In this document: positions 1 to 64,000 of the stretch, in pieces | Layout: each line of letters opens with the position of its first letter | How positions within the stretch are numbered: position 1 is the stretch's first letter | Origin: Chryseobacterium nakagawai | GTDB taxonomy: Bacteria > Bacteroidota > Bacteroidia > Flavobacteriales > Weeksellaceae | NCBI RefSeq assembly: GCF_900637665.1 | Contig: NZ_LR134386.1 | Span: forward strand, 5,262,501-5,326,500 | Direction of reading: 5' to 3' | Length of the DNA: 64,000 nucleotides | Notes under the pieces: generated by a model | What the model was told of the DNA's origin: nothing | Databases searched by the model: none | Seen by the model: the letters and a program-made list of their open reading frames with translations, nothing else | Made by a program: the position numbers and the translations under genes

Positions 1-106
1 CGTGGAAGTAGCTCCAGATATTTATAAAAAATACGCTTTCAGCAATTGGATTCGTTATATATTTAATGACCATCCTTATCAACCTATAAATTTTAAAGAA
101 AATTGA
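1..106 (+). CDS. 3' end of an unidentified gene, cut by the window edge
   Basis: An open frame starting at base 2 gives the last 34 residues of a protein, ending in the TGA at 104-106. The fragment is rich in aromatic and polar residues and too short for a family call. Its stop overlaps the TTG start of the next glycosyltransferase (TTGA), the kind of coupling seen inside glycan-synthesis operons, so it is probably the previous gene of the same operon. Function is not claimed. Confidence 0.6.
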   Translation, partial: VEVAPDIYKKYAFSNWIRYIFNDHPYQPINFKEN

Positions 107-1068
107 AAACATCTGTTGCTCTTTGCACTTATAATGGCGAAAAATATTTAAAAGAACAGCTAGACTCGATTATCAATCAAACCTATAAAATAGATGAGAT
201 TATAGTTTGTGATGATCAATCTACCGACACTACGCTTTCTATTTTGAAAGAGTATGATTCCTTATTTCCTGGCTTATTTCATATTTATGTAAATGAGCAA
301 AATTTAAAAAGTGTAAAAAATTTCGAAAAGGCTATTTCTCTGTGTAATAATGATATTATTTTTCTAAGTGATCAGGATGATCTATGGAAGGAAAATAAGG
401 TGGAAAGCATCGTTTCTTACTTCAGGAACAATCCTGATACCAATGTTATTTCAACCAACGGCTGCTGCCTCCTTAATAATGAAATAGACTGTAATAGGAT
501 TTCTGTTTGGGACATCCCCAATGTATTAAATGAGGAAAAAATAAAATATGATTATTTTGAAATTATAAGTTCAATTACCAATATTGCAACCGGAGCCACC
601 ATGGCCATAAGAAAAAATTTTATTCCGCAATTTTTTCCAATTCCGGTGTACAATGATTTCCACCATGATGAGTGGATTTCATTAGTTTCATCTTACCACT
701 CTTCCTTTTCTTTTCATAATGAAAAGTTGACTTATTATAGAATTCATGAAGATCAGCAGGTAGGTTTAAACTTCTTTAAACTTTCAATTGCAAATCTAAA
801 AGCTTTAACTGCTGTGTACCGAAGATCTAAGTTCGACGAATATAAAAGAGCCATTAAAGTAACGATTAATAATTATAACAAAAAGAAAGCAATTCTTCAG
901 AGCAATACACTCAAAAAAGAATTTGTAGACATTTTAGAGAAAGGGCTTTCTGTAGACTTGGAGAAAATTGAACAGCTCAGCAGAAAAACAAAAAAAGAGT
1001 TTCCTTTCCAATATATCCTTTTAATGATAAGCAATATATTCACTAACAAACGTACAATAAACCAATGA
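103..1068 (+). CDS. Family 2 glycosyltransferase
   Basis: A 321-residue cytoplasmic, probably membrane-associated, GT-A fold glycosyltransferase that would transfer a sugar from a nucleotide donor to a growing surface glycan. The N-terminus goes straight into the GT2 strand (SVALCTYNGEKYL), followed by the nucleotide-binding acidic motif DDQSTD (37-42) and the DxD-like SDQDD (89-93). The start is TTG: no ATG lies in frame upstream, the fold begins at once, and the TTG overlaps the previous stop, so it is accepted. Its end overlaps the next glycosyltransferase by ATGA, so the two are translationally coupled. Donor and acceptor cannot be read from sequence. LPS O-antigen or exopolysaccharide synthesis is the likely pathway (inference). 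Confidence 0.88.
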   Translation: MKTSVALCTYNGEKYLKEQLDSIINQTYKIDEIIVCDDQSTDTTLSILKEYDSLFPGLFHIYVNEQNLKSVKNFEKAISLCNNDIIFLSDQDDLWKENKVESIVSYFRNNPDTNVISTNGCCLLNNEIDCNRISVWDIPNVLNEEKIKYDYFEIISSITNIATGATMAIRKNFIPQFFPIPVYNDFHHDEWISLVSSYHSSFSFHNEKLTYYRIHEDQQVGLNFFKLSIANLKALTAVYRRSKFDEYKRAIKVTINNYNKKKAILQSNTLKKEFVDILEKGLSVDLEKIEQLSRKTKKEFPFQYILLMISNIFTNKRTINQ

Positions 1069-1892
1069 TAACAACATCCATAATTGTCCCTTGCTACAAT
1101 CAGGAAAAATATTTGAGTGAAACGCTTGATTCTGTGTTGGCTCAAACATCTCAAAACTGGGAATGTATCATTGTAAATGATGGTTCCACAGATCATTCTG
1201 AAAAAATCATTGATGAGTATTGTGAAAAAGACTCCCGTTTTATTAAACTCAACCAACACAATCAGGGTCTTTCTGCAAGCAGAAATAATGGAATTAAACT
1301 TGCAAAAGGAACTCTTATTCTTCCGCTGGATGGTGATGATAGAATAGGAACACACTATCTCGAATTGGCTGAAAAAGAGTTTGCAAAGAGCCCACAACCC
1401 AAGCTGGTATATTGTCAAGCAGAGTTTTTTGGTGCTAAAAATGAATTTTGGGATCTTCCGGCATACAATTATGAAAAGCTTTTATTTTTAAATCATATCT
1501 TTTGTTCTGCTATTTTCAAAAAAGAAGATTACCTAAAAACTTCCGGATATGACACAGACATGAAACTTGGATATGAAGACTGGGAATTCTGGGTTCAGCT
1601 TTTAAGGAAAGATGATATTGTTATACAATTAGATTCTATCCAGTTCTTTTATAGACAAAGAGAAGATTCTATGGTAAAATCTTTACATGAGAGTAAAGTA
1701 AAACGACATCAGATGGAATGGCATATTTTCACCAAACATCGTGATATTTATGGTCAAATGTTGAATTCTGATATGTCGCTGGCAGAAATAGAGCATGTAT
1801 TCAATCTTCGCCAAACCTTAAAAAAAATAAAAAAAACCTTTACGTATAAAACCATCTATAAAGTTGAACGTGCTATAAGATCTCTTTTTTAG
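1065..1892 (+). CDS. Family 2 glycosyltransferase
   Basis: A 275-residue GT2 enzyme with the classic opening SIIVPCYNQEKYL, NDGSTD (38-43) and the metal-binding LDGDD (88-92). A later GYEDWEFW stretch matches the catalytic ED region of such enzymes. The ATG overlaps the previous stop by 4 bases, so it lies in one operon with the preceding glycosyltransferase. The C-terminus is basic and lacks membrane segments. It is probably the last gene of a polysaccharide cluster extending left of the window, because more than 400 bases without a gene follow. The sugar transferred is unknown. Confidence 0.9.
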   Translation: MITTSIIVPCYNQEKYLSETLDSVLAQTSQNWECIIVNDGSTDHSEKIIDEYCEKDSRFIKLNQHNQGLSASRNNGIKLAKGTLILPLDGDDRIGTHYLELAEKEFAKSPQPKLVYCQAEFFGAKNEFWDLPAYNYEKLLFLNHIFCSAIFKKEDYLKTSGYDTDMKLGYEDWEFWVQLLRKDDIVIQLDSIQFFYRQREDSMVKSLHESKVKRHQMEWHIFTKHRDIYGQMLNSDMSLAEIEHVFNLRQTLKKIKKTFTYKTIYKVERAIRSLF

Positions 1893-2318
1893 AAAAATAG
1901 ATTACATAACCCGTTGTGCATTATGATAAAAAAGAATAAAATTGTTCATTCAACTTATAATCAGCAAAATGTTTTCACCACAGAACGTTCACAATAAACA
2001 ACTTGAGAGCAAATTACGAAAGAATTTTGGACGGTTTTATAAACAAGATTGAGAGAATAGTTTATAATGGTTGAAAAAGAAAATTAGTGAGTTTTACAGA
2101 TATGATAAGGTGGTTACAGCTATCTGAAATATTTAATGGATTTGAAACGTATTTCATTGTTGACAGTATGCCTTCTGAAGCATATAAAATCTCAAATAAG
2201 TGAGTTAATACAAATATATACATTAACACAAACACCGATCAGCATTAACAAAATTAATATTATTTTATTCACCGAATATAGAAATTTAATTACCTTTGCC
2301 GGAAAATTATAAATTTCC
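1893..2318. other. Intergenic stretch, no supported gene
   Basis: About 425 bases follow the glycosyltransferase operon. Short peptide-like stretches can be read around 1960-2130, but each is broken by stops within 30 codons and none was recognised, so they may be remnants of a lost gene or simply non-coding. The only functional signal seen is the promoter-like TACCTTTG at 2291-2298 for the next gene. A minus-strand open frame across 2192-2428 overlaps the lectin gene and has no coding character. Confidence 0.5.
2291..2298 (+). promoter_or_regulatory. Bacteroidota -7 promoter element (TACCTTTG)
   Basis: Matches the TAnnTTTG consensus 20 bases before the lectin lipoprotein ATG. No clear TTG at -33 was seen. 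Confidence 0.5.
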
Positions 2319-2918
2319 ATGACAAAACTATTAAAAATTTCAACTTTAACTTTACTAACATTAGCCATCACATCATGCTCAAGAGAAACCGATTCAATGA
2401 CGGAGCAAACTCCTGTACAAACTGCCAAAAATATGAATGTACAGGAAAAGTTTTCATTGACAAAGACTGAGGTACTTGCTGAAAGCCACAGAATATCGAG
2501 CCTTAATGCTGGGCAATCCTTAGTTTTAAACTACGGAAATGTAAACTTACATCTGGATCTTCAATTTGATTCTAATCTGGTACTTTATGCAAGTCCTATC
2601 AATTTTTGGGGACCGGTACCTTATCCTGTAAAATGGGCCTCCAATACAAATTTGGGTAATGGCGTGGCTCAACCTTTTTTAAATGCACAAACCGATGGTA
2701 ATTTGGTATTATACAAAGCACAGCCCTATGTTTCAGGAAATGCTATATGGTCTACAAATACATATTCCGGGACCGTTTCAAATCCTCGATTTAAACTTCA
2801 AATCATTAAAAAAACGCATGCAATAAATGGTACCAGCTATTATGCAACTTTTATTCTTGAAGGAAATGATTCTGAAAGACACGAAATTGCTGTAGAGGAC
2901 ATTACAAATATCTATTAA
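2319..2918 (+). CDS. Lipoprotein with bulb-type mannose-binding lectin repeats
   Basis: A 199-residue protein with a lipoprotein signal peptide (lipobox ending at C20, AITSC). Residues about 57-150 resemble a bulb-type (monocot mannose-binding, B-lectin) domain: the QxDxNxVxY signature occurs twice, as QFDSNLVLY (82-90) and QTDGNLVLY (124-132), with tryptophan-bearing W-x-S-N/T strands after each (WASNT, WSTNT). That motif forms mannose pockets in known lectins; sugar binding here is inferred. It would sit on the outer membrane or periplasmic face. It has its own promoter-like motif and is followed by a strong terminator, so it appears monocistronic. The C-terminal 40 residues are unrecognised. 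Confidence 0.75.
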   Translation: MTKLLKISTLTLLTLAITSCSRETDSMTEQTPVQTAKNMNVQEKFSLTKTEVLAESHRISSLNAGQSLVLNYGNVNLHLDLQFDSNLVLYASPINFWGPVPYPVKWASNTNLGNGVAQPFLNAQTDGNLVLYKAQPYVSGNAIWSTNTYSGTVSNPRFKLQIIKKTHAINGTSYYATFILEGNDSERHEIAVEDITNIY

Positions 2919-2936
2919 ATAAAAACTTTTCAACAT

Positions 2937-2970
2937 AAAAAAAACTATCTGTTTTCAGATAGTTTTTTTT
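2937..2970 (+). terminator. Rho-independent terminator after the lectin gene
   Basis: A-tract, 7-bp core stem ACTATCTG/CAGATAGT with a TTTT loop, then eight T. Confidence 0.85.
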
Positions 2971-3023
2971 ATGCTTTTCTTACATAATCAAATGAAACAA
3001 TTTATTTTTCAAGTTACTTTAAG

Positions 3024-3031
3024 TAAATTTG
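3024..3031 (+). promoter_or_regulatory. -7 promoter element for gltX (TAAATTTG)
   Basis: TAnnTTTG match 19 bases upstream of the gltX ATG; -33 element not clear. Confidence 0.55.
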
Positions 3032-3050
3032 CACCAAAATTTAAATTGAA

Positions 3051-4778
3051 ATGGAGAAAGTAAGAGTACGTTTTGCTCCAAGTCCTACCGGACCTTTACA
3101 TTTGGGAGGCGTAAGAACTGCATTATATGATTACCTTTTTGCTAAAAATCAAGGGGGAGAGTTTGTATTGAGAATTGAAGATACAGATACCGCAAGATAT
3201 GTAGAAGGAGCTGAAGAATACATTGAAGAAGCTTTAGAATGGTGTGGAATCATCCCTGATGAAAGTCCTAAGAAAGGAGGAAAATTTGCCCCTTACAGAC
3301 AATCTGAAAGAAGAGATATTTATGACAGATATACTGAGCAGATCTTGAAAACAGATTATGCTTATATGGCATTTGATACTCCGGAAGAATTAGATGCTGT
3401 ACGTGCAGAATTCGAAGCAAACGGAGAAGTTTTCTCTTATGATAATAAAACGAGAAACCGTTTAAAAAACAGTCTTGCGCTTTCTGAGGAAGAAGTTCAG
3501 AAATTATTGGATGAGAAAACACCATATGTGGTGAGATTCAAAATGCCTGTAGACAGAGTATTAAATCTTGAAGATATCATCCGTGGAAAATCATCTGTGA
3601 ACACCAATACATTAGATGATAAAGTACTGGTAAAAAATGACGGAATGCCAACCTACCACTTCGCCAACATCATTGATGACCACGAAATGGAAATTTCTCA
3701 TGTAATCCGCGGTGAAGAATGGTTACCATCTCTAGGACTGCATACTTTATTATATGAAGCAATGGGCTGGGAAGCACCTCAGTTCGCGCACCTTTCATTA
3801 ATATTAAAGCCTGATGTTTCAACGTTAATTAACAAAGATAATATTGATGAGATCACAAAATCTTTTACAGATGAATTTGTGGCAAAAAATAGCCAGTTTT
3901 CTTTCGATGAATCTGCACCGATCATCAAATCATTCTTTGCGGAAGTAAAAAGCCCTAGATTCAAATCTATGCTGAGTGAAAACGATAAAGATAATCCATT
4001 AACTGCTGCTGTAAAGCAATTTTTAAAGAAAGGGCTTTCAGGAAAATTAAGCAAAAGAGATGGTGATAAATTTGGATTCCCGGTATTCCCGCTTGATTTC
4101 AAAGACCCTGTAACAGGAAATATTTCTAAAGGGTATAGAGAAAACGGATATCTTCCTGATGCCTTCATTAATATGGTAGCTTTATTAGGATGGTCACCTG
4201 CTGAAGATAAAGAAATTCTTCCTGTAGATGAAATGATTAAAGAGTTTGATCTTCATAAAGTTCACAAGGCAGGAGCAAGATTCAGCAAAGAAAAATCAGA
4301 GTGGTTCAACCATCAGTATATTCAGATGAAGTCAGATGAAGAACTTCTTGAAATGCTTAAAAACTCAGGGCTTGACTTATCCAATGCTTCTGACAAAAAG
4401 CTATTAACAGTAATTTCTCTGATGAAGGAAAGAGCTACTTTCCCGAAAGATATCTATGAAAACGGAAAATTCTTCTTTGAAGCCCCAACCTCATATGATG
4501 AAAAAGCATCTAAAAAAGCATGGAATGACGAAACATCTACTATTTTAGGAGAATTGGCTATCCTACTCCAATCTACAGACTTCGTTGCAGAAATAATCAA
4601 GCAAACTATGCATGATTTCGCGGAAAATAAAGGCTTGGGAATGGGTAAAGTAATGATGCCGCTTCGTTTAGCTTTGGTAGGAGAATTGAAAGGACCAGAC
4701 GTTCCGGACATTCTGGAAATCATTGGAAAAGAGGAAAGTATCGCCAGAATAAGCAATGCTATAAATAATTTTAAATAA
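3051..4778 (+). CDS. gltX: Glutamyl-tRNA synthetase
   Basis: Charges tRNA-Glu with glutamate in the cytoplasm. Class I signature [13 protein letters not shown] (HIGH-like HLGG at 17-20) opens the Rossmann fold; RIEDTD, the [14 protein letters not shown] helix and the KMSKS-like GKLSKRDG (331-338) follow, then the anticodon-binding C-terminus. At 575 residues it is about 70 longer than usual (roughly 500). The excess is a single insertion, about V256-S330, between LILKPD and GKLSKRDG, where bacterial enzymes normally have only a few residues. The insertion is charged, keeps the frame and ends in a helix-like segment. All catalytic motifs are intact, so the enzyme should work. It has its own promoter; accA follows after 49 bases with another promoter-like motif. 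Confidence 0.96.
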
Positions 4779-4796
4779 AATTACCATAATTTTTCA

Positions 4797-4804
4797 TACA
4801 TTTG
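4797..4804 (+). promoter_or_regulatory. -7 promoter element for accA (TACATTTG)
   Basis: TAnnTTTG match 23 bases before the accA ATG, in the gap after gltX. Confidence 0.5.
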
Positions 4805-4827
4805 AAAGATTTAATTTACTTCAAGAA

Positions 4828-5784
4828 ATGGAATATTTAAGTTTCGAACTTCCTATCAAAGAATTGATGGACCAATACCAGACGTGTTCTTTAGTAGGAG
4901 AAGAAAGTGGTGTTGATGTAAAATTAGCATGCAGCCAGATTGAGGATAAGATTTTAGAAAAGAAAAAAGAAATCTATAGCAATCTTACACCTTGGCAAAG
5001 AGTACAACTGTCCCGTCACCCGGATCGTCCTTATACATTGGACTATATCCACGGGATGGCAGACAAAGGCAGTTTCTTAGAACTTCACGGAGACAGAAAT
5101 TTCGCTGATGATCCGGCAATGATTGGAGGATTGATGACCCTGGATGGTCAGAGAGTAATGATCATAGGGACTCAAAAAGGAAGAACAACTAAGGAAAGAC
5201 AGCATAGAAGATTCGGGATGCCAAATCCTGAAGGATACAGAAAAGCTTTAAGACTAATGAAGCTTGCTGAGAAATTCAACATTCCTGTAGTAACTTTAGT
5301 GGATACCCCGGGAGCTTATCCAGGATTAGAAGCTGAAGAAAGAGGGCAAGGTGAAGCGATTGCAAGAAATATTTTTGAAATGGTTCAGCTGAAAACGCCT
5401 ATCTTCACTTATATTATTGGAGAAGGAGCAAGTGGTGGAGCATTAGGAATAGGTGTAGGAAATAAAGTATATATGCTGGAAAACACATGGTATACCGTAA
5501 TTGCACCAGAAAGTTGCTCTTCTATTTTATGGAGAAACTGGGATCATAAGGAAGATGCTGCCAATGCATTGAACCTTACTCCTCAGGATGCTTTAAGAGA
5601 AAAGTTCATTGACGGAATTATTGAGGAACCCCTTGGAGGTGCTCACTACGACCAGGAAACTACTTATTTGAACTTGAAAAATTCTATTTTACAAAATATC
5701 AAAGCGTTCTCCAAATTTACAGGACAAGAGCTTGAAACCCAGAGACAGGATAAATTCATTGCGATGGGTCAGTTTAAAGGATAA
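4828..5784 (+). CDS. accA: Acetyl-CoA carboxylase carboxyltransferase, alpha subunit
   Basis: A 318-residue alpha subunit of the carboxyltransferase that, with AccD, moves CO2 from carboxybiotin to acetyl-CoA to give malonyl-CoA, the first step of fatty acid synthesis. Length is normal for the family. Diagnostic blocks are visible: [13 protein letters not shown], the LHGDR motif, the substrate-pocket VDTPGAYPG and the oxyanion-hole glycine run [12 protein letters not shown]. It has a promoter motif of its own downstream of gltX and ends in a hairpin shared with the convergent gene. accB, accC and accD are not in the window, which is common in Bacteroidota. Confidence 0.97.
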
Positions 5785-5790
5785 AAAAAT

Positions 5791-5823
5791 AAAAAAGGTT
5801 AAGAAAATTTCTTAACCTTTTTA
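5791..5823. terminator. Bidirectional terminator between accA and the convergent secreted-protein gene
   Basis: Stem AAAAGGTTAAGAAA/TTTCTTAACCTTTT with A-tract and T-tract on either side; serves both strands. Confidence 0.85.
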
Positions 5824-5841
5824 TTTTAGCTTTCTTCTTCA

Positions 5842-6597
5842 TTAATCAGTGACATTGAGGGCAATCTCTACATCCTGAGTAATTTTCTTCAGCGAAGAAT
5901 ATTTTGCATCACATACCATTGTAGTCAATACATATTCTCCTTTATCAATTAAAATAAAGTTTTCCCCTCTGGCCGGAACACTTAAATTATAATACTTTTT
6001 ACCATTTATTTTTATGATCAAATTACAGCTTGATCTGTTTTTAATATTGATATAGGCTTCATTTTTATTGATATCATTATTAAAAAGATGGGTAAGCATG
6101 GCAGCTGTTTTCTTATTCGCTTCACTAGGCTCCGATTTTACCGAAGAGCCTGCGCTTTTTGCAGTTCCTGCCGGCGCATAATTTGCTAACCTTTCTTCTT
6201 TTAACGCATTGATTGCATTATTTACTTTATCTGTATTCTTGGAAGTGGATGCTTTATTGGCAGCTATTACTTTACCACTATTCAGTTCATTATTTTTAAC
6301 AATATTTTCAATTTTCTCTTTACTGATTGGCTTTATGGTAGGTTTTGCTTCAGGTGAATTATCAGCCATGATAATATCCATCAACCTTTTTTTAAAGAAA
6401 TCTGTTCGTGCATGTCCAGGGTTTTGTTTAATAAAACCTGCAATCACTCTTGCTTCTTTTGAAATCTCTGCATCCTGCTCCGTATAAATAATCACTGTTT
6501 CTTTTTCCACAACAGCTTTAGATTTTGTTTTTTTCTTTTTTTGAGAAAAACCAAGGGCAAAAATGCTTATAAAAAGGAGAAGGAAGATTTTTTTCAT
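5842..6597 (-). CDS. Secreted two-cysteine family protein (copy A; possibly DUF6759)
   Basis: A 251-residue protein with a typical signal peptide (KIFLLLFISIFALGFSQ). A lysine-rich linker leads to a C-terminal domain of about 90 residues shared with three other genes here (18756, 20330 and 21011): LxNxD, then SCN (C191), VPARGEN, GEYVL and VCDAKYSS (C229). The two invariant cysteines suggest a disulfide in the periplasm. I believe this is the domain catalogued as DUF6759 but cannot check. Its function is unknown. It is convergent with accA, sharing its terminator, and lies just upstream of and divergent from tsf. It is the only family copy on the minus strand. Confidence 0.75.
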   Translation of the reverse strand: MKKIFLLLFISIFALGFSQKKKKTKSKAVVEKETVIIYTEQDAEISKEARVIAGFIKQNPGHARTDFFKKRLMDIIMADNSPEAKPTIKPISKEKIENIVKNNELNSGKVIAANKASTSKNTDKVNNAINALKEERLANYAPAGTAKSAGSSVKSEPSEANKKTAAMLTHLFNNDINKNEAYINIKNRSSCNLIIKINGKKYYNLSVPARGENFILIDKGEYVLTTMVCDAKYSSLKKITQDVEIALNVTD

Positions 6598-6672
6598 TAA
6601 TCAAATCTTTAAAATAGTATTAAATATATTAATAACGTGAAAAGTCATTTTTTAGTTTATGATTAAAATCAT

Positions 6673-6680
6673 TATCTTTG
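6673..6680 (+). promoter_or_regulatory. -7 promoter element for tsf (TATCTTTG)
   Basis: TAnnTTTG match 61 bases before the tsf ATG. A T-rich TTTTTTAG about 20 bases further upstream is a weak -33 candidate. tsf therefore has a promoter of its own here, not read-through from rpsB. Confidence 0.6.
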
Positions 6681-6741
6681 CACTGCTCTAAAATTAAGCT
6701 AAAAATTAATACTAATCTTAAATAAAAAAATAATAGATATT

Positions 6742-7566
6742 ATGTCTTATACACCAGTTGCTGCAGATGTAGCTAAATTAAGAAACCAAACAGGTGCAGG
6801 TATGATGGACTGCAAAAAAGCTCTAGTTGAAGCTGAAGGAGACTTCGAAAAAGCAGTAGATATCCTTAGAAAAAAAGGACAAAAAGTTGCTGCTAACAGA
6901 GCTGACAGAGAATCTACTGAAGGAGCTGTAATCGCAAGAGTAAATGAAGATAACACTTTAGGTGCTATTATCTCTTTAAACTGCGAGACTGACTTCGTTG
7001 GTAAAAACGAAGCTTTCATCGAGCTAGCTTATGAATTAGCTGAAATGGCAATCTTTGCTGCTACTAAAGAAGAATTATTAGCTACAGATTTCCACGGAAT
7101 GACTGTTGCTGAGAAATTAATTGAGCAGACAGGTGTTATCGGTGAAAAAATCGAAATTGGTACATTCGAAAGAATCGAGGGACCATTCCTAGGGGCTTAT
7201 ATCCACGCTGGAAACAAAATTGCTGCGATCACTTCTCTTTCTGCAAAAGTAGACGGAGCTGATGAAGTTGCTAAATCTGTTTCTATGCAGGCTGCTGCTA
7301 TGAACCCAATCGCTCTTGACGAAACTAGAGTTTCTCAAGAAACAATCGACAAAGAATTAGAGATCGAAAGACACAAACTTACTGAAGAAGGTAAGCCAGC
7401 GAACATCATCGATAATATCTTGAAAGGTAAAATGCAGAGATTCTACAAAGACAACACTTTGGTACACCAAGATTTCATTAAAGACTCTAGTATCTCAGTT
7501 GCTGATTATGTAAAATCTGTAAATGCAGATCTAAAAGTAACAGGATTTATAAGAGTAGGCTTATAA
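6742..7566 (+). CDS. tsf: Elongation factor Ts
   Basis: A 274-residue guanine-nucleotide exchange factor that reloads EF-Tu with GTP during translation elongation. The N-terminal UBA-like domain carries LRNQTGAGMMDCKKAL; the core motif TDFVGKNEAF and the C-terminal coiled region are present. Length is normal for Bacteroidota. Normally it lies directly after rpsB in an rplM-rpsI-rpsB-tsf order, but here rpsB is about 14 kb away and on the opposite strand. It has its own promoter and terminator, so it is a single-gene unit. Base usage resembles that of other highly expressed genes (few rare codons by eye). Confidence 0.97.
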   Translation: MSYTPVAADVAKLRNQTGAGMMDCKKALVEAEGDFEKAVDILRKKGQKVAANRADRESTEGAVIARVNEDNTLGAIISLNCETDFVGKNEAFIELAYELAEMAIFAATKEELLATDFHGMTVAEKLIEQTGVIGEKIEIGTFERIEGPFLGAYIHAGNKIAAITSLSAKVDGADEVAKSVSMQAAAMNPIALDETRVSQETIDKELEIERHKLTEEGKPANIIDNILKGKMQRFYKDNTLVHQDFIKDSSISVADYVKSVNADLKVTGFIRVGL

Positions 7567-7591
7567 TCTAATCCAACTTTTAAAAATATAT

Positions 7592-7624
7592 AATCCCGGT
7601 GAAATTATTCACCGGGATTTTTTT
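7592..7624 (+). terminator. Terminator after tsf
   Basis: Perfect stem AATCCCGGTGAA/TTCACCGGGATT with a short loop, followed by a T-run. Confidence 0.92.
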
Positions 7625-7739
7625 ATGAATTACCTTAATGAATATGAACGCAAAATGAAGCAAATTTTAAATATTCAACAATTCTAAGACAAATCAAAAT
7701 TCCAAGTTTTTTTTGTATAAAATTGTGACTATTAATACT

Positions 7740-7747
7740 TAAATTTG
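7740..7747 (+). promoter_or_regulatory. -7 promoter element for the first giant adhesin-like gene (TAAATTTG)
   Basis: TAnnTTTG match 18 bases before the ATG; a T-run ending in TTG at 7713-7715 lies 24 bases upstream, slightly far for -33. Confidence 0.55.
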
Positions 7748-7765
7748 CGGCCCTTATAGTAACGC

Positions 7766-10700
7766 ATGAAAAAATTTCTACTCGCTTTTTGCACATTTTT
7801 TTGTTTATTAGCAAATGCCCAATTGGATACTGAACATTGGTTTGCTCCAATGTCCGCAAGCAGTCTTCAGGGTACTCCCAAAGGTTATTTGTACCTGTCT
7901 ACTAATGAAACAGTCCCTTTTACTGTACAGATTTTTAACAATAATAATCTCATTGCCTCGGTACAACTCAGTAAAGGAAACCCTATAGAACAGTCTATTT
8001 CTAATAATATGATGATTGCTTCTACAGCAGCTAACCTGTTTAAGTCTGTTTCAATGGGACTCCATGTTAAAGGCAGTAAAAAGTTTTTTGCAAGCTACAG
8101 ATTTGTAGTCAAAGATCAGGCAGAATTTATTACTTCAAAAGGACTAGCCGGTCTTGGAAAAACCTTCTTTGTAGGAATGGCTCCCAATACATCAGCCAAG
8201 CCTTATGTAAATTCTACTATTGGGATTACCGCTACAGAAGATAACACGACTGTAACGCTATCAGGATATAATCAGAATGTAGTCTTCTCCGACTTAATAT
8301 CTGCCCCATCCAGAACCTTTACCATTGATAAAGGAAAATCATATATCATTGAAGCACAAAGTGATCTTAATTCCAACAACTTAAAAGGATTAGTAGGCGC
8401 GAAAATTGTTGCTAACAAACCTATATCTGTCACTAACGGAAACTTTAACAGCATCTATACAACCCAAAACAGTACAAATGTTGATGTATTGATGGATCAG
8501 TCTGTTCCTGTTGAAAGATTAGGAAAAGACTTTATAATGGTAAAAGGAAACGGTCCGGCAAATTCTGGAATGGAAGCTGCTGTAGTAGTTGCCACAGTAA
8601 ACAATACAAAACTTACGGTAAATGGTGCTCCACTAGGACCTACCCTAAATGCAGGTGACCATTATGTTGTACAGGGAACGCATTACGCTTCTCAGGCTAA
8701 CGGAAACTTTAACATGAGCATTTCCGCAACCAATAATGTATATGTCTATCAACTACTAGCCGGAACTTCCACCGGGAATATTTATGCTACAGGAGGTATG
8801 AACTTTATCCCGCCTTTGAGCTGCTTTCTCCCTACCGAAATCAACGAAATTGGATTCATTAATAAAATAGGAAGTGATTCTTTTACTGCAAGACTTAATA
8901 TTATTACCCAAACCGGAGCCACAGTAACAGTTAACGGAAATCCAATCACAACCAACGGACCTGCTCCAGTAAACGGAAACCCAAACTGGGTTACTTACTC
9001 AATTCCTACTATAACAGGAAACGTTACAGTACAATCAACCAAACCAGTCACCGCAGGTATTGCCGCAGGAAACGGAGCTGTAGGATACGGCGGATATTTT
9101 GCAGGATTCTCATCGATTCCTGTGATTACTAAAACTGGTGATTGTTATAATGGAGTCATTTTACAAGTAGAGTCTGGCTATGACGACTATAAATGGTACC
9201 GTGACGGTGTTGAAATCCCAGGTGCTATCACCTCTACTATCAGCCCAGACTTATATGGTTCTGGGATCTATACCTGTAAAATCACCAAAAATAGTTGTGA
9301 AACCAGGCTTACTGCAGAATATGATTATACAACTTGTCCACCTATTACAACCACAACTTATGATATTGGCTCGTGTAATACACAAGTAATTATTCCTGCA
9401 TTTACCCATTCAACCCAACCTGTAGTTCCTGCCAACACCAATATTATTGTACAACCAACTAATGGGACAGTCGCGATTAATCCTACAACAGGGCAAATTA
9501 CCTATACTCCTAATGCAGGGATGGCTGCAGATTTCACAGATACCTTTACGTATTACATTCAGGGTAATGGAACCCCTGCTGCGTTTGAGTATTTTAAAAT
9601 TGTAGTCAATACCCATATCTTAAAAGTGACCAATGATGTGCTATTTTCCTGTGCTGCAGCTAATGGAAACGGGACCTACAATCTGAAAGCAGCCAGTGTC
9701 ACTCAAACTCCGGGAGTTACAATAACTTATTTTACCAATGCTAATTTAACAGGGCCAATTACCAATCCTCTAAATTATACTGGTCCTGCAGGGAACGTAT
9801 ATGCCAATATAACTTCTTATGGGTGTTCTAAAATAGCGACCATTACTTTAAATACTTTTCCTATACCTGTTATCAATACTACCAGCTTCAATGCTAATAG
9901 CTGTGGAAGTGATGTTGATGGAAGCGTACATATCAACTTTGACAATGTTACTCCACTGATTGTGGCTAATTCACCGATTTTTACAGTAAAATATTATCTT
10001 AGCCAGGCCGATGCTATGGCAGGAAATAGTAATACACTTCCTACCAACTGGAGCTACACATCCAACACAACAGTGTATGTAAGAGCAACAGGGAACACTG
10101 GAAGTTGCCCTCCAGTCTTCGGACAGATTAATTTTACTATAGGAAACAAAATTCCATTGATTACGAATAATGCAACCGCTGATGTCTGTGATAATGATAT
10201 TAACGGTTCTGAGCAAGTAAATCTGAATGATTATAAAGGTTTATTTACCGTTGATCCGCTTGTTATCTTATCCTTTTATGCCTCTGCAGCTGATGCGCAA
10301 ACAGGAACTAATCCAATCTCAGCATCACAGATCCTTACTTCTTCAGGAGCTACTTTTTACATAAGATTCCAAAGCAATACAGCATGTGCCAATACAGGTA
10401 GTTTAACACTTAATTTAAAAGTACCTAAAAAATCGACAACACTTCAAGATCAGATCATCTGTTCCAATGACAAAATCCTTTTGGATGCTGGACCTGGATT
10501 CTCATCCTATCTATGGAGCAATGGAGCTACTGCCCAAAGCATTAGTGCTTCTGCAGGAAATTATTATGTAGACCTTGGATCTAATGGATGTGTGTACCGT
10601 CAATATGTAAAAGTTAATACGGCTCAGTCTCCTGTCATTTCAAAAATAGAGGTTTCTGGTACTACAGCAACGGTTTATGTAACAGGCGGAACTCCTCCTT

Positions 10701-11107
10701 ACAGATATTCATTAAATGGTTTTGATTATCAGTCTTCCAATGTGTTTACAGGATTATATAAAGGGACTCATACGGTATATGTATTAGGTGCTGACGGATG
10801 TCGTCATGTAACTAAAAACTTCCTGATTGTTAATATTATCAATACGATTACTCCGAATGGAGATGGCATTAATGACACCCTAAACTATTCAGAATTAGGA
10901 ATCAAACAAAATGTATCCATAGAAGTTTCAGATCGATATGGAAACTCAGTGTATAAGTCTTCCAATAAGAATTATATCTGGGATGGAAAATCGAATGGAA
11001 GAAATCTTCCAACGGGAACTTATTGGTATGTTATAAAATGGATTGAACCGGACACTCAATTACCAGTTTCGTATTCAGGATGGCTTTTAATTAAAAATCG
11101 GGAATAA
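7766..11107 (+). CDS. Giant secreted IgGFN-binding-like protein, T9SS type B sorted (copy 1)
   Basis: A 1113-residue exported protein. Signal peptide 1-18 (ANA/Q). Residues about 20-450 resemble the IgGFN-binding protein N-terminal domain, starting with the TEHWFAP signature shared with the next two genes, and containing repeated ATEDNTTVTLSG-type strands and DQSVPVERLG. Next come an Ig-like segment with paired cysteines (about 458-530), a cadherin-like NGTVAINPTTGQITYTP strand (about 565-600), and two CDxDxxG modules (about 710-890). The C-terminus (1026-1113, NTITPNGDGIND ... GTYWYVI) is the gliding-motility-associated type B signal, which sends proteins through the T9SS to the cell surface. 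Probable adhesin; the ligand is unknown. Confidence 0.85.
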   Translation: MKKFLLAFCTFFCLLANAQLDTEHWFAPMSASSLQGTPKGYLYLSTNETVPFTVQIFNNNNLIASVQLSKGNPIEQSISNNMMIASTAANLFKSVSMGLHVKGSKKFFASYRFVVKDQAEFITSKGLAGLGKTFFVGMAPNTSAKPYVNSTIGITATEDNTTVTLSGYNQNVVFSDLISAPSRTFTIDKGKSYIIEAQSDLNSNNLKGLVGAKIVANKPISVTNGNFNSIYTTQNSTNVDVLMDQSVPVERLGKDFIMVKGNGPANSGMEAAVVVATVNNTKLTVNGAPLGPTLNAGDHYVVQGTHYASQANGNFNMSISATNNVYVYQLLAGTSTGNIYATGGMNFIPPLSCFLPTEINEIGFINKIGSDSFTARLNIITQTGATVTVNGNPITTNGPAPVNGNPNWVTYSIPTITGNVTVQSTKPVTAGIAAGNGAVGYGGYFAGFSSIPVITKTGDCYNGVILQVESGYDDYKWYRDGVEIPGAITSTISPDLYGSGIYTCKITKNSCETRLTAEYDYTTCPPITTTTYDIGSCNTQVIIPAFTHSTQPVVPANTNIIVQPTNGTVAINPTTGQITYTPNAGMAADFTDTFTYYIQGNGTPAAFEYFKIVVNTHILKVTNDVLFSCAAANGNGTYNLKAASVTQTPGVTITYFTNANLTGPITNPLNYTGPAGNVYANITSYGCSKIATITLNTFPIPVINTTSFNANSCGSDVDGSVHINFDNVTPLIVANSPIFTVKYYLSQADAMAGNSNTLPTNWSYTSNTTVYVRATGNTGSCPPVFGQINFTIGNKIPLITNNATADVCDNDINGSEQVNLNDYKGLFTVDPLVILSFYASAADAQTGTNPISASQILTSSGATFYIRFQSNTACANTGSLTLNLKVPKKSTTLQDQIICSNDKILLDAGPGFSSYLWSNGATAQSISASAGNYYVDLGSNGCVYRQYVKVNTAQSPVISKIEVSGTTATVYVTGGTPPYRYSLNGFDYQSSNVFTGLYKGTHTVYVLGADGCRHVTKNFLIVNIINTITPNGDGINDTLNYSELGIKQNVSIEVSDRYGNSVYKSSNKNYIWDGKSNGRNLPTGTYWYVIKWIEPDTQLPVSYSGWLLIKNRE

Positions 11108-11155
11108 TTTTCAACTTTTATTTACATTTTATTAAAAGTATTTGATTTTTTATTT

Positions 11156-11163
11156 TAATTTTG
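11156..11163 (+). promoter_or_regulatory. -7 promoter element for giant gene copy 2 (TAATTTTG)
   Basis: TAnnTTTG match 22 bases before the ATG, suggesting copy 2 can be transcribed separately from copy 1. Confidence 0.5.
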
Positions 11164-11185
11164 TAGAAATCCTAATTCCATACAC

Positions 11186-13999
11186 ATGAAAAGATTTCTA
11201 CTCAGTTTGGTACTAATTTTTTTTACAATTAATACCCTCTTCGCGCAAAGGGATACTGAACACTGGATTGCACCTTATTATACCAACCCCGTTGGAGGTT
11301 ACCAAAATAAGGTGTATTTATCTACTGATTCTACCACTCCTTTTCCCGTGCAAATATTCAGTGCCAATACCCTTATAGGTACTGTTACTATTGCTAAAGG
11401 AGATCCCCAAACATATAATATTGAAGATCCAAGCCTTATCTCTGCCAGCGGAATAACCGATGCTTTTGTTATAGGCACAAAAGGACTTTATTTGAAAGCA
11501 GAAAAGCCTTTCTATTGCAGTTTACGAATTGCACAAAGTGCCCATGGCGAAATTATTACCAGTAAAGGGAAAGCAGGTATTGGTAATAAGTTTTTCGTAG
11601 CAGCCGGTCCCAACACAAGGGAAAGTGGTGCCAGTACAGATAATTTTACAGCAGGAATTCTTGCCACTGAAGATAATACGAGTGTTGTAGTAACCTGGAA
11701 TACTCCCGGACTAAAATTCATCAATGGAAATCCTCCTGGCCAAAGTCATTCGTTTGTATTAAATAAAGGGCAATCCTTTATTTTTGCTGGAAAAACGGAT
11801 GATGCAGCGGTTAATAACAAAGGCTTTATTGGAGCTAAAATCGTTACCAGTAAACCTGTAACTCTTACCAATGGTAACTGTAATGGTAACTTCACTACCA
11901 GTCCGAGTGGTTCTGACCCTATCCTTGACCAATCTGTACCTGTAGACAGATTAGGGAATACGTTTGCTATGGTGAGAAGTAAATCTGACGATCCTACCTT
12001 AAATATGGAGGGTGGGATTGTTATTGCCACAGAAGACAACACTGAAATTTTTATTAACGGATCTACCACTCCTATTGCAACCCGAAATGCGGGACAATGG
12101 TATAGAATCAACGAAACCAGCTATATAGCTCAAGGTGGAGGTCATTCTAATATGTTTGTTTCTACATCCAAGAATGTATACCTTTATCAGTTTGTAGGAA
12201 CTGATAGTGACGCGACCAACGGATTCAATTATATTCCGCCATTGAACTGTTTCTTACCCAGAAAAATTGACGAAATTGGTAAGATCAATGAAATGCCGGG
12301 CATTACAACCTCTACTATTAAATTAAAACTGAATATCGTAACTGAAGTTGGAGCCAGTGTATTGGTAAATGGAGTTCCTCCTACTGCAGCCCAAGGACCA
12401 TACCCTTTAACAGGAAATTCACTATGGGTAACCTATTCATTAGAAAACTTCCCTCCAAACCTTACTATTACCTCTACTAAAGCAGTAACTGCCGGAATTA
12501 ACGGTGGGTATAGTTCGGCTGGGTATGGCGGATATTTTGCAGGCTTCTCATCAGTTCCTGTAATTGCTAAAAAATCAGGAGATTGTGTTCCCGGACTTGT
12601 TCTGCAAGTAGATGATACGTATGATACTTACCAATGGTTTCTTAATGATGCTGCCATTCCTGGTGCTACTACTTACACGCATTCACCAACACAACCTGGT
12701 TATTATACAGTAAGAGTAACTATGGGAGCGTGTCAATCACTTACAACACCTATTTACAAAGTAACTAACTGTTTAAAGAAGACGATTAAAAATGAGCCTG
12801 CTTGTTCTACTAAGATCATTACCCCAACATTCTCTTCTTCAACCCAGACGCCAGTGATAAGTACTATAAAGATTCTTAGCCCTCCATCTAATGGAACTGC
12901 GGTACTTAATCCGGATGGTACAATTACCTATACACCGAAACCTAATTTCGAAGGAAACGACATCATCGTTTATACATTCTGTGGTGACTCTCCAGACTTT
13001 ATGGATTGTGAAGAAGTTACCCTGAACCTTACAGTTGTCCCTTTCATTGTGAAGGATGCCACTATTAAAGCTTGTTGGTATGATGTAGCTCCTTATGCTT
13101 ATTTTGACCTGACAAAAGCTAACGTTACAGATTACGGAAATGCAATAAAAAAATATTACCGTACATTAAAAGATCTTACTGCAGGAATTAACGAAATTAC
13201 TGCAACAACTAACTATCCTGCAACAGGGGGAATAGTATATGTAAAAATTACCACTGAACAAGGATGTGAGGCTACTGCAAAAATTGAGCTTATCCCACTT
13301 CCTATTAAAAAATCCCCGATTCTTGTTGATAAATACATTTGTATTGATGCTAAAACAGATCTGGATGCAGGAACTGGATATGATTCTTATCAATGGAGTA
13401 CAGGAGCAACTACTTCAGGAATCAGAGGTGTAGGTGTAGGTGAATACAGCGTAATTCTTGAGAAGAACGGATGTTTCATTACGCAGGTTGTAAGAGTAAG
13501 AAAAGCTGTTGATCCGGTTATTCAACAAATTGAAATTAACAACACTACAGCTACTGTAGTTGTAGTAGGCGGTAAAGCCCCTTACAAATATTCAGTGGAT
13601 GGAACTACAAACTGGCAGGATTCTAACACTTTCACAGGATTAACCAGAGGACAGCATAAATTTTATGTAAAAGATGCTTACAACTGTACCCCTGTTTCAG
13701 CAGAAGTTACAGTTCCTAATTTATTGAATGCTATTACTCCTAATGGAGATAACATCAATGATTACATCGATTACAGTGATCTTGCTTACAAGGATAATCT
13801 TAGCTTTGTTATCTATGACCGATATGGAAATATGATATTTACCGGAAATAAATTCAACAATTACAAGTGGGACGGAAGACACTTCGACAAAAAACTTGTA
13901 ACTGGTACATACTGGTATCACGTTTCCTGGAATGAGTCTAACAAAGAAAAGACGGAAATAAAATATACTGGCTGGATTATGGTAAAAAACAGAGAATAA
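11186..13999 (+). CDS. Giant secreted IgGFN-binding-like protein, T9SS type B sorted (copy 2, short form)
   Basis: A 937-residue paralogue of its neighbours. Signal peptide about 1-20 (TLFAQ), N-terminal signature RDTEHWIAP, IgGFN-binding-like domain to about 460, Ig-like QWFLNDAAIPGA segment, cadherin-like PNGTI-type strand, then directly the dockerin-like DAGTGYDSYQWSTGATT segment and the type B sorting domain from N848. It lacks the pair of CDxDxxG modules found in copies 1 and 3, which explains being about 180 residues shorter. Paralogue relations and order suggest tandem duplication followed by module loss or gain. Followed by a strong terminator. Presumed cell-surface location; no enzymatic motif seen. 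Confidence 0.85.
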   Translation: MKRFLLSLVLIFFTINTLFAQRDTEHWIAPYYTNPVGGYQNKVYLSTDSTTPFPVQIFSANTLIGTVTIAKGDPQTYNIEDPSLISASGITDAFVIGTKGLYLKAEKPFYCSLRIAQSAHGEIITSKGKAGIGNKFFVAAGPNTRESGASTDNFTAGILATEDNTSVVVTWNTPGLKFINGNPPGQSHSFVLNKGQSFIFAGKTDDAAVNNKGFIGAKIVTSKPVTLTNGNCNGNFTTSPSGSDPILDQSVPVDRLGNTFAMVRSKSDDPTLNMEGGIVIATEDNTEIFINGSTTPIATRNAGQWYRINETSYIAQGGGHSNMFVSTSKNVYLYQFVGTDSDATNGFNYIPPLNCFLPRKIDEIGKINEMPGITTSTIKLKLNIVTEVGASVLVNGVPPTAAQGPYPLTGNSLWVTYSLENFPPNLTITSTKAVTAGINGGYSSAGYGGYFAGFSSVPVIAKKSGDCVPGLVLQVDDTYDTYQWFLNDAAIPGATTYTHSPTQPGYYTVRVTMGACQSLTTPIYKVTNCLKKTIKNEPACSTKIITPTFSSSTQTPVISTIKILSPPSNGTAVLNPDGTITYTPKPNFEGNDIIVYTFCGDSPDFMDCEEVTLNLTVVPFIVKDATIKACWYDVAPYAYFDLTKANVTDYGNAIKKYYRTLKDLTAGINEITATTNYPATGGIVYVKITTEQGCEATAKIELIPLPIKKSPILVDKYICIDAKTDLDAGTGYDSYQWSTGATTSGIRGVGVGEYSVILEKNGCFITQVVRVRKAVDPVIQQIEINNTTATVVVVGGKAPYKYSVDGTTNWQDSNTFTGLTRGQHKFYVKDAYNCTPVSAEVTVPNLLNAITPNGDNINDYIDYSDLAYKDNLSFVIYDRYGNMIFTGNKFNNYKWDGRHFDKKLVTGTYWYHVSWNESNKEKTEIKYTGWIMVKNRE

Positions 14000-14021
14000 T
14001 CATCCAGATTTAAAATTTTTC

Positions 14022-14052
14022 AAAACCACGATTGCAAAATCGTGGTTTTTTT
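14022..14052 (+). terminator. Terminator after giant gene copy 2
   Basis: Stem AAAACCACGATT/AATCGTGGTTTT, GCAA loop, T-run. Confidence 0.92.
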
Positions 14053-14086
14053 ATTGCATTTTCAATACTTCAATGCTTTTTATTAT

Positions 14087-14094
14087 TAAATTTG
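14087..14094 (+). promoter_or_regulatory. -7 promoter element for giant gene copy 3 (TAAATTTG)
   Basis: TAnnTTTG match 19 bases before the ATG. With the terminator after copy 2, this makes copy 3 an independent unit. Confidence 0.55.
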
Positions 14095-14113
14095 TGATAA
14101 ATACCATCACTGA

Positions 14114-17100
14114 ATGAAGAAAATTCTATCTTTTTTATTTATATTTCACATATTCACCTCTCTTTTTGCACAATTAGACAGAGAACATTGGTTTGCTCCC
14201 ATGATAGACCGATCTGGAGCTCCCAATCCTTATCAGAAACTCTATTTGTCAACCAGCCGAACCACTCCATTTCCAGTGAATATCTATAACAATAATGTAT
14301 TGATTGGAACGGTAAGTATCAGTAAAAATAATCCACAAAAATTTGATGTTCTAAGGAATTATATTATTACCACTCAACAGGCAGATTTATTTACTCCTAC
14401 TACAAAAGGATTATATCTGAAAGCAGAATTTCCATTTTATGCAAACTTAAGATTTTCAGTATTTAATCATGCGGAAATAATTACTTCGAAGGGGATTCCG
14501 TCAACGGGGAAAAGCTTCTTTGCAGCATCAGCTCCTATCAGTGTAAATAATGATATTCTCAATTTTATGACCAGTATTCTGGCAACAGAAGATAATACTA
14601 CCGTTAGCATTACCGGCTACAGCCCGCTTGTACAGTTCTCCAACGGAACTACCGGAGCTACCAATCCCACCATAAACATTGCATTAAGTAAAGGACAATC
14701 CTATATTATTGACGGTATTGGAAATAATAGTGGAAACTTCGATGGGTTTATTGGAGCTAAAATCACCTCAAACAAACCGATTAATGTTACCAATGGAAAT
14801 TTCAACGGCCAATATGCAGGAAATTTCCCTACCAGTTCTGATATTTTAATGGATCAGGCTGTACCTGTTGACAGGCTTGGAAGTGAATTTGCTCTCGTTA
14901 AAGGTAACGGAAGTATTGGAGCCAATATGGAAGGAGCTGTGATTATTGCTACCCAGGACAATACCCAGATCTATGTAAACAATGAATTAACCCCTATCGC
15001 TACACTAAACACCGGTAAATACTTTGTAATTCCTGATACTAAATACAGCCTTCAAGGCGGCGGTCACTATAATTTATACATCAAAACCTCTAAGAATGCG
15101 TATGTTTACCAGATCTTAGCAGGAGATTCAAATACAGGAAATGAAGTGGCTACTGGAGGTTTCAATTTTATTCCTTCATTAAATTGCTATCTTCCCAAGC
15201 AGATCAATGAACTTGGCCTTATCAATGAAAACTTTGTACATTCCAATATAAATCCATCAGGCGTTCTCAATATTCCCACAAAACTGAATCTTGTTACAGA
15301 AAAGGGAGCTATAGTCACCGTAAATGGAGGCACTCCACCTGCCTCTACAGGACCTTACAATATGACAGGTACCAACAATTGGGTTACTTATGGAATTCCC
15401 AATGTTACAGGAACAATAACAATCGTGTCCAGTAAAGCTATTACTGCGGGAATCACTGCTGGAAGTGATGCAGTAGGATACGGAGGTTTCTTTGCAGGGT
15501 TTCCTACCCAACCTGTTATTTTAAAAACAGGAGGTTCATGTATTCCTGGAATTGAGCTTACTATAGATCCCATCATTTATGATACCTATCAATGGTACAG
15601 AAACGGGATCGCAATTTCCGGAGCGAATAGCTCTTCAATAGCTCCTACCCAATCCGGATATTATACTTGCTCTGTGACCATGGGAAGTTGCGCTCCTTTG
15701 GTTACTGAACAATATAAAGTAACAAACTGTATGAAGCTGACAACAACATCTTATGATGTATGTTCTTCACAAACAATTACTCCAGCCTTCAGTAATTCAA
15801 CACAAACTCCTGTACCATCTACTGTAACCATTACTTCTCCACCTGCGTTAGGTACTGCAGTCATAAATCCTGTTACCGGAATCATTACCTATACAGTAAA
15901 TACTCCCGGCACAGCTGGGAATGATACATTTACCTATACTTTCTGTGGAAATGATCCTGATTTCCCTGACTGTGAAACAGTAACCGTAAATATCAATATT
16001 AAAGCGATAATAGCTACCAATGCTGTATTATTTGCCTGTGATGTAAATGGAAAAGGAACATTTAACCTTACAACCGCCAGTGTAACAACAAACAATCCTG
16101 TTACTAAAACCTATTATCCAACCCTGGCAGATGCACAAACAGAAAATCCGGCAGCCCAAATCACTACTCCCAATGCCTATTCCGCAGCAAATGGTACAAT
16201 CATCTATGTGGTAATCAAAAATGCACTTGGGTGTAAAAGTATTGCCCAAATAACATTAAGTTTTTATAATAAAGCCATTGTACCAGATAATTATAATGGG
16301 ACATTCTGCGATGATAATTTTGACGGAACTGTAAATATAACCCTCACTAACATCACCCCTATTGTTCTTAATAATCCGAATTATTTTACCGTAAGATACT
16401 ATGCCAATTTAGCTGATGCCAATGCAGGAAATGCTAATACTTTGGCTAATAACTGGAGTTATAGTACAACCACAACAATCTATATTAGAGTAGATTCTCC
16501 TGACGGATGTTCTCCTGCCGTTAAGCCTTTACAATTCAGTATTGGAGACAGAATAAAACTGGCTAGTAAGGCAGTAATAGAAAGTGTATGTGATGATGAC
16601 CTGGATGGAATAAAAACAGTAAATCTTTCCCAATTCATTCCGATGTTTACTGTAGATCCAAATGTAACTTTTACCTTTCATGGAAGTCTAGCTGATGCCC
16701 AAAACAATTCAAATCCATTGGCTTCAGCCGTAAATATTACCACTCCACAGACATTTTATATCCGTTTTGAAAAAAATGGGGTTTGTCCGGAAGTGGCCTC
16801 TATTCAAATCACCATTAAAATTCCTAAAACATCACCCATTCTTACAGATCAGGTGATTTGCCCTAAAACAAACACAACCTTGAATGCAGGCCCGGGATTT
16901 GATAAATACTTGTGGAGTACCGGTGCCACTACACCTTCCATTACTAATGTGCCTGCGGGAAGCTATTGGGTGGAACTTACCGCTAATGGATGTACTTATA
17001 AACAGTCTGTGAATGTAACAGAATATACACTCCCAATCATCACTTCTATTGAAATTGATGGAACAACAGTGAAAATTGGTGTAAGTGGTGGTAACCCACC

Positions 17101-17509
17101 TTATGAATACTCTTTGGATGGTGTTGTATGGCAAGCTTCGAATATTTTCTATGATGTACCAAGAGGTCCCCATTATGTAGTGGTAAGAGACTCTAAAATG
17201 TGTGGAGAAGTGAAAAAAGAATTTGCTATTATTAATCTTATCAATACTATTACCCCAAATGGAGACGGACGCAATGAGCAAATAGACTATTCCGCTTTAA
17301 TGTCTAATGAGAATCTTGTATTCAGAATCTTCGACAGATATGGAGCTGAAATCTTCCGAGGAACTCGTGAAAACCGATTCACCTGGGATGGAAGAGTGGG
17401 TGGCAGATATACCCCTACAGCTACTTATTGGTACTTTATCAGCTGGACAGAATATGGTTCAACAGTTTCAATAAAATACTCAAGCTGGTTACTGGTAAGA
17501 CATAGATAA
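14114..17509 (+). CDS. Giant secreted IgGFN-binding-like protein, T9SS type B sorted (copy 3)
   Basis: A 1131-residue paralogue. Signal peptide 1-19 (SLFAQ), signature LDREHWFAP, IgGFN-binding-like domain to about 470, Ig-like QWYRNGIAISGA, cadherin-like ITSPPALGTAVINP strand, two CDDxxDG modules (FCDDNFDGTVNI and VCDDDLDGIKTV, about 735-880), AGPGFDKYLWSTGATTP and the type B sorting domain from N1044. Architecture is that of copy 1, not copy 2. The acidic CDDxxDG loops could bind calcium (inference). The three genes together encode about 3,180 residues of surface protein, more than any other product class here. Confidence 0.85.
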   Translation: MKKILSFLFIFHIFTSLFAQLDREHWFAPMIDRSGAPNPYQKLYLSTSRTTPFPVNIYNNNVLIGTVSISKNNPQKFDVLRNYIITTQQADLFTPTTKGLYLKAEFPFYANLRFSVFNHAEIITSKGIPSTGKSFFAASAPISVNNDILNFMTSILATEDNTTVSITGYSPLVQFSNGTTGATNPTINIALSKGQSYIIDGIGNNSGNFDGFIGAKITSNKPINVTNGNFNGQYAGNFPTSSDILMDQAVPVDRLGSEFALVKGNGSIGANMEGAVIIATQDNTQIYVNNELTPIATLNTGKYFVIPDTKYSLQGGGHYNLYIKTSKNAYVYQILAGDSNTGNEVATGGFNFIPSLNCYLPKQINELGLINENFVHSNINPSGVLNIPTKLNLVTEKGAIVTVNGGTPPASTGPYNMTGTNNWVTYGIPNVTGTITIVSSKAITAGITAGSDAVGYGGFFAGFPTQPVILKTGGSCIPGIELTIDPIIYDTYQWYRNGIAISGANSSSIAPTQSGYYTCSVTMGSCAPLVTEQYKVTNCMKLTTTSYDVCSSQTITPAFSNSTQTPVPSTVTITSPPALGTAVINPVTGIITYTVNTPGTAGNDTFTYTFCGNDPDFPDCETVTVNINIKAIIATNAVLFACDVNGKGTFNLTTASVTTNNPVTKTYYPTLADAQTENPAAQITTPNAYSAANGTIIYVVIKNALGCKSIAQITLSFYNKAIVPDNYNGTFCDDNFDGTVNITLTNITPIVLNNPNYFTVRYYANLADANAGNANTLANNWSYSTTTTIYIRVDSPDGCSPAVKPLQFSIGDRIKLASKAVIESVCDDDLDGIKTVNLSQFIPMFTVDPNVTFTFHGSLADAQNNSNPLASAVNITTPQTFYIRFEKNGVCPEVASIQITIKIPKTSPILTDQVICPKTNTTLNAGPGFDKYLWSTGATTPSITNVPAGSYWVELTANGCTYKQSVNVTEYTLPIITSIEIDGTTVKIGVSGGNPPYEYSLDGVVWQASNIFYDVPRGPHYVVVRDSKMCGEVKKEFAIINLINTITPNGDGRNEQIDYSALMSNENLVFRIFDRYGAEIFRGTRENRFTWDGRVGGRYTPTATYWYFISWTEYGSTVSIKYSSWLLVRHR

Positions 17510-17683
17510 AAAATATAAATATTGAAAGAGAGTAATATTCCTTCAACTTTTTATGATATATCTCAGCTTAAGATTAAATTAAAAATTGGTTTATAACATT
17601 CATTAACAATTCAATACTAAAGTTTAATATAACTTTAACCACTATTCATTATCTAAATAAGCACGAATTGCTGTATTTCTATG

Positions 17684-17691
17684 TAATTTTG
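17684..17691 (+). promoter_or_regulatory. -7 promoter element (TAATTTTG)
   Basis: TAnnTTTG match 8 bases before the ATG at 17700, implying a very short or leaderless transcript. Confidence 0.45.
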
Positions 17692-17699
17692 CCAATTAT

Positions 17700-18506
17700 A
17701 TGAAGAAACTGTTTACACTTCTGCTACTGATTTTTCTTGCAAAAATCAATGCTCAAATATATTCCGGTGAGGTATTTCTAAGGGATAACTCTATCCTTTA
17801 TCTCAACCAGGTTTATGTTACCAATCTTAATACCCAAAAAACCGTTCTTGCTGATTTCAACGGCAATTTCAATGTTCCGGCTAATACTGGCGATGTTATC
17901 CGTTTTACATCCATTGTTACGGAAAGAAAAGATATTAAGATGACTCCTCAGCTATTAGGACAGAAAAATCTTGTAGAATTGAAAATAGCCTATTATGAGA
18001 TTCAGGAAATTGTGCTCAGCAGATTTAAGCCTACAGGAAACTTAAGATATGATGTAAATTCTCTCAGAAAAGAAGATAAAGCCCTTGCGATTAAAAAAGT
18101 CATCGGACTTCCTGAACCTAAAGGAGACGGAACCCCTCCTGAGCTTCCCGTTGCAGGATTAAGGGATGGTGGACTTACCTTCAGCCTTGAAAGTATCTAT
18201 GATATGCTTTCCGGTGAAAGAAAGAAGAAACAACGTTATCAGGCTTACGAGAATATGAATACCTCTATCACCCAGGTTAAAAATTATTTAGGGAAAGACT
18301 ATTTTGCTAAATTTAAAATACCTGAAAATCTAATCGATAACTTTTTACAGTTTGTGTATACTTCCGAAAATATTCAGCCTTATGTATTGGCTGGAAACTT
18401 TGAAGCCATCAAAATTCCTATAGAAAAATATATGCCTATCTACCAAAAGAGATTAAGAAGCTCACATCTCCAGGAAGTTATAGCACCCCAGCAGACCGAG
18501 AAATAA
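17700..18506 (+). CDS. Secreted carboxypeptidase-regulatory-like domain protein
   Basis: A 268-residue exported protein with signal peptide (LLLIFLAKINAQ). Residues about 22-105 look like the CarboxypepD_reg-like beta-sandwich common at the N-terminus of Bacteroidota envelope proteins: SGEVFLRDNSILYLNQVYV ... TVLADFNGNFNVPANTGDVIRFT. The rest is a helical, charged domain (about 110-268) of unknown function. Similar small proteins are usually periplasmic in this phylum. It stands alone, with its own promoter motif upstream and a hairpin downstream. Confidence 0.75.
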   Translation: MKKLFTLLLLIFLAKINAQIYSGEVFLRDNSILYLNQVYVTNLNTQKTVLADFNGNFNVPANTGDVIRFTSIVTERKDIKMTPQLLGQKNLVELKIAYYEIQEIVLSRFKPTGNLRYDVNSLRKEDKALAIKKVIGLPEPKGDGTPPELPVAGLRDGGLTFSLESIYDMLSGERKKKQRYQAYENMNTSITQVKNYLGKDYFAKFKIPENLIDNFLQFVYTSENIQPYVLAGNFEAIKIPIEKYMPIYQKRLRSSHLQEVIAPQQTEK

Positions 18507-18522
18507 CAATTCACATTTATAC

Positions 18523-18553
18523 AAAAATCCATGTAGTTTTACATGGATTTTTC
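18523..18553 (+). terminator. Terminator after the carboxypeptidase-regulatory-like gene
   Basis: Stem AAAAATCCATGTA/TACATGGATTTTT with a short loop and T-rich tail. Confidence 0.9.
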
Positions 18554-18755
18554 TTTTACAACAATGCAGGCAGCCATTGTCAATCATTCACTTTTCACAT
18601 AAAACATTTCATTTATATTCAAAAATATGTTTAATTTTATATCACGATAATGTGTTTAAAATAAAAACAATACTATTTCGTTATCCTACTAAAGACTAAT
18701 TGACCCAAACACAAATTAAGAAAAAGTACCTGATTTTTAACTTAATCTTATATTA

Positions 18756-19529
18756 ATGAAAAAAATACTTTTACTTCTTGCCTCGGTCTTGTTTTTCAGC
18801 GTGTATGCCCAAAAGAAGGGAAAAGATTACAGCCAAATTCTGAAAAGCAATAATATATATGAAATCAACGCATTCTTAAGAGACGCTCACCCTGATGATC
18901 CCAGAAGATCCGTCCTGAAGCCAAGAGTTATGGAAATGATGAAAGAATACATCAAAAATGCTCATCCTGAAGATCAGAAAGTGAAAGACATGCAGGAAAT
19001 GCTGGCCTTATTAAGAAGAAGACCTTCTACAAAGATCACCTTTGATGAAATGAATGCCATTATCAAACAGAAACAGATTGCCAAATATAAAGCCGAACTT
19101 GCTGCCAAAAAATCAACAGAAACTTATACTCCAAGCAACGCTCAAAATACATTTGTGGTGAACACAGCTGCTAATGCTGCAATTCCCAATGCAGAAGCCG
19201 AGGAATTTAATATGCTCATGAACATCTCTCCTATTGAACATCAAAATAAAACCGTTAAAATCCTTAATTCCTTATTTGACAATGATCCCAATGCTAAAGA
19301 ATGTATTATTCTTATTCAAAATCAATCTGACTGCAATATTATTGTAAGGATGGAAAGTGTTGGTACAATTAAATACAGACTCGCTGTTCCAGCTCATAAA
19401 GACAACTCCATCGTAGTAGAAAAAGGACAGTATCTTTTCACAAGTTTGGTATGTGGTGCACAGTATGCATCACAAAAAACTATTCAAAAGCCAATTATGG
19501 TTGCTTTAGGCAGCGCAACAACAAAATAA
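18756..19529 (+). CDS. Secreted two-cysteine family protein (copy B; possibly DUF6759)
   Basis: A 257-residue exported protein, signal peptide LLLLASVLFFSVYAQ. The N-terminal half shares with copy C (20330) the segment ILKSNNIYEI ... AHPDDPRRSVLKP; the C-terminal half is the shared domain: LFDNDP, SDCNIIV, LAVPAHKDN, KGQYLFTSLVC, YASQK. The two cysteines of that domain are conserved. Function unknown; a periplasmic or surface location is inferred from the signal peptide. The 250 bases upstream hold no clear TAnnTTTG motif. trmB follows after 100 bases with its own promoter. Confidence 0.75.
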   Translation: MKKILLLLASVLFFSVYAQKKGKDYSQILKSNNIYEINAFLRDAHPDDPRRSVLKPRVMEMMKEYIKNAHPEDQKVKDMQEMLALLRRRPSTKITFDEMNAIIKQKQIAKYKAELAAKKSTETYTPSNAQNTFVVNTAANAAIPNAEAEEFNMLMNISPIEHQNKTVKILNSLFDNDPNAKECIILIQNQSDCNIIVRMESVGTIKYRLAVPAHKDNSIVVEKGQYLFTSLVCGAQYASQKTIQKPIMVALGSATTK

Positions 19530-19599
19530 TCAAAAGAATATCATAGTTTCACCATAGGTCTTTTAACTTTAAAAGACCTCAATTCTGTGTAAATTTTAT

Positions 19600-19607
19600 T
19601 ACTTTTG
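19600..19607 (+). promoter_or_regulatory. -7 promoter element for trmB (TACTTTTG)
   Basis: TAnnTTTG match 22 bases before the trmB ATG. Confidence 0.5.
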
Positions 19608-19629
19608 CAGTCATTTTACACATGACTCA

Positions 19630-20307
19630 ATGGGCAAGAATAAATTAGCAAGATTTGCAGAAAACAAGATACTACCGAATGTAATTCAACCAACAAGGGA
19701 AGATGCTTTAGAAGGCTTTGAACTTAAAGGAAAATGGAGAGAAAACTTCTTTAAAAATGACAACCCGATTGTTCTGGAGCTAGGCTGTGGAAAAGGAGAA
19801 TACTCTGTAGGGTTAGCCAAAACATTTCCAGAAAAAAACTTTATTGGGATTGATATTAAAGGGGCAAGATTCTGGTTCGGAGCAAAAGAGGCAGTGGAAA
19901 ACGGGATGACTAATGTTGCTTTTTTAAGATCACAGATCGAACTTGTAGATCATTTCTTTGCTGAAAATGAAGTGGATGAGATCTGGATTACCTTCCCGGA
20001 TCCACAAATCAAATACAAAAGAACAAAACATAGATTGACACATCCGGACTTTTTAGCCCGTTATAAAAAGTTCCTGAAGCCAGGAGGAATTATCCATCTG
20101 AAAACTGACTCAGAATTCCTTCATGGATATACTCTAGGATATTTACAGGGAGCAGGATATGAAATCATAACCGCTCACCATGATATCTATGGAGCCCCGG
20201 AATATGACCCTAATACTCCCCATTTGAGAGATATCCAAACGTATTATGAACAGCTATTCTCAGCAAAAGGAAAAACAATAACTTATATAAAATTCCGAAT
20301 CAACTGA
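19630..20307 (+). CDS. trmB: tRNA (guanine-N7-)-methyltransferase
   Basis: A 225-residue SAM-dependent enzyme that makes m7G46 in tRNA variable loops. The SAM motif I is ELGCGKGEYS (50-59); FIGIDIKGARFW holds motif II, and ITFPDPQIKYKRTKHRL is the family signature with the catalytic region. The C-terminal Y-x-x-x-F/S-x-G-K-x-I-T-Y-I-K pattern also fits. Length is normal. It lies between members of the secreted two-cysteine family and is followed after 22 bases by copy C, so the three downstream genes may share transcripts; no functional link is obvious. Confidence 0.95.
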   Translation: MGKNKLARFAENKILPNVIQPTREDALEGFELKGKWRENFFKNDNPIVLELGCGKGEYSVGLAKTFPEKNFIGIDIKGARFWFGAKEAVENGMTNVAFLRSQIELVDHFFAENEVDEIWITFPDPQIKYKRTKHRLTHPDFLARYKKFLKPGGIIHLKTDSEFLHGYTLGYLQGAGYEIITAHHDIYGAPEYDPNTPHLRDIQTYYEQLFSAKGKTITYIKFRIN

Positions 20308-20329
20308 TGAAGTAAACTAAACACTATTG

Positions 20330-21010
20330 ATGAAAAAAAAATTTTTGACGATTTTATTTTTCACTTTCCTTACCCCCGGCTTTACATCCGCACAAAAAGG
20401 CAGTAAAGACATTTTAAAAAGCACAAATATCAAGGAAATTGAAGAATATCTTAAGACCGCACACCCTGACGATCCTAAAAAAAGTGTGCTGAAACCTAAA
20501 CTCATTGCTTTAAAAAACTCTGAGTGGACCAAAGGAGCACAGACTGCCAAACCTATGGAATCAAGGCCCATTATCGCAGATATCCCCAAAAATGCGATGA
20601 AAGACCCCAATTCTAATGAAGCGGAAGAATTTAGGCGTTTAATCGCCGAAACATCTACAGAACATAGAGAGAAAACTGAGCAGCTTCTCAATACAATGCT
20701 CAATGAGGATATTACCAAAAAAGAATCCATTCTTTTATTTAAGAATAATTCGGACTGCAATATTGTTCTCCGGATAGAAGGTAATGATTATTATAATCTT
20801 GCCGTTCCTGCTCATGGAGAAAACTTTATTATAATTAATAAAGGTTCCTATACGCTGAACAGTAATGTCTGTGACATGAAGTACTTCTCTCAAAAAGATA
20901 TAAAAAGAAGTATCTTTGTAACCATAGATAATCCAGGTCAGCCAGGTGCTCAACAAGCCTCAGCCACAAAGGCACCCTCTGAAAAACCATTAAAAAAAAG
21001 AAAAAAATAA
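20330..21010 (+). CDS. Secreted two-cysteine family protein (copy C; possibly DUF6759)
   Basis: A 226-residue exported protein. The ATG at 20330 is preferred over the TTG one codon upstream because it begins a normal signal peptide (KKKFLTILFFTFLTPGFTSAQ). N-terminal segment DILKSTNIKEIEEYL ... AHPDDPKKSVLKP matches copy B. C-terminal domain: LLNTMLNED, SDCNIVLRI, LAVPAHGEN, KGSYTL, VCDMKYFSQK. A basic tail (KPLKKRKK) ends the protein. It follows trmB by 22 bases, and its stop abuts the ATG of copy D (TAAATG), so C and D are almost certainly co-transcribed. Confidence 0.75.
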   Translation: MKKKFLTILFFTFLTPGFTSAQKGSKDILKSTNIKEIEEYLKTAHPDDPKKSVLKPKLIALKNSEWTKGAQTAKPMESRPIIADIPKNAMKDPNSNEAEEFRRLIAETSTEHREKTEQLLNTMLNEDITKKESILLFKNNSDCNIVLRIEGNDYYNLAVPAHGENFIIINKGSYTLNSNVCDMKYFSQKDIKRSIFVTIDNPGQPGAQQASATKAPSEKPLKKRKK

Positions 21011-21454
21011 ATGGGTATGAAAAAGTTATTAGTTCTGACAGGGATTTCAATGATCCTGACCAGTTGTAGTGTTAATTATGGAGGTTATCCCATTAGAAAC
21101 CCCTATCCTACCAATACTGGCGGCGGCAGTGCGGCTAATACAGAGAGAGAATATAATGAACTGATGAAGACTCATAAACCTGAAACAGCTGAAGTATTGA
21201 GTGATCTTCTTAATAATGATGATCCCGGAAATCCTAGAACTTCCATCTCAGTGAATAATAATTCTTCGTGTAATATGGTATTAACAATAAGTGGGAACAA
21301 TTTCTTCAAAAAAATTCCTATAGGAGCTGGAAAAACAGGCTATACAATGGTTGCTAAAAATCAAAACTACAGTTTGTCCGGTATGGTTTGTAATTCAAGA
21401 TATCAATCCAGTAAGTTTATAACAACTTCTTATTCTATAACACTTAGAAACTAA
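21011..21454 (+). CDS. Lipoprotein form of the two-cysteine family (copy D)
   Basis: A 147-residue putative lipoprotein, lipobox ILTSC. It consists almost only of the family C-terminal domain: EYNELM, LLNNDDP, NSSCNMVL, IPIGAGK, NYSLSGMVCNSRYQSSK. It differs from copies A-C by being lipid-anchored and lacking the AHPDDP segment. The start is either the ATG directly after the previous stop (used here) or one two codons later, which gives a cleaner KK start. A perfect hairpin terminator follows. C and D may act as soluble and anchored partners (inference). Confidence 0.72.
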   Translation: MGMKKLLVLTGISMILTSCSVNYGGYPIRNPYPTNTGGGSAANTEREYNELMKTHKPETAEVLSDLLNNDDPGNPRTSISVNNNSSCNMVLTISGNNFFKKIPIGAGKTGYTMVAKNQNYSLSGMVCNSRYQSSKFITTSYSITLRN

Positions 21455-21460
21455 AAATAG

Positions 21461-21487
21461 AACTGCAGAATTCTGCAGTTTTTTTTA
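21461..21487 (+). terminator. Terminator after copy D
   Basis: Perfect palindrome AACTGCAGAATTCTGCAGTT followed by T-run. Confidence 0.9.
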
Positions 21488-21705
21488 TTTTTAATCTTGT
21501 ATACAAAGCAAACAGCATATATAGTTTTAAGATGCCTACTGTGTAGTTTGTAAATCAATGACTATAGATCAAAATGCAAATAAGATAAAATCAAAATATT
21601 ATTATATAAATTACACAAAGTAATAAATATTTATATTTAAAAAATAATAATTGCGGTATCCGAAAAGCATATAGAGTAGGAAAAGCTAAAGCTAAAACTA
21701 AAACC

Positions 21706-21891
21706 ATGAAAAATTTAAAAAAAATCTCAAGGAATGCCTTAAGAACAATTAAAGGAGGATTTAAACTATGTACTCAAGGCTGTAATACTGAAATAGGAGA
21801 AATATGCTGTGGAGTTGTATGTAAGGTGGGAGAAGTCCTAATACCTGCAGATCCTACAATTCCAACAATCGTTGTTTGCCCAAAGAGATAA
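21706..21891 (+). CDS. Gly-Gly leader, cysteine-rich bacteriocin-like peptide
   Basis: A 61-residue peptide. Residues 1-18 (MKNLKKISRNALRTIKGG) form the double-glycine leader typical of ribosomally made natural-product precursors in Bacteroidota, normally cut after GG by a C39-peptidase ABC exporter. The predicted 43-residue core has six cysteines (22, 26, 34, 35, 39, 58) with a CxxxC and a CC pair, then a proline-rich tail ending in CPKR. No exporter, modifying enzyme or immunity gene lies within the window. The core was not recognised. Upstream is an A-rich tract with short GCTAAA repeats and no canonical promoter motif; a strong terminator follows. Confidence 0.75.
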   Translation: MKNLKKISRNALRTIKGGFKLCTQGCNTEIGEICCGVVCKVGEVLIPADPTIPTIVVCPKR

Positions 21892-21906
21892 TAATAAGTA
21901 TTCAAT

Positions 21907-21938
21907 AAAAAAACGCTGGACCGAAATCCAGCGTTTTT
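21907..21938. terminator. Bidirectional terminator between the GG peptide and rpsB
   Basis: Stem AAAAACGCTGGA/TCCAGCGTTTTT; A- and T-tracts allow termination on both strands. Confidence 0.9.
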
Positions 21939-21961
21939 TCTATAGTAAAGAAAATCTTTAA

Positions 21962-22723
21962 TTATTCTGCATCGAAATCAGCATCTGTATCAGCAGATAC
22001 CTTTTCTCCTTCTTCTTTAGATTTTTCTTTATCAGCTTTTCTTTGAGACTGACCTTCTTTGATAGAATCAGAAACAATGCTCAAGATCATATCGATAGAT
22101 TTAGAAGCATCATCGTTTCCTGGGATAACGAAGTCAACTTTTCTAGGGTCAGAGTTTGTATCAACGATACCGAAAACTGGAATACCAAGTTTCTTAGCTT
22201 CAGTTACCGCGATGTGTTCTCTTAAGATATCAACTACAAAGATTGCAGAAGGAAGTCTAACCATGTCAGAGATAGAACCTAAGTTTTTCTCTAAGTTAGC
22301 TCTTTGTCTGTCAACTTGTAATCTTTCTTTTTTAGATAAAGTTTCGAACGTACCGTCTTTTTTCATTTTGTCGATAGAGTTCATCTTCTTTACCGCCTTT
22401 CTGATAGTAACGAAGTTCGTTAACATACCACCTGGCCATCTTTCTGTAATATAAGGCATATTAAGTTCAGAAGCGTGTTTTGCAACCACTTCTTTCGCTT
22501 GCTTCTTAGTAGCTACGAAAAGAACTTTTTTACCTGCAGAAGTTAATTTTTCTAAAGCGCTGCACGCTTCATCTAATTTAACTGCTGTTTTATGTAAGTC
22601 TACAATGTGAATACCGTTCTTCTCCATAAAAATGTATGGAGCCATATTTGGATTCCACTTTCTAGTCATGTGACCGAAGTGTACGCCAGCCTCTAAAAGG
22701 TCTTTTACATTTGCTTTTGCCAT
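21962..22723 (-). CDS. rpsB: 30S ribosomal protein S2
   Basis: A 253-residue S2 that binds the small-subunit neck and recruits S1. Recognised by VKDLLEAGVHFGHMTRKWNPNM at the start (conserved GxHxGH), the GKKVLFVATKKQA block, the TERWPGGMLTNF motif and the VPVFGIVDTNSDP-like region. The acidic C-terminal tail is ordinary for Bacteroidota. It lies downstream of rplM and rpsI on the minus strand, 186 bases after rpsI. That gap may hold its leader, with a T-rich and purine-repeat stretch. tsf does not follow; a terminator and the convergent GG peptide do. Confidence 0.97.
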   Translation of the reverse strand: MAKANVKDLLEAGVHFGHMTRKWNPNMAPYIFMEKNGIHIVDLHKTAVKLDEACSALEKLTSAGKKVLFVATKKQAKEVVAKHASELNMPYITERWPGGMLTNFVTIRKAVKKMNSIDKMKKDGTFETLSKKERLQVDRQRANLEKNLGSISDMVRLPSAIFVVDILREHIAVTEAKKLGIPVFGIVDTNSDPRKVDFVIPGNDDASKSIDMILSIVSDSIKEGQSQRKADKEKSKEEGEKVSADTDADFDAE

Positions 22724-22909
22724 GTTTTCTGTTTTTGTTAGTTTACTTTCCGTCTTTTAAACAATCAACAACTTCTTTAGATGGGAGAAGCGTTTGGATG
22801 CTAAACGTAACGGGCAATTTTTTTGTTTAGATAATAAATAGATTTCAGATATGAGATAACAGATTGAAAAAAATTCTGAAATCCGGTATCTTGAATCTGA
22901 AGTCTGAAA

Positions 22910-23296
22910 TTAACGTTTTGAGAATTGGAATCTCTTTCTTGCTTTTTTCTGACCTGGCTTCTTTCTTTCCACCATTCTTGCGTCTCTTGTAAGTAAACCA
23001 GCTGGCTTTAATGCTAATCTGAACTCAGCGTTGATTTCGCATAAAGCTCTAGAAATACCTAATCTGATAGCTTCTGCCTGACCTGTATTACCACCACCGA
23101 AAACATTTACGGTAACGTCATACTGACCAACAGTCTCAGAAAGGATAAACGGTTGGTTTAATTTGTAAACCATCACGTCTGTAGAGAAATATTCTTTAGC
23201 ATCTTTACCGTTTACTGTAATGTTTCCAGCACCTGGTCTTACATAAACTCTTGCTACAGAAGTTTTTCTTCTTCCGATTTTGTGAACTATAGACAT
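22910..23296 (-). CDS. rpsI: 30S ribosomal protein S9
   Basis: A 128-residue S9 whose basic C-terminal tail reaches the decoding centre. Visible family blocks: [16 protein letters not shown], the [19 protein letters not shown] glycine-rich core, [27 protein letters not shown] with the conserved terminal SKR. It lies 6 bases after rplM, so they are one operon. Normal length. Confidence 0.97.
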
Positions 23297-23302
23297 AATT
23301 AA

Positions 23303-23758
23303 TTATTTAAATTCGTTAACATTAATTGTTTTTGGCTGTTGAGCTTCATGTTTGTGCTCAGTTCCTTCATACAAATAAAGGTTCTTAAGGATAGCAGATC
23401 CTAATCTGTTTTTAGGTAACATACCTTTTACAGACTTCTCTAATACCTTTAAAGAATCTTTCTTTTGAAGTTCAGCCGCAGTCATAGACTTCTGTCCACC
23501 AGGATATCCTGTATGCCAGATATAAGTCTTATCAGCCCACTTGTTTCCGGAAAGCGTAATTTTCCCAGCATTCAAAACGATTACGTTATCACCACAATCT
23601 ACGTGAGGTGTAAAATTCGTTTTGTGCTTACCTCTCAAAATCTTTGCAACCGTAGAAGCTAGTCTTCCTAACGGCTGTCCTTCAGCGTCTACCACAACCC
23701 ATTCTTTATTAGCAGTAGCTTTGTTCGCTGAAACAGTTTTGTAACTTAATGTATTCAC
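23303..23758 (-). CDS. rplM: 50S ribosomal protein L13
   Basis: A 151-residue L13, an early 50S assembly protein. Motifs: WVVVDAEGQPLGRLAS near the N-terminus, DNVIVLNAGKI, and the GMLPKNRLG signature, then the LYLYEGTEHKHEAQQP ending. It is the first gene of the rplM-rpsI-rpsB run and is preceded by the best -33/-7 promoter in the window. Confidence 0.97.
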   Translation of the reverse strand: MNTLSYKTVSANKATANKEWVVVDAEGQPLGRLASTVAKILRGKHKTNFTPHVDCGDNVIVLNAGKITLSGNKWADKTYIWHTGYPGGQKSMTAAELQKKDSLKVLEKSVKGMLPKNRLGSAILKNLYLYEGTEHKHEAQQPKTINVNEFK

Positions 23759-23804
23759 ACGTTTTAGTTAAAGATTAAACATAATTTACCCCTAAAAGGG
23801 TGTG

Positions 23805-23833
23805 CAAAGGTACAAATTATTTTTGTAACCCAA
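23805..23833 (-). promoter_or_regulatory. Promoter of the rplM-rpsI-rpsB operon
   Basis: Read on the minus strand: TTG (23833-23831), 18 bases, then TACCTTTG (23812-23805). This matches the Bacteroidota -33/-7 consensus; the rplM ATG is 47 bases downstream. Confidence 0.8.
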
Positions 23834-24156
23834 AAACATATTTTATTTAATCTATAGAATATCGGATAATCAGCCCTCTAACAATAGATTTTAACACTAT
23901 TTATACTTTTGGCATAAAACTTGTAAAATGTTGTGGCGATGAAAAAAAACGTTTAGAAGGTTCTGAAAACACAGATATGATAAAGCAAGAGTTTCTTCCC
24001 TCAACTCTTTCTTTATTACCTTTTCTCTACAAAACCGTAAAACTTAGCCTAGTTTCTTTTTGGCTAAAGTCATATTCTTAGGATGAGATACTTTACAAAA
24101 CAGTTTAAGGGAATCAATACAAAATTATCCTTAAAGACAATAAATAGAGGAAGAAA
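23834..24156. other. Intergenic stretch, no gene seen
   Basis: About 320 bases upstream of the ribosomal operon promoter and downstream of the minus-strand membrane gene. No open frame of coding character, tRNA-like or repeat structure was found. Confidence 0.5.
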
Positions 24157-24672
24157 TTAATTAAAAATCTTTGTTTCCAAAAGCTTTAATAAAAAGATAA
24201 AAGCAAGCGCGATGATCATCGTGATCCAGGAAAACTCTTTTTTATCAGCTTTGAAGAAGGCCTTGATAACTTCTTTTAATTTAGCCGAGTCAAAACATAA
24301 GATAGCAATAATTAAAATCTGGTAATAAATAGCTGTACCCAATGCAGCTATTCCAAATATATAATCCTGAATGATAATGTTGATCAACATCGTTGATAGT
24401 AGAAAACATCCAAAAAACCTTGTCCTATTAAACAAAATCAGAATAGCTCCAACTACTTCAAAAAATCCGATAATAATTGGAAATGCTTTCGAATATCCAT
24501 AAAAAATCCACATTATATCGTGCCCAGACATTGTATTCAATACAGTTCCCCCTTGATAGTCCGAAAACTGCAAAGGCTTACTCAATCCATAGATCAGCAT
24601 AGACATAGAAACAGTAAGAACAATCATCCAATATATTAGATTAATGATTTTCTCTTTGGATATACGCATCAT
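24157..24672 (-). CDS. Small integral membrane protein, DoxX-like
   Basis: The frame can begin at a TTG (24732) or at an ATG giving MMRISKEKII (24672). The ATG is preferred, as TTG starts are rare, giving 171 residues. Four to five hydrophobic helices: INLIYWMIVLTVSMSMLIYG, an AFPIIIGFFEVVGAILILF segment, LLSTMLINIIIQDYIFG, YYQILIIAILC and a last ITMIIALAFIFLLKLL. The loop GLSKPLQFSDYQGG ... and FEVVGAILILF helix resemble the DoxX family, whose members are often linked to redox or electron-transfer complexes; the match is by eye and weak. No operon partner is apparent. Confidence 0.6.
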   Translation of the reverse strand: MMRISKEKIINLIYWMIVLTVSMSMLIYGLSKPLQFSDYQGGTVLNTMSGHDIMWIFYGYSKAFPIIIGFFEVVGAILILFNRTRFFGCFLLSTMLINIIIQDYIFGIAALGTAIYYQILIIAILCFDSAKLKEVIKAFFKADKKEFSWITMIIALAFIFLLKLLETKIFN

Positions 24673-24768
24673 ATTTTTTACATGGCTATTTATTTCAGAT
24701 ATAAACGATGTATACTCAGCATTTGTAAACAACTTTCAAATATTACATTCTTAAACTATCCGTTTCTC

Positions 24769-24776
24769 CAAATGTA
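24769..24776 (-). promoter_or_regulatory. -7 promoter element (TACATTTG, minus strand)
   Basis: TAnnTTTG match upstream of the DoxX-like gene, about 37 bases from the TTG and 97 from the ATG candidate start. Confidence 0.45.
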
Positions 24777-24954
24777 AAAATATTATTCTACAGCTGAATA
24801 TTTTTATGCAAAATATTCTAAGATAACAACAACTACCGTCCTTGTACGCTTAACTAATTCATTTTTTTTAGAATAAACCACCTCTCAACTTTAATTTTTC
24901 TTTAAGGATTTATTCAAAATACCATTAATATCATTATTTATTTCCTTAAATAAT

Positions 24955-24962
24955 TATCTTTG
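24955..24962 (+). promoter_or_regulatory. -7 promoter element for the DUF3667 gene (TATCTTTG)
   Basis: TAnnTTTG match 17 bases before the ATG. Confidence 0.55.
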
Positions 24963-24979
24963 TCGCACAAACAAGTACC

Positions 24980-26104
24980 ATGAGCCACGGAAAAATCAGA
25001 CAAGACAAAACCTGTCTCAATTGCGAGCATCAAGTAGAAGAAAGATTCTGCCCTCACTGCGGACAGGAAAATACTGAAAGAAGACAGCCTTTCTATTTTC
25101 TTTTTACCCATTTCATTGAAGACTTCACTCATTATGACGGTCAGTTCTGGGGAACTGTAAAAAATCTGTTATTTAAACCCGGTAGACTTACCAATACTTA
25201 TCTGGAAGGGAAGAGACAGAAATTCGTTCCTCCAGTAAAACTCTATATTTTTATCAGTTTTATTACATTTTTCCTATTTGCCCTATTTCCTCCTTTCAAA
25301 ATCAATTATGGGCATACTGAAAAAAAGGAACACGACGTTGCGCAGAACAATACATCCAAAAATCCAGTTGTACAGAACATTGTTAATGGCATTGAAGCAG
25401 AAAAACTACAAGTAAAAGACTCTGCAAAAATAGCTGAACTCAATAAAGCACAGAACTATATACAAGATTCTTTGAAAAAAGACAGCTTCCAAGAAGGTCT
25501 TATAAGCACATTGGATACCAATAATAAAATAGCTGACGACACCAATTATCGGGGATACAAGACTCAGGAGGAATATGATAAAGGAACGGCCAATAAAAAA
25601 AATATTTTTAGTTTTATCAATGATGCTTTTGCCCATAAATTCTTCAGTCTAAAAGAAGAGGGCGTTAAAAAGGGAGATATTCTGAGAAATCTGGTAGAAA
25701 CATCTTTCCATAATCTTCCGAAGGCCCTATTCATTTATCTCCCAATTTTTGCATTCTTTTTATGGATATTTCATAGCAAAAGAAAATGGTGGTATTTTGA
25801 CCATGGCATTTTCACTCTGCATTATTTTTCATTTTTACTTGTAAGCATTTTGATATTAGCACTGCTCATTAAAGCTGCAGGCTTATTATCGGAATATACA
25901 TTTTTCCCATCTTTACTATCACTGATTATATTTATAATTTCGGCATACGGACTCATTTATTTCTTCATTGCCCATCGCCGGGTCTACAAATCACATGGTA
26001 TTGTAAGTATTATGATTGGTGGAATTATATTCTTTCTCAATCTGTTTGCATTCATATTCTTAGCTACAGGATTAGCATTAGTAAGTTTTCTGATGCTCCA
26101 TTAA
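24980..26104 (+). CDS. DUF3667 family zinc-ribbon membrane protein
   Basis: A 374-residue protein. The N-terminus has a zinc ribbon, CLNCEHQVEERFCPHCGQEN (two CxxC knuckles at about 13-31), followed by the DUF3667 segment FIEDFTHYDGQFWGTVKNLLFKPGRL. Transmembrane helices: about 87-107 (LYIFISFITFFLFALF), then after a charged, coiled-coil-like soluble loop (about 115-240) four more helices to the C-terminus. Function is unknown for the family. The zinc ribbon is expected in the cytoplasm. Monocistronic, with promoter motif and terminator. Confidence 0.82.
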   Translation: MSHGKIRQDKTCLNCEHQVEERFCPHCGQENTERRQPFYFLFTHFIEDFTHYDGQFWGTVKNLLFKPGRLTNTYLEGKRQKFVPPVKLYIFISFITFFLFALFPPFKINYGHTEKKEHDVAQNNTSKNPVVQNIVNGIEAEKLQVKDSAKIAELNKAQNYIQDSLKKDSFQEGLISTLDTNNKIADDTNYRGYKTQEEYDKGTANKKNIFSFINDAFAHKFFSLKEEGVKKGDILRNLVETSFHNLPKALFIYLPIFAFFLWIFHSKRKWWYFDHGIFTLHYFSFLLVSILILALLIKAAGLLSEYTFFPSLLSLIIFIISAYGLIYFFIAHRRVYKSHGIVSIMIGGIIFFLNLFAFIFLATGLALVSFLMLH

Positions 26105-26111
26105 ATAAAAG

Positions 26112-26147
26112 AAAATAGGCTGTCCGATGGAACAGCCTATTTTTTAT
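26112..26147. terminator. Bidirectional terminator between convergent genes
   Basis: Stem AAAATAGGCTGT/ACAGCCTATTTT with flanking A and T tracts; it overlaps the last bases of the minus-strand gene. Confidence 0.88.
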
Positions 26148-26476
26148 TTTCTTAATGACTTAGTGGCTCTAAAACTTGCTATTACATAATAGGCTACAAA
26201 GACCATCGAAAACTTCAGAATAGATGGAATCGCCAGTTCGAGCTTAAATAGTAAAGTACCTATCAGAACCAAAATAGCCATGGCTAAAAAAGACAGACCT
26301 AGTTTCTTAGGCAATGTAAAATCCGGAGTATCCAGATAATAAGCAACACCCCATGCAGCCCCAAAGGCAATGGCATAATAAAGTTCCAGACCCATATTAT
26401 CTGAACTTAAAAAAAAATAATTGATAAGGAAACTTATTACTGTTCCCAACGCGAAATATATCAAGGCTTTTTGCAT
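26144..26476 (-). CDS. Small four-helix membrane protein
   Basis: A 110-residue hydrophobic protein with about four membrane helices (ALIYFALGTVISFLINYFF; YAIAFGAAWGVAYYL; KLGLSFLAMAILVLIGTLL; FSMVFVAYYVIASF). The frame is open to 26560, but a TAnnTTTG promoter motif at 26494-26501 lies inside that extension, so translation very probably begins at the ATG 26476. No family was recognised. It is convergent with the DUF3667 gene and shares its terminator. Confidence 0.6.
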   Translation of the reverse strand: MQKALIYFALGTVISFLINYFFLSSDNMGLELYYAIAFGAAWGVAYYLDTPDFTLPKKLGLSFLAMAILVLIGTLLFKLELAIPSILKFSMVFVAYYVIASFRATKSLRK

Positions 26477-26493
26477 GTCTGTAAAATATGGTG

Positions 26494-26501
26494 CAAAAGT
26501 A
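26494..26501 (-). promoter_or_regulatory. -7 promoter element that fixes the start of the small membrane gene
   Basis: Minus-strand TACTTTTG; transcription would begin near 26487, downstream of any start before 26476. Confidence 0.6.
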
Positions 26502-26697
26502 GAGATTTTAATTTGAGTAATTAAGGATCTGTCAATTTCCAAACAAAATCTGGAAGTCATTTTTAATTCTGTAACTACCGAACCAGAAAACTTTCAAATT
26601 CTCAAACCTAAAATTGGAGATATTTTATTAAATAATCACATTCAAACAAATGATAATCAACCCAATAAAATCAAACACCAGGTTGTTTTTTTATTAT

Positions 26698-26705
26698 TAT
26701 ATTTG
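26698..26705 (+). promoter_or_regulatory. -7 promoter element for icmF (TATATTTG)
   Basis: TAnnTTTG match 27 bases before the ATG. Confidence 0.5.
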
Positions 26706-26732
26706 AAAACTTAGAAACTTTCTAGAAATTTT

Positions 26733-29700
26733 ATGGAAACCCAAAAATATACTCCAACCAACAAGGTAAGAATCGTAACTGCTGCCTCTCTATTTGACGG
26801 ACATGATGCTGCGATCAATATTATGCGTCGTGTCATTCAGGGAACTGGATGTGAAGTGATTCACTTAGGACACGACAAATCAGCAGAGGAAGTTGTAAAC
26901 ACAGCGATCCAGGAAGATGCCAATGCGATTGCATTAACTTCATATCAAGGAGGGCACAATGAATATTTCAAATATATCTATGACCTTTTAAGAGAAAAAA
27001 ATTCACCGCAGATCAAAATTTTTGGTGGCGGTGGTGGTGTTATCCTTCCAGAAGAGATTAAAGACCTGATGTCTTATGGAATTGATAGAATCTATTCTCC
27101 GGATGATGGCCGTGAACTTGGCCTTCAGGGAATGATTGATGATTTGGTACACCGTTCAGATTTTGCAACAGGGAAAGATGTAACAGCCGATGATCTGGAC
27201 TTAATCAATTTTGAAAACTCAACAAGTATTGCCAGAATTATCTCTGCCGTTGAGAACTTTTCAGAAGAAAAACCTGAATTGGTAAAAGCAATTGATGAAA
27301 AATCAAAAGATTTAAATATTCCAATCATTGGGATTACAGGAACCGGAGGGGCTGGAAAATCATCTTTAACGGATGAATTGGTAAGACGTTTCCTACGTTC
27401 CAACACCGATAAAAAAATCGCAATTATTTCTATTGATCCTTCTAAAAAGAAGACCGGAGGAGCTCTTCTTGGAGACAGAATCCGTATGAATGCGATTAAT
27501 GATCCGAGAGTATACATGCGTTCAATGGCCACAAGAGAAAACAACGTTTCTGTTTCTCCATTTATCCATTCTGCATTAAATGTATTGAAACTGGCGCATC
27601 CGGATGTGATCATTCTTGAAACTTCAGGGATTGGACAATCAGGATCAGAGGTTTCTGATTTTGCAGATGTTTCTATGTATGTAATGACTCCTGAATATGG
27701 TGCTTCTACACAGCTGGAAAAAATTGACATGTTAGATTATGCTGATCTGGTGGCATTAAACAAATCCGACAAACGTGGGGCTCTTGACGCGCTTCAGGCG
27801 GTAAGAAAGCAGTTCCAGAGAAACCATCTTTTATGGGAAAGTCCATTGGAGGATATGCCTGTATATGCTACAAAAGCATCTCAGTTCAATGATCATGGAA
27901 CAACAGAACTTTACAACAGATTGGTTTCAAAAGTAAATGATAAATTTACTGACTTAGGACTTAAGACTTTCGTTGAACAGGAAATTACAGAGGAAGTAAC
28001 CATCATTCCACCCAAAAGAGTACGTTACCTTTCTGAAATTGTTGAAAACAACAAACAATATGATGCCAATGTTGAGAAACAAGCTGAATTAGCAAGAAAA
28101 TTATACCATATTGAAGGGGTAAAAAATATTATTTCTAATGAAGCTTTAGATATTGAATATCAAAAAGCAGAAAAAGAACTTCAGCAGGAAAATATTGATT
28201 TCCTGAAAACATGGGATGATACAAAAAAAGCTTTCCATGCAGAGTTTTATTCGTATTTTGTAAGAGGAAAAGAAATTAAAGTAGAAACTTCTACAGAATC
28301 TTTATCTCACCTAAGAATTCCAAAAATTGCTTTACCAAAATACAACGACTGGGGTGATCTGATTCAATGGAAAGGCCAGGAAAACCTTCCGGGAAGCTTC
28401 CCTTATACTGCCGGAATTTATCCGTTTAAAAGAACTGGTGAAGATCCAACAAGAATGTTTGCGGGAGAAGGTGGCCCGGAAAGAACTAACCGAAGATTTC
28501 ATTATGTATCTGCAGAAATGCCTGCAAAACGTTTATCCACGGCTTTTGACTCGGTAACTTTATACGGACAGGATCCAGCTTTACCGCCAGACATCTATGG
28601 TAAGATTGGTAATGCAGGGGTTTCCATTGCGACTTTGGATGATGCTAAAAAACTATATTCCGGATTTGACCTGGTAAATGCATTGACTTCAGTTTCCATG
28701 ACCATCAATGGTCCAGCTCCAATGCTATTGGCATTCTTCATGAACGCTGCCATTGACCAGAATGTTGAAAAGTACATTAAAGAAAATGGATTAGAATCTA
28801 AAGTTGAAGCCAAGCTTAAGGAAAAATTCGACGATAAAGGCTTAGAAAGACCAAAATATAAAGGTGAACTTCCTCCATCCAACAATGGATTAGGATTACA
28901 GCTTTTAGGATTAACAGGTGATGAAATTATTCCTGCCGATGTATATGCTGAAATCAAAGCTAAAACAATTGCTACGGTTCGTGGTACTGTTCAGGCTGAC
29001 ATTTTAAAAGAGGATCAGGCTCAGAATACCTGTATCTTTTCTACTGAATTTGCCCTAAGATTAATGGGTGATGTTCAGGAATATTTTATCAAGGAAAAAG
29101 TGAGAAACTTCTACTCTGTTTCTATTTCAGGATATCACATTGCTGAAGCAGGAGCTAATCCTGTGTCTCAGCTGGCATTTACATTGGCCAACGGTTTCAC
29201 TTATGTGGAATACTATCTGTCAAGAGGAATGGACATCAATGATTTTGCTCCGAACTTATCTTTCTTCTTCTCTAACGGTATTGACCCTGAATATTCAGTG
29301 ATCGGACGTGTAGCCAGAAGAATCTGGGCAAAAGCAATGAAACTGAAATATGGTGCAGATGAAAGAAGCCAGATGCTGAAATATCATATTCAGACTTCAG
29401 GACGTTCTCTTCACGCTCAGGAAATTGATTTCAACGATATCAGAACTACGCTTCAGGCGCTTTATGCGATCTATGATAACTGTAATTCACTTCACACGAA
29501 TGCTTATGATGAAGCCATCACGACTCCTACAGAGCAATCGGTAAGAAGAGCAATGGCGATTCAGCTGATTATCAACAAAGAATTAGGTTTAGCAAAGAAT
29601 GAAAACCCACTTCAGGGATCGTTCATCATTGAAGAACTGACTGATCTTGTAGAAGAAGCTGTTTATGCCGAATTCGATAGAATTACAGAAAGAGGAGGTG

Positions 29701-30080
29701 TTCTTGGTGCCATGGAAACGATGTACCAGCGTTCTAAGATCCAGGAAGAATCTATGCATTATGAATGGTTGAAGCACACCGGAGAATATCCAATCATTGG
29801 AGTGAACACATTCCTTGGAAAAGACGGTTCCCCAACCGTACTCCCGGGAGAGGTTATCCGTTCTACTGAAGAAGAAAAACAGGCACAGATTGAATCTCTT
29901 CACAATTTCCAGAAAGCTAATGAAGAAAAATCTGAAGAAGCGTTGAGAAAGCTTCAACATGCCGCTATCAACCAGCAGAACTTATTTGAAGTAATGATTG
30001 ATGCAGTTAAATTCTGCTCTTTGGGGCAAATCACCAATGCTTTATTTGAAGTGGGTGGTAAATACAGAAGAAATATGTAA
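26733..30080 (+). CDS. icmF: Fused isobutyryl-CoA mutase / methylmalonyl-CoA mutase family protein (IcmF)
   Basis: A 1115-residue cobalamin enzyme with its own chaperone GTPase. Order: B12-binding domain first (DGHDAAIN at 22-29; H24 would be the lower cobalt ligand), then a MeaB-like G domain (Walker A GTGGAGKS, 203-210; NKSD for guanine specificity), then the large substrate/radical TIM barrel ([29 protein letters not shown]) to the C-terminus. This order is that of IcmF, not of ordinary methylmalonyl-CoA mutase, where B12 binding is C-terminal. IcmF interconverts isobutyryl-CoA and n-butyryl-CoA, and some also pivalyl/isovaleryl-CoA; substrate choice is not decided here. Single gene with promoter motif and terminator. 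Confidence 0.93.
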
Positions 30081-30110
30081 GTAGACCACTGACTACAAGA
30101 ACTATAAATT

Positions 30111-30143
30111 AAAAACCTCAAGGAATTTCTTTGAGGTTTTTTT
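30111..30143 (+). terminator. Terminator after icmF
   Basis: Stem AAAAACCTCAA/TTGAGGTTTTT followed by T-run. A TTG in its right arm (30131) opens a frame into the next gene but is not used as a start. Confidence 0.9.
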
Positions 30144-30172
30144 GTATTTTTAATCTGACAAAACTAATCCTC

Positions 30173-31054
30173 ATGAAAAAGGAATTTCAAATTAAAGAGC
30201 CTTGCTCTGCTGCCCGGGAAAATATGCAGGAGATTCCCGGTGGAAGCTTTTGTGATCTGTGTGCAAAGAAAGTATATGACCTTGAAAATACAACAGATGA
30301 TGAAATTAAGGAATTTTTAGAATCCAACACTTCTGTTTGTGGAAGAATCCAACCCCATCGATTATATATTCCGGAAGAAAAATCAGAAGTTCTATACCCT
30401 TTTTTTCAGCTGCCTTTTAGAAAAATTGCAGGAGGAATCTTTCTTTCTATTTTATTTACCTCAAACCTTAACGCACAAAAGCAGAAACGTGATACTTTAG
30501 AAGCTCGTGAGATTCAGGGAATGATTATGGTTGCCCACAGACCAAATGATGAGGGATTTGAGTATCCTGAATCAGTAATCACCAGAAATTTGAACATAAA
30601 GCCTTCAGGAAATACTGGAAACCTCATCGAATATCAGTTTATTACAATTCTTACTCCTTTTAAAAGGTTCAGATCCAGTTCTTTTTCAAAAAATCAGATC
30701 AATATTCCTGCAGAGAATGTCAGGATGAGCAATATATTCATTTTTGAAGGAACAGATTCTCAAAATGGAGTTCTGAATGACAACAAATCTTTTCTTCTGG
30801 TCAATAAGAGAAATATTAAGGAAGATGGAAGTCTGAATCTCAATCTGGACCAGGCAAAGAAGTTCTCTTTTAATCCTAAAAATAAAGACTTCATTTATTT
30901 TCTGGATGGAGAGGAGATCACCAAAAAAGAGTTTGAACAATACCAGCAAGAAAATAAGATCGACTCCTATTTTCTACCTGAAATCTATGCTGAGGAACTT
31001 TTGGGTGATGATTATTACTTTGAAAACGGAGCTATCGTATCCTATCGAAAATAA
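30173..31054 (+). CDS. Membrane-anchored protein with N-terminal cysteine-rich segment
   Basis: A 293-residue protein starting at the ATG 30173; an upstream TTG at 30131 is rejected because it lies in the icmF terminator. Residues 1-60 carry a cysteine-containing motif: EPCSAARENM, GGSFCDLCAKKVYDL and SVCGRIQ. This pattern (an early Cys, CDxCxKxVxDL and a later CGR) recurs in Bacteroidota envelope proteins of unknown role and could bind metal. A single membrane segment (about 82-98) follows, then a periplasmic or cytoplasmic C-terminal domain of some 190 residues that was not recognised, ending in EELLGDDYYFENGAIVSYRK. No operon partner is evident. Confidence 0.65.
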   Translation: MKKEFQIKEPCSAARENMQEIPGGSFCDLCAKKVYDLENTTDDEIKEFLESNTSVCGRIQPHRLYIPEEKSEVLYPFFQLPFRKIAGGIFLSILFTSNLNAQKQKRDTLEAREIQGMIMVAHRPNDEGFEYPESVITRNLNIKPSGNTGNLIEYQFITILTPFKRFRSSSFSKNQINIPAENVRMSNIFIFEGTDSQNGVLNDNKSFLLVNKRNIKEDGSLNLNLDQAKKFSFNPKNKDFIYFLDGEEITKKEFEQYQQENKIDSYFLPEIYAEELLGDDYYFENGAIVSYRK

Positions 31055-31087
31055 GCGTCTCCTCTAACCACCACTAAAACAATCATT

Positions 31088-31210
31088 ATGAAAAACTATT
31101 TAAAGAAGCTTTTTATTTTATGTACCGCCTGCTTATCTTATACTTGTTTTCATCATAAGTATTGTAAATTTGAAAAAAATACATTTTTAAAAATAGCTAA
31201 TGAAGCTTAA
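31088..31210 (+). CDS. Possible 40-residue signal-peptide-like ORF
   Basis: ATG 31088 to TAA 31208-31210 gives 40 residues beginning MKNYLKKLFILCTACLSYTC, a good signal or membrane segment with four cysteines, then a basic tail. It overlaps the start of the PP-loop gene by 11 bases in another frame, and the promoter motif of that gene lies inside it. It could be a real micropeptide, a decayed lipoprotein start, or chance. Confidence 0.25.
   Translation: MKNYLKKLFILCTACLSYTCFHHKYCKFEKNTFLKIANEA
31144..31172 (+). promoter_or_regulatory. Promoter of the PP-loop ATPase gene
   Basis: TTG (31144-31146), 18 bases, TAAATTTG (31165-31172): both Bacteroidota elements at good spacing, 28 bases before the ATG. 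Confidence 0.7.
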
Positions 31211-31910
31211 AGCCTTATTCAACTGGAGCAGCGGAAAAGATTCTGCATTAGCTCTTCACAAAACCTTACAGGAAAATCAATATGAAGTATGTACTCTATT
31301 AACCAGTATTAATAGAGAATTTCAAAGAATTTCCATGCATGGCGTTCATGTTCTTCTTTTGGAACAGCAAGCTTCCCTCTTGGGCATTCCCCTTACTAAA
31401 ATGGAACTTCCAAAAGAACCTTCAATGGAGGAATATCAGGAAATCATGAATACAACAATGGCAGAAATACAGGCTCAGGGTATTACCCATTCTATTTTTG
31501 GGGATATTTTTCTGGAAAATCTTCGCCAATACAGGGAAAAACAATTAAATATCATTGGGATGCAGGCTGTATTCCCTCTTTGGAAACAAAACACCTCCGA
31601 CCTTATCCGGGAATTTTTACATTTAGGATTTAAAACCATTGTCACCTGTGTGAATGGTACTTATCTGGATAAAAGCTTTGCTGGAAGAATCATTGACCAG
31701 CAATTTCTTGATGATCTCCCTGACAATGTAGATCCCTGTGGAGAAAATGGGGAATTTCATACGTTTACTTTTGATGGGCCTATTTTTAGAAGTCCCGTTC
31801 AATTTGAAATTGGAGAAACAGTAAAAAAAACGTACCCTAAACCGAAAACCAATCCGGAAGACGGGAATGAAGACTATATTTTCTGGTTCTGCGACCTGAT
31901 TCCAAAATAA
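31200..31910 (+). CDS. PP-loop ATP pyrophosphatase, Dph6-related (diphthine-ammonia ligase family)
   Basis: A 236-residue member of the adenine nucleotide alpha-hydrolase superfamily. The PP-loop SSGKDSALAL (9-18) starts the fold; the family-specific GVHVLLLEQQA, GITHSIFGDIFLENLR and CGENGEFHTFTFDGPIF (the Dph6 signature) are all present. In eukaryotes and archaea the family amidates diphthine on EF-2, but bacteria do not make diphthamide, so the substrate here is unknown. It has its own promoter and is followed by an inverted-repeat element shared with the convergent decarboxylase gene. Confidence 0.85.
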   Translation: MKLKALFNWSSGKDSALALHKTLQENQYEVCTLLTSINREFQRISMHGVHVLLLEQQASLLGIPLTKMELPKEPSMEEYQEIMNTTMAEIQAQGITHSIFGDIFLENLRQYREKQLNIIGMQAVFPLWKQNTSDLIREFLHLGFKTIVTCVNGTYLDKSFAGRIIDQQFLDDLPDNVDPCGENGEFHTFTFDGPIFRSPVQFEIGETVKKTYPKPKTNPEDGNEDYIFWFCDLIPK

Positions 31911-31925
31911 ATCAGCAATATTTTT

Positions 31926-32053
31926 GCCACGAATGCACGAATAAAAATGCTTAGAATACTTTGATTATTACCAATGGAGAATAATCATTAAATAACTCAG
32001 CAGGATACCTTAGCGATGAAAACACAATTAAAAAATTCGTGTATTCGTGGTAT
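31926..32053. repeat. 128-bp element with terminal inverted repeats (MITE/REP-like)
   Basis: Left end GCCACGAATGCACGAAT (31926-31942) pairs with right end ATTCGTGTATTCGTGG (32035-32050) with about two mismatches; each end also holds two CACGAAT/ATTCGTG units. It fills the gap between two convergent genes, with no ORF inside. The CACGAAT-type ends look like dispersed intergenic repeats seen in flavobacterial genomes (recollection, not checked). Confidence 0.55.
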
Positions 32054-32060
32054 TAAAAAT

Positions 32061-33470
32061 TTATTTTAACTGTGTAATGATACTGTTCATGGTTTCAAAG
32101 ATCAACTGAACATCTGTTTCTGTGGTTTTCCAGTTGACAAAAGCAGCTCTGATCCCTTTACGCTGATTATAGAAAGTGGGAGTCATAAAAACTTTTCCAG
32201 TACTATTCAGTATTTCAAGAAATCTCTCTACTTCATCCTGTTTTTTGTCATCTTTGAGGGTGAAGCATACTGTATTGAGGCGAACCGGGGCTAAGAGTTT
32301 AAAATCACTACTATTTTCAATCAGTCTTCCGAGGTTTCTGGCCAGCGAAACGTTATTTTCGACAATATCTTTATAACCTTCTTTTCCATAGGCCATTAAA
32401 GAAAACCATGCCGGAAGAGCTTTTAGTCGTCTTGAGTTCTCAGGAAGAAAATTTAAATAGCTGAAATTGTTCAATGGATCACCCAAATAAGGAGCATTTG
32501 AATTCTGAAAAGTTTCTATCTGCAAAATATTATATTGTTCTTTCACCAGAAATAGGGCATTTTCATAAGGAACATTCAGCCATTTATGACAGTCAATCGT
32601 AATACTGTCTGCATATTCCCAACCTTCTACAAGATGTTTATAGTGTTCGGAACAAGCTGCAAAACCTCCAAAAGCTGCATCAATGTGCCACCAGAACTTA
32701 TATTTTTCCTTTAATTTTTTGATCTCCATAAAATCATCAAAGTCCACAGTATTTACTGTTCCACCACTTGAAATCAGTATAAATGGTTCATGATTCAGTT
32801 TTAGGATATGTTCTTCCAGATCTTTAATAGAAATAGCTTCACGATCATTTCCATCTGTTTTAATTTTGATAATATTATTGCTGCCCATTCCTAAAAGAGA
32901 CAATGACTTTATGGACGATGAATGAGGAGTTGCTGTAAGCACTTTGATTGTTTCAGAAACGCCTTCTTTCGCAAAGTCTTTTCCTTTTTCTTTTCCTAAC
33001 CATTGGCGAGCAACTGCCAGACAGGTAAAATTAGACATCGTTGCTCCAGTTACAAAGCCACCTAAAAAATGTTTGGGAAGTTCCAACAATTCAAGAAGAA
33101 GTTTAATTGTTTCCATTTCTACATTCGCTGAAATATCACCCTGTCCTTTTGTTGATTGGGTATTTTGGTCATAGATGGTAGTCAGCCAATCTCCTGCAAT
33201 AGATGCTGGTGTAGAACCTCCAGTTACAAATCCCAGATATCTTGGTCCTGATGAAGCTACCATGATAGGTTCAAATCTTTCGTTGAAAATCTTTATGACC
33301 TCCTCTGTTCCATAACCATATTCCGGAAGATTCATTATTTCCGGTATAAGAGCGTTATTGATGGAGGTAGGTCTGTCTGACATGCTTTTCAGATATTCAG
33401 TTCCTTGCTTTTTTATAATGTCCAATAGATGGCTTATGTTCACTGAATCGTTATTCAAATGCTCTTTCAT
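32061..33470 (-). CDS. PLP-dependent amino-acid decarboxylase (group II)
   Basis: A 469-residue pyridoxal-phosphate enzyme of the aromatic-amino-acid/glutamate decarboxylase family. PLP contacts are clear: GFVTGATMSNFT (138-149), TPHSS (181-185), HIDAAFGG (262-269, D264 pairing with the PLP nitrogen) and the Schiff-base lysine in DCHKWLNVPY (K296). Cytoplasmic. The substrate cannot be fixed; annotations of relatives vary between aspartate aminotransferase family and tyrosine/DOPA or glutamate decarboxylases. Single gene with promoter motif upstream at 33497-33504 and the inverted-repeat element downstream. Confidence 0.88.
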   Translation of the reverse strand: MKEHLNNDSVNISHLLDIIKKQGTEYLKSMSDRPTSINNALIPEIMNLPEYGYGTEEVIKIFNERFEPIMVASSGPRYLGFVTGGSTPASIAGDWLTTIYDQNTQSTKGQGDISANVEMETIKLLLELLELPKHFLGGFVTGATMSNFTCLAVARQWLGKEKGKDFAKEGVSETIKVLTATPHSSSIKSLSLLGMGSNNIIKIKTDGNDREAISIKDLEEHILKLNHEPFILISSGGTVNTVDFDDFMEIKKLKEKYKFWWHIDAAFGGFAACSEHYKHLVEGWEYADSITIDCHKWLNVPYENALFLVKEQYNILQIETFQNSNAPYLGDPLNNFSYLNFLPENSRRLKALPAWFSLMAYGKEGYKDIVENNVSLARNLGRLIENSSDFKLLAPVRLNTVCFTLKDDKKQDEVERFLEILNSTGKVFMTPTFYNQRKGIRAAFVNWKTTETDVQLIFETMNSIITQLK

Positions 33471-33496
33471 GATTTAGGGATTAAATATAATCTGTT

Positions 33497-33504
33497 CAAA
33501 TGTA
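33497..33504 (-). promoter_or_regulatory. -7 promoter element for the decarboxylase (TACATTTG, minus strand)
   Basis: TAnnTTTG match about 26 bases upstream of the ATG at 33470. Confidence 0.5.
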
Positions 33505-33646
33505 TTGAATAGTCTTCAAAGAACCATTAAATGTACATTAATTACTTTAAATATCCCTTCTTAGCATGCATTTTGCATCTTACAACGCTCTTAAAAACTT
33601 TAGTATCTTTAAGAGTACCAATTTTAATTTCAAAAAATAAACACCC

Positions 33647-34753
33647 GTGATCAAAAATTTAATGTTCCTTCTTCCCTTTTGTTTTTTATTATCATGTAAA
33701 ACAGAAACCCCACCACCGCCTGTTGATAAAAAAGCCATTATTGATTCCACCATTACTGCTTTTCAGAAAACACTTTTGGAACAGCAGATTGATACTGTAT
33801 TCAAAAAATATCATTTCAACGGAAGCATTGCGATTTTCAAGGATTCCCTTCCTCTTTACAGAAAAGAAAACGGATATTCTGATTTTAAGAGAAAAGCTAA
33901 GATTAACAGTAATACCATCTTCGCCATAGGATCTGTAAGCAAACAATTCACTGCTGTTATGATATTACTTCAGATGGAACAGGGAAAATTAAATGTTACA
34001 GATAAAGTTTCCAAATATCTAAAGGAATTCCAAATCAAGGAATATGAAAATATTACGATTCATCAACTTCTGAACCATACTTCCGGACTGAATATGATGG
34101 GGGGAAAACTGATGTTTAAAAGTGGAACTGATTTCTATTACTCCAATGATGGATTTAATGCATTAGGGAAAATTGTAGAAACCGTATCCGGAAAATCATA
34201 CGATGACAATGCATTAGAACAGTTTAAAAAGGCAGGAATGACTCAATCTTCAACCGGAGATATTTTTAGAGGGTCTAATTTTGCATCAGCCTATCTTGGA
34301 AGCGCAAATAAATTTCAGGAAGTTCCCAATATGCCTAAAAGATTAGGTGGAAAAGAAATAGGAACTCCTGCCGGAGGAATTCTTTCTACCATTCAGGATC
34401 TTCATACATGGAATAATGCACTATATGGAGGAAAGCTTCTGAAACCGGAAACGCTTAAACTCTTTATGGCAAAAAGTGCAGAAAGACGCCATGCCATCTT
34501 TGGAAAAATGGGCTATGCCTATGGAATCATGTTGAACATTGGCAAGCCCAATTCTTATTTTCACAGTGGGTATGTAAAAGGCTCTCCTTCCCTGAATATC
34601 TACTATCCTGAAACAAAGACTTCAGTTATTATTCTATCTAATATTGCAGATGAAGAAAAAGGGAAAGGCATGATCTTCAAACCACATATTGAAGTAAAAA
34701 AGATTACCGATCATCTTGAAAACACTCTTACTCAGCTTAGATCAGGACACTAG
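33647..34753 (+). CDS. Serine hydrolase lipoprotein (class C beta-lactamase/esterase family)
   Basis: A 368-residue lipoprotein (LLSC17). The GTG at 33647 is kept because it supplies the basic n-region; the ATG five codons later would leave a poor signal. The penicillin-recognising fold is complete: SxxK SVSK (96-99, nucleophile S96), YSN (165-167) and HSG (306-308) replacing the KTG of true beta-lactamases. This combination fits esterase or D-Ala peptidase-like members rather than a resistance enzyme (inference). It would act in the periplasm. Its 3' end overlaps the convergent membrane gene by 17 bases. Confidence 0.85.
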   Translation: MIKNLMFLLPFCFLLSCKTETPPPPVDKKAIIDSTITAFQKTLLEQQIDTVFKKYHFNGSIAIFKDSLPLYRKENGYSDFKRKAKINSNTIFAIGSVSKQFTAVMILLQMEQGKLNVTDKVSKYLKEFQIKEYENITIHQLLNHTSGLNMMGGKLMFKSGTDFYYSNDGFNALGKIVETVSGKSYDDNALEQFKKAGMTQSSTGDIFRGSNFASAYLGSANKFQEVPNMPKRLGGKEIGTPAGGILSTIQDLHTWNNALYGGKLLKPETLKLFMAKSAERRHAIFGKMGYAYGIMLNIGKPNSYFHSGYVKGSPSLNIYYPETKTSVIILSNIADEEKGKGMIFKPHIEVKKITDHLENTLTQLRSGH

Positions 34754-35357
34754 TTTTTCGTGCCTTGTAATACAGAAGCTGAATTTTTACTGCCATAGCA
34801 TATGAAAAGAAAAATTTCATGATTCCACTTCCTACGACCATCATATTATCATAAAGAAAATAGACAGAGGTGAAAAGTACAATACCAGCCAAAGCATTCT
34901 TCAAGATCAAAGGGTGAAAGCTCAGTTGTACATAATGATACAGCCTCATTTTTCTGAAGATTATATTATAGGCTAAGAGTAAAATCATAGCTCCTATTAA
35001 TGCAATTTCGGAATACATAAATACATTTGATACACTCACAGTAAATATGAAGCTGAAAAGAATCAACGCAAAAACAAGAGCATACAACATAATATTTTTG
35101 AATCTTTTTTGAAGTATTTCTTTTTCAATTTTTGTAATCTTTCGGAATGAAAATAAATCTGCTTTTACAGCTTCCAACTCTTGCTTCCAGCTTATTTTTG
35201 TATTCTGAAAAGCCTCATCAAAGTTTGATTGCTGTTCTTCCATAAGTGTGGAAATCTGCTGAATAAAGTGGTCTTTAATTTCAATAAATAATTTGTGATT
35301 CAGCTTCTTTGACAAAAGATACTGCTGTATTTGTTTTTCCTGTGTAAGAGTAATCAT
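34737..35357 (-). CDS. Membrane protein of a PadR-controlled operon (second paralogue)
   Basis: A 206-residue protein. The soluble N-terminus EKQIQQYLLSKKLNHKLFIEIKDHFIQQI resembles the first 40 residues of its upstream neighbour, and both continue with F-D/E-D/E-AF ... SWK. Four hydrophobic helices follow (about 88-105, 110-130, 145-165 and 170-195). No catalytic motif seen. It is last in padR-membrane-membrane order, 42 bases after its paralogue, and overlaps the convergent serine hydrolase by 17 bases. Confidence 0.7.
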   Translation of the reverse strand: MITLTQEKQIQQYLLSKKLNHKLFIEIKDHFIQQISTLMEEQQSNFDEAFQNTKISWKQELEAVKADLFSFRKITKIEKEILQKRFKNIMLYALVFALILFSFIFTVSVSNVFMYSEIALIGAMILLLAYNIIFRKMRLYHYVQLSFHPLILKNALAGIVLFTSVYFLYDNMMVVGSGIMKFFFSYAMAVKIQLLYYKARKTSVLI

Positions 35358-35399
35358 ATAAAAATGGTTATTAGTTTTTAATTTTTTAAGTTAATATGT

Positions 35400-36128
35400 T
35401 TACTGACGATCAGTAGTAGGGGTAAGAAAATCATGCATTTTCAGCAGATTTTTTTTATGTTCATAAAAGTTAAGCAATGTAAAAATGACTCCGGTCTGCA
35501 ACAAAAAAGGGATCAGTAAAGTAATCATCATCATAAAATTAGCTGTATAATCCTGTTCTCTGAAAAACTGATAAGCATAATGTCCATCCCTCATTATCAT
35601 TTGAAGCATTGACAATGCACACAAAAACATTAATCCCATATTTTGCTGATACATTGTATATAGGCATTTACCTTTATATTTAAAATCCGGTTTCATATAT
35701 TGGCGGATTTTAAAATTCAGGACCCATACTGTTGCCAATGCTAATAAAAACATTCCGTTCAATCCTTTAAAAAGGATGCTGTAAATATTTGCAGTGTTGG
35801 CCAGGTAGATCAACAGGATATTAACGCCTAAAAACAAAAGCCCGATCAAAAAAGATTTCTTCAACAACCTGTTGTACTTTTCACGAATCACTTTTTTTGC
35901 AATTATTGGAATAGGTTCCCGAAAAAACATCCAATAATTTGTGGTGACAAATTCGCCTTTCCATGATTCCTTTACTCTGGAAAAAGCATCTTCAAAACTA
36001 AGATTTTCCTCCAGCTGCAGATCCATAATCTGATGGATCATATGATCCTTAATTTCTATCTGTATATCCAGTGAAAGATTCTGGGAAACAAGATAGTCTG
36101 TAATTTTGTTTTCCTGCAGGGTATTCAT
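35400..36128 (-). CDS. Membrane protein of a PadR-controlled operon (first paralogue)
   Basis: A 242-residue protein with an N-terminal helical segment (ENKITDYLVSQNLSLDIQIEIKDHMIHQI) shared with the next gene, then about six membrane helices. Its ATG overlaps the padR stop by one base (36128), so the pair is translationally coupled. In other bacteria PadR repressors often sit next to DUF1700-type or permease-like proteins which they control; this arrangement is alike, but no named family could be given. Confidence 0.7.
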   Translation of the reverse strand: MNTLQENKITDYLVSQNLSLDIQIEIKDHMIHQIMDLQLEENLSFEDAFSRVKESWKGEFVTTNYWMFFREPIPIIAKKVIREKYNRLLKKSFLIGLLFLGVNILLIYLANTANIYSILFKGLNGMFLLALATVWVLNFKIRQYMKPDFKYKGKCLYTMYQQNMGLMFLCALSMLQMIMRDGHYAYQFFREQDYTANFMMMITLLIPFLLQTGVIFTLLNFYEHKKNLLKMHDFLTPTTDRQ

Positions 36129-36451
36129 TATATACTAAATATAGATTGAAGATTTACCAGATAGCTTTTCATTTCGCTCTCCTGCTCTGCCTGTTGCTTT
36201 TTTCCTTTTTCAGTGAGCAGATAATATTTACGGTCCCTTCCGTTTATTTTCTGAATTTCTGAAGTAATCATTCCATCACCCTCTAGCTTATGCAGTAACG
36301 GATAAAGTGCTCCTTCTGTCATTTCGAGCTCACCTTGGGTAAGCTCCTTTGCTCTTTGAGTAATTTGGTAACCATACATTTTAACTTCTTTTGAAAGCAG
36401 CTTCAAAATAATGTTCTGTAAAGTACCTTTATAAAGACTGTTTTTTTTCAT
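36128..36451 (-). CDS. PadR family transcriptional regulator
   Basis: A 107-residue winged-helix repressor: KGTLQNIILKLLSKEVKMYGYQI (first helices), MTEGALYPLLHKLEGDGMI (recognition helix region), NGRDRKYYLLTEKGKK (wing), then a short dimerisation helix. Length is typical of the small PadR subgroup. It heads a three-gene operon with two membrane proteins and probably represses its own promoter at 36472-36479 until a membrane-active or phenolic ligand binds (inference from the family). Confidence 0.9.
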   Translation of the reverse strand: MKKNSLYKGTLQNIILKLLSKEVKMYGYQITQRAKELTQGELEMTEGALYPLLHKLEGDGMITSEIQKINGRDRKYYLLTEKGKKQQAEQESEMKSYLVNLQSIFSI

Positions 36452-36471
36452 GGTGTTGTTTCAATACATTG

Positions 36472-36479
36472 CAAATATA
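36472..36479 (-). promoter_or_regulatory. -7 promoter element of the padR operon (TATATTTG, minus strand)
   Basis: TAnnTTTG match about 20 bases upstream of the padR ATG. Confidence 0.55.
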
Positions 36480-36531
36480 TGCATAATTTTCTTATGTATT
36501 AAAATTTATTTTAATTTTTTTATTTTGCTTT

Positions 36532-37062
36532 ATGAAAAAGATGTACTTCATAGCAGTTTACCCCCCTAAAGAAATCATTGAGGAGATCAAGGTTTTTAAA
36601 AAGGATATGGTAATTTCTTATGGTAATTCTAAGGCTCTAAAAAATGAGGCGCATATTACTCTTTTCCCACCTTTCTCCAGAGAACTGGAATTGGAAGAAG
36701 ACATTCACATTGCCTTTCAAAAGATTAACACTCACCTTCTTCCATTTGAAATTGAATTGAATGGATTCGGAAGTTTTCCCAATTCCAAAAATCCAGTAAT
36801 CTTTGTACACCCTGAAGACAATGTCCATTTAGCAGATCTTCATAACAGAGTAAAACAGCAATTTAACTTTTCAAAATATTCCTTTACACCTCATATGACT
36901 GTGGGATACAGAGATTTGACCTGGGAAAATTATCTTAGAGCTTGGGAAAAATATCAGCACAAAGAGTACAAAACGAAGTTCTTAGTTGACAAAATTTTAC
37001 TTCTCCGTCATGATGGAAGTTGGGTTCCTATTGCAGAAAAGTCTTTTATAAAAGTACTGTAA
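36532..37062 (+). CDS. 2'-5' RNA ligase / cyclic phosphodiesterase family protein
   Basis: A 176-residue 2H phosphoesterase. Both HxT motifs are present: HIT (41-43, in EAHITLFPPF) and HMT (121-123, in FTPHMTVGYRD), about 80 residues apart as in the LigT/2'-5' RNA ligase family. Such enzymes cut or join 2',5' or 2',3'-cyclic phosphodiester bonds in RNA; the cellular target is unknown. Cytoplasmic. It is divergent from padR with an 80-base gap, so the promoters lie close together. Confidence 0.88.
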   Translation: MKKMYFIAVYPPKEIIEEIKVFKKDMVISYGNSKALKNEAHITLFPPFSRELELEEDIHIAFQKINTHLLPFEIELNGFGSFPNSKNPVIFVHPEDNVHLADLHNRVKQQFNFSKYSFTPHMTVGYRDLTWENYLRAWEKYQHKEYKTKFLVDKILLLRHDGSWVPIAEKSFIKVL

Positions 37063-37145
37063 TTTCAATACTTTTATAATTAATATTTTTCTTCCATGAT
37101 CTATCATCTTTCAGTCTCTTATCCCAATATTATTTTATAAAGCCT

Positions 37146-37153
37146 TATCTTTG
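37146..37153 (+). promoter_or_regulatory. -7 promoter element for ruvC (TATCTTTG)
   Basis: TAnnTTTG match 6 bases before the ATG; implies an almost leaderless message. Confidence 0.5.
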
Positions 37154-37158
37154 ACCCA

Positions 37159-37713
37159 ATGATTGCAGAGAAGATAATTTTAGGTATTGATCCCGGAACA
37201 ACTATTATGGGATTTGGTCTTATTTCCGTTAAAAAGGGTAAAATGGAGATGGTTTCTATTCATGAACTGATCCTGAAAAAATATCCGAACCATGAGACTA
37301 AACTAAAATATATTTTCGAAAAGACATTAGCCCTCATTGATGAATATCATCCTGATGAAGTAGCCCTGGAAGCTCCTTTCTTTGGAAAAAACGTACAAAG
37401 TATGTTGAAATTGGGACGTGCACAGGGCGTCGCCATGGCGGCCAGCTTATACCGTAACGTTCCGATTACTGAATATTCTCCCAAGAAGATTAAAATGGCT
37501 ATCACCGGAAATGGAAATGCCAGCAAAGAACAGGTAGCAGGAATGCTTCAAAATCTACTTAATCTAAAGGAATTCCCTACCAAATATTTAGATGCATCTG
37601 ATGGCCTTGCTGTTGCTGTATGTCATCATTTTAATTCCGGAACAATAACGGATACCAAGTCCTATTCTGGCTGGGATAGTTTTTTGAAGCAGAATCCGGA
37701 TAGGTTAAAGTAA
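37159..37713 (+). CDS. ruvC: Holliday junction resolvase RuvC
   Basis: A 184-residue endonuclease that resolves Holliday junctions with RuvAB. The four acidic catalytic residues are visible: D11 (LGIDPGT), E71 (VALEAPFF), D145 and D148 (DASDGLAVAVCHH), with the family spacing. The KKIKMAITGNGNASKEQV segment is also characteristic. ruvA and ruvB are not next to it, which is common in Bacteroidota. Transcribed alone; more than 500 bases without a gene follow. Confidence 0.95.
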   Translation: MIAEKIILGIDPGTTIMGFGLISVKKGKMEMVSIHELILKKYPNHETKLKYIFEKTLALIDEYHPDEVALEAPFFGKNVQSMLKLGRAQGVAMAASLYRNVPITEYSPKKIKMAITGNGNASKEQVAGMLQNLLNLKEFPTKYLDASDGLAVAVCHHFNSGTITDTKSYSGWDSFLKQNPDRLK

Positions 37714-38192
37714 ATATTTTTGAATGGTTCCAAAGAAATATTTATAGGATAAAACTTGTATCTTTTTATAGTATACTGCTTGAGTATGAGATTCAAAAAT
37801 GCCTTTCTTCTTATTAAGTCTGATGAAAAATGCTTCACTGTTTACAGGACAGCCACTAAACTTTGCAACATAAAGGTAAAAACATTCTTCATCCTACTTA
37901 AAAAATCCTCCAACCGGATTCTTATTATCAAACCATAAGTCTTGGGAACAAGTAATAATTCCTGTATATTATCTACATACAATAAATCCTTTTAGTTCTT
38001 CCTCATTCGTAATTAGGTAAAATACCAGTCAGATAAACATTATCTAAACATCCCTGGTCCTGAGATTTTCAGTACAAATTTTAGCATAGGGAATTCAAAC
38101 TAATCATTTTTAAATAATTAAAACACAATTTTAGTAAGTTATAGAAGGTCAAAGATTAAATTACTTGGTAAAACATAATACTATCTTTTACA
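37714..38192. other. Long intergenic stretch, no supported gene
   Basis: About 480 bases between ruvC and the DUF4407 gene. A 60-codon frame at 37756-37938 starts at a poor codon and reads as random AT-rich sequence. No tRNA, hairpin with T-run, or repeat was recognised. It may hold control sequence for the DUF4407 unit. Confidence 0.45.
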
Positions 38193-38219
38193 TTGGTATG
38201 ATTTTTAATACTACATTTG
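38193..38219 (+). promoter_or_regulatory. Promoter of the DUF4407 / AAA-M41 unit
   Basis: TTG at 38193-38195 and TACATTTG at 38212-38219, 16 bases apart. The -7 element contains the TTG at 38217 that opens the frame, so translation must start later, at ATG 38235. Confidence 0.6.
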
Positions 38220-38234
38220 TATAAATTTTCTAAG

Positions 38235-39305
38235 ATGAAAACAAACCAACAAACTATAAATCAACCGAATCATACAATAAATTGGTTCCAGAAGTTTCTG
38301 ATGGTGTGTTCCGGCGGGAACATCCATATTTTAAGAAAGACCCCAAGTGAATGGAATAAGTTTTCCGGTATTGGGGGAGTTGTACTTTTCACAGCAGTAT
38401 TTGCTACTTTATCTGCTGGATATGCCATGTATACAGTATTTGATGATCTATGGACATCCATAGGATTTGGAATTCTGTGGGGATTAATGATTTTTAACCT
38501 TGACCGATATATTGTTTCTTCCATCAAAAAAACCGGAACATGGTGGAATCAGATTCTGATGTCTATCCCCCGTTTAATCCTCGCCACATTCCTGGGGATT
38601 ATTATTTCAAAACCTTTAGAGCTTAAAATTTTTGAAAAGGAGGTAAATAAACAATTGAACACAATTATTCAAAGAAATAAAAAACAACTTCAGGGTGAAA
38701 TGACCGGAAGAATTCTTCAGCAAAGTGGTCCTTTTGAAACGGAGAAAAAACAGATCGCGGAAAAAGCGGCTTTATATCAACAATCATACGATTCTGCATC
38801 TGTAGAACTTGAAAAAGAAATTCTGGGAAAAGAGTCTGGTTTAACCAGTGGAAAGGAAGGATATGGACCTAATGCCAAACGTAAACAGCAATTGAAGGAG
38901 CAACGCAGACAGGATCTTGAAAATTATCAGAAACAGGTAGCGCCTAGACTGGAGTATCTGGATAAAGAAATATCAAAAGTATATACCAACCTTGAAACTG
39001 AAAGAAAGTCTACAGAAACCTTTGAAGATAAATTTAATGGGTTTGCAGCCCGACTTCAGGCTTTGGATGAATTAGGTAAAAATTCTGCAATCATAGGATT
39101 GGCAGCCACCTTTATCATGGGACTTTTCATTTGTCTTGAAATTTCTCCGGTTCTGGTAAAACTGATCTCTCATGTAGGACCTTACGATTATCTTTTAGAA
39201 AAAACAGAAAACGATTTCAGACTCTATTCTAAGGAAAAAATTGAAAAGGGAAATGCTCTAACCGATTTCAGAGTTGAGGATTTCAAGGATAATCTAAAAA
39301 AATAA
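38235..39305 (+). CDS. DUF4407 membrane protein with long coiled coil
   Basis: A 356-residue protein; the start is the ATG at 38235 because the upstream TTG lies inside the promoter. Helices: about 46-68 (GIGGVVLFTAVFATLSAGYAM), 72-90 (LWTSIGFGILWGLMIFNLDRY, with the NLDRY signature of DUF4407), 107-125 (ILMSIPRLILATFLGIII). Then about 150 residues of charged, glutamine-rich coiled coil (130-285), a last helix (288-311, IIGLAATFIMGLFICLEISPV) and a short cytoplasmic tail. Family function is unknown. Its stop and the next ATG share one base (TAATG), tying it to the AAA-M41 protease. Confidence 0.85.
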   Translation: MKTNQQTINQPNHTINWFQKFLMVCSGGNIHILRKTPSEWNKFSGIGGVVLFTAVFATLSAGYAMYTVFDDLWTSIGFGILWGLMIFNLDRYIVSSIKKTGTWWNQILMSIPRLILATFLGIIISKPLELKIFEKEVNKQLNTIIQRNKKQLQGEMTGRILQQSGPFETEKKQIAEKAALYQQSYDSASVELEKEILGKESGLTSGKEGYGPNAKRKQQLKEQRRQDLENYQKQVAPRLEYLDKEISKVYTNLETERKSTETFEDKFNGFAARLQALDELGKNSAIIGLAATFIMGLFICLEISPVLVKLISHVGPYDYLLEKTENDFRLYSKEKIEKGNALTDFRVEDFKDNLKK

Positions 39306-41182
39306 TGTATTTTTCATCCATGATTATTGATAAAGAAGAAATCCGGAAGAAAAAGAAAAAGCTGGACGATTGTAAAGCTTATCTGAAAAAAGAATTTATC
39401 GGTATAGATAAAATCATCGATGATATCATGGAATATATTCAGATCTGGTATCTGATGCCTGAAATCCTAACCCGCCCCGTGGTAATCAATTTATGGGGAA
39501 TGACCGGAGTAGGAAAAACAGACCTGGTGAGAAAGATGGTCCGTTTTCTTGATTTTCAAAATCGTTTTGTGGAAATTGAATTAAGCAATACGGATGAAAC
39601 ATCCTGGAGCAAAAGTGTTTCAGATATCTTACAAAGTAATGGACTAAGTGATGAAAAGCCAAGCATCGCTCTTTTTGATGAGATCCAGCGTTTCAATACT
39701 ATAGATCCGGATGGCATTCCGGTTCCACAAACGAAGTTCACGGATTTCTGGGAACTTTTAAGTGATGGACGTTTAAGTAAAAGAGAGAAGGAAGATCTTG
39801 AACATTACTTATTCTCCTATCTATTCCGCAAAAAAGAAAATGACAGACGAAAGCTGAGCGGAGAAACAGAACTGGATGAAAATCCGTATCTGAACCTGTG
39901 GGATGCAAAGGAGTTAAAAAAATACCTCAGCATGGATGATGATGTCATGAGTATCATTGATATGAAAGAGGAAGACATGATTAAACTGATCCGCAAAAAA
40001 CAGAAAGAAAAGAAGATCTATGAGCCTGTGGATTACAGCAAAATGCTTATTATTATCAGTGGAAACCTGGATGAAGCTTTTCAGATGTCAAAAGAGACCA
40101 GTGAAGCAGATGTGGATGCCAATATTTACCATGCATTCACCAAAAAAATAACTATGGTTGACATAAAAAATGCATTAGCTAGAAAATTCCGCCCTGAACA
40201 GGTAGCCAGATTTGGGAATATTCACCTAATCTATTTTTCATTAAAAACCGAGGACTTTCATAACCTGATTCAACGGGAAATCAATAATCTGAAACATAAA
40301 ACAAAAACGAAGTTCGGAGTGTCTTTAAAAATAAATAAAGCCATCAATGAACTGATCTACAGAAACGGAGTTTTTCCGGTTCAGGGAGTACGTCCTGTAT
40401 TCAGCAGTGTAGTGGATATTCTGGATACTAATCTCAGTAAATTTCTCTTTGAAGCCATTATCCATGAAGATAAAAATATTGAAATTGATTATCTTCAGGA
40501 TAAAAAGATGATTACCGCAAAGGTTGGTATCAGAACTATTGAAATTCCTTATATGGGAAGAATCGACAGCATAAGACAAGCCAACCAACAGGATGCTGTG
40601 GCCAATATCAGTGTTCATGAATGCGGACATGCCGTTACTTATATGCTATATACAGGTTTTGCCCCGTTACAGCTTAAAAGTAAGGTAGCAAGCAGTTATG
40701 CAGCAGGTTTTACTTTTCCACACCAGATCCATGACACAAAAGAAAGTCTTCTGAACAAAATCAAAATCTATCTTGCTGGAGGAATTGCCGAAGAAATTAT
40801 CTTCGGAAACCAGCATGCAAGCATCGGCAGAAGTCATGACAGAGACCAGGCAACAAGCCTTGCCATTGATTTTATCAGAAAATATGGTTTTGAGGAAAAG
40901 TATCAGGCGGCATATAATCTTGAAGCTTATCCTCACCGTATGCAGCAGCATATCACTGATGAAAGAATAGAAACACTGATGCAGGAATTAGTACAAAAAA
41001 CAAGAGAAGACCTGATCTTACATCTTGATCTCCTTAAAAATATGAGTATAATCCTTAGTAAAAAAGGAAGCATGTCTCCAAAAGAAATTTATGATATAGC
41101 AAGCAAACATCAATTAGAGGTCAGTATCAAAGAAGAAGGACATTTGCACATTATCAATTATCATGATTTACTGAATTCCTAG
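39305..41182 (+). CDS. Clp-type AAA ATPase fused to an FtsH-type (M41) zinc peptidase
   Basis: A 625-residue putative ATP-dependent protease without membrane helices. AAA part: Walker A GMTGVGKT (65-72), Walker B IALFDE (121-126), a charged insert (about 150-240), sensor region IISGNLD, arginine-finger-like PEQVARFG (297-304) and a C-terminal lid with GVRP (361-364) of the ClpA/ClpB D2 kind rather than the FtsH kind. Peptidase part from about 430: HECGH (438-442, HExxH zinc site), AGGIAEEIIFG and D512 in SIGRSHD, the third ligand in FtsH. Start 39305 is chosen for coupling; ATG 39320 is an alternative. The DUF4407 partner may supply the missing membrane anchor. Confidence 0.85.
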   Translation: MYFSSMIIDKEEIRKKKKKLDDCKAYLKKEFIGIDKIIDDIMEYIQIWYLMPEILTRPVVINLWGMTGVGKTDLVRKMVRFLDFQNRFVEIELSNTDETSWSKSVSDILQSNGLSDEKPSIALFDEIQRFNTIDPDGIPVPQTKFTDFWELLSDGRLSKREKEDLEHYLFSYLFRKKENDRRKLSGETELDENPYLNLWDAKELKKYLSMDDDVMSIIDMKEEDMIKLIRKKQKEKKIYEPVDYSKMLIIISGNLDEAFQMSKETSEADVDANIYHAFTKKITMVDIKNALARKFRPEQVARFGNIHLIYFSLKTEDFHNLIQREINNLKHKTKTKFGVSLKINKAINELIYRNGVFPVQGVRPVFSSVVDILDTNLSKFLFEAIIHEDKNIEIDYLQDKKMITAKVGIRTIEIPYMGRIDSIRQANQQDAVANISVHECGHAVTYMLYTGFAPLQLKSKVASSYAAGFTFPHQIHDTKESLLNKIKIYLAGGIAEEIIFGNQHASIGRSHDRDQATSLAIDFIRKYGFEEKYQAAYNLEAYPHRMQQHITDERIETLMQELVQKTREDLILHLDLLKNMSIILSKKGSMSPKEIYDIASKHQLEVSIKEEGHLHIINYHDLLNS

Positions 41183-41223
41183 AGAAAATATCTATAGAAA
41201 TAGCAAAATCCATTAATAAATTC

Positions 41224-41260
41224 AACCCTTTTAGTTCAATCTGAAAGGGTTTTTCTTTTT
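41224..41260 (+). terminator. Terminator after the AAA-M41 gene
   Basis: Stem AACCCTTT/AAAGGGTT with a 12-base loop and a T-rich tail. Confidence 0.8.
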
Positions 41261-41288
41261 AAATTTATACTAGTAAAAATCAATTATC

Positions 41289-41882
41289 ATGAAAAATTTA
41301 CTTTTCACATGGATACTGCTTATCTGCGGTGTATTTTCCCCTGCATTAAAAGCTCAAGGATCAGAACCTTTTCTAGGACAAATTGCATTTGTACCCTATA
41401 ATTTTGCCCCGAATGGATGGGCCGAATGCAATGGACAAACGATGTCAATTGCGCAAAACCAAGCTCTTTTTTCTCTCCTGGGAACTACTTACGGAGGAGA
41501 TGGAATTACAACCTTCGCATTGCCTGATATGAGAGGAAGAGTACTTGTTCATAACGGACAGGCTCCCGGAGGACCTACAAATTATACTATTGGGCAAACC
41601 GGAGGCGTGGAAAGTGTAACCCTAACTGTTGCACAAATGCCGGCTCACAACCATACTGTAAATGCTGTAACAGCTGAAGGAAATCAAAATATTCCCACAG
41701 GAAGTCTTCCTGCCAACACGAAGATACTGGATAAAGAATATTCAGATACAACAACAGATACTACGATGAAAAGCACAATGCTAAACAATACAGGAGGCAA
41801 TCAGGCTCACGAAAACAGGCAGCCATTTCTCACATTAAAATGCATTATTGCACTCAACGGTATTTTTCCTTCACACAATTAA
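41289..41882 (+). CDS. Secreted phage-tail-collar-domain protein
   Basis: A 197-residue protein with a signal peptide (LLFTWILLICGVFSPALKAQ) before a tail-fibre collar domain: PFLGQIAFVPYNFAPNGWAECNGQTMSI, LFSLLGTTYGGDG, TFALPDMRGRVLVH and VAQMPAHNHTVNAV. This is the microcystin-dependent-protein type arrangement; in phages the domain sits at the tail-fibre base. Here no other phage gene is near, and the signal peptide implies export. Its role is unknown; it may be a surface trimer. The next gene, a T9SS type A protein, follows after 5 bases, so they are co-transcribed. Confidence 0.85.
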   Translation: MKNLLFTWILLICGVFSPALKAQGSEPFLGQIAFVPYNFAPNGWAECNGQTMSIAQNQALFSLLGTTYGGDGITTFALPDMRGRVLVHNGQAPGGPTNYTIGQTGGVESVTLTVAQMPAHNHTVNAVTAEGNQNIPTGSLPANTKILDKEYSDTTTDTTMKSTMLNNTGGNQAHENRQPFLTLKCIIALNGIFPSHN

Positions 41883-41887
41883 CTATC

Positions 41888-42574
41888 ATGAAATACCTTT
41901 ACTTATTATGTCTGGTATTTTCAAGCTCAGCTTCAGCCCAGACGATTACCTTTAATGGGTGTCATAATCTGTTTGACGATCAGAATTTCATTTTCAACAA
42001 AACAGGAGTAGATGCATTTAACAAAAACATCTATATGACAACCCCTATTAATGATCAGCAACCTTGTGGTGGATTGGGAAACTGTGAATTTAAAATTCAA
42101 TGGAACAATGCGCTTACGAGATGGGAATTCCTTGGTGATGAAGGGAACGGAACTTTTACCACACCTTATTTAATTTATTATAATTCTGCAGGTAATAATT
42201 CTCTTCCTATCCCCCCTGGCAATAATGTAGGAACATGGATTGAAAATACGGTAATCACTACTTCTCTATGTGGAGGAAACCTTACTCCTAATAATTCTGT
42301 AATGACTGGAGATATACAAGGGCCTACACTAGGAACACTGGAAATGGTAAAAAACAAGATCCAAATTTTCCCTAATCCGGTTTCTGACTTTATCCGTATT
42401 TCAGGAATTAATGATGGGCAGATGGTTCAGATTTACAATATTGACGGACGTCTTGTAAAATCTGAAATGTTTGATTCTAACGTTGATGTTTCACAACTTA
42501 GTTCAGGGGTTTATGTATTAAAAATTACGACACGGGGATTCCAGTCTCACGAATTTAAATTCGTGAAAAAATAA
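41888..42574 (+). CDS. Secreted T9SS type A sorted protein
   Basis: A 228-residue protein starting at ATG 41888 (the frame is open further upstream into the previous gene, but this ATG begins a clean signal peptide, YLYLLCLVFSSSASAQ). The central domain (about 20-150) is an unrecognised cysteine-containing beta-rich module, ITFNGCHNLF ... CGGLGNCEFKIQW ... WEFLGDEGNG. The C-terminal 75 residues (IQIFPNPVSDFIRI ... GVYVLKITTRG ... FKFVKK) are the T9SS type A sorting signal. Likely a cell-surface or secreted partner of the collar-domain protein. Confidence 0.8.
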   Translation: MKYLYLLCLVFSSSASAQTITFNGCHNLFDDQNFIFNKTGVDAFNKNIYMTTPINDQQPCGGLGNCEFKIQWNNALTRWEFLGDEGNGTFTTPYLIYYNSAGNNSLPIPPGNNVGTWIENTVITTSLCGGNLTPNNSVMTGDIQGPTLGTLEMVKNKIQIFPNPVSDFIRISGINDGQMVQIYNIDGRLVKSEMFDSNVDVSQLSSGVYVLKITTRGFQSHEFKFVKK

Positions 42575-42602
42575 AATAGTATTTCTTACTAAAATTAATA
42601 AT

Positions 42603-42634
42603 GGCTTTCGAAATTTCCGGAAGCCTTTTTGTTT
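42603..42634 (+). terminator. Terminator after the T9SS type A gene
   Basis: Imperfect stem GGCTTTCG/CCGGAAGCC with T-run. Confidence 0.6.
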
Positions 42635-42669
42635 CATTTTTAGGGAATATTTTTTGCTGGAAATAGAAT

Positions 42670-42867
42670 ATGCCATCCAGTGTTATCAATCATTTTATCT
42701 ATTTTCCGGAAACTGAAATAATAAGAATTTTCTATCAGTCCGGAGCGGTGTATGATTATTTTAAGGTTCCTTCCCATATTGCTGAAGACTTTGGTAAGGC
42801 ATCATCCAAGGGGAAATTTTTGAATTCGGTTATCAAACGTAGATTCAGTTATAAAAAATTAAAATAA
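42670..42867 (+). CDS. KTSC-domain small protein
   Basis: A 65-residue protein matching the KTSC domain: residues 10-35 (IYFPETEIIRIFYQSGAVYDYFKVP) form the beta part with the conserved Y-x-Y-x-x-VP, and the C-terminal helix FGKASSKGKFLNSVIKRRFSY fits the G-K-F/Y-x-N-x-I pattern. The name-giving KTSC tetrapeptide is not conserved, as in many members. Domain function is uncertain (possible RNA or lysyl-tRNA synthetase link). Cytoplasmic, single gene, with a terminator directly after it. Confidence 0.75.
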   Translation: MPSSVINHFIYFPETEIIRIFYQSGAVYDYFKVPSHIAEDFGKASSKGKFLNSVIKRRFSYKKLK

Positions 42868-42899
42868 AAAATGCCCCCATTTACATGGGGACATTTTTA
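42867..42899. terminator. Bidirectional terminator between KTSC gene and M43 protease gene
   Basis: Stem AAAATGCCCCCAT/ATGGGGACATTTT with one mismatch, TTAC loop, flanking A and T tracts. Confidence 0.85.
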
Positions 42900-42922
42900 T
42901 TTATTTAATTAATTTGCTAAAA

Positions 42923-44794
42923 TTATTTAATAATCAGTTTAGACGCTTTACTGTCTTTTCCATTAGAAACCTGAATCATATAAACTCCTTTTTCAAGTTG
43001 TTGGTTTACTTTATAAACCCCATTTCCTTCTTCAGAAACAGCGGGGCTAGCAACTAATCTTCCAGCCATATCAGAAATTGAAACTTTAAGATTCTTTCCA
43101 TTTTTGGCTTTAATGAAAATCTTATCTCCAGTAGCAACCGGATTAGGATAAACAACCAGGTCACCCTTATCTGCTGTTTTTACTTCGTTTGTTGCAAGGT
43201 TTTGCACCAATCTCACAGAATAATCTTCTATTTGTCCAACACCTAATTGTCCACAAGCAGTAAATGGTCCAAATGCATCAGCTAAAACTCTCATACGAAG
43301 AGGCGTATCCATTGTTGCATTTGCCGGAGGAGTAAAGTTAGCTGTAAAAGTTCCATAACCTTGGGCATTTGCTAAAACATTATCACCTGAAGCCACCAAT
43401 TCATTTGCTTCAAAATTTCCATTGTTATTATAGTCAATCCATACTCTTATTGATTGATTTTCATCAATTCCCTGTAAAAATCCAACTTCTATTGATTGCT
43501 GCTGCCCTACTACCAATGGTGTATAAGAATTCGTAAGGCATCCGCTAGCTGTATAATCTATATAAAATCTAGGATCTCCACCCCAAGAAGCCGCAGATGA
43601 ATTATTAATCTGCCCCAACTTCACAGAGGTAGGTCCAGCAAGGTATGAGTTATTCCCACTAGGGTTATCTACTCCTGTAGGGTTACATATTGCAGCAATA
43701 GGTGTATTTGAAACAGATGTTGCCGGAAGGGCTGTAGCTCCTTTAGAAGTTGTTAAACTGCTTCTAATTAACATAAATAGATCCTCAATTCTCTGCCCTT
43801 GTCCTGCAGTGAATTTTTGAGCAGTAGAATTAGAGTAATTCATCATATTATACTGAACTCCTTGGTAATTGGCATTTGTACATGTATTCAATTGAGAGTT
43901 GGTAGGAACCGGCCATGCCAAGTAACCACTTCCTGATCTTTCTGTATCACATACCATATCATTATCTTCTGCACAACCTGCCGCCGTAGTAGGAGGACAG
44001 TAATTTGCTGCTCCTGGAGCAGCATCGTATTGACCACCCTCGAATGTATGATATAATCCCATTGCATGTCCAAATTCGTGTGCAAACGTTGTATCATCAG
44101 CATTCGTTACAACGCCTGCTTTCATAAACGATTCGTAGTTTGCATCAGAATTATTAGGGAACGCTGCAAATCCCATTAACCCGGCATTAGGCGTTGGATC
44201 CCCATCAAATTGAGTGATTACATAAATATTAAAATAAGAACTTTCTGACCAATGGGGAGCCAATGCCTTAATCGCATTTCGTGTAGCCCCTGAATTTGTC
44301 TGGTAAGCCATACCTGATGTATTATAATTAGGCAGAGAACTTCCGCTATATCTTACGATACCTGTTGTTGCAGTACAGTTTGGAGATCTCTTTGCAAGAA
44401 CCAATTTAATGGGAAAAACAGCTGAAGTACCAAAATCTGGAGGTACACTCCCAGCAGGCCATGCATAAGTTCCCGCATACATTTGATTAGCTCTGTCTAG
44501 CCATGCTTGAATCTCAACATCTGTTCTTTTAAATTGTGAATTATCTCCCTCAATAACATGAACTACCACTGGAATTTCATAAACTCCATTTACCGTTTTG
44601 TTAACTCCAGAAGTAGGATTTGCTATTCTTTCATTTTCAATTTTCTTTACAATCTTATCAAAGGCTTGTCTTAAACCAGGAGCCAACCTGTCCTGTTGTT
44701 TTAAAGTTTCTTCAAATCCACAAATTCGTTGGTGCTGCTGAGCTGTTAACGAAAGCGAAAATAATGCTGCTCCATAAAGGAAAGTTTTCTTCAT
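42923..44794 (-). CDS. Secreted M43 (pappalysin-type) metalloprotease, T9SS type A sorted
   Basis: A 623-residue secreted zinc protease. Signal peptide to about residue 19; a pro-region with ICGFEETLKQQDRLAPG; catalytic domain about 70-345 with the metzincin zinc motif HEFGHAMGLYH (239-249) and a later YNMMNYSN (Met-turn). A GEVED domain follows (about 430-530, ENQSIRVWIDYNNNGNFE ... GQIEDYSVRL), and the C-terminus (about 550-623) is a T9SS type A sorting signal (LVVYPNPVATGDKIFI ... KLIIK). Likely an extracellular protease for nutrition or tissue matrix (inference). Monocistronic, with a promoter-like motif at 44878-44885. Confidence 0.92.
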   Translation of the reverse strand: MKKTFLYGAALFSLSLTAQQHQRICGFEETLKQQDRLAPGLRQAFDKIVKKIENERIANPTSGVNKTVNGVYEIPVVVHVIEGDNSQFKRTDVEIQAWLDRANQMYAGTYAWPAGSVPPDFGTSAVFPIKLVLAKRSPNCTATTGIVRYSGSSLPNYNTSGMAYQTNSGATRNAIKALAPHWSESSYFNIYVITQFDGDPTPNAGLMGFAAFPNNSDANYESFMKAGVVTNADDTTFAHEFGHAMGLYHTFEGGQYDAAPGAANYCPPTTAAGCAEDNDMVCDTERSGSGYLAWPVPTNSQLNTCTNANYQGVQYNMMNYSNSTAQKFTAGQGQRIEDLFMLIRSSLTTSKGATALPATSVSNTPIAAICNPTGVDNPSGNNSYLAGPTSVKLGQINNSSAASWGGDPRFYIDYTASGCLTNSYTPLVVGQQQSIEVGFLQGIDENQSIRVWIDYNNNGNFEANELVASGDNVLANAQGYGTFTANFTPPANATMDTPLRMRVLADAFGPFTACGQLGVGQIEDYSVRLVQNLATNEVKTADKGDLVVYPNPVATGDKIFIKAKNGKNLKVSISDMAGRLVASPAVSEEGNGVYKVNQQLEKGVYMIQVSNGKDSKASKLIIK

Positions 44795-45052
44795 TTCTAT
44801 AATTTTTAAATAGGTTTTTAAATTTTAGATTTCAATCACATTGTAATCAGTTATATTCATTTTCTACACATAAAAAACAAACATATTTTTAAAATCACAA
44901 TAGTTAGTCGGAAAACATATATTTTTGTTACATAATTTTAAATATTTATTTCCAAAAAGAATCAAAGCTTATTTAGCACTAATTAAATAAATTACTTACT
45001 TTGATTAGAAATTTAAAAATCCTTTAAAAGATAAACTCAGGAATCTGAATAT
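44795..45052 (-). promoter_or_regulatory. Upstream region of the M43 protease, with -7 element
   Basis: A minus-strand TATGTTTG at 44885-44878 (TAnnTTTG match) lies about 84 bases before the ATG, leaving a long AT-rich leader. The rest of the gap to the guaB terminator shows no gene. Confidence 0.45.
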
Positions 45053-45079
45053 AAAAAAAGCCGCACAAATGTGCGGCTT
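45053..45079 (-). terminator. Terminator after guaB
   Basis: Perfect stem AGCCGCACA/TGTGCGGCT on the minus strand followed by seven T. Confidence 0.9.
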
Positions 45080-45101
45080 CTGTTTCTATGATTAAAATTC
45101 T

Positions 45102-46562
45102 TTATAAAGAATAGTTTGGAGCTTCCTGAGTGATAATCACATCGTGCGGATGTGACTCCTTCAATCCGCTTCCTGTAATCATTACCAATTTGGAATCTTT
45201 CTGTAAAGTCTCAATATCTTTAGCACCACAATATCCCATACCTGCTCTTAAGCCTCCGGTTAACTGGAAGATCACATCTTCTAATTTCCCTTTGTGCGGA
45301 ACTCTTCCTTCAATTCCTTCAGGAACGAATTTCTTAGCTTCACTCTGGAAATATCTTTCTTTTCCACCTCTCTTCATTGCAGAAAGACTTCCCATTCCTT
45401 GGTAAGACTTGAATTTTCTTCCCTGGAAAATAATTTCGTCTCCCGGTGCCTCGTCAGTACCAGCTAAAAGAGAACCTAGCATTACTGCTCCTGCTCCACT
45501 TGCAATAGCTTTTACAATATCTCCTGAAAGCTTGATTCCACCGTCAGCAATTACTGTTACGTTTTGAGATTTAGCATATTCGTATACATTGTAAATAGCG
45601 GATAACTGAGGAACTCCAACTCCGGCAACCACTCTTGTTGTACAGATAGAACCTGGGCCAACCCCTACTTTAAGAACGTTAGCTCCTGCTTTGATTAGAT
45701 CTGCAGCCGCTTCAGCGGTTACAATATTTCCTCCTACGATATCTAAGTTTGGATAGGCCTTTCTGATCTCAGAAATTTTATCTAAAACACCTTTAGAATG
45801 TCCGTGAGCAGAATCAATTGCAATAATATCCACTCCAGCCTGTACTAAAGCTTCAATTCTGTCTAAAGTATCTTCTCCAACTCCAACTCCAGCCCCCACA
45901 ATAAGACGACCGTTTTGGTCTTTGTTGGCATTGGGATATTCAAGTTGATTATCGATATCTTTAATCGTAATTAAACCTACAAGCTTATTATCCTTATCTA
46001 CGATAGGCAATTTTTCAACTCTACTTCTAAGAAGAATTTCTTTTGCTTTTTCAAGGTTGGTATCTTTGTCTGAAGTGATCAGGTTTTCTTTGGTCATGAT
46101 CTCCTCCACTTTCATATCAAGATCTTCCTGATATTTTACATCTCTGTTGGTAATAATTCCGATAAGAACATTATCAGCATCCACAACAGGAAGCCCTGAG
46201 ATTTTGAACTGAGCCATCATCTCCTTAGCCTGTCCTAAAGTGTGGTCTTTTGAAAGGGTAACCGGATCTGAGATCATTCCGTTTTCGGAACGTTTTACAC
46301 GGTTTACCTGTGCTGCCTGCTCGGCAATCGTCATGTTTTTGTGGATAAAGCCTAAGCCTCCAACTCTTGCCAGGGCAATTGCTAAATCACCTTCAGTAAC
46401 AGTGTCCATTGCAGCGGAAACTATCGGAACATTCAGCGTGATTTTGTCGGTAAGTCTTGATTTTAATGAAACCTGGTTAGGTAAAACTTCTGAATAAGAA
46501 GGGACTAGAAGAACGTCATCGAAAGTGATGGCTGTCTCTACAATTTTGTTATGAATAGACAT
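45102..46562 (-). CDS. guaB: IMP dehydrogenase
   Basis: A 486-residue enzyme that oxidises IMP to XMP with NAD+, the rate-limiting step of GMP synthesis. TIM barrel split by a CBS pair (about 95-205: [17 protein letters not shown] and [18 protein letters not shown]). The catalytic loop is [10 protein letters not shown] with C307; the flap region [22 protein letters not shown] has the catalytic Arg/Tyr. Length is normal. Promoter motif TAATTTTG sits about 15 bases before the ATG, and a strong terminator follows, so it is a single-gene unit. Confidence 0.97.
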
Positions 46563-46576
46563 CTTTACTTTCTTTG

Positions 46577-46584
46577 CAAAATTA
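46577..46584 (-). promoter_or_regulatory. -7 promoter element for guaB (TAATTTTG, minus strand)
   Basis: TAnnTTTG match; predicted start of transcription leaves a leader under 10 bases. Confidence 0.55.
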
Positions 46585-46654
46585 GGTTATTTTACTGACA
46601 TATGAAAATCATTTTTAATAGTTTAAATAAAAATTAATAATCAATAAGTTAAAT

Positions 46655-46684
46655 CGAAAAACCGCCCTTTTTAAGAACGGTTTT
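46655..46684 (-). terminator. Terminator at the end of the sigma-factor operon
   Basis: Minus-strand hairpin CCGTTCTT-AAAA-AGGGCGG (with G-T pairs) followed by five T. Confidence 0.65.
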
Positions 46685-46751
46685 CCTTCACAAAATAAAT
46701 TTAGTATGTCTGAAACTACTTGTCTGGGATCAATATTTTGATCAATAACAA

Positions 46752-47457
46752 TTATTTTACAAGATTCCCATTCTCATCCAGATTCTCAATATGGGTCTGA
46801 TTATTTTTATCTACATATAATTTTAACCTTACTTTTCCTTTGGTATCACGGATAAAAACTCCAACATCTCCGTTTGCTGTTTTCCCTGCAAAAAATCGTT
46901 CATTGGTTAACCTGCCTTGTTCTCTAAGCATTGCGTATGCTTTTTTTACTGGCAACAGGATCATTGAGCTTTTTCAGGGAATCCTCAAACTTAATAATAG
47001 CTTCCAAAGGGAAATCATCCGGACGATCCCAAAGTTTTAGGCCGTACACTCTTTTTTTATCTTTTCCGGTTTCTTCAAGATACTGGAGCTGCATGATCTG
47101 ATCTGTATTTCTCTGATCTATTGAATATACCATTCCTGATCCTTTTTCATCAGCATCATATACGAGTCCCCCACATTCATCTCCTAATGAATTAAAGAAA
47201 ATCAACCCTGCATCCCTTTCTCTCTGATTCATATTTTTATGATTCACCATTCCCGGATGCTGACGTTCTTTATTACTGATGACCATCTTTAAAGTTCCAT
47301 CTTTTTCAACGATATTGATGCGTTCTACATCTATTTCTTTAAAACGTTCTACAGAAGGATTGGCTTTAAATGCCAGTATAAAAAGTAATACACAAACTAC
47401 AGTAAGCGAAGCTGCATATATTTTTAACATACGAACTTCTTTAATGAGCTTTTCCAT
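46752..47457 (-). pseudogene. Membrane-anchored protein broken by a +1 frameshift in an A7 run
   Basis: The first frame (47457 to 46924) gives 177 residues: one N-terminal membrane helix (IYAASLTVVCVLLFILAF) and a domain with ERINIVEKDGTLKMVISN and GLIFFNSLGDECGGLVYD, ending abnormally after PVASKK. A second frame continues at the same point (KAYAMLREQGRLTNERFFAGKTANGDVGVFIRD in parts, to NLDENGNLVK), matching the repeated VFIRDTKGKVRLKLYVD-type strand pattern. The switch lies in seven A on the coding strand (T7 at 46941-46947); six would restore one reading frame of about 234 residues. It may be a sequencing error, a real mutation or slippage. Last gene of the sigma-factor operon. Confidence 0.75.
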
Positions 47458-47482
47458 AGAAAGATTTTTGAAGTGAAATCAA

Positions 47483-47983
47483 TTATTTATCTGAAACAGC
47501 ATTAATCATTTTTGAAATATCATCAGGAGTAAAATCTCCTTTTACATCTACAAAAACCAGTTCTTTATCTGAATTCACTGTGATCAGCATATTTTTAATG
47601 GCCTCTCCTTTTTGCTTTACACGCAGATTAACATTTTCGCCATTATGTTTTATGGTAGCCCAGTCTTCATAACGATTATTATTCAAAAATTTGGTATAAT
47701 CATTCAACATTTCTTTGCTGCCATTTTCAACCGTAAGAACCTTTATTTTAGAAACCTTTTTAATAAGACTAATAAGTTCTTCACTTTCTCCGTCTTCTCT
47801 TAAAGCCTTCTTAATATAAGGCTTAGCCAAAAGTAACGGTACATTAAAACTTGTAAACTTAGCATCTTTAAAATCATATCTGGAATCTGAAAAGAAATCC
47901 ATATTAGGTTTTTCAGAAACCATACAGGATTGAAGGGTACCGATTACCAAAAGTGAGAAGAAAATAGTTTTGAGCGTTTTCAT
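47483..47983 (-). CDS. DUF4252 lipoprotein
   Basis: A 166-residue lipoprotein (start ATG 47983, giving MKTLKTIFFSLLVIGTLQSC; an ATG three codons earlier is possible). DUF4252 covers most of it: the helix-rich region around LLLAKPYIKKAL, the IKVLTVENGSKE strand, and the closing VFVDVKGDFTPDDISKMINAV. The domain is found near ECF sigma factor genes in many Bacteroidota; its role is unknown. It follows the larger DUF4252-DUF2807 gene within a few bases, so they share a transcript. Confidence 0.8.
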   Translation of the reverse strand: MKTLKTIFFSLLVIGTLQSCMVSEKPNMDFFSDSRYDFKDAKFTSFNVPLLLAKPYIKKALREDGESEELISLIKKVSKIKVLTVENGSKEMLNDYTKFLNNNRYEDWATIKHNGENVNLRVKQKGEAIKNMLITVNSDKELVFVDVKGDFTPDDISKMINAVSDK

Positions 47984-47993
47984 GGTAATCATT

Positions 47994-49274
47994 TTAATCC
48001 ATTGGTCTTAGTAATCCCCCTGATGTCTTACTGATGTTGGACTCTATTTCCGGTCTTCCTTTATATCTCACAGATCCTCCTGAAGATGCTCTTACTTTTA
48101 ATTTATCCGATACGTTTACGGTAACATTCCCTCCGGAAGTAGCTTCCGTTTCAAGATAAGTAAATTTCAAATCATCTGCTTTACATAATGCCCCACTGCT
48201 AATATCTATCGTTCCGGAATCTGCTTTTCCACTCAGACTCATATTAGAGCCGCTTGAACTTTTAATCCCAATATTTCCGGCAGTAATTCCTGCTCTGATA
48301 TTGGACCCTGACGATACTGAAATACTTGCTGCATTTGAGATTTTAAAATCACCGGTAATATTAGCTCCGGATGAAGCATCAATCTTCATATTTTTCTCCT
48401 GAATAGAGTTTACAACAGTAAGATTAGAACCGGATGACACATCAATATTGTCCATTTTTGGAGAAGACACATTGACACTTAAGTTTTTAAATCTCAGATT
48501 TCTTACTCCTTTATTATCAATATAAATTTTTAAAGTACCATTCTCCACCTTGGTAATAATGTATTCTAATTTATCTGCATCTGCAATCACTTTTACACTG
48601 GTTGGTGTTTCCTGTTTAAAAATTACATTGACACCGGTGCTGACCTGAATTCCTGAAAAATCGCCAACGTTTCTGGCTTCTCCGTTAAGATAAGACGAAT
48701 TATTACCTGAAGTAAGATTATTTCTTGTATTGGAAATTGGATTCTTTTTGGTTTCACTGGAGTTAATGATCTTGCTTACATCGTCCATAGAAAGCTTTCC
48801 GTCAAGCATGACAAAAATACTTTCCCCACTTCCGCCGTCAATACTTAGTAACAGATCATCCAGAATACCATTTTTAGCTTCTGCGGATAAAAATTTCACT
48901 TTAGCTCCAGCATTATTCACTGACATGATTTCGTTGTAGTTCAGATTCTTTAGATAAGAAGAAATATCTTTACTCAATTGGGACATGTTACTCTGAACTT
49001 TACGCCCTTCCGCAGTATTTCCTTTCTCTGGATTTTCCGTAATAAGAATCTTGAGCCCGTTAATTTTTGACAATAACGGTTTTATCTGATCCAGCTGGGA
49101 ATCATCAATATTAAGACTGCTAAGCATGCCGAACATCGGTTTGGCAATCTTAATAGAGGTTACTCCCTCTACTTCCTGATATTTATCAAAGAGTTGGTCA
49201 AATTTATCTTTTTGTCCATATACATTAAAGAAATGGGAAAAAGCGAGGGCGAATATTATGAATAGTTTTTTCAT
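47994..49274 (-). CDS. Secreted DUF4252 plus DUF2807 (GIN-domain) fusion protein
   Basis: A 426-residue exported protein (signal peptide to about residue 20, FFNVYGQ). Residues about 22-175 are DUF4252 (FDKYQEVEGVTSIKIAKPMFG ... GGSGESIFVMLDGKLSMDDVSKIIN). Residues about 200-410 are a DUF2807 head-GIN beta-helix: DFSGIQVSTGVNVIFKQ then repeats of SSGSN (DVSSGSNLTV, DASSGANIT, SVSSGSNIR, KSSSGSNMS), as in putative adhesin or envelope-stress proteins. In operon with the sigma factor, probably part of its regulon. The fusion of the two domains in one chain is notable. Confidence 0.85.
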   Translation of the reverse strand: MKKLFIIFALAFSHFFNVYGQKDKFDQLFDKYQEVEGVTSIKIAKPMFGMLSSLNIDDSQLDQIKPLLSKINGLKILITENPEKGNTAEGRKVQSNMSQLSKDISSYLKNLNYNEIMSVNNAGAKVKFLSAEAKNGILDDLLLSIDGGSGESIFVMLDGKLSMDDVSKIINSSETKKNPISNTRNNLTSGNNSSYLNGEARNVGDFSGIQVSTGVNVIFKQETPTSVKVIADADKLEYIITKVENGTLKIYIDNKGVRNLRFKNLSVNVSSPKMDNIDVSSGSNLTVVNSIQEKNMKIDASSGANITGDFKISNAASISVSSGSNIRAGITAGNIGIKSSSGSNMSLSGKADSGTIDISSGALCKADDLKFTYLETEATSGGNVTVNVSDKLKVRASSGGSVRYKGRPEIESNISKTSGGLLRPMD

Positions 49275-49320
49275 GAGTCAATTTTATTTTTTAAGTTAAT
49301 GATGGCAACTGTTATTCTGA

Positions 49321-49989
49321 TTAATAATCATCATCTACCACCGTAGGCTGTGCCAATTTTTCACTAACGTTATTTGCAAATATCTGGAATGAGTATTTTG
49401 TTACATTAATCGCTTCTTCTACATTGTCAATTCTTTTCCCGTTTACAATAACGTAAGAATTTTCATAGCCTGTAGAATCTTTAGCCTTATTTTTAAAAGC
49501 AGAATTATCTGCATATCTTGGTCTTCTTTCCTTTTTAAGTCTTCCTCTTTTCGGTAAGATTTCATCCATAACATCTTTTTCTGCCACATGATTATCCTGA
49601 AAGATGGAATCTTTTTTGGCTCCTGAAATAGAATCAGTATGATTTACTGCTACTTGTTCCTGGTGATTATTATTTTCTTCAATAAACCCGGACTTTTGCT
49701 TTAACACTTCGTTTTTCACCAGACTTTCCTTGTCATGAACTCCTGTTCCTGAATTATTTTTAAGGAAAAATCCGATCCCAAAGACCAACATTACACTGGC
49801 AGCCATCCAGAACCATTTGGGGAATGAGGGCTTCTTCTTTTCTTCTAATGGAATAATAGGGGTTGTGTTTTCTTCAGAAGTTTTATTTTCTGCCTGCTGA
49901 AGGAAATCATCAAAACTCCATTCCATTTTTTCTTCCTTTATATCCCGGAAGATTTCGTCGTATTTATCTTGTAATTGATCTTTTTTCAT
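49321..49989 (-). CDS. Putative anti-sigma factor (single-pass membrane protein)
   Basis: A 222-residue protein. The N-terminal 50 residues are cytoplasmic and charged (YDEIFRDIKEEKMEWSFDDFL), followed by one membrane helix at about 56-77 (FPKWFWMAASVMLVFGIGFFL) and a periplasmic tail rich in K, E and N with no known domain. Its start overlaps the sigma factor by 26 bases. Position, topology and size suit an anti-sigma factor, but no zinc or CXXC motif is present, so the call is by context. Confidence 0.6.
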   Translation of the reverse strand: MKKDQLQDKYDEIFRDIKEEKMEWSFDDFLQQAENKTSEENTTPIIPLEEKKKPSFPKWFWMAASVMLVFGIGFFLKNNSGTGVHDKESLVKNEVLKQKSGFIEENNNHQEQVAVNHTDSISGAKKDSIFQDNHVAEKDVMDEILPKRGRLKKERRPRYADNSAFKNKAKDSTGYENSYVIVNGKRIDNVEEAINVTKYSFQIFANNVSEKLAQPTVVDDDY

Positions 49990-50473
49990 AGCTCATCAGT
50001 TGTGAGATTTGTTCTTTTACTTTTTGTCTTGCCCGCATAAGGTTTACCCTTACTGCATTTTCTTCCATTTCCAGCATTTCAGAAATTTCGGAAACTTCGT
50101 ACTCTTCTACATCTTTCAAGTGGATCACCAGCTTCTGTTTTTCCGGGAGCTGATTGATAAATCCTACAATATGTTCCTTAAGGTTATCAACTTCCATACT
50201 GTAAAGCTCGGACCGATGAAGCTGCATATCCGCAAAGCCTATCTTCACATCGTGATGCTTCAGACGGTTCAGGCATTCGTTCCGGACAGACTTTAGCGCA
50301 TAGGATTTTAAGTTTCCAAATTGCCCCAGTTCTTCCCGTTTCTGCCAGAGTTTTATCATGATATCCTGTACTACATCTTCTGCCTCATCACTACTCATGA
50401 CGAATCGCTTCGCAAAACGATACATCTCGTCTTTGAGAATAAACACCGTATTCTTGAAAGTTTCTTGGGTCAT
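49964..50473 (-). CDS. ECF-type RNA polymerase sigma factor
   Basis: A 169-residue sigma-70 of the extracytoplasmic function class. Region 2: MYRFAKRFVMSSDEAEDVVQDIMIKLWQKREEL (the core and -10 binding helix); region 4: QLPEKQKLVIHLKDVEEYEVSEISEMLEMEENAVRVNLMRARQKVKEQI with the helix-turn-helix. Length and absence of regions 1 and 3 are typical of ECFs. It leads a minus-strand operon of anti-sigma-like, DUF4252-DUF2807 and DUF4252 genes and the frameshifted gene, all presumably controlled by it. Confidence 0.93.
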   Translation of the reverse strand: MTQETFKNTVFILKDEMYRFAKRFVMSSDEAEDVVQDIMIKLWQKREELGQFGNLKSYALKSVRNECLNRLKHHDVKIGFADMQLHRSELYSMEVDNLKEHIVGFINQLPEKQKLVIHLKDVEEYEVSEISEMLEMEENAVRVNLMRARQKVKEQISQLMSYEKRSITR

Positions 50474-50523
50474 GAGTTTTGTTTCTTATAGGTAAGACAA
50501 CCAGTCGTTACAATCTATTACAT

Positions 50524-50531
50524 CAAAAATA
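50524..50531 (-). promoter_or_regulatory. -7-like element upstream of the ECF sigma operon (TATTTTTG)
   Basis: Minus-strand TAnnTTTG match about 50 bases before the ATG; an autoregulated ECF promoter cannot be told apart from it by eye. Confidence 0.35.
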
Positions 50532-50731
50532 AAAAAACTTTGAAAATTTTGATGTTTTTATTTTTGATAGAATCACTACATGTGATAAAGTCATTACTAA
50601 ATCATTTATTGACCCTATTTTTTCGCTGGTATTAATGTATTAAACAATAGTGTAGAAAAAAAATGATATTATAAAAATCTCCACATTGTGATGTAATAAA
50701 AAATATTTATATTTAACGAATTAAAAAACAA

Positions 50732-52086
50732 ATGTCTATGAAGAAAAATTTAGCACCGCGGCTTATGCTGCTGTTTGCTTTAGCCCTGTCTTTACAATCT
50801 TGTAGAACCGGTGAAGACTATCTTTCTGCTAAAGAAGAACAATATTACTCCAACAAATTTCAGGTATTTACCTCTTTTAATGATGAACCTATAGATTATG
50901 CCAAAGGTTTCAAAACCCTTATGGAAAACTATGATGGGATTCATAAAACGCATTATACAAGAACTTCTGTCATAAAATCGGGAAATCCGGGTAAAAGTGA
51001 TGAAGAATATGTAGAATTCAGGCTGCATTCCCAGAGTATGCTTTTGGAAGATGATGAACGCTGGATTATTTATCTGATGGTAAAGAATGGACAGGTAAGC
51101 GGATTAATGGCTGGCATTCTGAGGAATGAAGAGACTGAAGTGGAATTCAGAAAGCTGGATTCCGGAAACGATTACTATGATGAAGTGTTAAAGATATTCA
51201 GTATGGCTTATCTGAAACAGAATCTGAAAAACAGTTTGAACAATAAAGGAGGTGGCTGTGGTTTTGATTCTGATGATGCCTGTGATATTGGGAATATTGA
51301 TATTACCCCACCCAAAGGTGGTCCAAAAGGCACTGGTCCCAAAAGTGGCTGTACGGGACTGAATAACTGTATCAAACCAGATGTAAACCCTGGTGGTGGT
51401 GGCGGTCCAGGAGGAACCGGATCATCTTACGTAGAGCCTTGTGATAAGACAAAAAGTCTTATAAATAATACTAAAACAAAACCTGCAATAGATGCTTTAA
51501 AAGCAAAATCTACAAAAGGAGGAGAAAATGGCTATAAAATTAAAGCAGACGGAACTCCATCCAGTGAGATACCCGGTGGAGATCATAGTGTAAACTTTGG
51601 AGATAAAACAGGTTATGCAGGTGGGTATCATAATCACACTCCCACAGGAATACCTATGTTATCTCCTCCGGATATAGACCAGCTTTTACAGTTTGCTTTA
51701 GCACAAGGAAACTATGGAGTTCCAACTAATGCATTTATGGGGATGGTTGCCCCCAATGGCATGCATTATGTGCTTGGTTTAATGGAGGTTATAATGATGC
51801 ATTAAAAACTTTTTCACAAAGTGATTTAGATGCATATGTGAAAATTTATAAAGATACAGAAAGTGATTTAACCGATGAATCAAAAAATGGAATGACTTAT
51901 ATGAATGGTGATGGTTCAATTAATAATTTAGGTGTGGAAAAACTTTTTTTTGAAACATTAAAGAATATGGGATTAGCAGGAAAAGTTAATCTACAAAGAA
52001 TTGAAAGTAATGATTCCGTAAAAGATTCTGTAAAAAATATTAACCTAGATAGCAGCAATCAGCCAACTTCAACAGATTGTTCATAA
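50732..52086 (+). pseudogene. Lipoprotein with JAMM-like HxH..S..D motif, broken by a frameshift
   Basis: First frame 50732-51805 (357 residues): lipobox LQSC, an N-terminal domain of about 170 residues, a glycine-rich cysteine-bearing linker (GGGCGFDSDDACD, GGGGGPGGTG), then a C-terminal domain with HNHT-(x7)-SPPD (H300, H302, S311, D314), the spacing of the JAMM/MPN+ zinc peptidase motif with T in place of P. At 51773-51775 the frame is lost: reading on in another frame gives WFNGGYNDALKTFSQSDL and about 100 more residues to 52086. One missing T (CTTGG for CTTTGG) would restore a roughly 450-residue protein. Start could be ATG 50738 instead. Activity and partner unknown. Confidence 0.7.
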
Positions 52087-52105
52087 TAAAATCAAATAAT
52101 AAAAT

Positions 52106-52690
52106 ATGAAAACAATAAATATCAAAACAACAATACTTTTTAGTCTTTTTATAAGCTTTTTGCCTTGTAAAGCTCAAGAATATCCACTAAACTCTTCTTA
52201 TATGAAGCTATCCGATAATTCGTATTTAAAAGACTTAAATAATGAGCTTCCCCCATATATTGGAACTTATAAAGCAAATTTTGGTGGTAATGAAATTACT
52301 TTATTGATTAGTTTGCAAAATCATAAATTTTTTGACTTAAATGTAAAAAAGTATTATCAGGATGTTTTATCAATAAACTATATTGTGAAAAATTCTTCTG
52401 GAGTAGTTCTTCAAGATACGCAGAATATGAATTTACCAGCAAATCAACTTCGTTTTACTATATATAGCACTAAGACTAGACCTTCACAAAATGCAGTAAT
52501 TTTTTATTATGGTGGTACTAATTGTGGAGTTGGATGGGGTAATATTTATTTAAAAATAATAAATTCCACACAGCTATCATGGCAATATAAACCCAATGAT
52601 ATTGTTCTTGACAGCAGCAAGTGTCCTCCAGGAACAGATCTTAATATTTACCTTCCCGAAACAAAGGATTTGATTTTTACAAAACAATAA
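52106..52690 (+). CDS. Small secreted protein, tandem array copy 1 (possibly DUF6705)
   Basis: A 194-residue exported protein with a short signal ending in PCKAQ. The family pattern, shared with the next two genes, is: YPLNSSYMKLSDNSYLKDLNNELPPYIGTYKANF, NEITLLI, ILKNSSG-like VKNSSG, YYGGTNCGVGWG (one conserved cysteine) and the end DSSKCPPGTDLNIYLPETKDLIFTKQ. It is the only intact copy here. I believe the family is DUF6705, typical of Chryseobacterium-type genomes, but cannot check. Function unknown. It follows the JAMM-like gene by 20 bases and ends in a TTCG-loop terminator. Confidence 0.78.
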   Translation: MKTINIKTTILFSLFISFLPCKAQEYPLNSSYMKLSDNSYLKDLNNELPPYIGTYKANFGGNEITLLISLQNHKFFDLNVKKYYQDVLSINYIVKNSSGVVLQDTQNMNLPANQLRFTIYSTKTRPSQNAVIFYYGGTNCGVGWGNIYLKIINSTQLSWQYKPNDIVLDSSKCPPGTDLNIYLPETKDLIFTKQ

Positions 52691-52714
52691 ATAGAGCCTC
52701 TTCGGAGGCTTTTT
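52595..52714 (+). repeat. Near-identical 120-bp repeat, first copy (gene end plus terminator)
   Basis: By eye it differs from 53757-53876 at four of 120 positions, whereas the upstream gene bodies are clearly diverged. It covers the last 32 codons or so and the terminator, suggesting recent recombination between array members. Confidence 0.75.
52695..52714 (+). terminator. Terminator after array copy 1
   Basis: AGCCTC-TTCG-GAGGCT followed by T-run; stable tetraloop. Confidence 0.85.
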
Positions 52715-52727
52715 GCGAAGATGATAT

Positions 52728-53294
52728 ATGAAAGCAATAACTAGAAGCATCGTTCTTTTTAGCTTTTTTATAAGTTTTTTATCTTATAAGGCGCAAATTC
52801 TACCATTAAATACGGGATTGTTAAATATCCCTCAAAATGCTCATGTGAAAGATTTGAACAACGAATTAACGCCGTATATTGGTGTTTATAAAGCTAATTT
52901 CCAGGACAATGAGATTACCTTATTTATTACAAAAGAAGAGGATAAATTATTGAATTATGGTAATCAAAAATTTTATAGGGATGCTTTAGTCGTGAAATAT
53001 ATTGTTAAAAATTCAACAGGAACTATTTTGCAAGACACAAAAAACAATAATAATTCTAAAATCTACATTTATAGTTCTAAAATAAAATCACAGAATTCTG
53101 TGAGATTTATTTATAGTGGCACAAATTGCAGAGTAGGATGGGGCGATATTTATTAAAAAAAACTCAATGCAACACAAATTTCCTGGGAATATCGTCCAGA
53201 TGATATTATTCTTGACAGCAAAAGATGTTCACCCGGAACAGATATTAACATTTATCTACCTGAAACAAAAGATTTGATTTTCACAAAACAATAG
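52728..53294 (+). pseudogene. Array copy 2, interrupted by an in-frame stop
   Basis: Same family as copy 1: signal peptide, LPLNTGLLNIPQNAHVKDLNNELTPYIGVYKANF, NEITLFI, YSGTNCRVGWGDIY. A TAA at 53154-53156 ends it after 142 residues exactly where copy 1 has a leucine (TTA). Beyond the stop the same frame stays open for 45 codons with the complete family C-terminus (KLNATQISWEY ... DSKRCSPGTD ... DLIFTKQ). A single TTA to TAA change therefore explains the break. It may be a recent pseudogene or a truncated but expressed form. Confidence 0.8.
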
Positions 53295-53852
53295 TGAGTA
53301 ATTTATTTAAAATACTAGGAATATTTGTTGTGTTTTCTTGTAAAGCACAACAAGAATATCCTTTAATGACTGATTATACAGAAATTCCCAATTACTCCTA
53401 CTTAAAAGATACTAATAATGAACTAAACTCTTTCATTGGTACTTATGAAGCTTCTTATCAGAATAATAAAATAACGTTATTCGTTAATAAAATTATTCAT
53501 AAACTTTTTGATGGTAGTCAATACAAATATTATAAAGATGTATTATCTATTAAATATATTATTAAAAATTCTTCAGATCAAGTAGTTCAAAATACTCAGG
53601 GTATGAATTTACCAGAGCAACAATTAATACACTCCATTTATAGCATGTGGGTTGAGGATAATGGAAATAAACTTTTATTATATTATGGAGGTACTAATTG
53701 TGGTGTAGGTTGGGGAAAAATTATATTAACAAAAATAAATCCCACACAGCTGTCATAATGATATTGTTCTTGACAGCAGCAAGTGTCCTCCAGGGACAGA
53801 TCTTAATATTTACCTTCCCGAAACAAAGGATCTGATCTTTACAAAACAATAA
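53294..53852 (+). pseudogene. Array copy 3, truncated by a 14-base deletion
   Basis: Begins at GTG 53294, overlapping the last base of copy 2's distal stop. Signal FVVFSCKAQ, then EIPNYSYLKDTNNELNSFIGTYEASY, IKNSSDQ, YYGGTNCGVGWGKI, PTQLS and a premature stop at 53756-53758. Compared with copy 1, the sequence between TCAT and AATGATATTG lacks 14 bases, shifting the frame; the rest of the family C-terminus is intact in another frame to TAA 53850-53852. The 3' part is nearly identical to copy 1. The 154-residue truncated product keeps the main domain. Confidence 0.8.
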
Positions 53853-53876
53853 ATAGAGCCTCTTCTGAGGCTTTTT
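53757..53876 (+). repeat. Near-identical 120-bp repeat, second copy
   Basis: Partner of 52595-52714; starts exactly at the deletion junction of copy 3 and ends in the same terminator stem. Confidence 0.75.
53857..53876 (+). terminator. Terminator after array copy 3
   Basis: AGCCTC-TTCT-GAGGCT followed by T-run; same stem as after copy 1. Confidence 0.85.
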
Positions 53877-53889
53877 CAAATGATGAAAT

Positions 53890-55035
53890 ATGAAACAAAT
53901 ACTATTTATCTTAATTTTTTTATCTGCTTGTTTTAACTCTCAAGTTATAAAAGATTCAATTTTAGGGAAACCAAAATTCGTAAAAGAATATGTCCTTTTT
54001 CTAAATGAGTCAAGACCATATACTTTTTTGAGTAATGATAGTGAATATGGTCATGCTGTAATCATGACTCCCAAAAACCTAAGAAGCAGAATGCGAGGAA
54101 CATGGTTTGAAACAGATTTCTGCCGATATATAAATAATGAAACTTATTATGATAAAGACCGGAATATAACGAAAGAAACATGGTATTACAAATCAGGAGA
54201 AATTGTTGATGATTATGATTATACATTTGATAGTTTTAATAGGTTAATTGAAGAAAAAAGAAAAAACAAATACTCAGAATCATCTTTTCATTACTTTTAT
54301 AATGGAAAAAATGAAACTCCAAACTTTAAAGAAACTTACTACAAAATTAAGGATAAGCCTATGGAAAAATACATAAGCAATCTTGAAATCTTCAAGCCTC
54401 TGTACGTAACTAAATTTGACACTCTAACAAGAACAGACAGTATTTTTACAATAACAAATGATATTTGGAAAAAGGTAGGTGAGCGTTCTTATACTGAGGT
54501 TAAAGATTCTATTTATCATAAGAAACTAAATTGTGTAAAAATTTATGATAATCAATATAGGGTAATTGAATCAAAATCTTTCGACCATAAACTTGATTAT
54601 GAAAACAAAAAAATATTTTTAAACAAGCATATGAAATACGAATATGATAAATCCGGAAATCTAATACAGAGAACTGAAATTAGAGATGGAAAGTACCATT
54701 ATTATACTATACTTGGAAACGGTAAAATAATCACCGAAGAAAAAGATGGTAATTATGAAAAAACTATGTCTATCACTTATGCTTATACCAAAGATCAAAA
54801 ATTAGAAAGAAGAACGACACACTACAATAATACTATTTGGTATGATATCCGATTTGAATATAAAGATAACTATATAGCTAAAATATTTCATCTAGATGAC
54901 AGTGATAAAAAAACAGAACCAACGGTAATTATTTTCAAATATAAGTTTGATAAGCAAAAAAACTGGACAGAAATTATTAAAAATATAAATGGAAAAGATT
55001 TATATAAATGGGTCAGAAAAATCGAATATTACTAA
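53890..55035 (+). CDS. Secreted protein with YD/RHS-like strands
   Basis: A 381-residue exported protein, signal peptide FILIFLSACFNSQ. No named domain was certain; the sequence is made of repeated beta-hairpin-like units with Y-x-Y/F-D ... G-x-x-x-E (DYDYTFDSFNRLIEEKR, MKYEYDKSGNLIQRTEIRDG, DIRFEYKDNYIAKI, IFKYKFDKQKNWTEI), the pattern of YD-repeat shells. It is too short for a toxin-bearing RHS protein and has no toxin-like tip. It follows the small-protein array and ends in a hairpin shared with the convergent gene. Confidence 0.65.
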   Translation: MKQILFILIFLSACFNSQVIKDSILGKPKFVKEYVLFLNESRPYTFLSNDSEYGHAVIMTPKNLRSRMRGTWFETDFCRYINNETYYDKDRNITKETWYYKSGEIVDDYDYTFDSFNRLIEEKRKNKYSESSFHYFYNGKNETPNFKETYYKIKDKPMEKYISNLEIFKPLYVTKFDTLTRTDSIFTITNDIWKKVGERSYTEVKDSIYHKKLNCVKIYDNQYRVIESKSFDHKLDYENKKIFLNKHMKYEYDKSGNLIQRTEIRDGKYHYYTILGNGKIITEEKDGNYEKTMSITYAYTKDQKLERRTTHYNNTIWYDIRFEYKDNYIAKIFHLDDSDKKTEPTVIIFKYKFDKQKNWTEIIKNINGKDLYKWVRKIEYY

Positions 55036-55038
55036 TAA

Positions 55039-55073
55039 AATAACCCCCCTCAGAAATTCTGAAGGGGTTTTAC
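55039..55073. terminator. Bidirectional terminator between convergent genes
   Basis: Stem AACCCCCCTCAGAA/TTCTGAAGGGGTT with minor mismatch and T-rich flanks. Confidence 0.8.
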
Positions 55074-55077
55074 ATTT

Positions 55078-56238
55078 TTAATACGTCTCAAAAACATGCT
55101 TCAAAATAGCCTTATCTTCTTCTGTTAAAGCTACTTTTCTTCGGGCCATTGCTCTTTCTGCTACTTCGTAAACTTTATCTAACCTGAATCTTTCATCATC
55201 TTTTAAGCCGCCCCATGAAAAGTTTTCCACAAGATTCGGTGGAAAACCTGGTTTGAAAATATTAGAGGCAACCCCAATAACAGTTCCGGTATTCAACTGC
55301 GTGTTGATTGCTGTTTTCGAATGGTCTCCCACAATCAGACCTGCAAACTGTAAGCCGGTATCTTCAAACGCTTTGGTTCTATAGTTCCATAGCTTAACAT
55401 GGCTATAGTTATTTTTAAGATTGGAAGAATTGGTATCTGCTCCAAAGTTACACCATTCTCCTATTACAGAATTTCCTACAAATCCTTCATGTCCTTTACT
55501 CGTATATCCGAAGATGACGATATTATTCACCTCGCCTCCTACTTTACAGTGCGGACCAATGGTAGTAGCTCCATAAATTTTTGATCCTAAATTGAATTTG
55601 GAATCATCCCCAAGAGTTATAGGACCACGAAGATTGCAACCTTCCATTACTTCAGCATTCTTACCAATATAGATCTTTCCAGTTTTGGTATTTAATGTGG
55701 AAAACTCAATTTGAGCACCTTCTTCAATGAACAAATCTTTTTTATCTCCTAAAAACCCGTTGGTAGAAGATAATTCCTGTGATGTTCTTCCGTTCGTAAG
55801 CAGATCAAAATCAAAATCAATCGCATGATGATTATAAGTAAACAGATCGGTTGGTTTTTTAAAGAAAATAAGCTCTTCTTTGATATCTGTCATTTTTTCG
55901 ATTTGATTCAGAGAAAATCCTTTCATATTGATCTTCGCGGCTACCAATTCATCTTCATATACCAAAGCTTCTCCCAGCTTAAGGTCTTTGATCTGCTGGA
56001 TTACAGATGTTGTAGGGATAAAGTTCGGAACGATGAAAAGACTTTCCTTTTCTTCCGGAGTTTTAAATTTATCCTGAAGATACATTTCTGTAAAATAAGA
56101 AACCTCTGTATTGTCCAGGATTCTCTGCCATCTTTCAGAGAAGGTAAGGATTCCGCATCGCATGGCTGCAACCGGTCGGGTAAAGGTAAGCGGAAGAAAA
56201 TCTTCCCAATATTGCGCGTCTGAAAATACTAATTGCAT
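55078..56238 (-). CDS. GlmU-like putative sugar nucleotidyltransferase
   Basis: A 386-residue protein of the NTP_transf_4/GlmU-like family: N-terminal LPLTFTRPVAAMRCGILTFSERW (the TRPVAxMRxG signature), a mixed domain to about 180, then a left-handed beta-helix of hexapeptide repeats (IYIGKNAEVMEGCNLRG, ITLGDDSKFNLGSKIYG, TIGPHCKVGGEVNNIVIFG, VIGEWCNFGADTNSSN). Such proteins are thought to make nucleotide sugars, but the consensus Rossmann pyrophosphorylase loop GxGTRMxP is absent, so activity is unproven. Single minus-strand gene upstream of a low-complexity purine-rich stretch (56250-56400). Confidence 0.8.
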   Translation of the reverse strand: MQLVFSDAQYWEDFLPLTFTRPVAAMRCGILTFSERWQRILDNTEVSYFTEMYLQDKFKTPEEKESLFIVPNFIPTTSVIQQIKDLKLGEALVYEDELVAAKINMKGFSLNQIEKMTDIKEELIFFKKPTDLFTYNHHAIDFDFDLLTNGRTSQELSSTNGFLGDKKDLFIEEGAQIEFSTLNTKTGKIYIGKNAEVMEGCNLRGPITLGDDSKFNLGSKIYGATTIGPHCKVGGEVNNIVIFGYTSKGHEGFVGNSVIGEWCNFGADTNSSNLKNNYSHVKLWNYRTKAFEDTGLQFAGLIVGDHSKTAINTQLNTGTVIGVASNIFKPGFPPNLVENFSWGGLKDDERFRLDKVYEVAERAMARRKVALTEEDKAILKHVFETY

Positions 56239-56426
56239 TTTTTAGAAGTTAAAGGTTAAAAGGCAAAGGCTAAAGCAGATCCTTATACTGCCTAGAAACA
56301 AAAATACAAAAAGATGAGAGAAGTTGATATAGAAGAGAAAAGATAATAGACGGATAGATGATAGACAGGAATGGAAGATTAAATGTTTAGCTGACTGTGT
56401 TTTTTTCAAAAACGTAAGTTTTGGAT

Positions 56427-56459
56427 ACAAAAAAGCCTTTCAAAAAATTGAAAGGCTTT
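56427..56459 (-). terminator. Terminator after the L31 gene
   Basis: Minus-strand stem AAAGCCTTTC/GAAAGGCTTT followed by T-run. Confidence 0.85.
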
Positions 56460-56480
56460 AATATTTTGAGAATACAAAAA

Positions 56481-56732
56481 TTACTTAGCGAATTTTTTGT
56501 ATTTGTTCATGAACTTATCAACTCTACCTGCAGTGTCAACTAATTTCACTTTACCAGTGTAGAAAGGGTGAGAAGTTGAAGAGATCTCCATTTTGATTAG
56601 AGGATACTCTTGTCCTTCGAACTCGATAGTGTCTTTTGTTTCTGCAGTAGATTTGCAAAGAAACACCTCGTCGTTACTCATATCTTTGAAAACAACAAGT
56701 CTATAATTTTCTGGGTGGATTCCGTTTTTCAT
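56481..56732 (-). CDS. rpmE2: 50S ribosomal protein L31, type B
   Basis: An 83-residue type B L31: [29 protein letters not shown] in parts, the conserved [24 protein letters not shown] block and a basic tail. It lacks the four zinc-binding cysteines of the type A (C+) form, so it is the zinc-independent form; in Bacteroidota this is often the only L31. Promoter motif TACTTTTG at 56811-56804, strong terminator after it. Confidence 0.95.
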
Positions 56733-56803
56733 AATGCTATTTTTAAAAAATTAAAGTTTGCTTTCGAAATAGTAATGGATATTTCTCTGCTAATTTTAGG
56801 TTG

Positions 56804-56811
56804 CAAAAGTA
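56804..56811 (-). promoter_or_regulatory. -7 promoter element for L31 (TACTTTTG, minus strand)
   Basis: TAnnTTTG match about 72 bases before the ATG; the leader is A/T-rich. Confidence 0.55.
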
Positions 56812-56883
56812 CAACTTTTTTTCTAATATCCAAATACTGAATTCAATATTTTTTTCTTGATAAGAAATTCAAAGTATTTTCGT

Positions 56884-56891
56884 TAAATTTG
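56884..56891 (+). promoter_or_regulatory. -7 promoter element for the beta-helix lipoprotein operon (TAAATTTG)
   Basis: TAnnTTTG match 24 bases before the ATG; a TTG at 56857-56859 is a possible distant -33. Confidence 0.5.
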
Positions 56892-56915
56892 GAACTTACT
56901 TAAACTTTAATTTCA

Positions 56916-58325
56916 ATGAAATTCAAATTATTACTGGCTTTTTCTTTCTGGATGCTCCTGGTAGCGGTATCATGTAATAAGGATGATATTACCTTTGATG
57001 CTCCTTCACAACAGCTAAGGTTTTCAAGGGATACTGTGTTTTGTGATACAGTTTATCATCAGGTACGTTCAGAAACCTATGTTGTAAAAGTATATAATAA
57101 TGAAGATAAAGATGTTCTGATTCCAAGAGTCAATCTTGAGAAGGGAGCTACCTCATTATACAGAATTAATGTGGATGGAAAACCAGGATATGATTTTAAA
57201 GATGTTCCTTTAAGAAAAAAGGACAGCCTATATATATATGTAGAAATTGCCCCTCAGGCAACAGGACCTGAAGCTATTGCCGAAGACAAAGTAATTTTTA
57301 CCGGACCTACAGGGCAACAGCATGTTACTTTGTTCTCCGTGGTTCAGGATGCAGAATTCTTTATTCAGACTCCAACCAACCCTAATGTGATTACAAGTTC
57401 TACAACATGGACCAATAATAAAGCGAAAATCATCTACGGTGATCTTACTCTGGATAAGAATGTAACATTGGATATAGATCCAGGTACAAAGGTATATTTT
57501 CATAAAAACAGCGGAATGAAGGTTTCCTCAAATGCTGTTTTAAATATCAACGGAACCCTGGATAAACAGATCGTCCTTCGTGGAGACAGAAATGATCCTT
57601 ATTATGATACCATTTCTAAAAACTGGAACTCTATTAAAATGGAACCTAATTCTATTCTTAATATGAACCATGCAAGGCTATTTGGTGGAACCAGAGGCTT
57701 AGAAATGAAGCAGACAACGGCTAATATCTCCAATTCCTTCATTCATACTTTCTTTGAATATGGAATGTATGCCGTAAACTCTACCGTTACTGCCAGCAAT
57801 TTAGTGATGAATAATTGTGGTTTATCATGTATTGGTATCTTCAAGGGTGGAAAACACAACTATACTCATGCTACGATTGCCAACTATTCTAAATCGATGG
57901 GAACGTTTGACAGAAAAGGAATCTTTGCAACGAATGAATGGAAAAATGATGCTGGGCAAACAGAACAGGGAGCCTTGCAGCAATTTAATTTATATAACAG
58001 TATTGTATATTCTGACAGGGATAACGCTGTACAGTTTGAACAAACACCAGGGCAACAATTTGAATATTTAATTCAAAACTGTCTCTTAAAATACTCCAGT
58101 ACATCTGAAGCAGGTTTTACCTTCGACAATAATGTGAATGTGATACAGAGCATCAAAAATACAGATCCGCAGTTTATGAATTATTTCGCTGCAAAAATGA
58201 ATCTGAGAGTTAAAACAACTTCTCCGGCCAAAGGCAAAGGAAATACCACCATAGCAGGAACCGTACCTTTTGATATCGTAAACGAACCAAGAACCACTAA
58301 TCCTACTATCGGAGCTTATCAATAA
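56916..58325 (+). CDS. Lipoprotein with probable right-handed beta-helix
   Basis: A 469-residue lipoprotein (lipobox VAVSC20). An N-terminal beta-sandwich-like part (about 25-150, with FCDTVYHQVRSETYVVKVYNNEDK) leads to a series of beta-helix-like turns (GDLTLDKNVTLDIDPGTKVYF, GMKVSSNAVLNINGTL, SIKMEPNSILNMNHARLFG, GLEMKQTTANISNSFI), which suggests a parallel beta-helix. The C-terminus (PARGKGNTT-like, NEPRTTNPTIGAYQ) is common in pectate-lyase-like choice-of-anchor proteins. No catalytic residues recognised. Its stop overlaps the next ATG by one base (TAATG), so it is coupled with the MazG-like gene. Confidence 0.72.
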   Translation: MKFKLLLAFSFWMLLVAVSCNKDDITFDAPSQQLRFSRDTVFCDTVYHQVRSETYVVKVYNNEDKDVLIPRVNLEKGATSLYRINVDGKPGYDFKDVPLRKKDSLYIYVEIAPQATGPEAIAEDKVIFTGPTGQQHVTLFSVVQDAEFFIQTPTNPNVITSSTTWTNNKAKIIYGDLTLDKNVTLDIDPGTKVYFHKNSGMKVSSNAVLNINGTLDKQIVLRGDRNDPYYDTISKNWNSIKMEPNSILNMNHARLFGGTRGLEMKQTTANISNSFIHTFFEYGMYAVNSTVTASNLVMNNCGLSCIGIFKGGKHNYTHATIANYSKSMGTFDRKGIFATNEWKNDAGQTEQGALQQFNLYNSIVYSDRDNAVQFEQTPGQQFEYLIQNCLLKYSSTSEAGFTFDNNVNVIQSIKNTDPQFMNYFAAKMNLRVKTTSPAKGKGNTTIAGTVPFDIVNEPRTTNPTIGAYQ

Positions 58326-58651
58326 TGGAAATCACTCAATTACAACAACAGGTTGACGAATGGATTAAAACCATCGGCGTAAGATATTTTAATGAACTGA
58401 CCAATATGGCTATGCTGACGGAGGAAGTAGGTGAAGTAGCAAGAATTATCGCCAGAAGATATGGTGAGCAGAGCGAAAAGGAAAGTGATAAAAGTAAAGA
58501 CCTCGGAGAAGAACTGGCTGATGTGCTTTTTGTAACATTATGCCTGGCTAACCAAACCGGAGTTAATCTGCAAGATGCTTTTGATAAAAAAATGAAGATC
58601 AAAACTGACCGCGATAAGGAACGGCATCAGAATAATGAAAAATTAAAATAA
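58325..58651 (+). CDS. MazG-like nucleotide pyrophosphohydrolase
   Basis: A 108-residue all-alpha NTP-PPase: MAMLTEEVGEVARII (EExxE motif) and DLGEELADVLFVTLCLA (ExxD) supply the magnesium-binding acidic residues. Members hydrolyse (d)NTPs to monophosphates, often damaged nucleotides. Cytoplasmic. Starts inside the stop of the lipoprotein gene, an odd partner for a nucleotide-sanitising enzyme; co-transcription may be incidental. Confidence 0.9.
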   Translation: MEITQLQQQVDEWIKTIGVRYFNELTNMAMLTEEVGEVARIIARRYGEQSEKESDKSKDLGEELADVLFVTLCLANQTGVNLQDAFDKKMKIKTDRDKERHQNNEKLK

Positions 58652-58654
58652 GAT

Positions 58655-58708
58655 TCCTGGTCACATACTTCTGATATATAGGAAGGTATTTAAAGTATGT
58701 GACCAGGA
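58655..58708. repeat. Perfect 16-bp inverted repeat before aroA
   Basis: TCCTGGTCACATACTT (58655-58670) and its exact complement (58693-58708), 22-base spacer. No T-run follows, so it is not a standard terminator; it ends just before the TTG that opens the aroA frame. Confidence 0.75.
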
Positions 58709-58726
58709 TTGAAATATGAAGAAATA

Positions 58727-59953
58727 ATGAAGAAGCTAGAAAAATCAACATTAATAGGAAATAAAACAGTACAGATCAGCGGTTCGAAAAGTATTTCGAA
58801 TCGTTTATTGATTCTGGAAAGCCTGTTTAGTAATATAAAAATCGGGAATTTATCCAATTCTCAGGATACCCAATTGCTGAAAAAGGCCTTGTCTGAAGTT
58901 AAAGAAGTAGTGGACATTCACCATGCAGGAACAGCCATGCGTTTTCTTACGTCCTACTACTCTATTCAGGAAGGAAAAACCACGATTCTTACCGGTTCCG
59001 GAAGAATGAAGGAAAGACCTATTAAAAATCTGGTAAGTGCCTTGAAAGATCTTGGTGCTGAAATTGAATATATGGAAAACGAAGGTTTTCCGCCTTTAAA
59101 AATTACAGGAAAAAAGATTACACAGACTTCTGTAAATGTTCCGGCTAATATTTCCAGCCAGTTTATTACTTCCCTGCTACTTATTGCAGGAAAACTTGAA
59201 AACGGATTGGAGATTCACCTTGTGGGTGAAGTGACTTCAAGGTCTTATATTGAAATGACCCTTGATATTCTTACAAGATTCGGAATTACAAACAGTTTTG
59301 AAGGAAATACGATTAAGGTAGAACCCTTCACTCCAAATGATGAAGCTTCTCTCAAAAGTTATGAAGTGGAAAGTGACTGGAGTTCGGCCTCCTACTTCTA
59401 CTCGATCTGTGCATTGGGAAGAGAAACTATTCATTTAAAAAGTTTTTACAAAGAATCTACACAAGGAGATTCTGCCATTGCAAAAATCTATGAGGATTTC
59501 TTCGGAATTAAAACAACCTATTCTGAAGCGGAGCACAAACTGACTTTAGAACCTCAGCCTGATTTTACTTTCCCTGAAAAAATTGTTCTGGATATGAACA
59601 ACTGCCCGGACATTGCACAAACCCTTTGTGTAACGGCTGCGGCACTGAAAATTCCTTTTGAAATTTCAGGATTAGGAACATTAAGAGTCAAAGAAACTGA
59701 TAGATTGCAGGCTCTATATAATGAACTGAAAAAGCTCGGCACTGAAACAAAAATTACCGATTTAACCATTGAGTCTGTAAGTTTCGGAGAGCCTGAAGCA
59801 CATATTTCAATTAAAACATACCAAGATCATAGAATGGCTATGAGCTTTGCGCCTTACTGTCTCATTGGAGAGCTTACTATTGAAGATGAAGAGGTTGTGG
59901 AAAAATCTTATCCGATGTTCTGGGAAGATCTTTCCGATATAATGACGAAATAA
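58727..59953 (+). CDS. aroA: 3-phosphoshikimate 1-carboxyvinyltransferase (EPSP synthase)
   Basis: A 408-residue enzyme of the shikimate pathway that joins PEP to shikimate-3-phosphate. ATG 58727 is preferred to the TTG at 58709, as it starts at the usual length. Motifs: QISGSKSISNRLL (active-site Lys and Ser), HAGTAMRFLTSY (PEP loop), GSGRMKERPIKNLV, LRVKETDRL and YQDHRMAMSF. Domain duplication and length fit class I/II enzymes of Bacteroidota. Flanked on both sides by inverted repeats (58655-58708; 59974-60011); no T-run terminator was seen. Confidence 0.95.
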   Translation: MKKLEKSTLIGNKTVQISGSKSISNRLLILESLFSNIKIGNLSNSQDTQLLKKALSEVKEVVDIHHAGTAMRFLTSYYSIQEGKTTILTGSGRMKERPIKNLVSALKDLGAEIEYMENEGFPPLKITGKKITQTSVNVPANISSQFITSLLLIAGKLENGLEIHLVGEVTSRSYIEMTLDILTRFGITNSFEGNTIKVEPFTPNDEASLKSYEVESDWSSASYFYSICALGRETIHLKSFYKESTQGDSAIAKIYEDFFGIKTTYSEAEHKLTLEPQPDFTFPEKIVLDMNNCPDIAQTLCVTAAALKIPFEISGLGTLRVKETDRLQALYNELKKLGTETKITDLTIESVSFGEPEAHISIKTYQDHRMAMSFAPYCLIGELTIEDEEVVEKSYPMFWEDLSDIMTK

Positions 59954-59973
59954 TTTGAAAATCTAAAAATACG

Positions 59974-60011
59974 GTAATTTGAGAATGAATCATTGAGCAT
60001 TCTCAAATTAC
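59974..60011. repeat. Perfect 14-bp inverted repeat after aroA
   Basis: GTAATTTGAGAATG (59974-59987) and exact complement (59998-60011), 10-base loop, no T-run. Resembles intergenic AATTTGAGAAT-type repeats (recollection). Confidence 0.7.
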
Positions 60012-60038
60012 TGCATCAACTATAAACTACACCCAATC

Positions 60039-60527
60039 ATGAAAAAATTACTGATCTTATTTGCCTTGGCACTTCCGTTGTCAATTTGGGCACAATATCT
60101 TTTACCCAATGAAGAAATCATCTATTCTTTTGAAACAAAAAATGGGAAGAAAATGGCATTGGTAAAGGATAAAAAAGATGAATACATCCAATATCGTTTC
60201 GGAAACAAAAATAAAGTAGAAATGGAGTTCCCGTCAACAAAAACCAAGGATAGCTGGAAACAATTCAGCTACAGGTCTTATATGAGAGGCGGAGGGAAAC
60301 AGAATTCCGGAATGGAACTTCATTATGTGTCATTTTCTCATAATGGCTATCAATATCAGGTATATAAATCTTACTATGCAGAAGACGCATCCTATTCCAC
60401 TGGAGTTACTGTAACTGATGCCAAAGGGAAAGAAACCGATATTACTGGAATATACAAATCAATAAAGGGCAACCTAAGCAGCTTGGACGAATCTAAGCTA
60501 ATCGTAAAAGAGGATACCGGATTATAA
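60039..60527 (+). CDS. Small secreted protein, unrecognised
   Basis: A 162-residue exported protein, signal peptide LLILFALALPLSIWAQ. The mature part is beta-rich and basic (NEEIIYSFETKNGKKMALVKDKKDEYIQYRFG ... SYMRGGGKQNSGMELHYVSFSHNGYQYQVY), with no cysteines and no known domain. It is 19 bases before the next secreted-protein gene, so the two are probably one operon. Confidence 0.65.
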   Translation: MKKLLILFALALPLSIWAQYLLPNEEIIYSFETKNGKKMALVKDKKDEYIQYRFGNKNKVEMEFPSTKTKDSWKQFSYRSYMRGGGKQNSGMELHYVSFSHNGYQYQVYKSYYAEDASYSTGVTVTDAKGKETDITGIYKSIKGNLSSLDESKLIVKEDTGL

Positions 60528-60546
60528 TTTCTGAATATTATTCCCC

Positions 60547-61227
60547 ATGAAAAAGATATTTTCTTTTATTTTCATCCTACTGGCCACTCTATCGTATGCT
60601 CAAAATCTGAAAAACTTCTCTTTTCCAAAAGGTTACAAAAAAGTAACTGAGATCAAAGGGGATTTGGATAAAGACGGAAAAGAAGAAACGGTTATTGTAT
60701 TTGATACCGATAAAACGGCATCTGATTATGAAAGAGCTCCTGGGAAAAAAGATTATCAAAGAGTTTTCTATATCCTGAAAAATGAACAGGGACAAGCTAA
60801 AATTTGGAAAGAGAATTCCTCTCTACTCTATTCAAGCGGATTAGGCTTTTACCCAGATGATAATATTCTTAACATCCAGATAAAAAATAATTGCCTGGTA
60901 GTGGAACAAAGCTTTTTCAGCAATTCAAGGCATACTCAGGTTAATAAATATACCTTCAGATTTCAAAATGGTGATTTTTACCTGATTGGTTCCTATGATA
61001 ACTTTAAAGATACCTGCGAATTTGATTTTACCAATGAAATCAATTTTTCTACCGGAAAAGTCATTGTAGACAGAGAGTACTCATCATGTGATGATGAGGC
61101 AAAAGTACCAGAAAATATTCATAAGGAGTTTATTCATAAAATTCAGCCTCTTATTACAATGGATAATTTCAAAATGGGAGAATATAGATTCAAAATTCCG
61201 GGAATGAAAGAAGACTTTGTGTTTTAA
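60547..61227 (+). CDS. Secreted protein with calcium-loop-like motif
   Basis: A 226-residue exported protein (signal FIFILLATLSYAQ). Residues about 38-52 (GDLDKDGKEETVIVF) form a D-x-D-x-D-G loop followed by a strand, as in FG-GAP/VCBS-like and EF-hand-like repeats; further on are SGLGFYPDDNILNIQIKNNC and three cysteines. No named family. It probably works with its operon neighbour in the periplasm or outside the cell. Confidence 0.65.
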   Translation: MKKIFSFIFILLATLSYAQNLKNFSFPKGYKKVTEIKGDLDKDGKEETVIVFDTDKTASDYERAPGKKDYQRVFYILKNEQGQAKIWKENSSLLYSSGLGFYPDDNILNIQIKNNCLVVEQSFFSNSRHTQVNKYTFRFQNGDFYLIGSYDNFKDTCEFDFTNEINFSTGKVIVDREYSSCDDEAKVPENIHKEFIHKIQPLITMDNFKMGEYRFKIPGMKEDFVF

Positions 61228-61454
61228 GAAGAAGACAGATGATGGAAGCTGAAGGTTATCTACCCCGGAAAAGCTATTGTAGACTTTTTACCTACTATTT
61301 CAGTATATAAAAAAGGAAAATATCTCATCCCCGACTCAAGTACTTCTCTCTTCTATCTACTAACCTACACAACAACTTAATCATCTCTTAAAACTAAGTT
61401 AACTCCTCATTGCTTGACATATTCTTAATTTTAGCTACAATTAAAATATAAACT

Positions 61455-62453
61455 ATGTTCAAGCACCCAATCAAATATGTAAAAATTTTTACACTTAGTA
61501 TTGCAACGGCAGCTGTATTCTACTCATGTTCGGAAGATATGGCAGAAAGAGATTCTAATGACACAGGTCTTACCTCTGTTAATAAAGCAAATTACAAAAT
61601 GGCATCAGCCGTTCCTTTGGAAATGAACAGCTGGATGGCTGGCCTGCAGGATAATATTTCAATTTCAAAAATCTCTATTCCCGGAACTCATGATTCTGGA
61701 GCACGTATAGATGCTCCTGTAGTTACAGGTACAGCGAAAACACAAAACCTCAGTATTGCTGAGCAGCTGAATGCAGGAGTTCGATTTCTGGATATCCGTT
61801 GCAGACATATTGATAATTCATTTACCATTCATCATGGTGCTATTTATCAGAATTTAAATTTTGATGATGTCCTTAATGCTTGTTATTCATTCCTTGAAAG
61901 TCATCCATCGGAAACCATCATCATGTCTGTAAAAGAAGAACATGACGCTTCCAACACAACAAGAAGTTTTGAAAGTACTTTTGATTCATATATTCAGAAA
62001 AATCCTTCAAAATGGAATCTTGGAACTACGATTCCTACTCTTGGAGAGGTAAGAGGAAAAATCAGACTACTCAGAAGATTTTCAGCCAACACCGCTAAAG
62101 GTATTAATGCTACTTCATGGGCAGATAACACAACCTTTGAAATCAATAATCCGGGAGCTCAGTTGAAAGTTCAGGATTACTATAAGGTTACCAATAATGA
62201 TGATAAATGGAACGGAATTTCCAATCTCTTCAATGAAGCTAAAAACAGCAGTAGCGACAAGCTTTTCATCAATTTCACTAGTGGTTATAAACCAGGGATA
62301 TTCGGAATTCCTAGTATTCCTACGGTTTCCAACGCCATCAATCCAAAACTTAAAACGTTCTTCCAAAGCAATACAAAAGGATCGTATGGGATAATGCCTA
62401 TGGATTTTGTGAATGCTGAACTGGCAGAACTGATTGTAAAAACGAATTTTTAG
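61455..62453 (+). CDS. Phosphatidylinositol-specific phospholipase C-like lipoprotein
   Basis: A 332-residue lipoprotein (lipobox FYSC25) with a bacterial PI-PLC X domain: SISKISIPGTHDSGA (H79 general base), GVRFLDIRCRH, FTIHHGAIYQNLNFDDVL (H127 second catalytic histidine) and SHPSETIIMSVKEE. Members cleave phosphatidylinositol or GPI-linked lipids; in environmental bacteria they may scavenge phosphate or inositol, in host-associated ones they may attack host membranes. The neighbour on the right is a phosphatase, which fits phosphate acquisition (inference). Confidence 0.9.
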   Translation: MFKHPIKYVKIFTLSIATAAVFYSCSEDMAERDSNDTGLTSVNKANYKMASAVPLEMNSWMAGLQDNISISKISIPGTHDSGARIDAPVVTGTAKTQNLSIAEQLNAGVRFLDIRCRHIDNSFTIHHGAIYQNLNFDDVLNACYSFLESHPSETIIMSVKEEHDASNTTRSFESTFDSYIQKNPSKWNLGTTIPTLGEVRGKIRLLRRFSANTAKGINATSWADNTTFEINNPGAQLKVQDYYKVTNNDDKWNGISNLFNEAKNSSSDKLFINFTSGYKPGIFGIPSIPTVSNAINPKLKTFFQSNTKGSYGIMPMDFVNAELAELIVKTNF

Positions 62454-62479
62454 TATCGTTAAATATAAATTGTAGTCTT

Positions 62480-62508
62480 GAAGCTGTCTCTTTGTTGAGG
62501 CAGCTTTT
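62480..62508 (+). terminator. Terminator after the PI-PLC gene
   Basis: Stem AAGCTGTCTC/GAGGCAGCTT with TTTGTT loop and T-run. Confidence 0.75.
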
Positions 62509-62514
62509 TTACTC

Positions 62515-62625
62515 TCGCAGATTGAGCAGATAATGCAGATTATTTGTTGGCCATAATAATCAATACTATAATTTTCTTATCCGTAAGTCTCTGCGTAAAT
62601 CCGTGCAATCTATGGGAAATAAAAT
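62515..62625. repeat. Imperfect inverted-repeat element, GCAGATT type
   Basis: The left part repeats GCAGATT/GCAGATAAT units (62517-62545); the right part (62580-62615) carries their loose complement (CTGCGTAAATCCGTGCAATC). No gene inside. Similar ATCTGCG-type repeats recur in flavobacterial intergenic DNA (recollection). Confidence 0.4.
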
Positions 62626-62699
62626 AAGTACACTAAAGTCTTGAAAATCTGGCGGTTTTCATTGGATGTCTTTTTAATGCCGTGATATTGACAACAAAT

Positions 62700-62733
62700 A
62701 AAAAGTAGTCTTTATCAGATAGAGACTACTTTT
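62700..62733 (-). terminator. Terminator after the alkaline phosphatase gene
   Basis: Stem AAAAAGTAGTCT/AGACTACTTTTT with T-run on either strand. Confidence 0.8.
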
Positions 62734-62763
62734 TTATTAAGAATAGAAGTTGATTGGATTCAG

Positions 62764-64000
62764 CTATTTTTCAATGCCATAAGCGGCCATGATTTTGTTG
62801 AAAATTTCCGTATTTTCAAATAATCCTGTGAACTCTTTGGAATTCGGGCCATAGGCAAAAACACTTGACGGAATAGAAGTATGGTCGTTGGTACTAAAAT
62901 TTCCGAATACCCAACCCTCTTTCAGGCTTCCATCTAAAAGTGTTAAACCACCGGTTTCATGATCTCCCACTACGACTACTAAAGTTTCTTTATTCTCATC
63001 AGCAAATTTCATTGCTTTTCCTACCACATGATCGAAGTCCAGTAACTCCGTAACCAATTGTTCAATATTGTTGCTGTGTCCGCCGCCATCAGTTTGGGAA
63101 GCTTCCACCATCATAAAGAATCCTTTTTTATTATTCTTCAGGTCATTTAAGGTAAGATCAAAAGCATCTGCTAACCAGTTTCCTCTTCCGCTTGTTACTC
63201 GTTGTGAGGCCAAAGGATCAATAATCAGTGTTCTGTTGTTTATTTTTTCAGCTGATGTAAGACTATGGTATAAATCTACTTTTGCTTCTTTCAATTTCTT
63301 TTCTGTTTCCGGTGTCAATCCGCTCGTAGGGCCACCAATCAGAATTTTTGTTTTGGAGGTTGCAAAATCTTTTAGAATAGGTTCAGAACTATTTCTGTTA
63401 TCAGAATGAGCATAGAAATCCGCTGGTGTTGCATCGGTTACATCGCCGGTAGAGATCAATCCGGAGACTAACCCTTTTGCAGCAATAATATCTGGAATTT
63501 GGGCCAGGGATTTACCTGTTCCATCTACCCCAACAAATGTATTTTTTGTTTTTACTCCTGTAGAAAAGGCGGTAGAACCTGGTGCTGAATCAGTAATATA
63601 GGCGTTCGATGAATTGGTCTTGGATAAACCTGTAGATCTCATATTGAAAACATTCAGCTTTCCTTTATTAGCTGTAAAAGCTGCATAATATTGAGGTAAG
63701 GAAGTTCCATCCGGAATTAAAAGAATTACATTTTTTACTTTTTTACTGATTCCATCTGTTTTATAAGTTGGTGCATAAGTAGCATATTCTTTGGTATTTT
63801 TATAGAAATTCCTTGGAATGGTATTCATGAACTTTTTTAAATCCGGAATATGATCGGTATTGATATAATCTACTCCCATATCCATCAGATTTACCCAGGC
63901 ATTAGGAAAATCAGGAGCTCCATAGAAACGCATCGGTTTCTGTTGAGCATGGGCCTTATCTACAGCCTTTTTGATTTTCTCCGTTTCTTCGTCTCTCGGA
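62764..64000 (-). CDS. Alkaline phosphatase fused to a phosphodiesterase-like domain (N-terminus outside the window)
   Basis: The frame is open to the right edge and continues beyond it, so at least 411 residues of a longer protein are seen. The first visible part, about 60 residues (KAHAQQKPMRFYGAPDFPNAWVNLMDMGVDYINTDH in parts), matches the end of a GDPD/PI-PLC-like barrel of the Aim6 type. Then comes an alkaline phosphatase domain: VILLIPDGTSL (first metal Asp), ITDSAPGSTAFSTGVKT (nucleophile Ser), VVVGDHETGGLTLLDG (metal ligands). Substrates would be phosphate esters outside the cell. Beginning the gene at the internal ATG 63933 would be wrong. Confidence 0.85.
   Translation of the reverse strand, partial: PRDEETEKIKKAVDKAHAQQKPMRFYGAPDFPNAWVNLMDMGVDYINTDHIPDLKKFMNTIPRNFYKNTKEYATYAPTYKTDGISKKVKNVILLIPDGTSLPQYYAAFTANKGKLNVFNMRSTGLSKTNSSNAYITDSAPGSTAFSTGVKTKNTFVGVDGTGKSLAQIPDIIAAKGLVSGLISTGDVTDATPADFYAHSDNRNSSEPILKDFATSKTKILIGGPTSGLTPETEKKLKEAKVDLYHSLTSAEKINNRTLIIDPLASQRVTSGRGNWLADAFDLTLNDLKNNKKGFFMMVEASQTDGGGHSNNIEQLVTELLDFDHVVGKAMKFADENKETLVVVVGDHETGGLTLLDGSLKEGWVFGNFSTNDHTSIPSSVFAYGPNSKEFTGLFENTEIFNKIMAAYGIEK

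Follow-up and report, generated by a model that had tools for sequence, protein, structure and literature searches.

A predicted soluble AAA+ protease that joins an HSP100 D2-type motor to an M41 zinc peptidase and has relatives on large phage-like contigs

To our knowledge, the M41-bearing AAA+ proteases known so far are all membrane proteins driven by an FtsH-type motor. This layout is described for the group in PMC9020784. FtsH shares with the Chryseobacterium nakagawai protease analysed here the order of AAA before M41 and the same zinc site, made of HExxH and an Asp as third ligand, but it has N-terminal transmembrane helices and an FtsH-type AAA domain, neither of which is found in the window protease. 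HSP100 D2 modules (ClpC, ClpB, ClpA and Skd3) have in common with it the AAA fold, DGRL, the GxRP sensor-2 motif and the D2-small domain; unlike HSP100 D2 proteins, it consists of a single AAA module without the GYVG pore motif and carries its own fused peptidase rather than a separate ClpP, and it has 87 more residues than ClpB from Walker B to sensor 1. A phage-encoded M41 protease has also been described, in PMC6892783: jumbo phage MIJ3, a relative of PA5oct, has a classical FtsH, which, unlike the window family, carries N-terminal hydrophobic segments and an FtsH-like AAA sequence. The earlier note on this DNA knew of no description of a split membrane protease of this kind, and among the papers listed by our search of the literature, with subscription papers mostly outside it, none described the Clp D2–M41 combination.

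The window, that is, the whole stretch of 64,000 nucleotides that was analysed, encodes the protease directly downstream of a DUF4407 membrane protein. The features are as follows.

37159..37713, + strand: ruvC, upstream flank
38163..38234, + strand: DUF4407 leader/promoter region, 72 nt, strongly conserved in the alignment with genus loci
38235..39305, + strand: DUF4407 membrane protein, 356 aa (PF14362, E 4.5e-91; hydropathy; AF2 model)
39320..41182, + strand: Clp-D2-type AAA+/M41 protease, 620 aa, from the conserved ATG
39305..41182, + strand: the same protease, 625 aa, from the ATG at 39305, which is not conserved
39332..40534, + strand: HSP100 D2-type AAA+ module, residues about 10–410 (profile, fold, tree)
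39773..40030, + strand: family insert between Walker B and sensor 1, residues about 157–242 (spacing comparison)
40589..41104, + strand: Peptidase M41 domain, residues about 429–600 (Pfam match)
40616–40630 and 40838–40840, + strand: zinc site, HECGH 438–442 and D512
41224..41259, + strand: hairpin resembling an intrinsic terminator, 3′ of the protease (read from the sequence)
41289..41882, + strand: collar-domain protein, downstream flank

The one-base overlap (TAATG) by which the earlier note joined the two genes is present in the window and is not kept elsewhere: at this position, 30 Chryseobacterium loci including the window have ATG in 8 cases, GTG in 5 and no start codon in 17. Another ATG follows the DUF4407 stop, at a distance of 14 nt in 29 of the 30 loci and of 13 nt in the other one. 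Because this codon is kept and the one at the overlap is not, the true protease start is probably 39320.

The M41 peptidase of the earlier note was recovered at residues 434–595 above the Pfam cut-off (E 4.8e-14), with HECGH at 438–442 and D512 in place. In the window protease AAA_2 scored 26.1 bits, just under its cut-off of 27, and ClpB_D2-small (PF10431) 20.5 bits (E 0.00049), just under 21.9; at E ≤ 0.001 the two were matched in 50 and 48, respectively, of 61 aligned relatives. With 1919 proteins at E ≤ 0.001 among 7997 candidates, the observation is far beyond chance. Walker A falls at 65–72, the Walker B DE at 125–126, sensor 1 at N254, the Arg finger at R302 and sensor 2 at R363, the ATPase roles being assigned by analogy. 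K71, D125, E126, N254, R302 and R363 were invariant across the 87 aligned cellular proteins, as were H438, E439 and H442; D512 was conserved in all 84 without a gap there. The zinc ligands and catalytic Glu, four residues in all, were complete in 50 of 50 relatives on viral contigs. No membrane helix was found in the window chain (highest 19-residue hydropathy mean 1.16), as the earlier note had said, and across the 87 aligned proteins the maximum was at most 1.67. By its sequence the protein is thus a predicted soluble fusion of an HSP100/Clp D2-type AAA+ motor with an FtsH-type M41 zinc peptidase.

Two properties set the motor apart. The spacing from Walker B to sensor 1 is 128 residues against 41 in ClpB D2, and the insert was helical in the structure model, at lower confidence. 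Further, a GYVG-type pore loop 1 (G[FYW]xG) was absent in all 134 measured members from a set of 141, which makes substrate threading uncertain. An aromatic residue occupies position 101 (W101 in the window protein) in 85 of 87 cellular proteins but in only 11 of 50 viral-contig relatives, another 18 of the latter being gapped at this point. Lack of the standard Clp pore motif may mean an altered function, and the protein could be a regulatory unfoldase whose M41 domain is dead or structural, as in plant FtsHi; that the 87 cellular and 50 viral-contig members all keep the zinc ligands and the catalytic Glu makes this very improbable.

The AAA half matched Clp D2 and not FtsH by profile, fold and tree, which bears out the Clp/HSP100 D2-like assignment of the earlier note. 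An FtsH-type classical-AAA ATPase domain was not detected (profile scores −0.8 and −1.2 bits), and in the tree check which that note had called for, the domain did not cluster with FtsH, a single clade of the two being rejected (p-AU 0.018). It grouped instead, on a branch supported at 95/92, with five Clp D2 modules plus an unclassified AAA protein, L137, flagged for its long branch; the family and D2 as a single clade were neither recovered nor rejected (p-AU 0.286). The classical FtsH of phage MIJ3 scored 9.7 bits with the family AAA profile and seven viral family members 249.7–437.3 bits, so the separation from FtsH is strong, not absolute. For the M41 profile, E. coli FtsH reached 81.9 bits. 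A paralogue of FtsH stripped of its membrane helices, with an AAA domain merely convergent on Clp features, would suit the name FtsH carried by some public entries and the first place of FtsH by E-value in Foldseek, the latter because both domains align in order. We ruled it out as hardly credible, given that the AAA half is Clp D2-like in all three comparisons and that the DGRL element and the ClpB_D2-small domain are present. In a VIA-align fold comparison, FtsH was not among the 50 matches listed, which does not show that a match is lacking.

The earlier note had proposed DUF4407 as the anchor or substrate adaptor of a split membrane protease. Its description of a four-helix membrane protein held, with four hydrophobic segments by hydropathy, the last two of which are separated by long helices. 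The AF2 model was all helical at low confidence (pLDDT 71.5), and a structure search with it gave no PDB match at E ≤ 0.001. By the positive-inside rule the coiled coil would be periplasmic, on the other side of the membrane from a cytosolic protease. The DUF4407 gene of the window is a typical member of its family (PF14362), which is common in Bacteroidota and was seen beside this protease only in Chryseobacterium.

Within that genus, DUF4407 was present in 173 of 173 genomes and the protease in 49, leaving 124 with DUF4407 and no detected protease. The two genes adjoin in all 29 fetched loci, the gap ranging from −1 to 14 nt, and, by coordinates, in at least 48 of the 49 carriers (the remaining one being G679); among the 48 with coordinates, no protease lacked a neighbouring DUF4407. 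Outside the genus, DUF4407 stood beside the protease in none of 51 loci, seven of which had fewer than 600 bases upstream, and was over the cut-off in 16 of 50 carrier genomes (L052, the same strain as L048, left out). The outside carriers titled Bacteroidota had it in 15 of 36 cases versus 121 of 395 genomes of the phylum sample, a mild excess at most. The proposed check of co-occurrence and adjacency therefore went against the anchor or adaptor role: the genes are usually unlinked in relatives, with linkage solely in Chryseobacterium, and DUF4407 was ruled out as a conserved partner.

A split membrane protease might yet be an invention of Chryseobacterium, in which DUF4407 tethers the AAA–M41 protein to the inner membrane or supplies it with substrates. 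Besides the strict adjacency, this would accommodate the correlation of gene distances between protease and DUF4407 (r 0.88, 16 loci) and the strong frequency differences at five of 356 DUF4407 positions (11, 175, 176, 178 and 235; 36 carriers versus 14 non-carriers, descent ignored). However, inheritance at one locus accounts for the adjacency, ruvC also correlates with the protease (r 0.84), and DUF4407 sequences with and without an adjoining protease are otherwise nearly alike in each segment, with, for example, a C-tail similarity of 0.927 between the groups versus 0.942 and 0.928 within them. Weighed with the protease-less majority of the genus, the relatives that occur without DUF4407 and the predicted periplasmic coil, this makes a genus-specific split protease quite improbable, and DUF4407 is best explained as a locus neighbour, not a needed subunit.

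The flanks of the pair were compared across the genus. The last 69–85 nt of the DUF4407 leader align at 90–100% identity in 22 of 29 other genus loci, and in the remaining seven a longer stretch of 125–145 nt aligns at 82–87%. The leader contains tacatttg (38212–38219), which we liken to TAnnTTTG, presumably the promoter consensus, and a genome-wide search found no second site for the leader. A hairpin similar to 41224..41259 lies directly 3′ of DUF4407 in all nine protease-less loci shown of 14, and the collar-domain gene directly 3′ of DUF4407 in 9 of 14 fetched loci without protease. The Chryseobacterium protease gene probably uses the DUF4407 promoter and terminator, and repeated loss of the gene within the genus seems likely. 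In one family member, ruvC lies directly 5′ of the protease; that genome is without DUF4407.

Fifty non-identical relatives were found on contigs predicted as viral by IMG/VR, of which 45 exceed 40 kb, in phage-like surroundings; tRNAs were sought in 48 of these loci. The PHROG families shown for viral neighbours (94 of 142 and 100 of 122 listed proteins scanned) included no capsid or terminase. Searches of 50,697 named phage records with four query proteins turned up no full-length copy, and the plasmid and named-phage searches gave partial matches only, mostly to M41. A careful family tree (LG+G4) was built with 12 of 66 rows left out (long branches, including bacterial L166, and near-duplicates), the clade tests being run with a quick tree of all 66 already seen. 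In this unrooted tree viral rows separate two bacterial clades, with partly weak branches between the window clade and the nearest viral rows, and in this sample sequence diversity was greater on large phage-like contigs than in bacteria. The best explanation is that the family passed between bacteria and large phage-like DNA at least twice.

As many relatives sit on large phage-like DNA, the protease looks phage-related and kept by few bacteria, and not like one part of a membrane protease split over two genes. We put at roughly 60% the probability that it is a stand-alone soluble ATP-dependent zinc protease of a subtype exchanged between large phages and bacteria. Six copies would probably form a ring in which the HSP100 D2-type motor unfolds substrates and feeds them into an M41 chamber for proteolysis, an arrangement as in FtsH but with a Clp-type motor, without a membrane anchor and presumably in the cytosol; the substrates may be host, phage or defence proteins. 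A soluble M41 protease with a Clp-type motor would mean that motor and peptidase modules were swapped in evolution. It would offer a compact natural chimera for studying how motors and peptidase rings match, and a test case for a Clp motor working without the GYVG loop. The copies on large phage-like genomes suggest that phages of this kind may bring their own ATP-dependent protease.

In bacteria the protease is patchy; at E ≤ 1e-20 it turned up in 5 of 395 genomes of the phylum. Cellular diversity is under-sampled, since the contig scan for cellular relatives worked with two close-clade patterns and retained 80 of 94 relatives. A presence/absence tree of 50 of the best-scoring loci required at least three changes, gain and loss not being told apart. 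WYL proteins control defence systems, and a WYL regulator adjoins the protease or lies one gene away in 6 of 8 distant bacterial loci. PD-(D/E)XK, GmrSD, McrBC or GIY-YIG/AAA_5 genes lie near four of the eight (the other four partly scanned), and a family member in G014 adjoins a type II restriction–modification pair. These neighbours and the patchy occurrence would fit a role in defence and counter-defence, with bacterial copies acting against phage infection, phage copies against host defences and activity controlled by infection. We judge this unlikely, because the window's own clade has no common defence neighbour (no PADLOC family in more than one of 138 scanned proteins), a WYL gene is missing in L285 (4.4 kb upstream read) and in L283 (386 bases upstream), and none was found in the viral loci. 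The WYL-linked bacterial members nevertheless form a directly testable candidate defence module. A bolder reading, held tentatively and not one we would back at even odds, is of an undescribed AAA+ protease class, standard in large phages, taken up by bacteria at least twice, placed in some of them in a WYL-controlled anti-phage or stress module, and gripping substrates without the usual aromatic pore loop.

Pfam and PADLOC scans around the window clade covered 137 of 145 listed neighbours plus DUF4407, with results shown for the 25 commonest families and locus L046 left out at ORF picking. A conserved neighbour was ruled out, the neighbour clusters being confined to related hosts. Single restriction-type genes do occur nearby. 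One such cluster, probably a DUF2911 gene, spans nine loci (seven members by Pfam); others are a GTPase with HflX-type domains in seven (six by Pfam), an acyl-transferase in five and SPFH in four.

At other places the genome around the window (5.60 Mb, one contig) has its own canonical FtsH as well as several Clp-like proteins, so the AAA-M41 protease gene described here is an addition. It follows a gene for a DUF4407 membrane protein:

38235-39305, DUF4407 gene (gene 1)
39305-41182, protease gene (gene 2), encoding an AAA+ module joined to a Peptidase M41 domain

Every motif named in the earlier note was found in the window protein, and its description of AAA+ and M41 domains combined in one chain without membrane helices was borne out. 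In an alignment of 87 cellular proteins (among them that of the window; some are near-identical), K71, D125, E126, N254, R302, R363, H438, E439 and H442 were invariant, and D512 was Asp in 84/84 ungapped rows. The median dN/dS of the protease in Chryseobacterium was 0.029 (56 pairs), which, because dS was saturated, indicates strong purifying selection and no more; the medians for DUF4407 and ruvC were 0.020 and 0.021. The family departs from Clp in lacking the G[FYW]xG pore motif in 134/134 measured proteins (of 141), and its Walker B to sensor 1 distance is 128 residues, compared with 41 in ClpB. Given the known roles of these motifs, the alignments show that both active sites are complete and under selection, in a protein that has no membrane helices. 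A hexameric Clp-type motor would feed an M41 chamber in the cytosol. Among the papers listed by our literature search none, judged by title or abstract start, deals with a Clp-D2/M41 fusion; FtsH is the subject of a review (PMC9020784), and in the parts consulted of PMC9603813, PMC10719396 and PMC10551460 DUF4407 appears as a table entry. The protease gene is broken by stops in one genome (G679), where DUF4407 also matched in two pieces, and stops within the protease match are listed for G565 (1) and G611 (2). The window's genome also encodes a 426-aa AAA protein (G000:C1:4127266-4127952, locus L137) on a long branch within the Clp D2 and AAA-M41 branch of the AAA tree.

The proposal that DUF4407 serves as anchor or adaptor of the protease was not supported. 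Among 80 genome loci, DUF4407 lay directly upstream of the protease in 29/29 Chryseobacterium loci, and a profile search of locus DNA found it near the protease in 0/51 loci elsewhere (7 of the 51 have <600 bases upstream). This absence is not a plain lack of sensitivity, because the same profile scores 257.8 and 617.6 bits with two DUF4407 proteins from outside Chryseobacterium. Within Chryseobacterium, 173/173 genomes carry DUF4407 and 49/173 the protease. We read DUF4407 as a neighbour of the protease. Against this reading counts that, inside the genus, wherever the protease occurs it was not seen apart from DUF4407: by coordinates the two are adjacent in 48/49 protease-bearing genomes. Outside the genus, DUF4407 exceeded the cut-off in 16/50 carrier genomes (19/50 at E<=0.001), and the excess among carriers titled Bacteroidota is mild at most (15/36 versus 121/395 in the phylum sample). 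The one-base overlap of the two genes is real in the window and is not conserved: over 30 Chryseobacterium loci, window included, the codon at that position is ATG in 8, GTG in 5 and no start in 17, and an alternative ATG lies 14 nt (29 loci) or 13 nt (1 locus) downstream of the DUF4407 stop. Comparison of DUF4407 from 36 carriers and 14 non-carriers gave segment similarities across groups close to those within them (N-terminus, 0.935 across; 0.962 and 0.930 within); frequencies at positions 11, 175, 176, 178 and 235 differ strongly between the groups in raw counts that ignore descent. From hydropathy and charge, three helices would precede the coil and one would follow it, with the coil outside the cytosol. 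In G014, ruvC is followed 4 nt later by the protease, with no DUF4407 match; this pair is followed by genes for a GmrSD/HNH-type restriction protein and an EcoRI-type methylase (L161:9185-11307). Four Bacteroidota loci (L062, L063, L065 and L068; two bear the title Saprospiraceae) have, immediately before the protease, a gene for an SPFH (band 7) protein, a family known to partner FtsH.

Of fourteen compared loci lacking the protease, nine have the collar gene immediately behind DUF4407 and seven show the order ruvC-DUF4407-collar gene within a 4-kb stretch. Seven of the 14 carry a short remnant followed by the TAGAGAAA element, which in the window overlaps the protease stop codon, and what remains in L111 and L115 looks like the beginning of the protease; this suggests deletion. 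In the window, a collar-domain protein gene and the next gene (41289-42574) lie 3′ of the DUF4407-protease operon. Over the genus loci compared, conservation is strong in the approximately 72 nt immediately 5′ of DUF4407 (38163-38234), a stretch that exceeds the length needed for a promoter and occurs at one site only in the genome.

IMG/VR searches yielded 36 and 53 loci, 14 of them (L266-L279) without a full family match, and 50 proteins (L192-L265) after identical sequences were dropped. Contigs >40 kb, the largest of 548 kb, carry 45 of the 50; one contig is just 4.6 kb, and two proteins are without the Walker A region. N254, R302, R363, H438, E439, H442 and D512 are kept in 50/50. K71 is found in 48, the other two having a gap there, and position 126 is Glu in 48, Asp in one protein and a gap in another. 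The median ORF around the protease is 147 aa in viral loci versus 256 aa in cellular ones, and 86% versus 57% of ORFs lie on one strand. Of 48 viral loci scanned, 13 have tRNAs, several as arrays. Four have stop-codon anticodons (cta in L208, L209 and L258; tta in L226, which also has the one tmRNA), hinting at stop-codon recoding on these contigs; suppressor tRNAs are known from huge phages. PHROG matches nearby include thymidylate synthase, DNA polymerase, clamp loader, dCMP deaminase, NAD-dependent ligase and homing endonucleases, and by such sequence features the surroundings are phage-like. Against this reading count the transposases also present, the lack of capsid or terminase among the PHROG families listed for these neighbours, and the lack of a full-length AAA-M41 copy in named phage records searched with four query proteins. 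The sole portal-family match was a NUDIX protein. The FtsH of phage MIJ3 (described in PMC6892783) looks classical, with N-terminal hydrophobic segments and a score of 9.7 bits against the AAA profile of the AAA-M41 family.

In a careful, unrooted tree of 54 rows (15 cellular, 39 viral), viral rows separate the window's clade (9 rows, support 100/100) from a distant bacterial clade (6 rows, 91/96). Single clades of the 15 cellular rows (p-AU 0.0002) and of the 39 viral rows (p-AU 2.4e-5) were both rejected. At least two phage-bacteria exchanges follow from the tree; a quick tree of all 66 rows needs at least three viral/cellular changes. With no root in the tree, the direction of transfer may only be deduced from how broadly diverse the viral members of the sample are.

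For the distant bacterial members, we compared eight loci, from G199, G339, G367, G813, G962, G857, G770 and G863. Six have a WYL-domain regulator next to the protease or one gene off, and restriction- or defence-type genes lie near four of the eight, the other four having been scanned only in part:

L158:10088-10987, WYL regulator; neighbour PDDEXK_4
L159:8940-9848, WYL regulator
L160:1720-2661, WYL regulator; neighbour GmrSD
L281:3784-4803, WYL regulator
L282:3546-4433, WYL regulator; neighbour McrBC
L284:3489-4328, WYL regulator; neighbour GIY-YIG and AAA_5 protein

No WYL gene was counted in L283, with 386 bases of upstream sequence, or found in approximately 4.4 kb upstream in L285, whose protease is truncated where the contig stops and which was left out of the trees. 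Six of the eight loci belong to the distant clade or sit next to it; in the quick tree a long branch sets L284, there called L166, apart from them. The WYL profile search found none in viral loci and none in the window's clade. WYL proteins are known regulators of defence systems, and the neighbouring genes make the WYL regulator and the distant AAA-M41 protease a candidate defence module. Given that the gene occurs on phage-like contigs and beside WYL regulators, AAA-M41 may plausibly act on proteins of the host, of phages or of defence systems.
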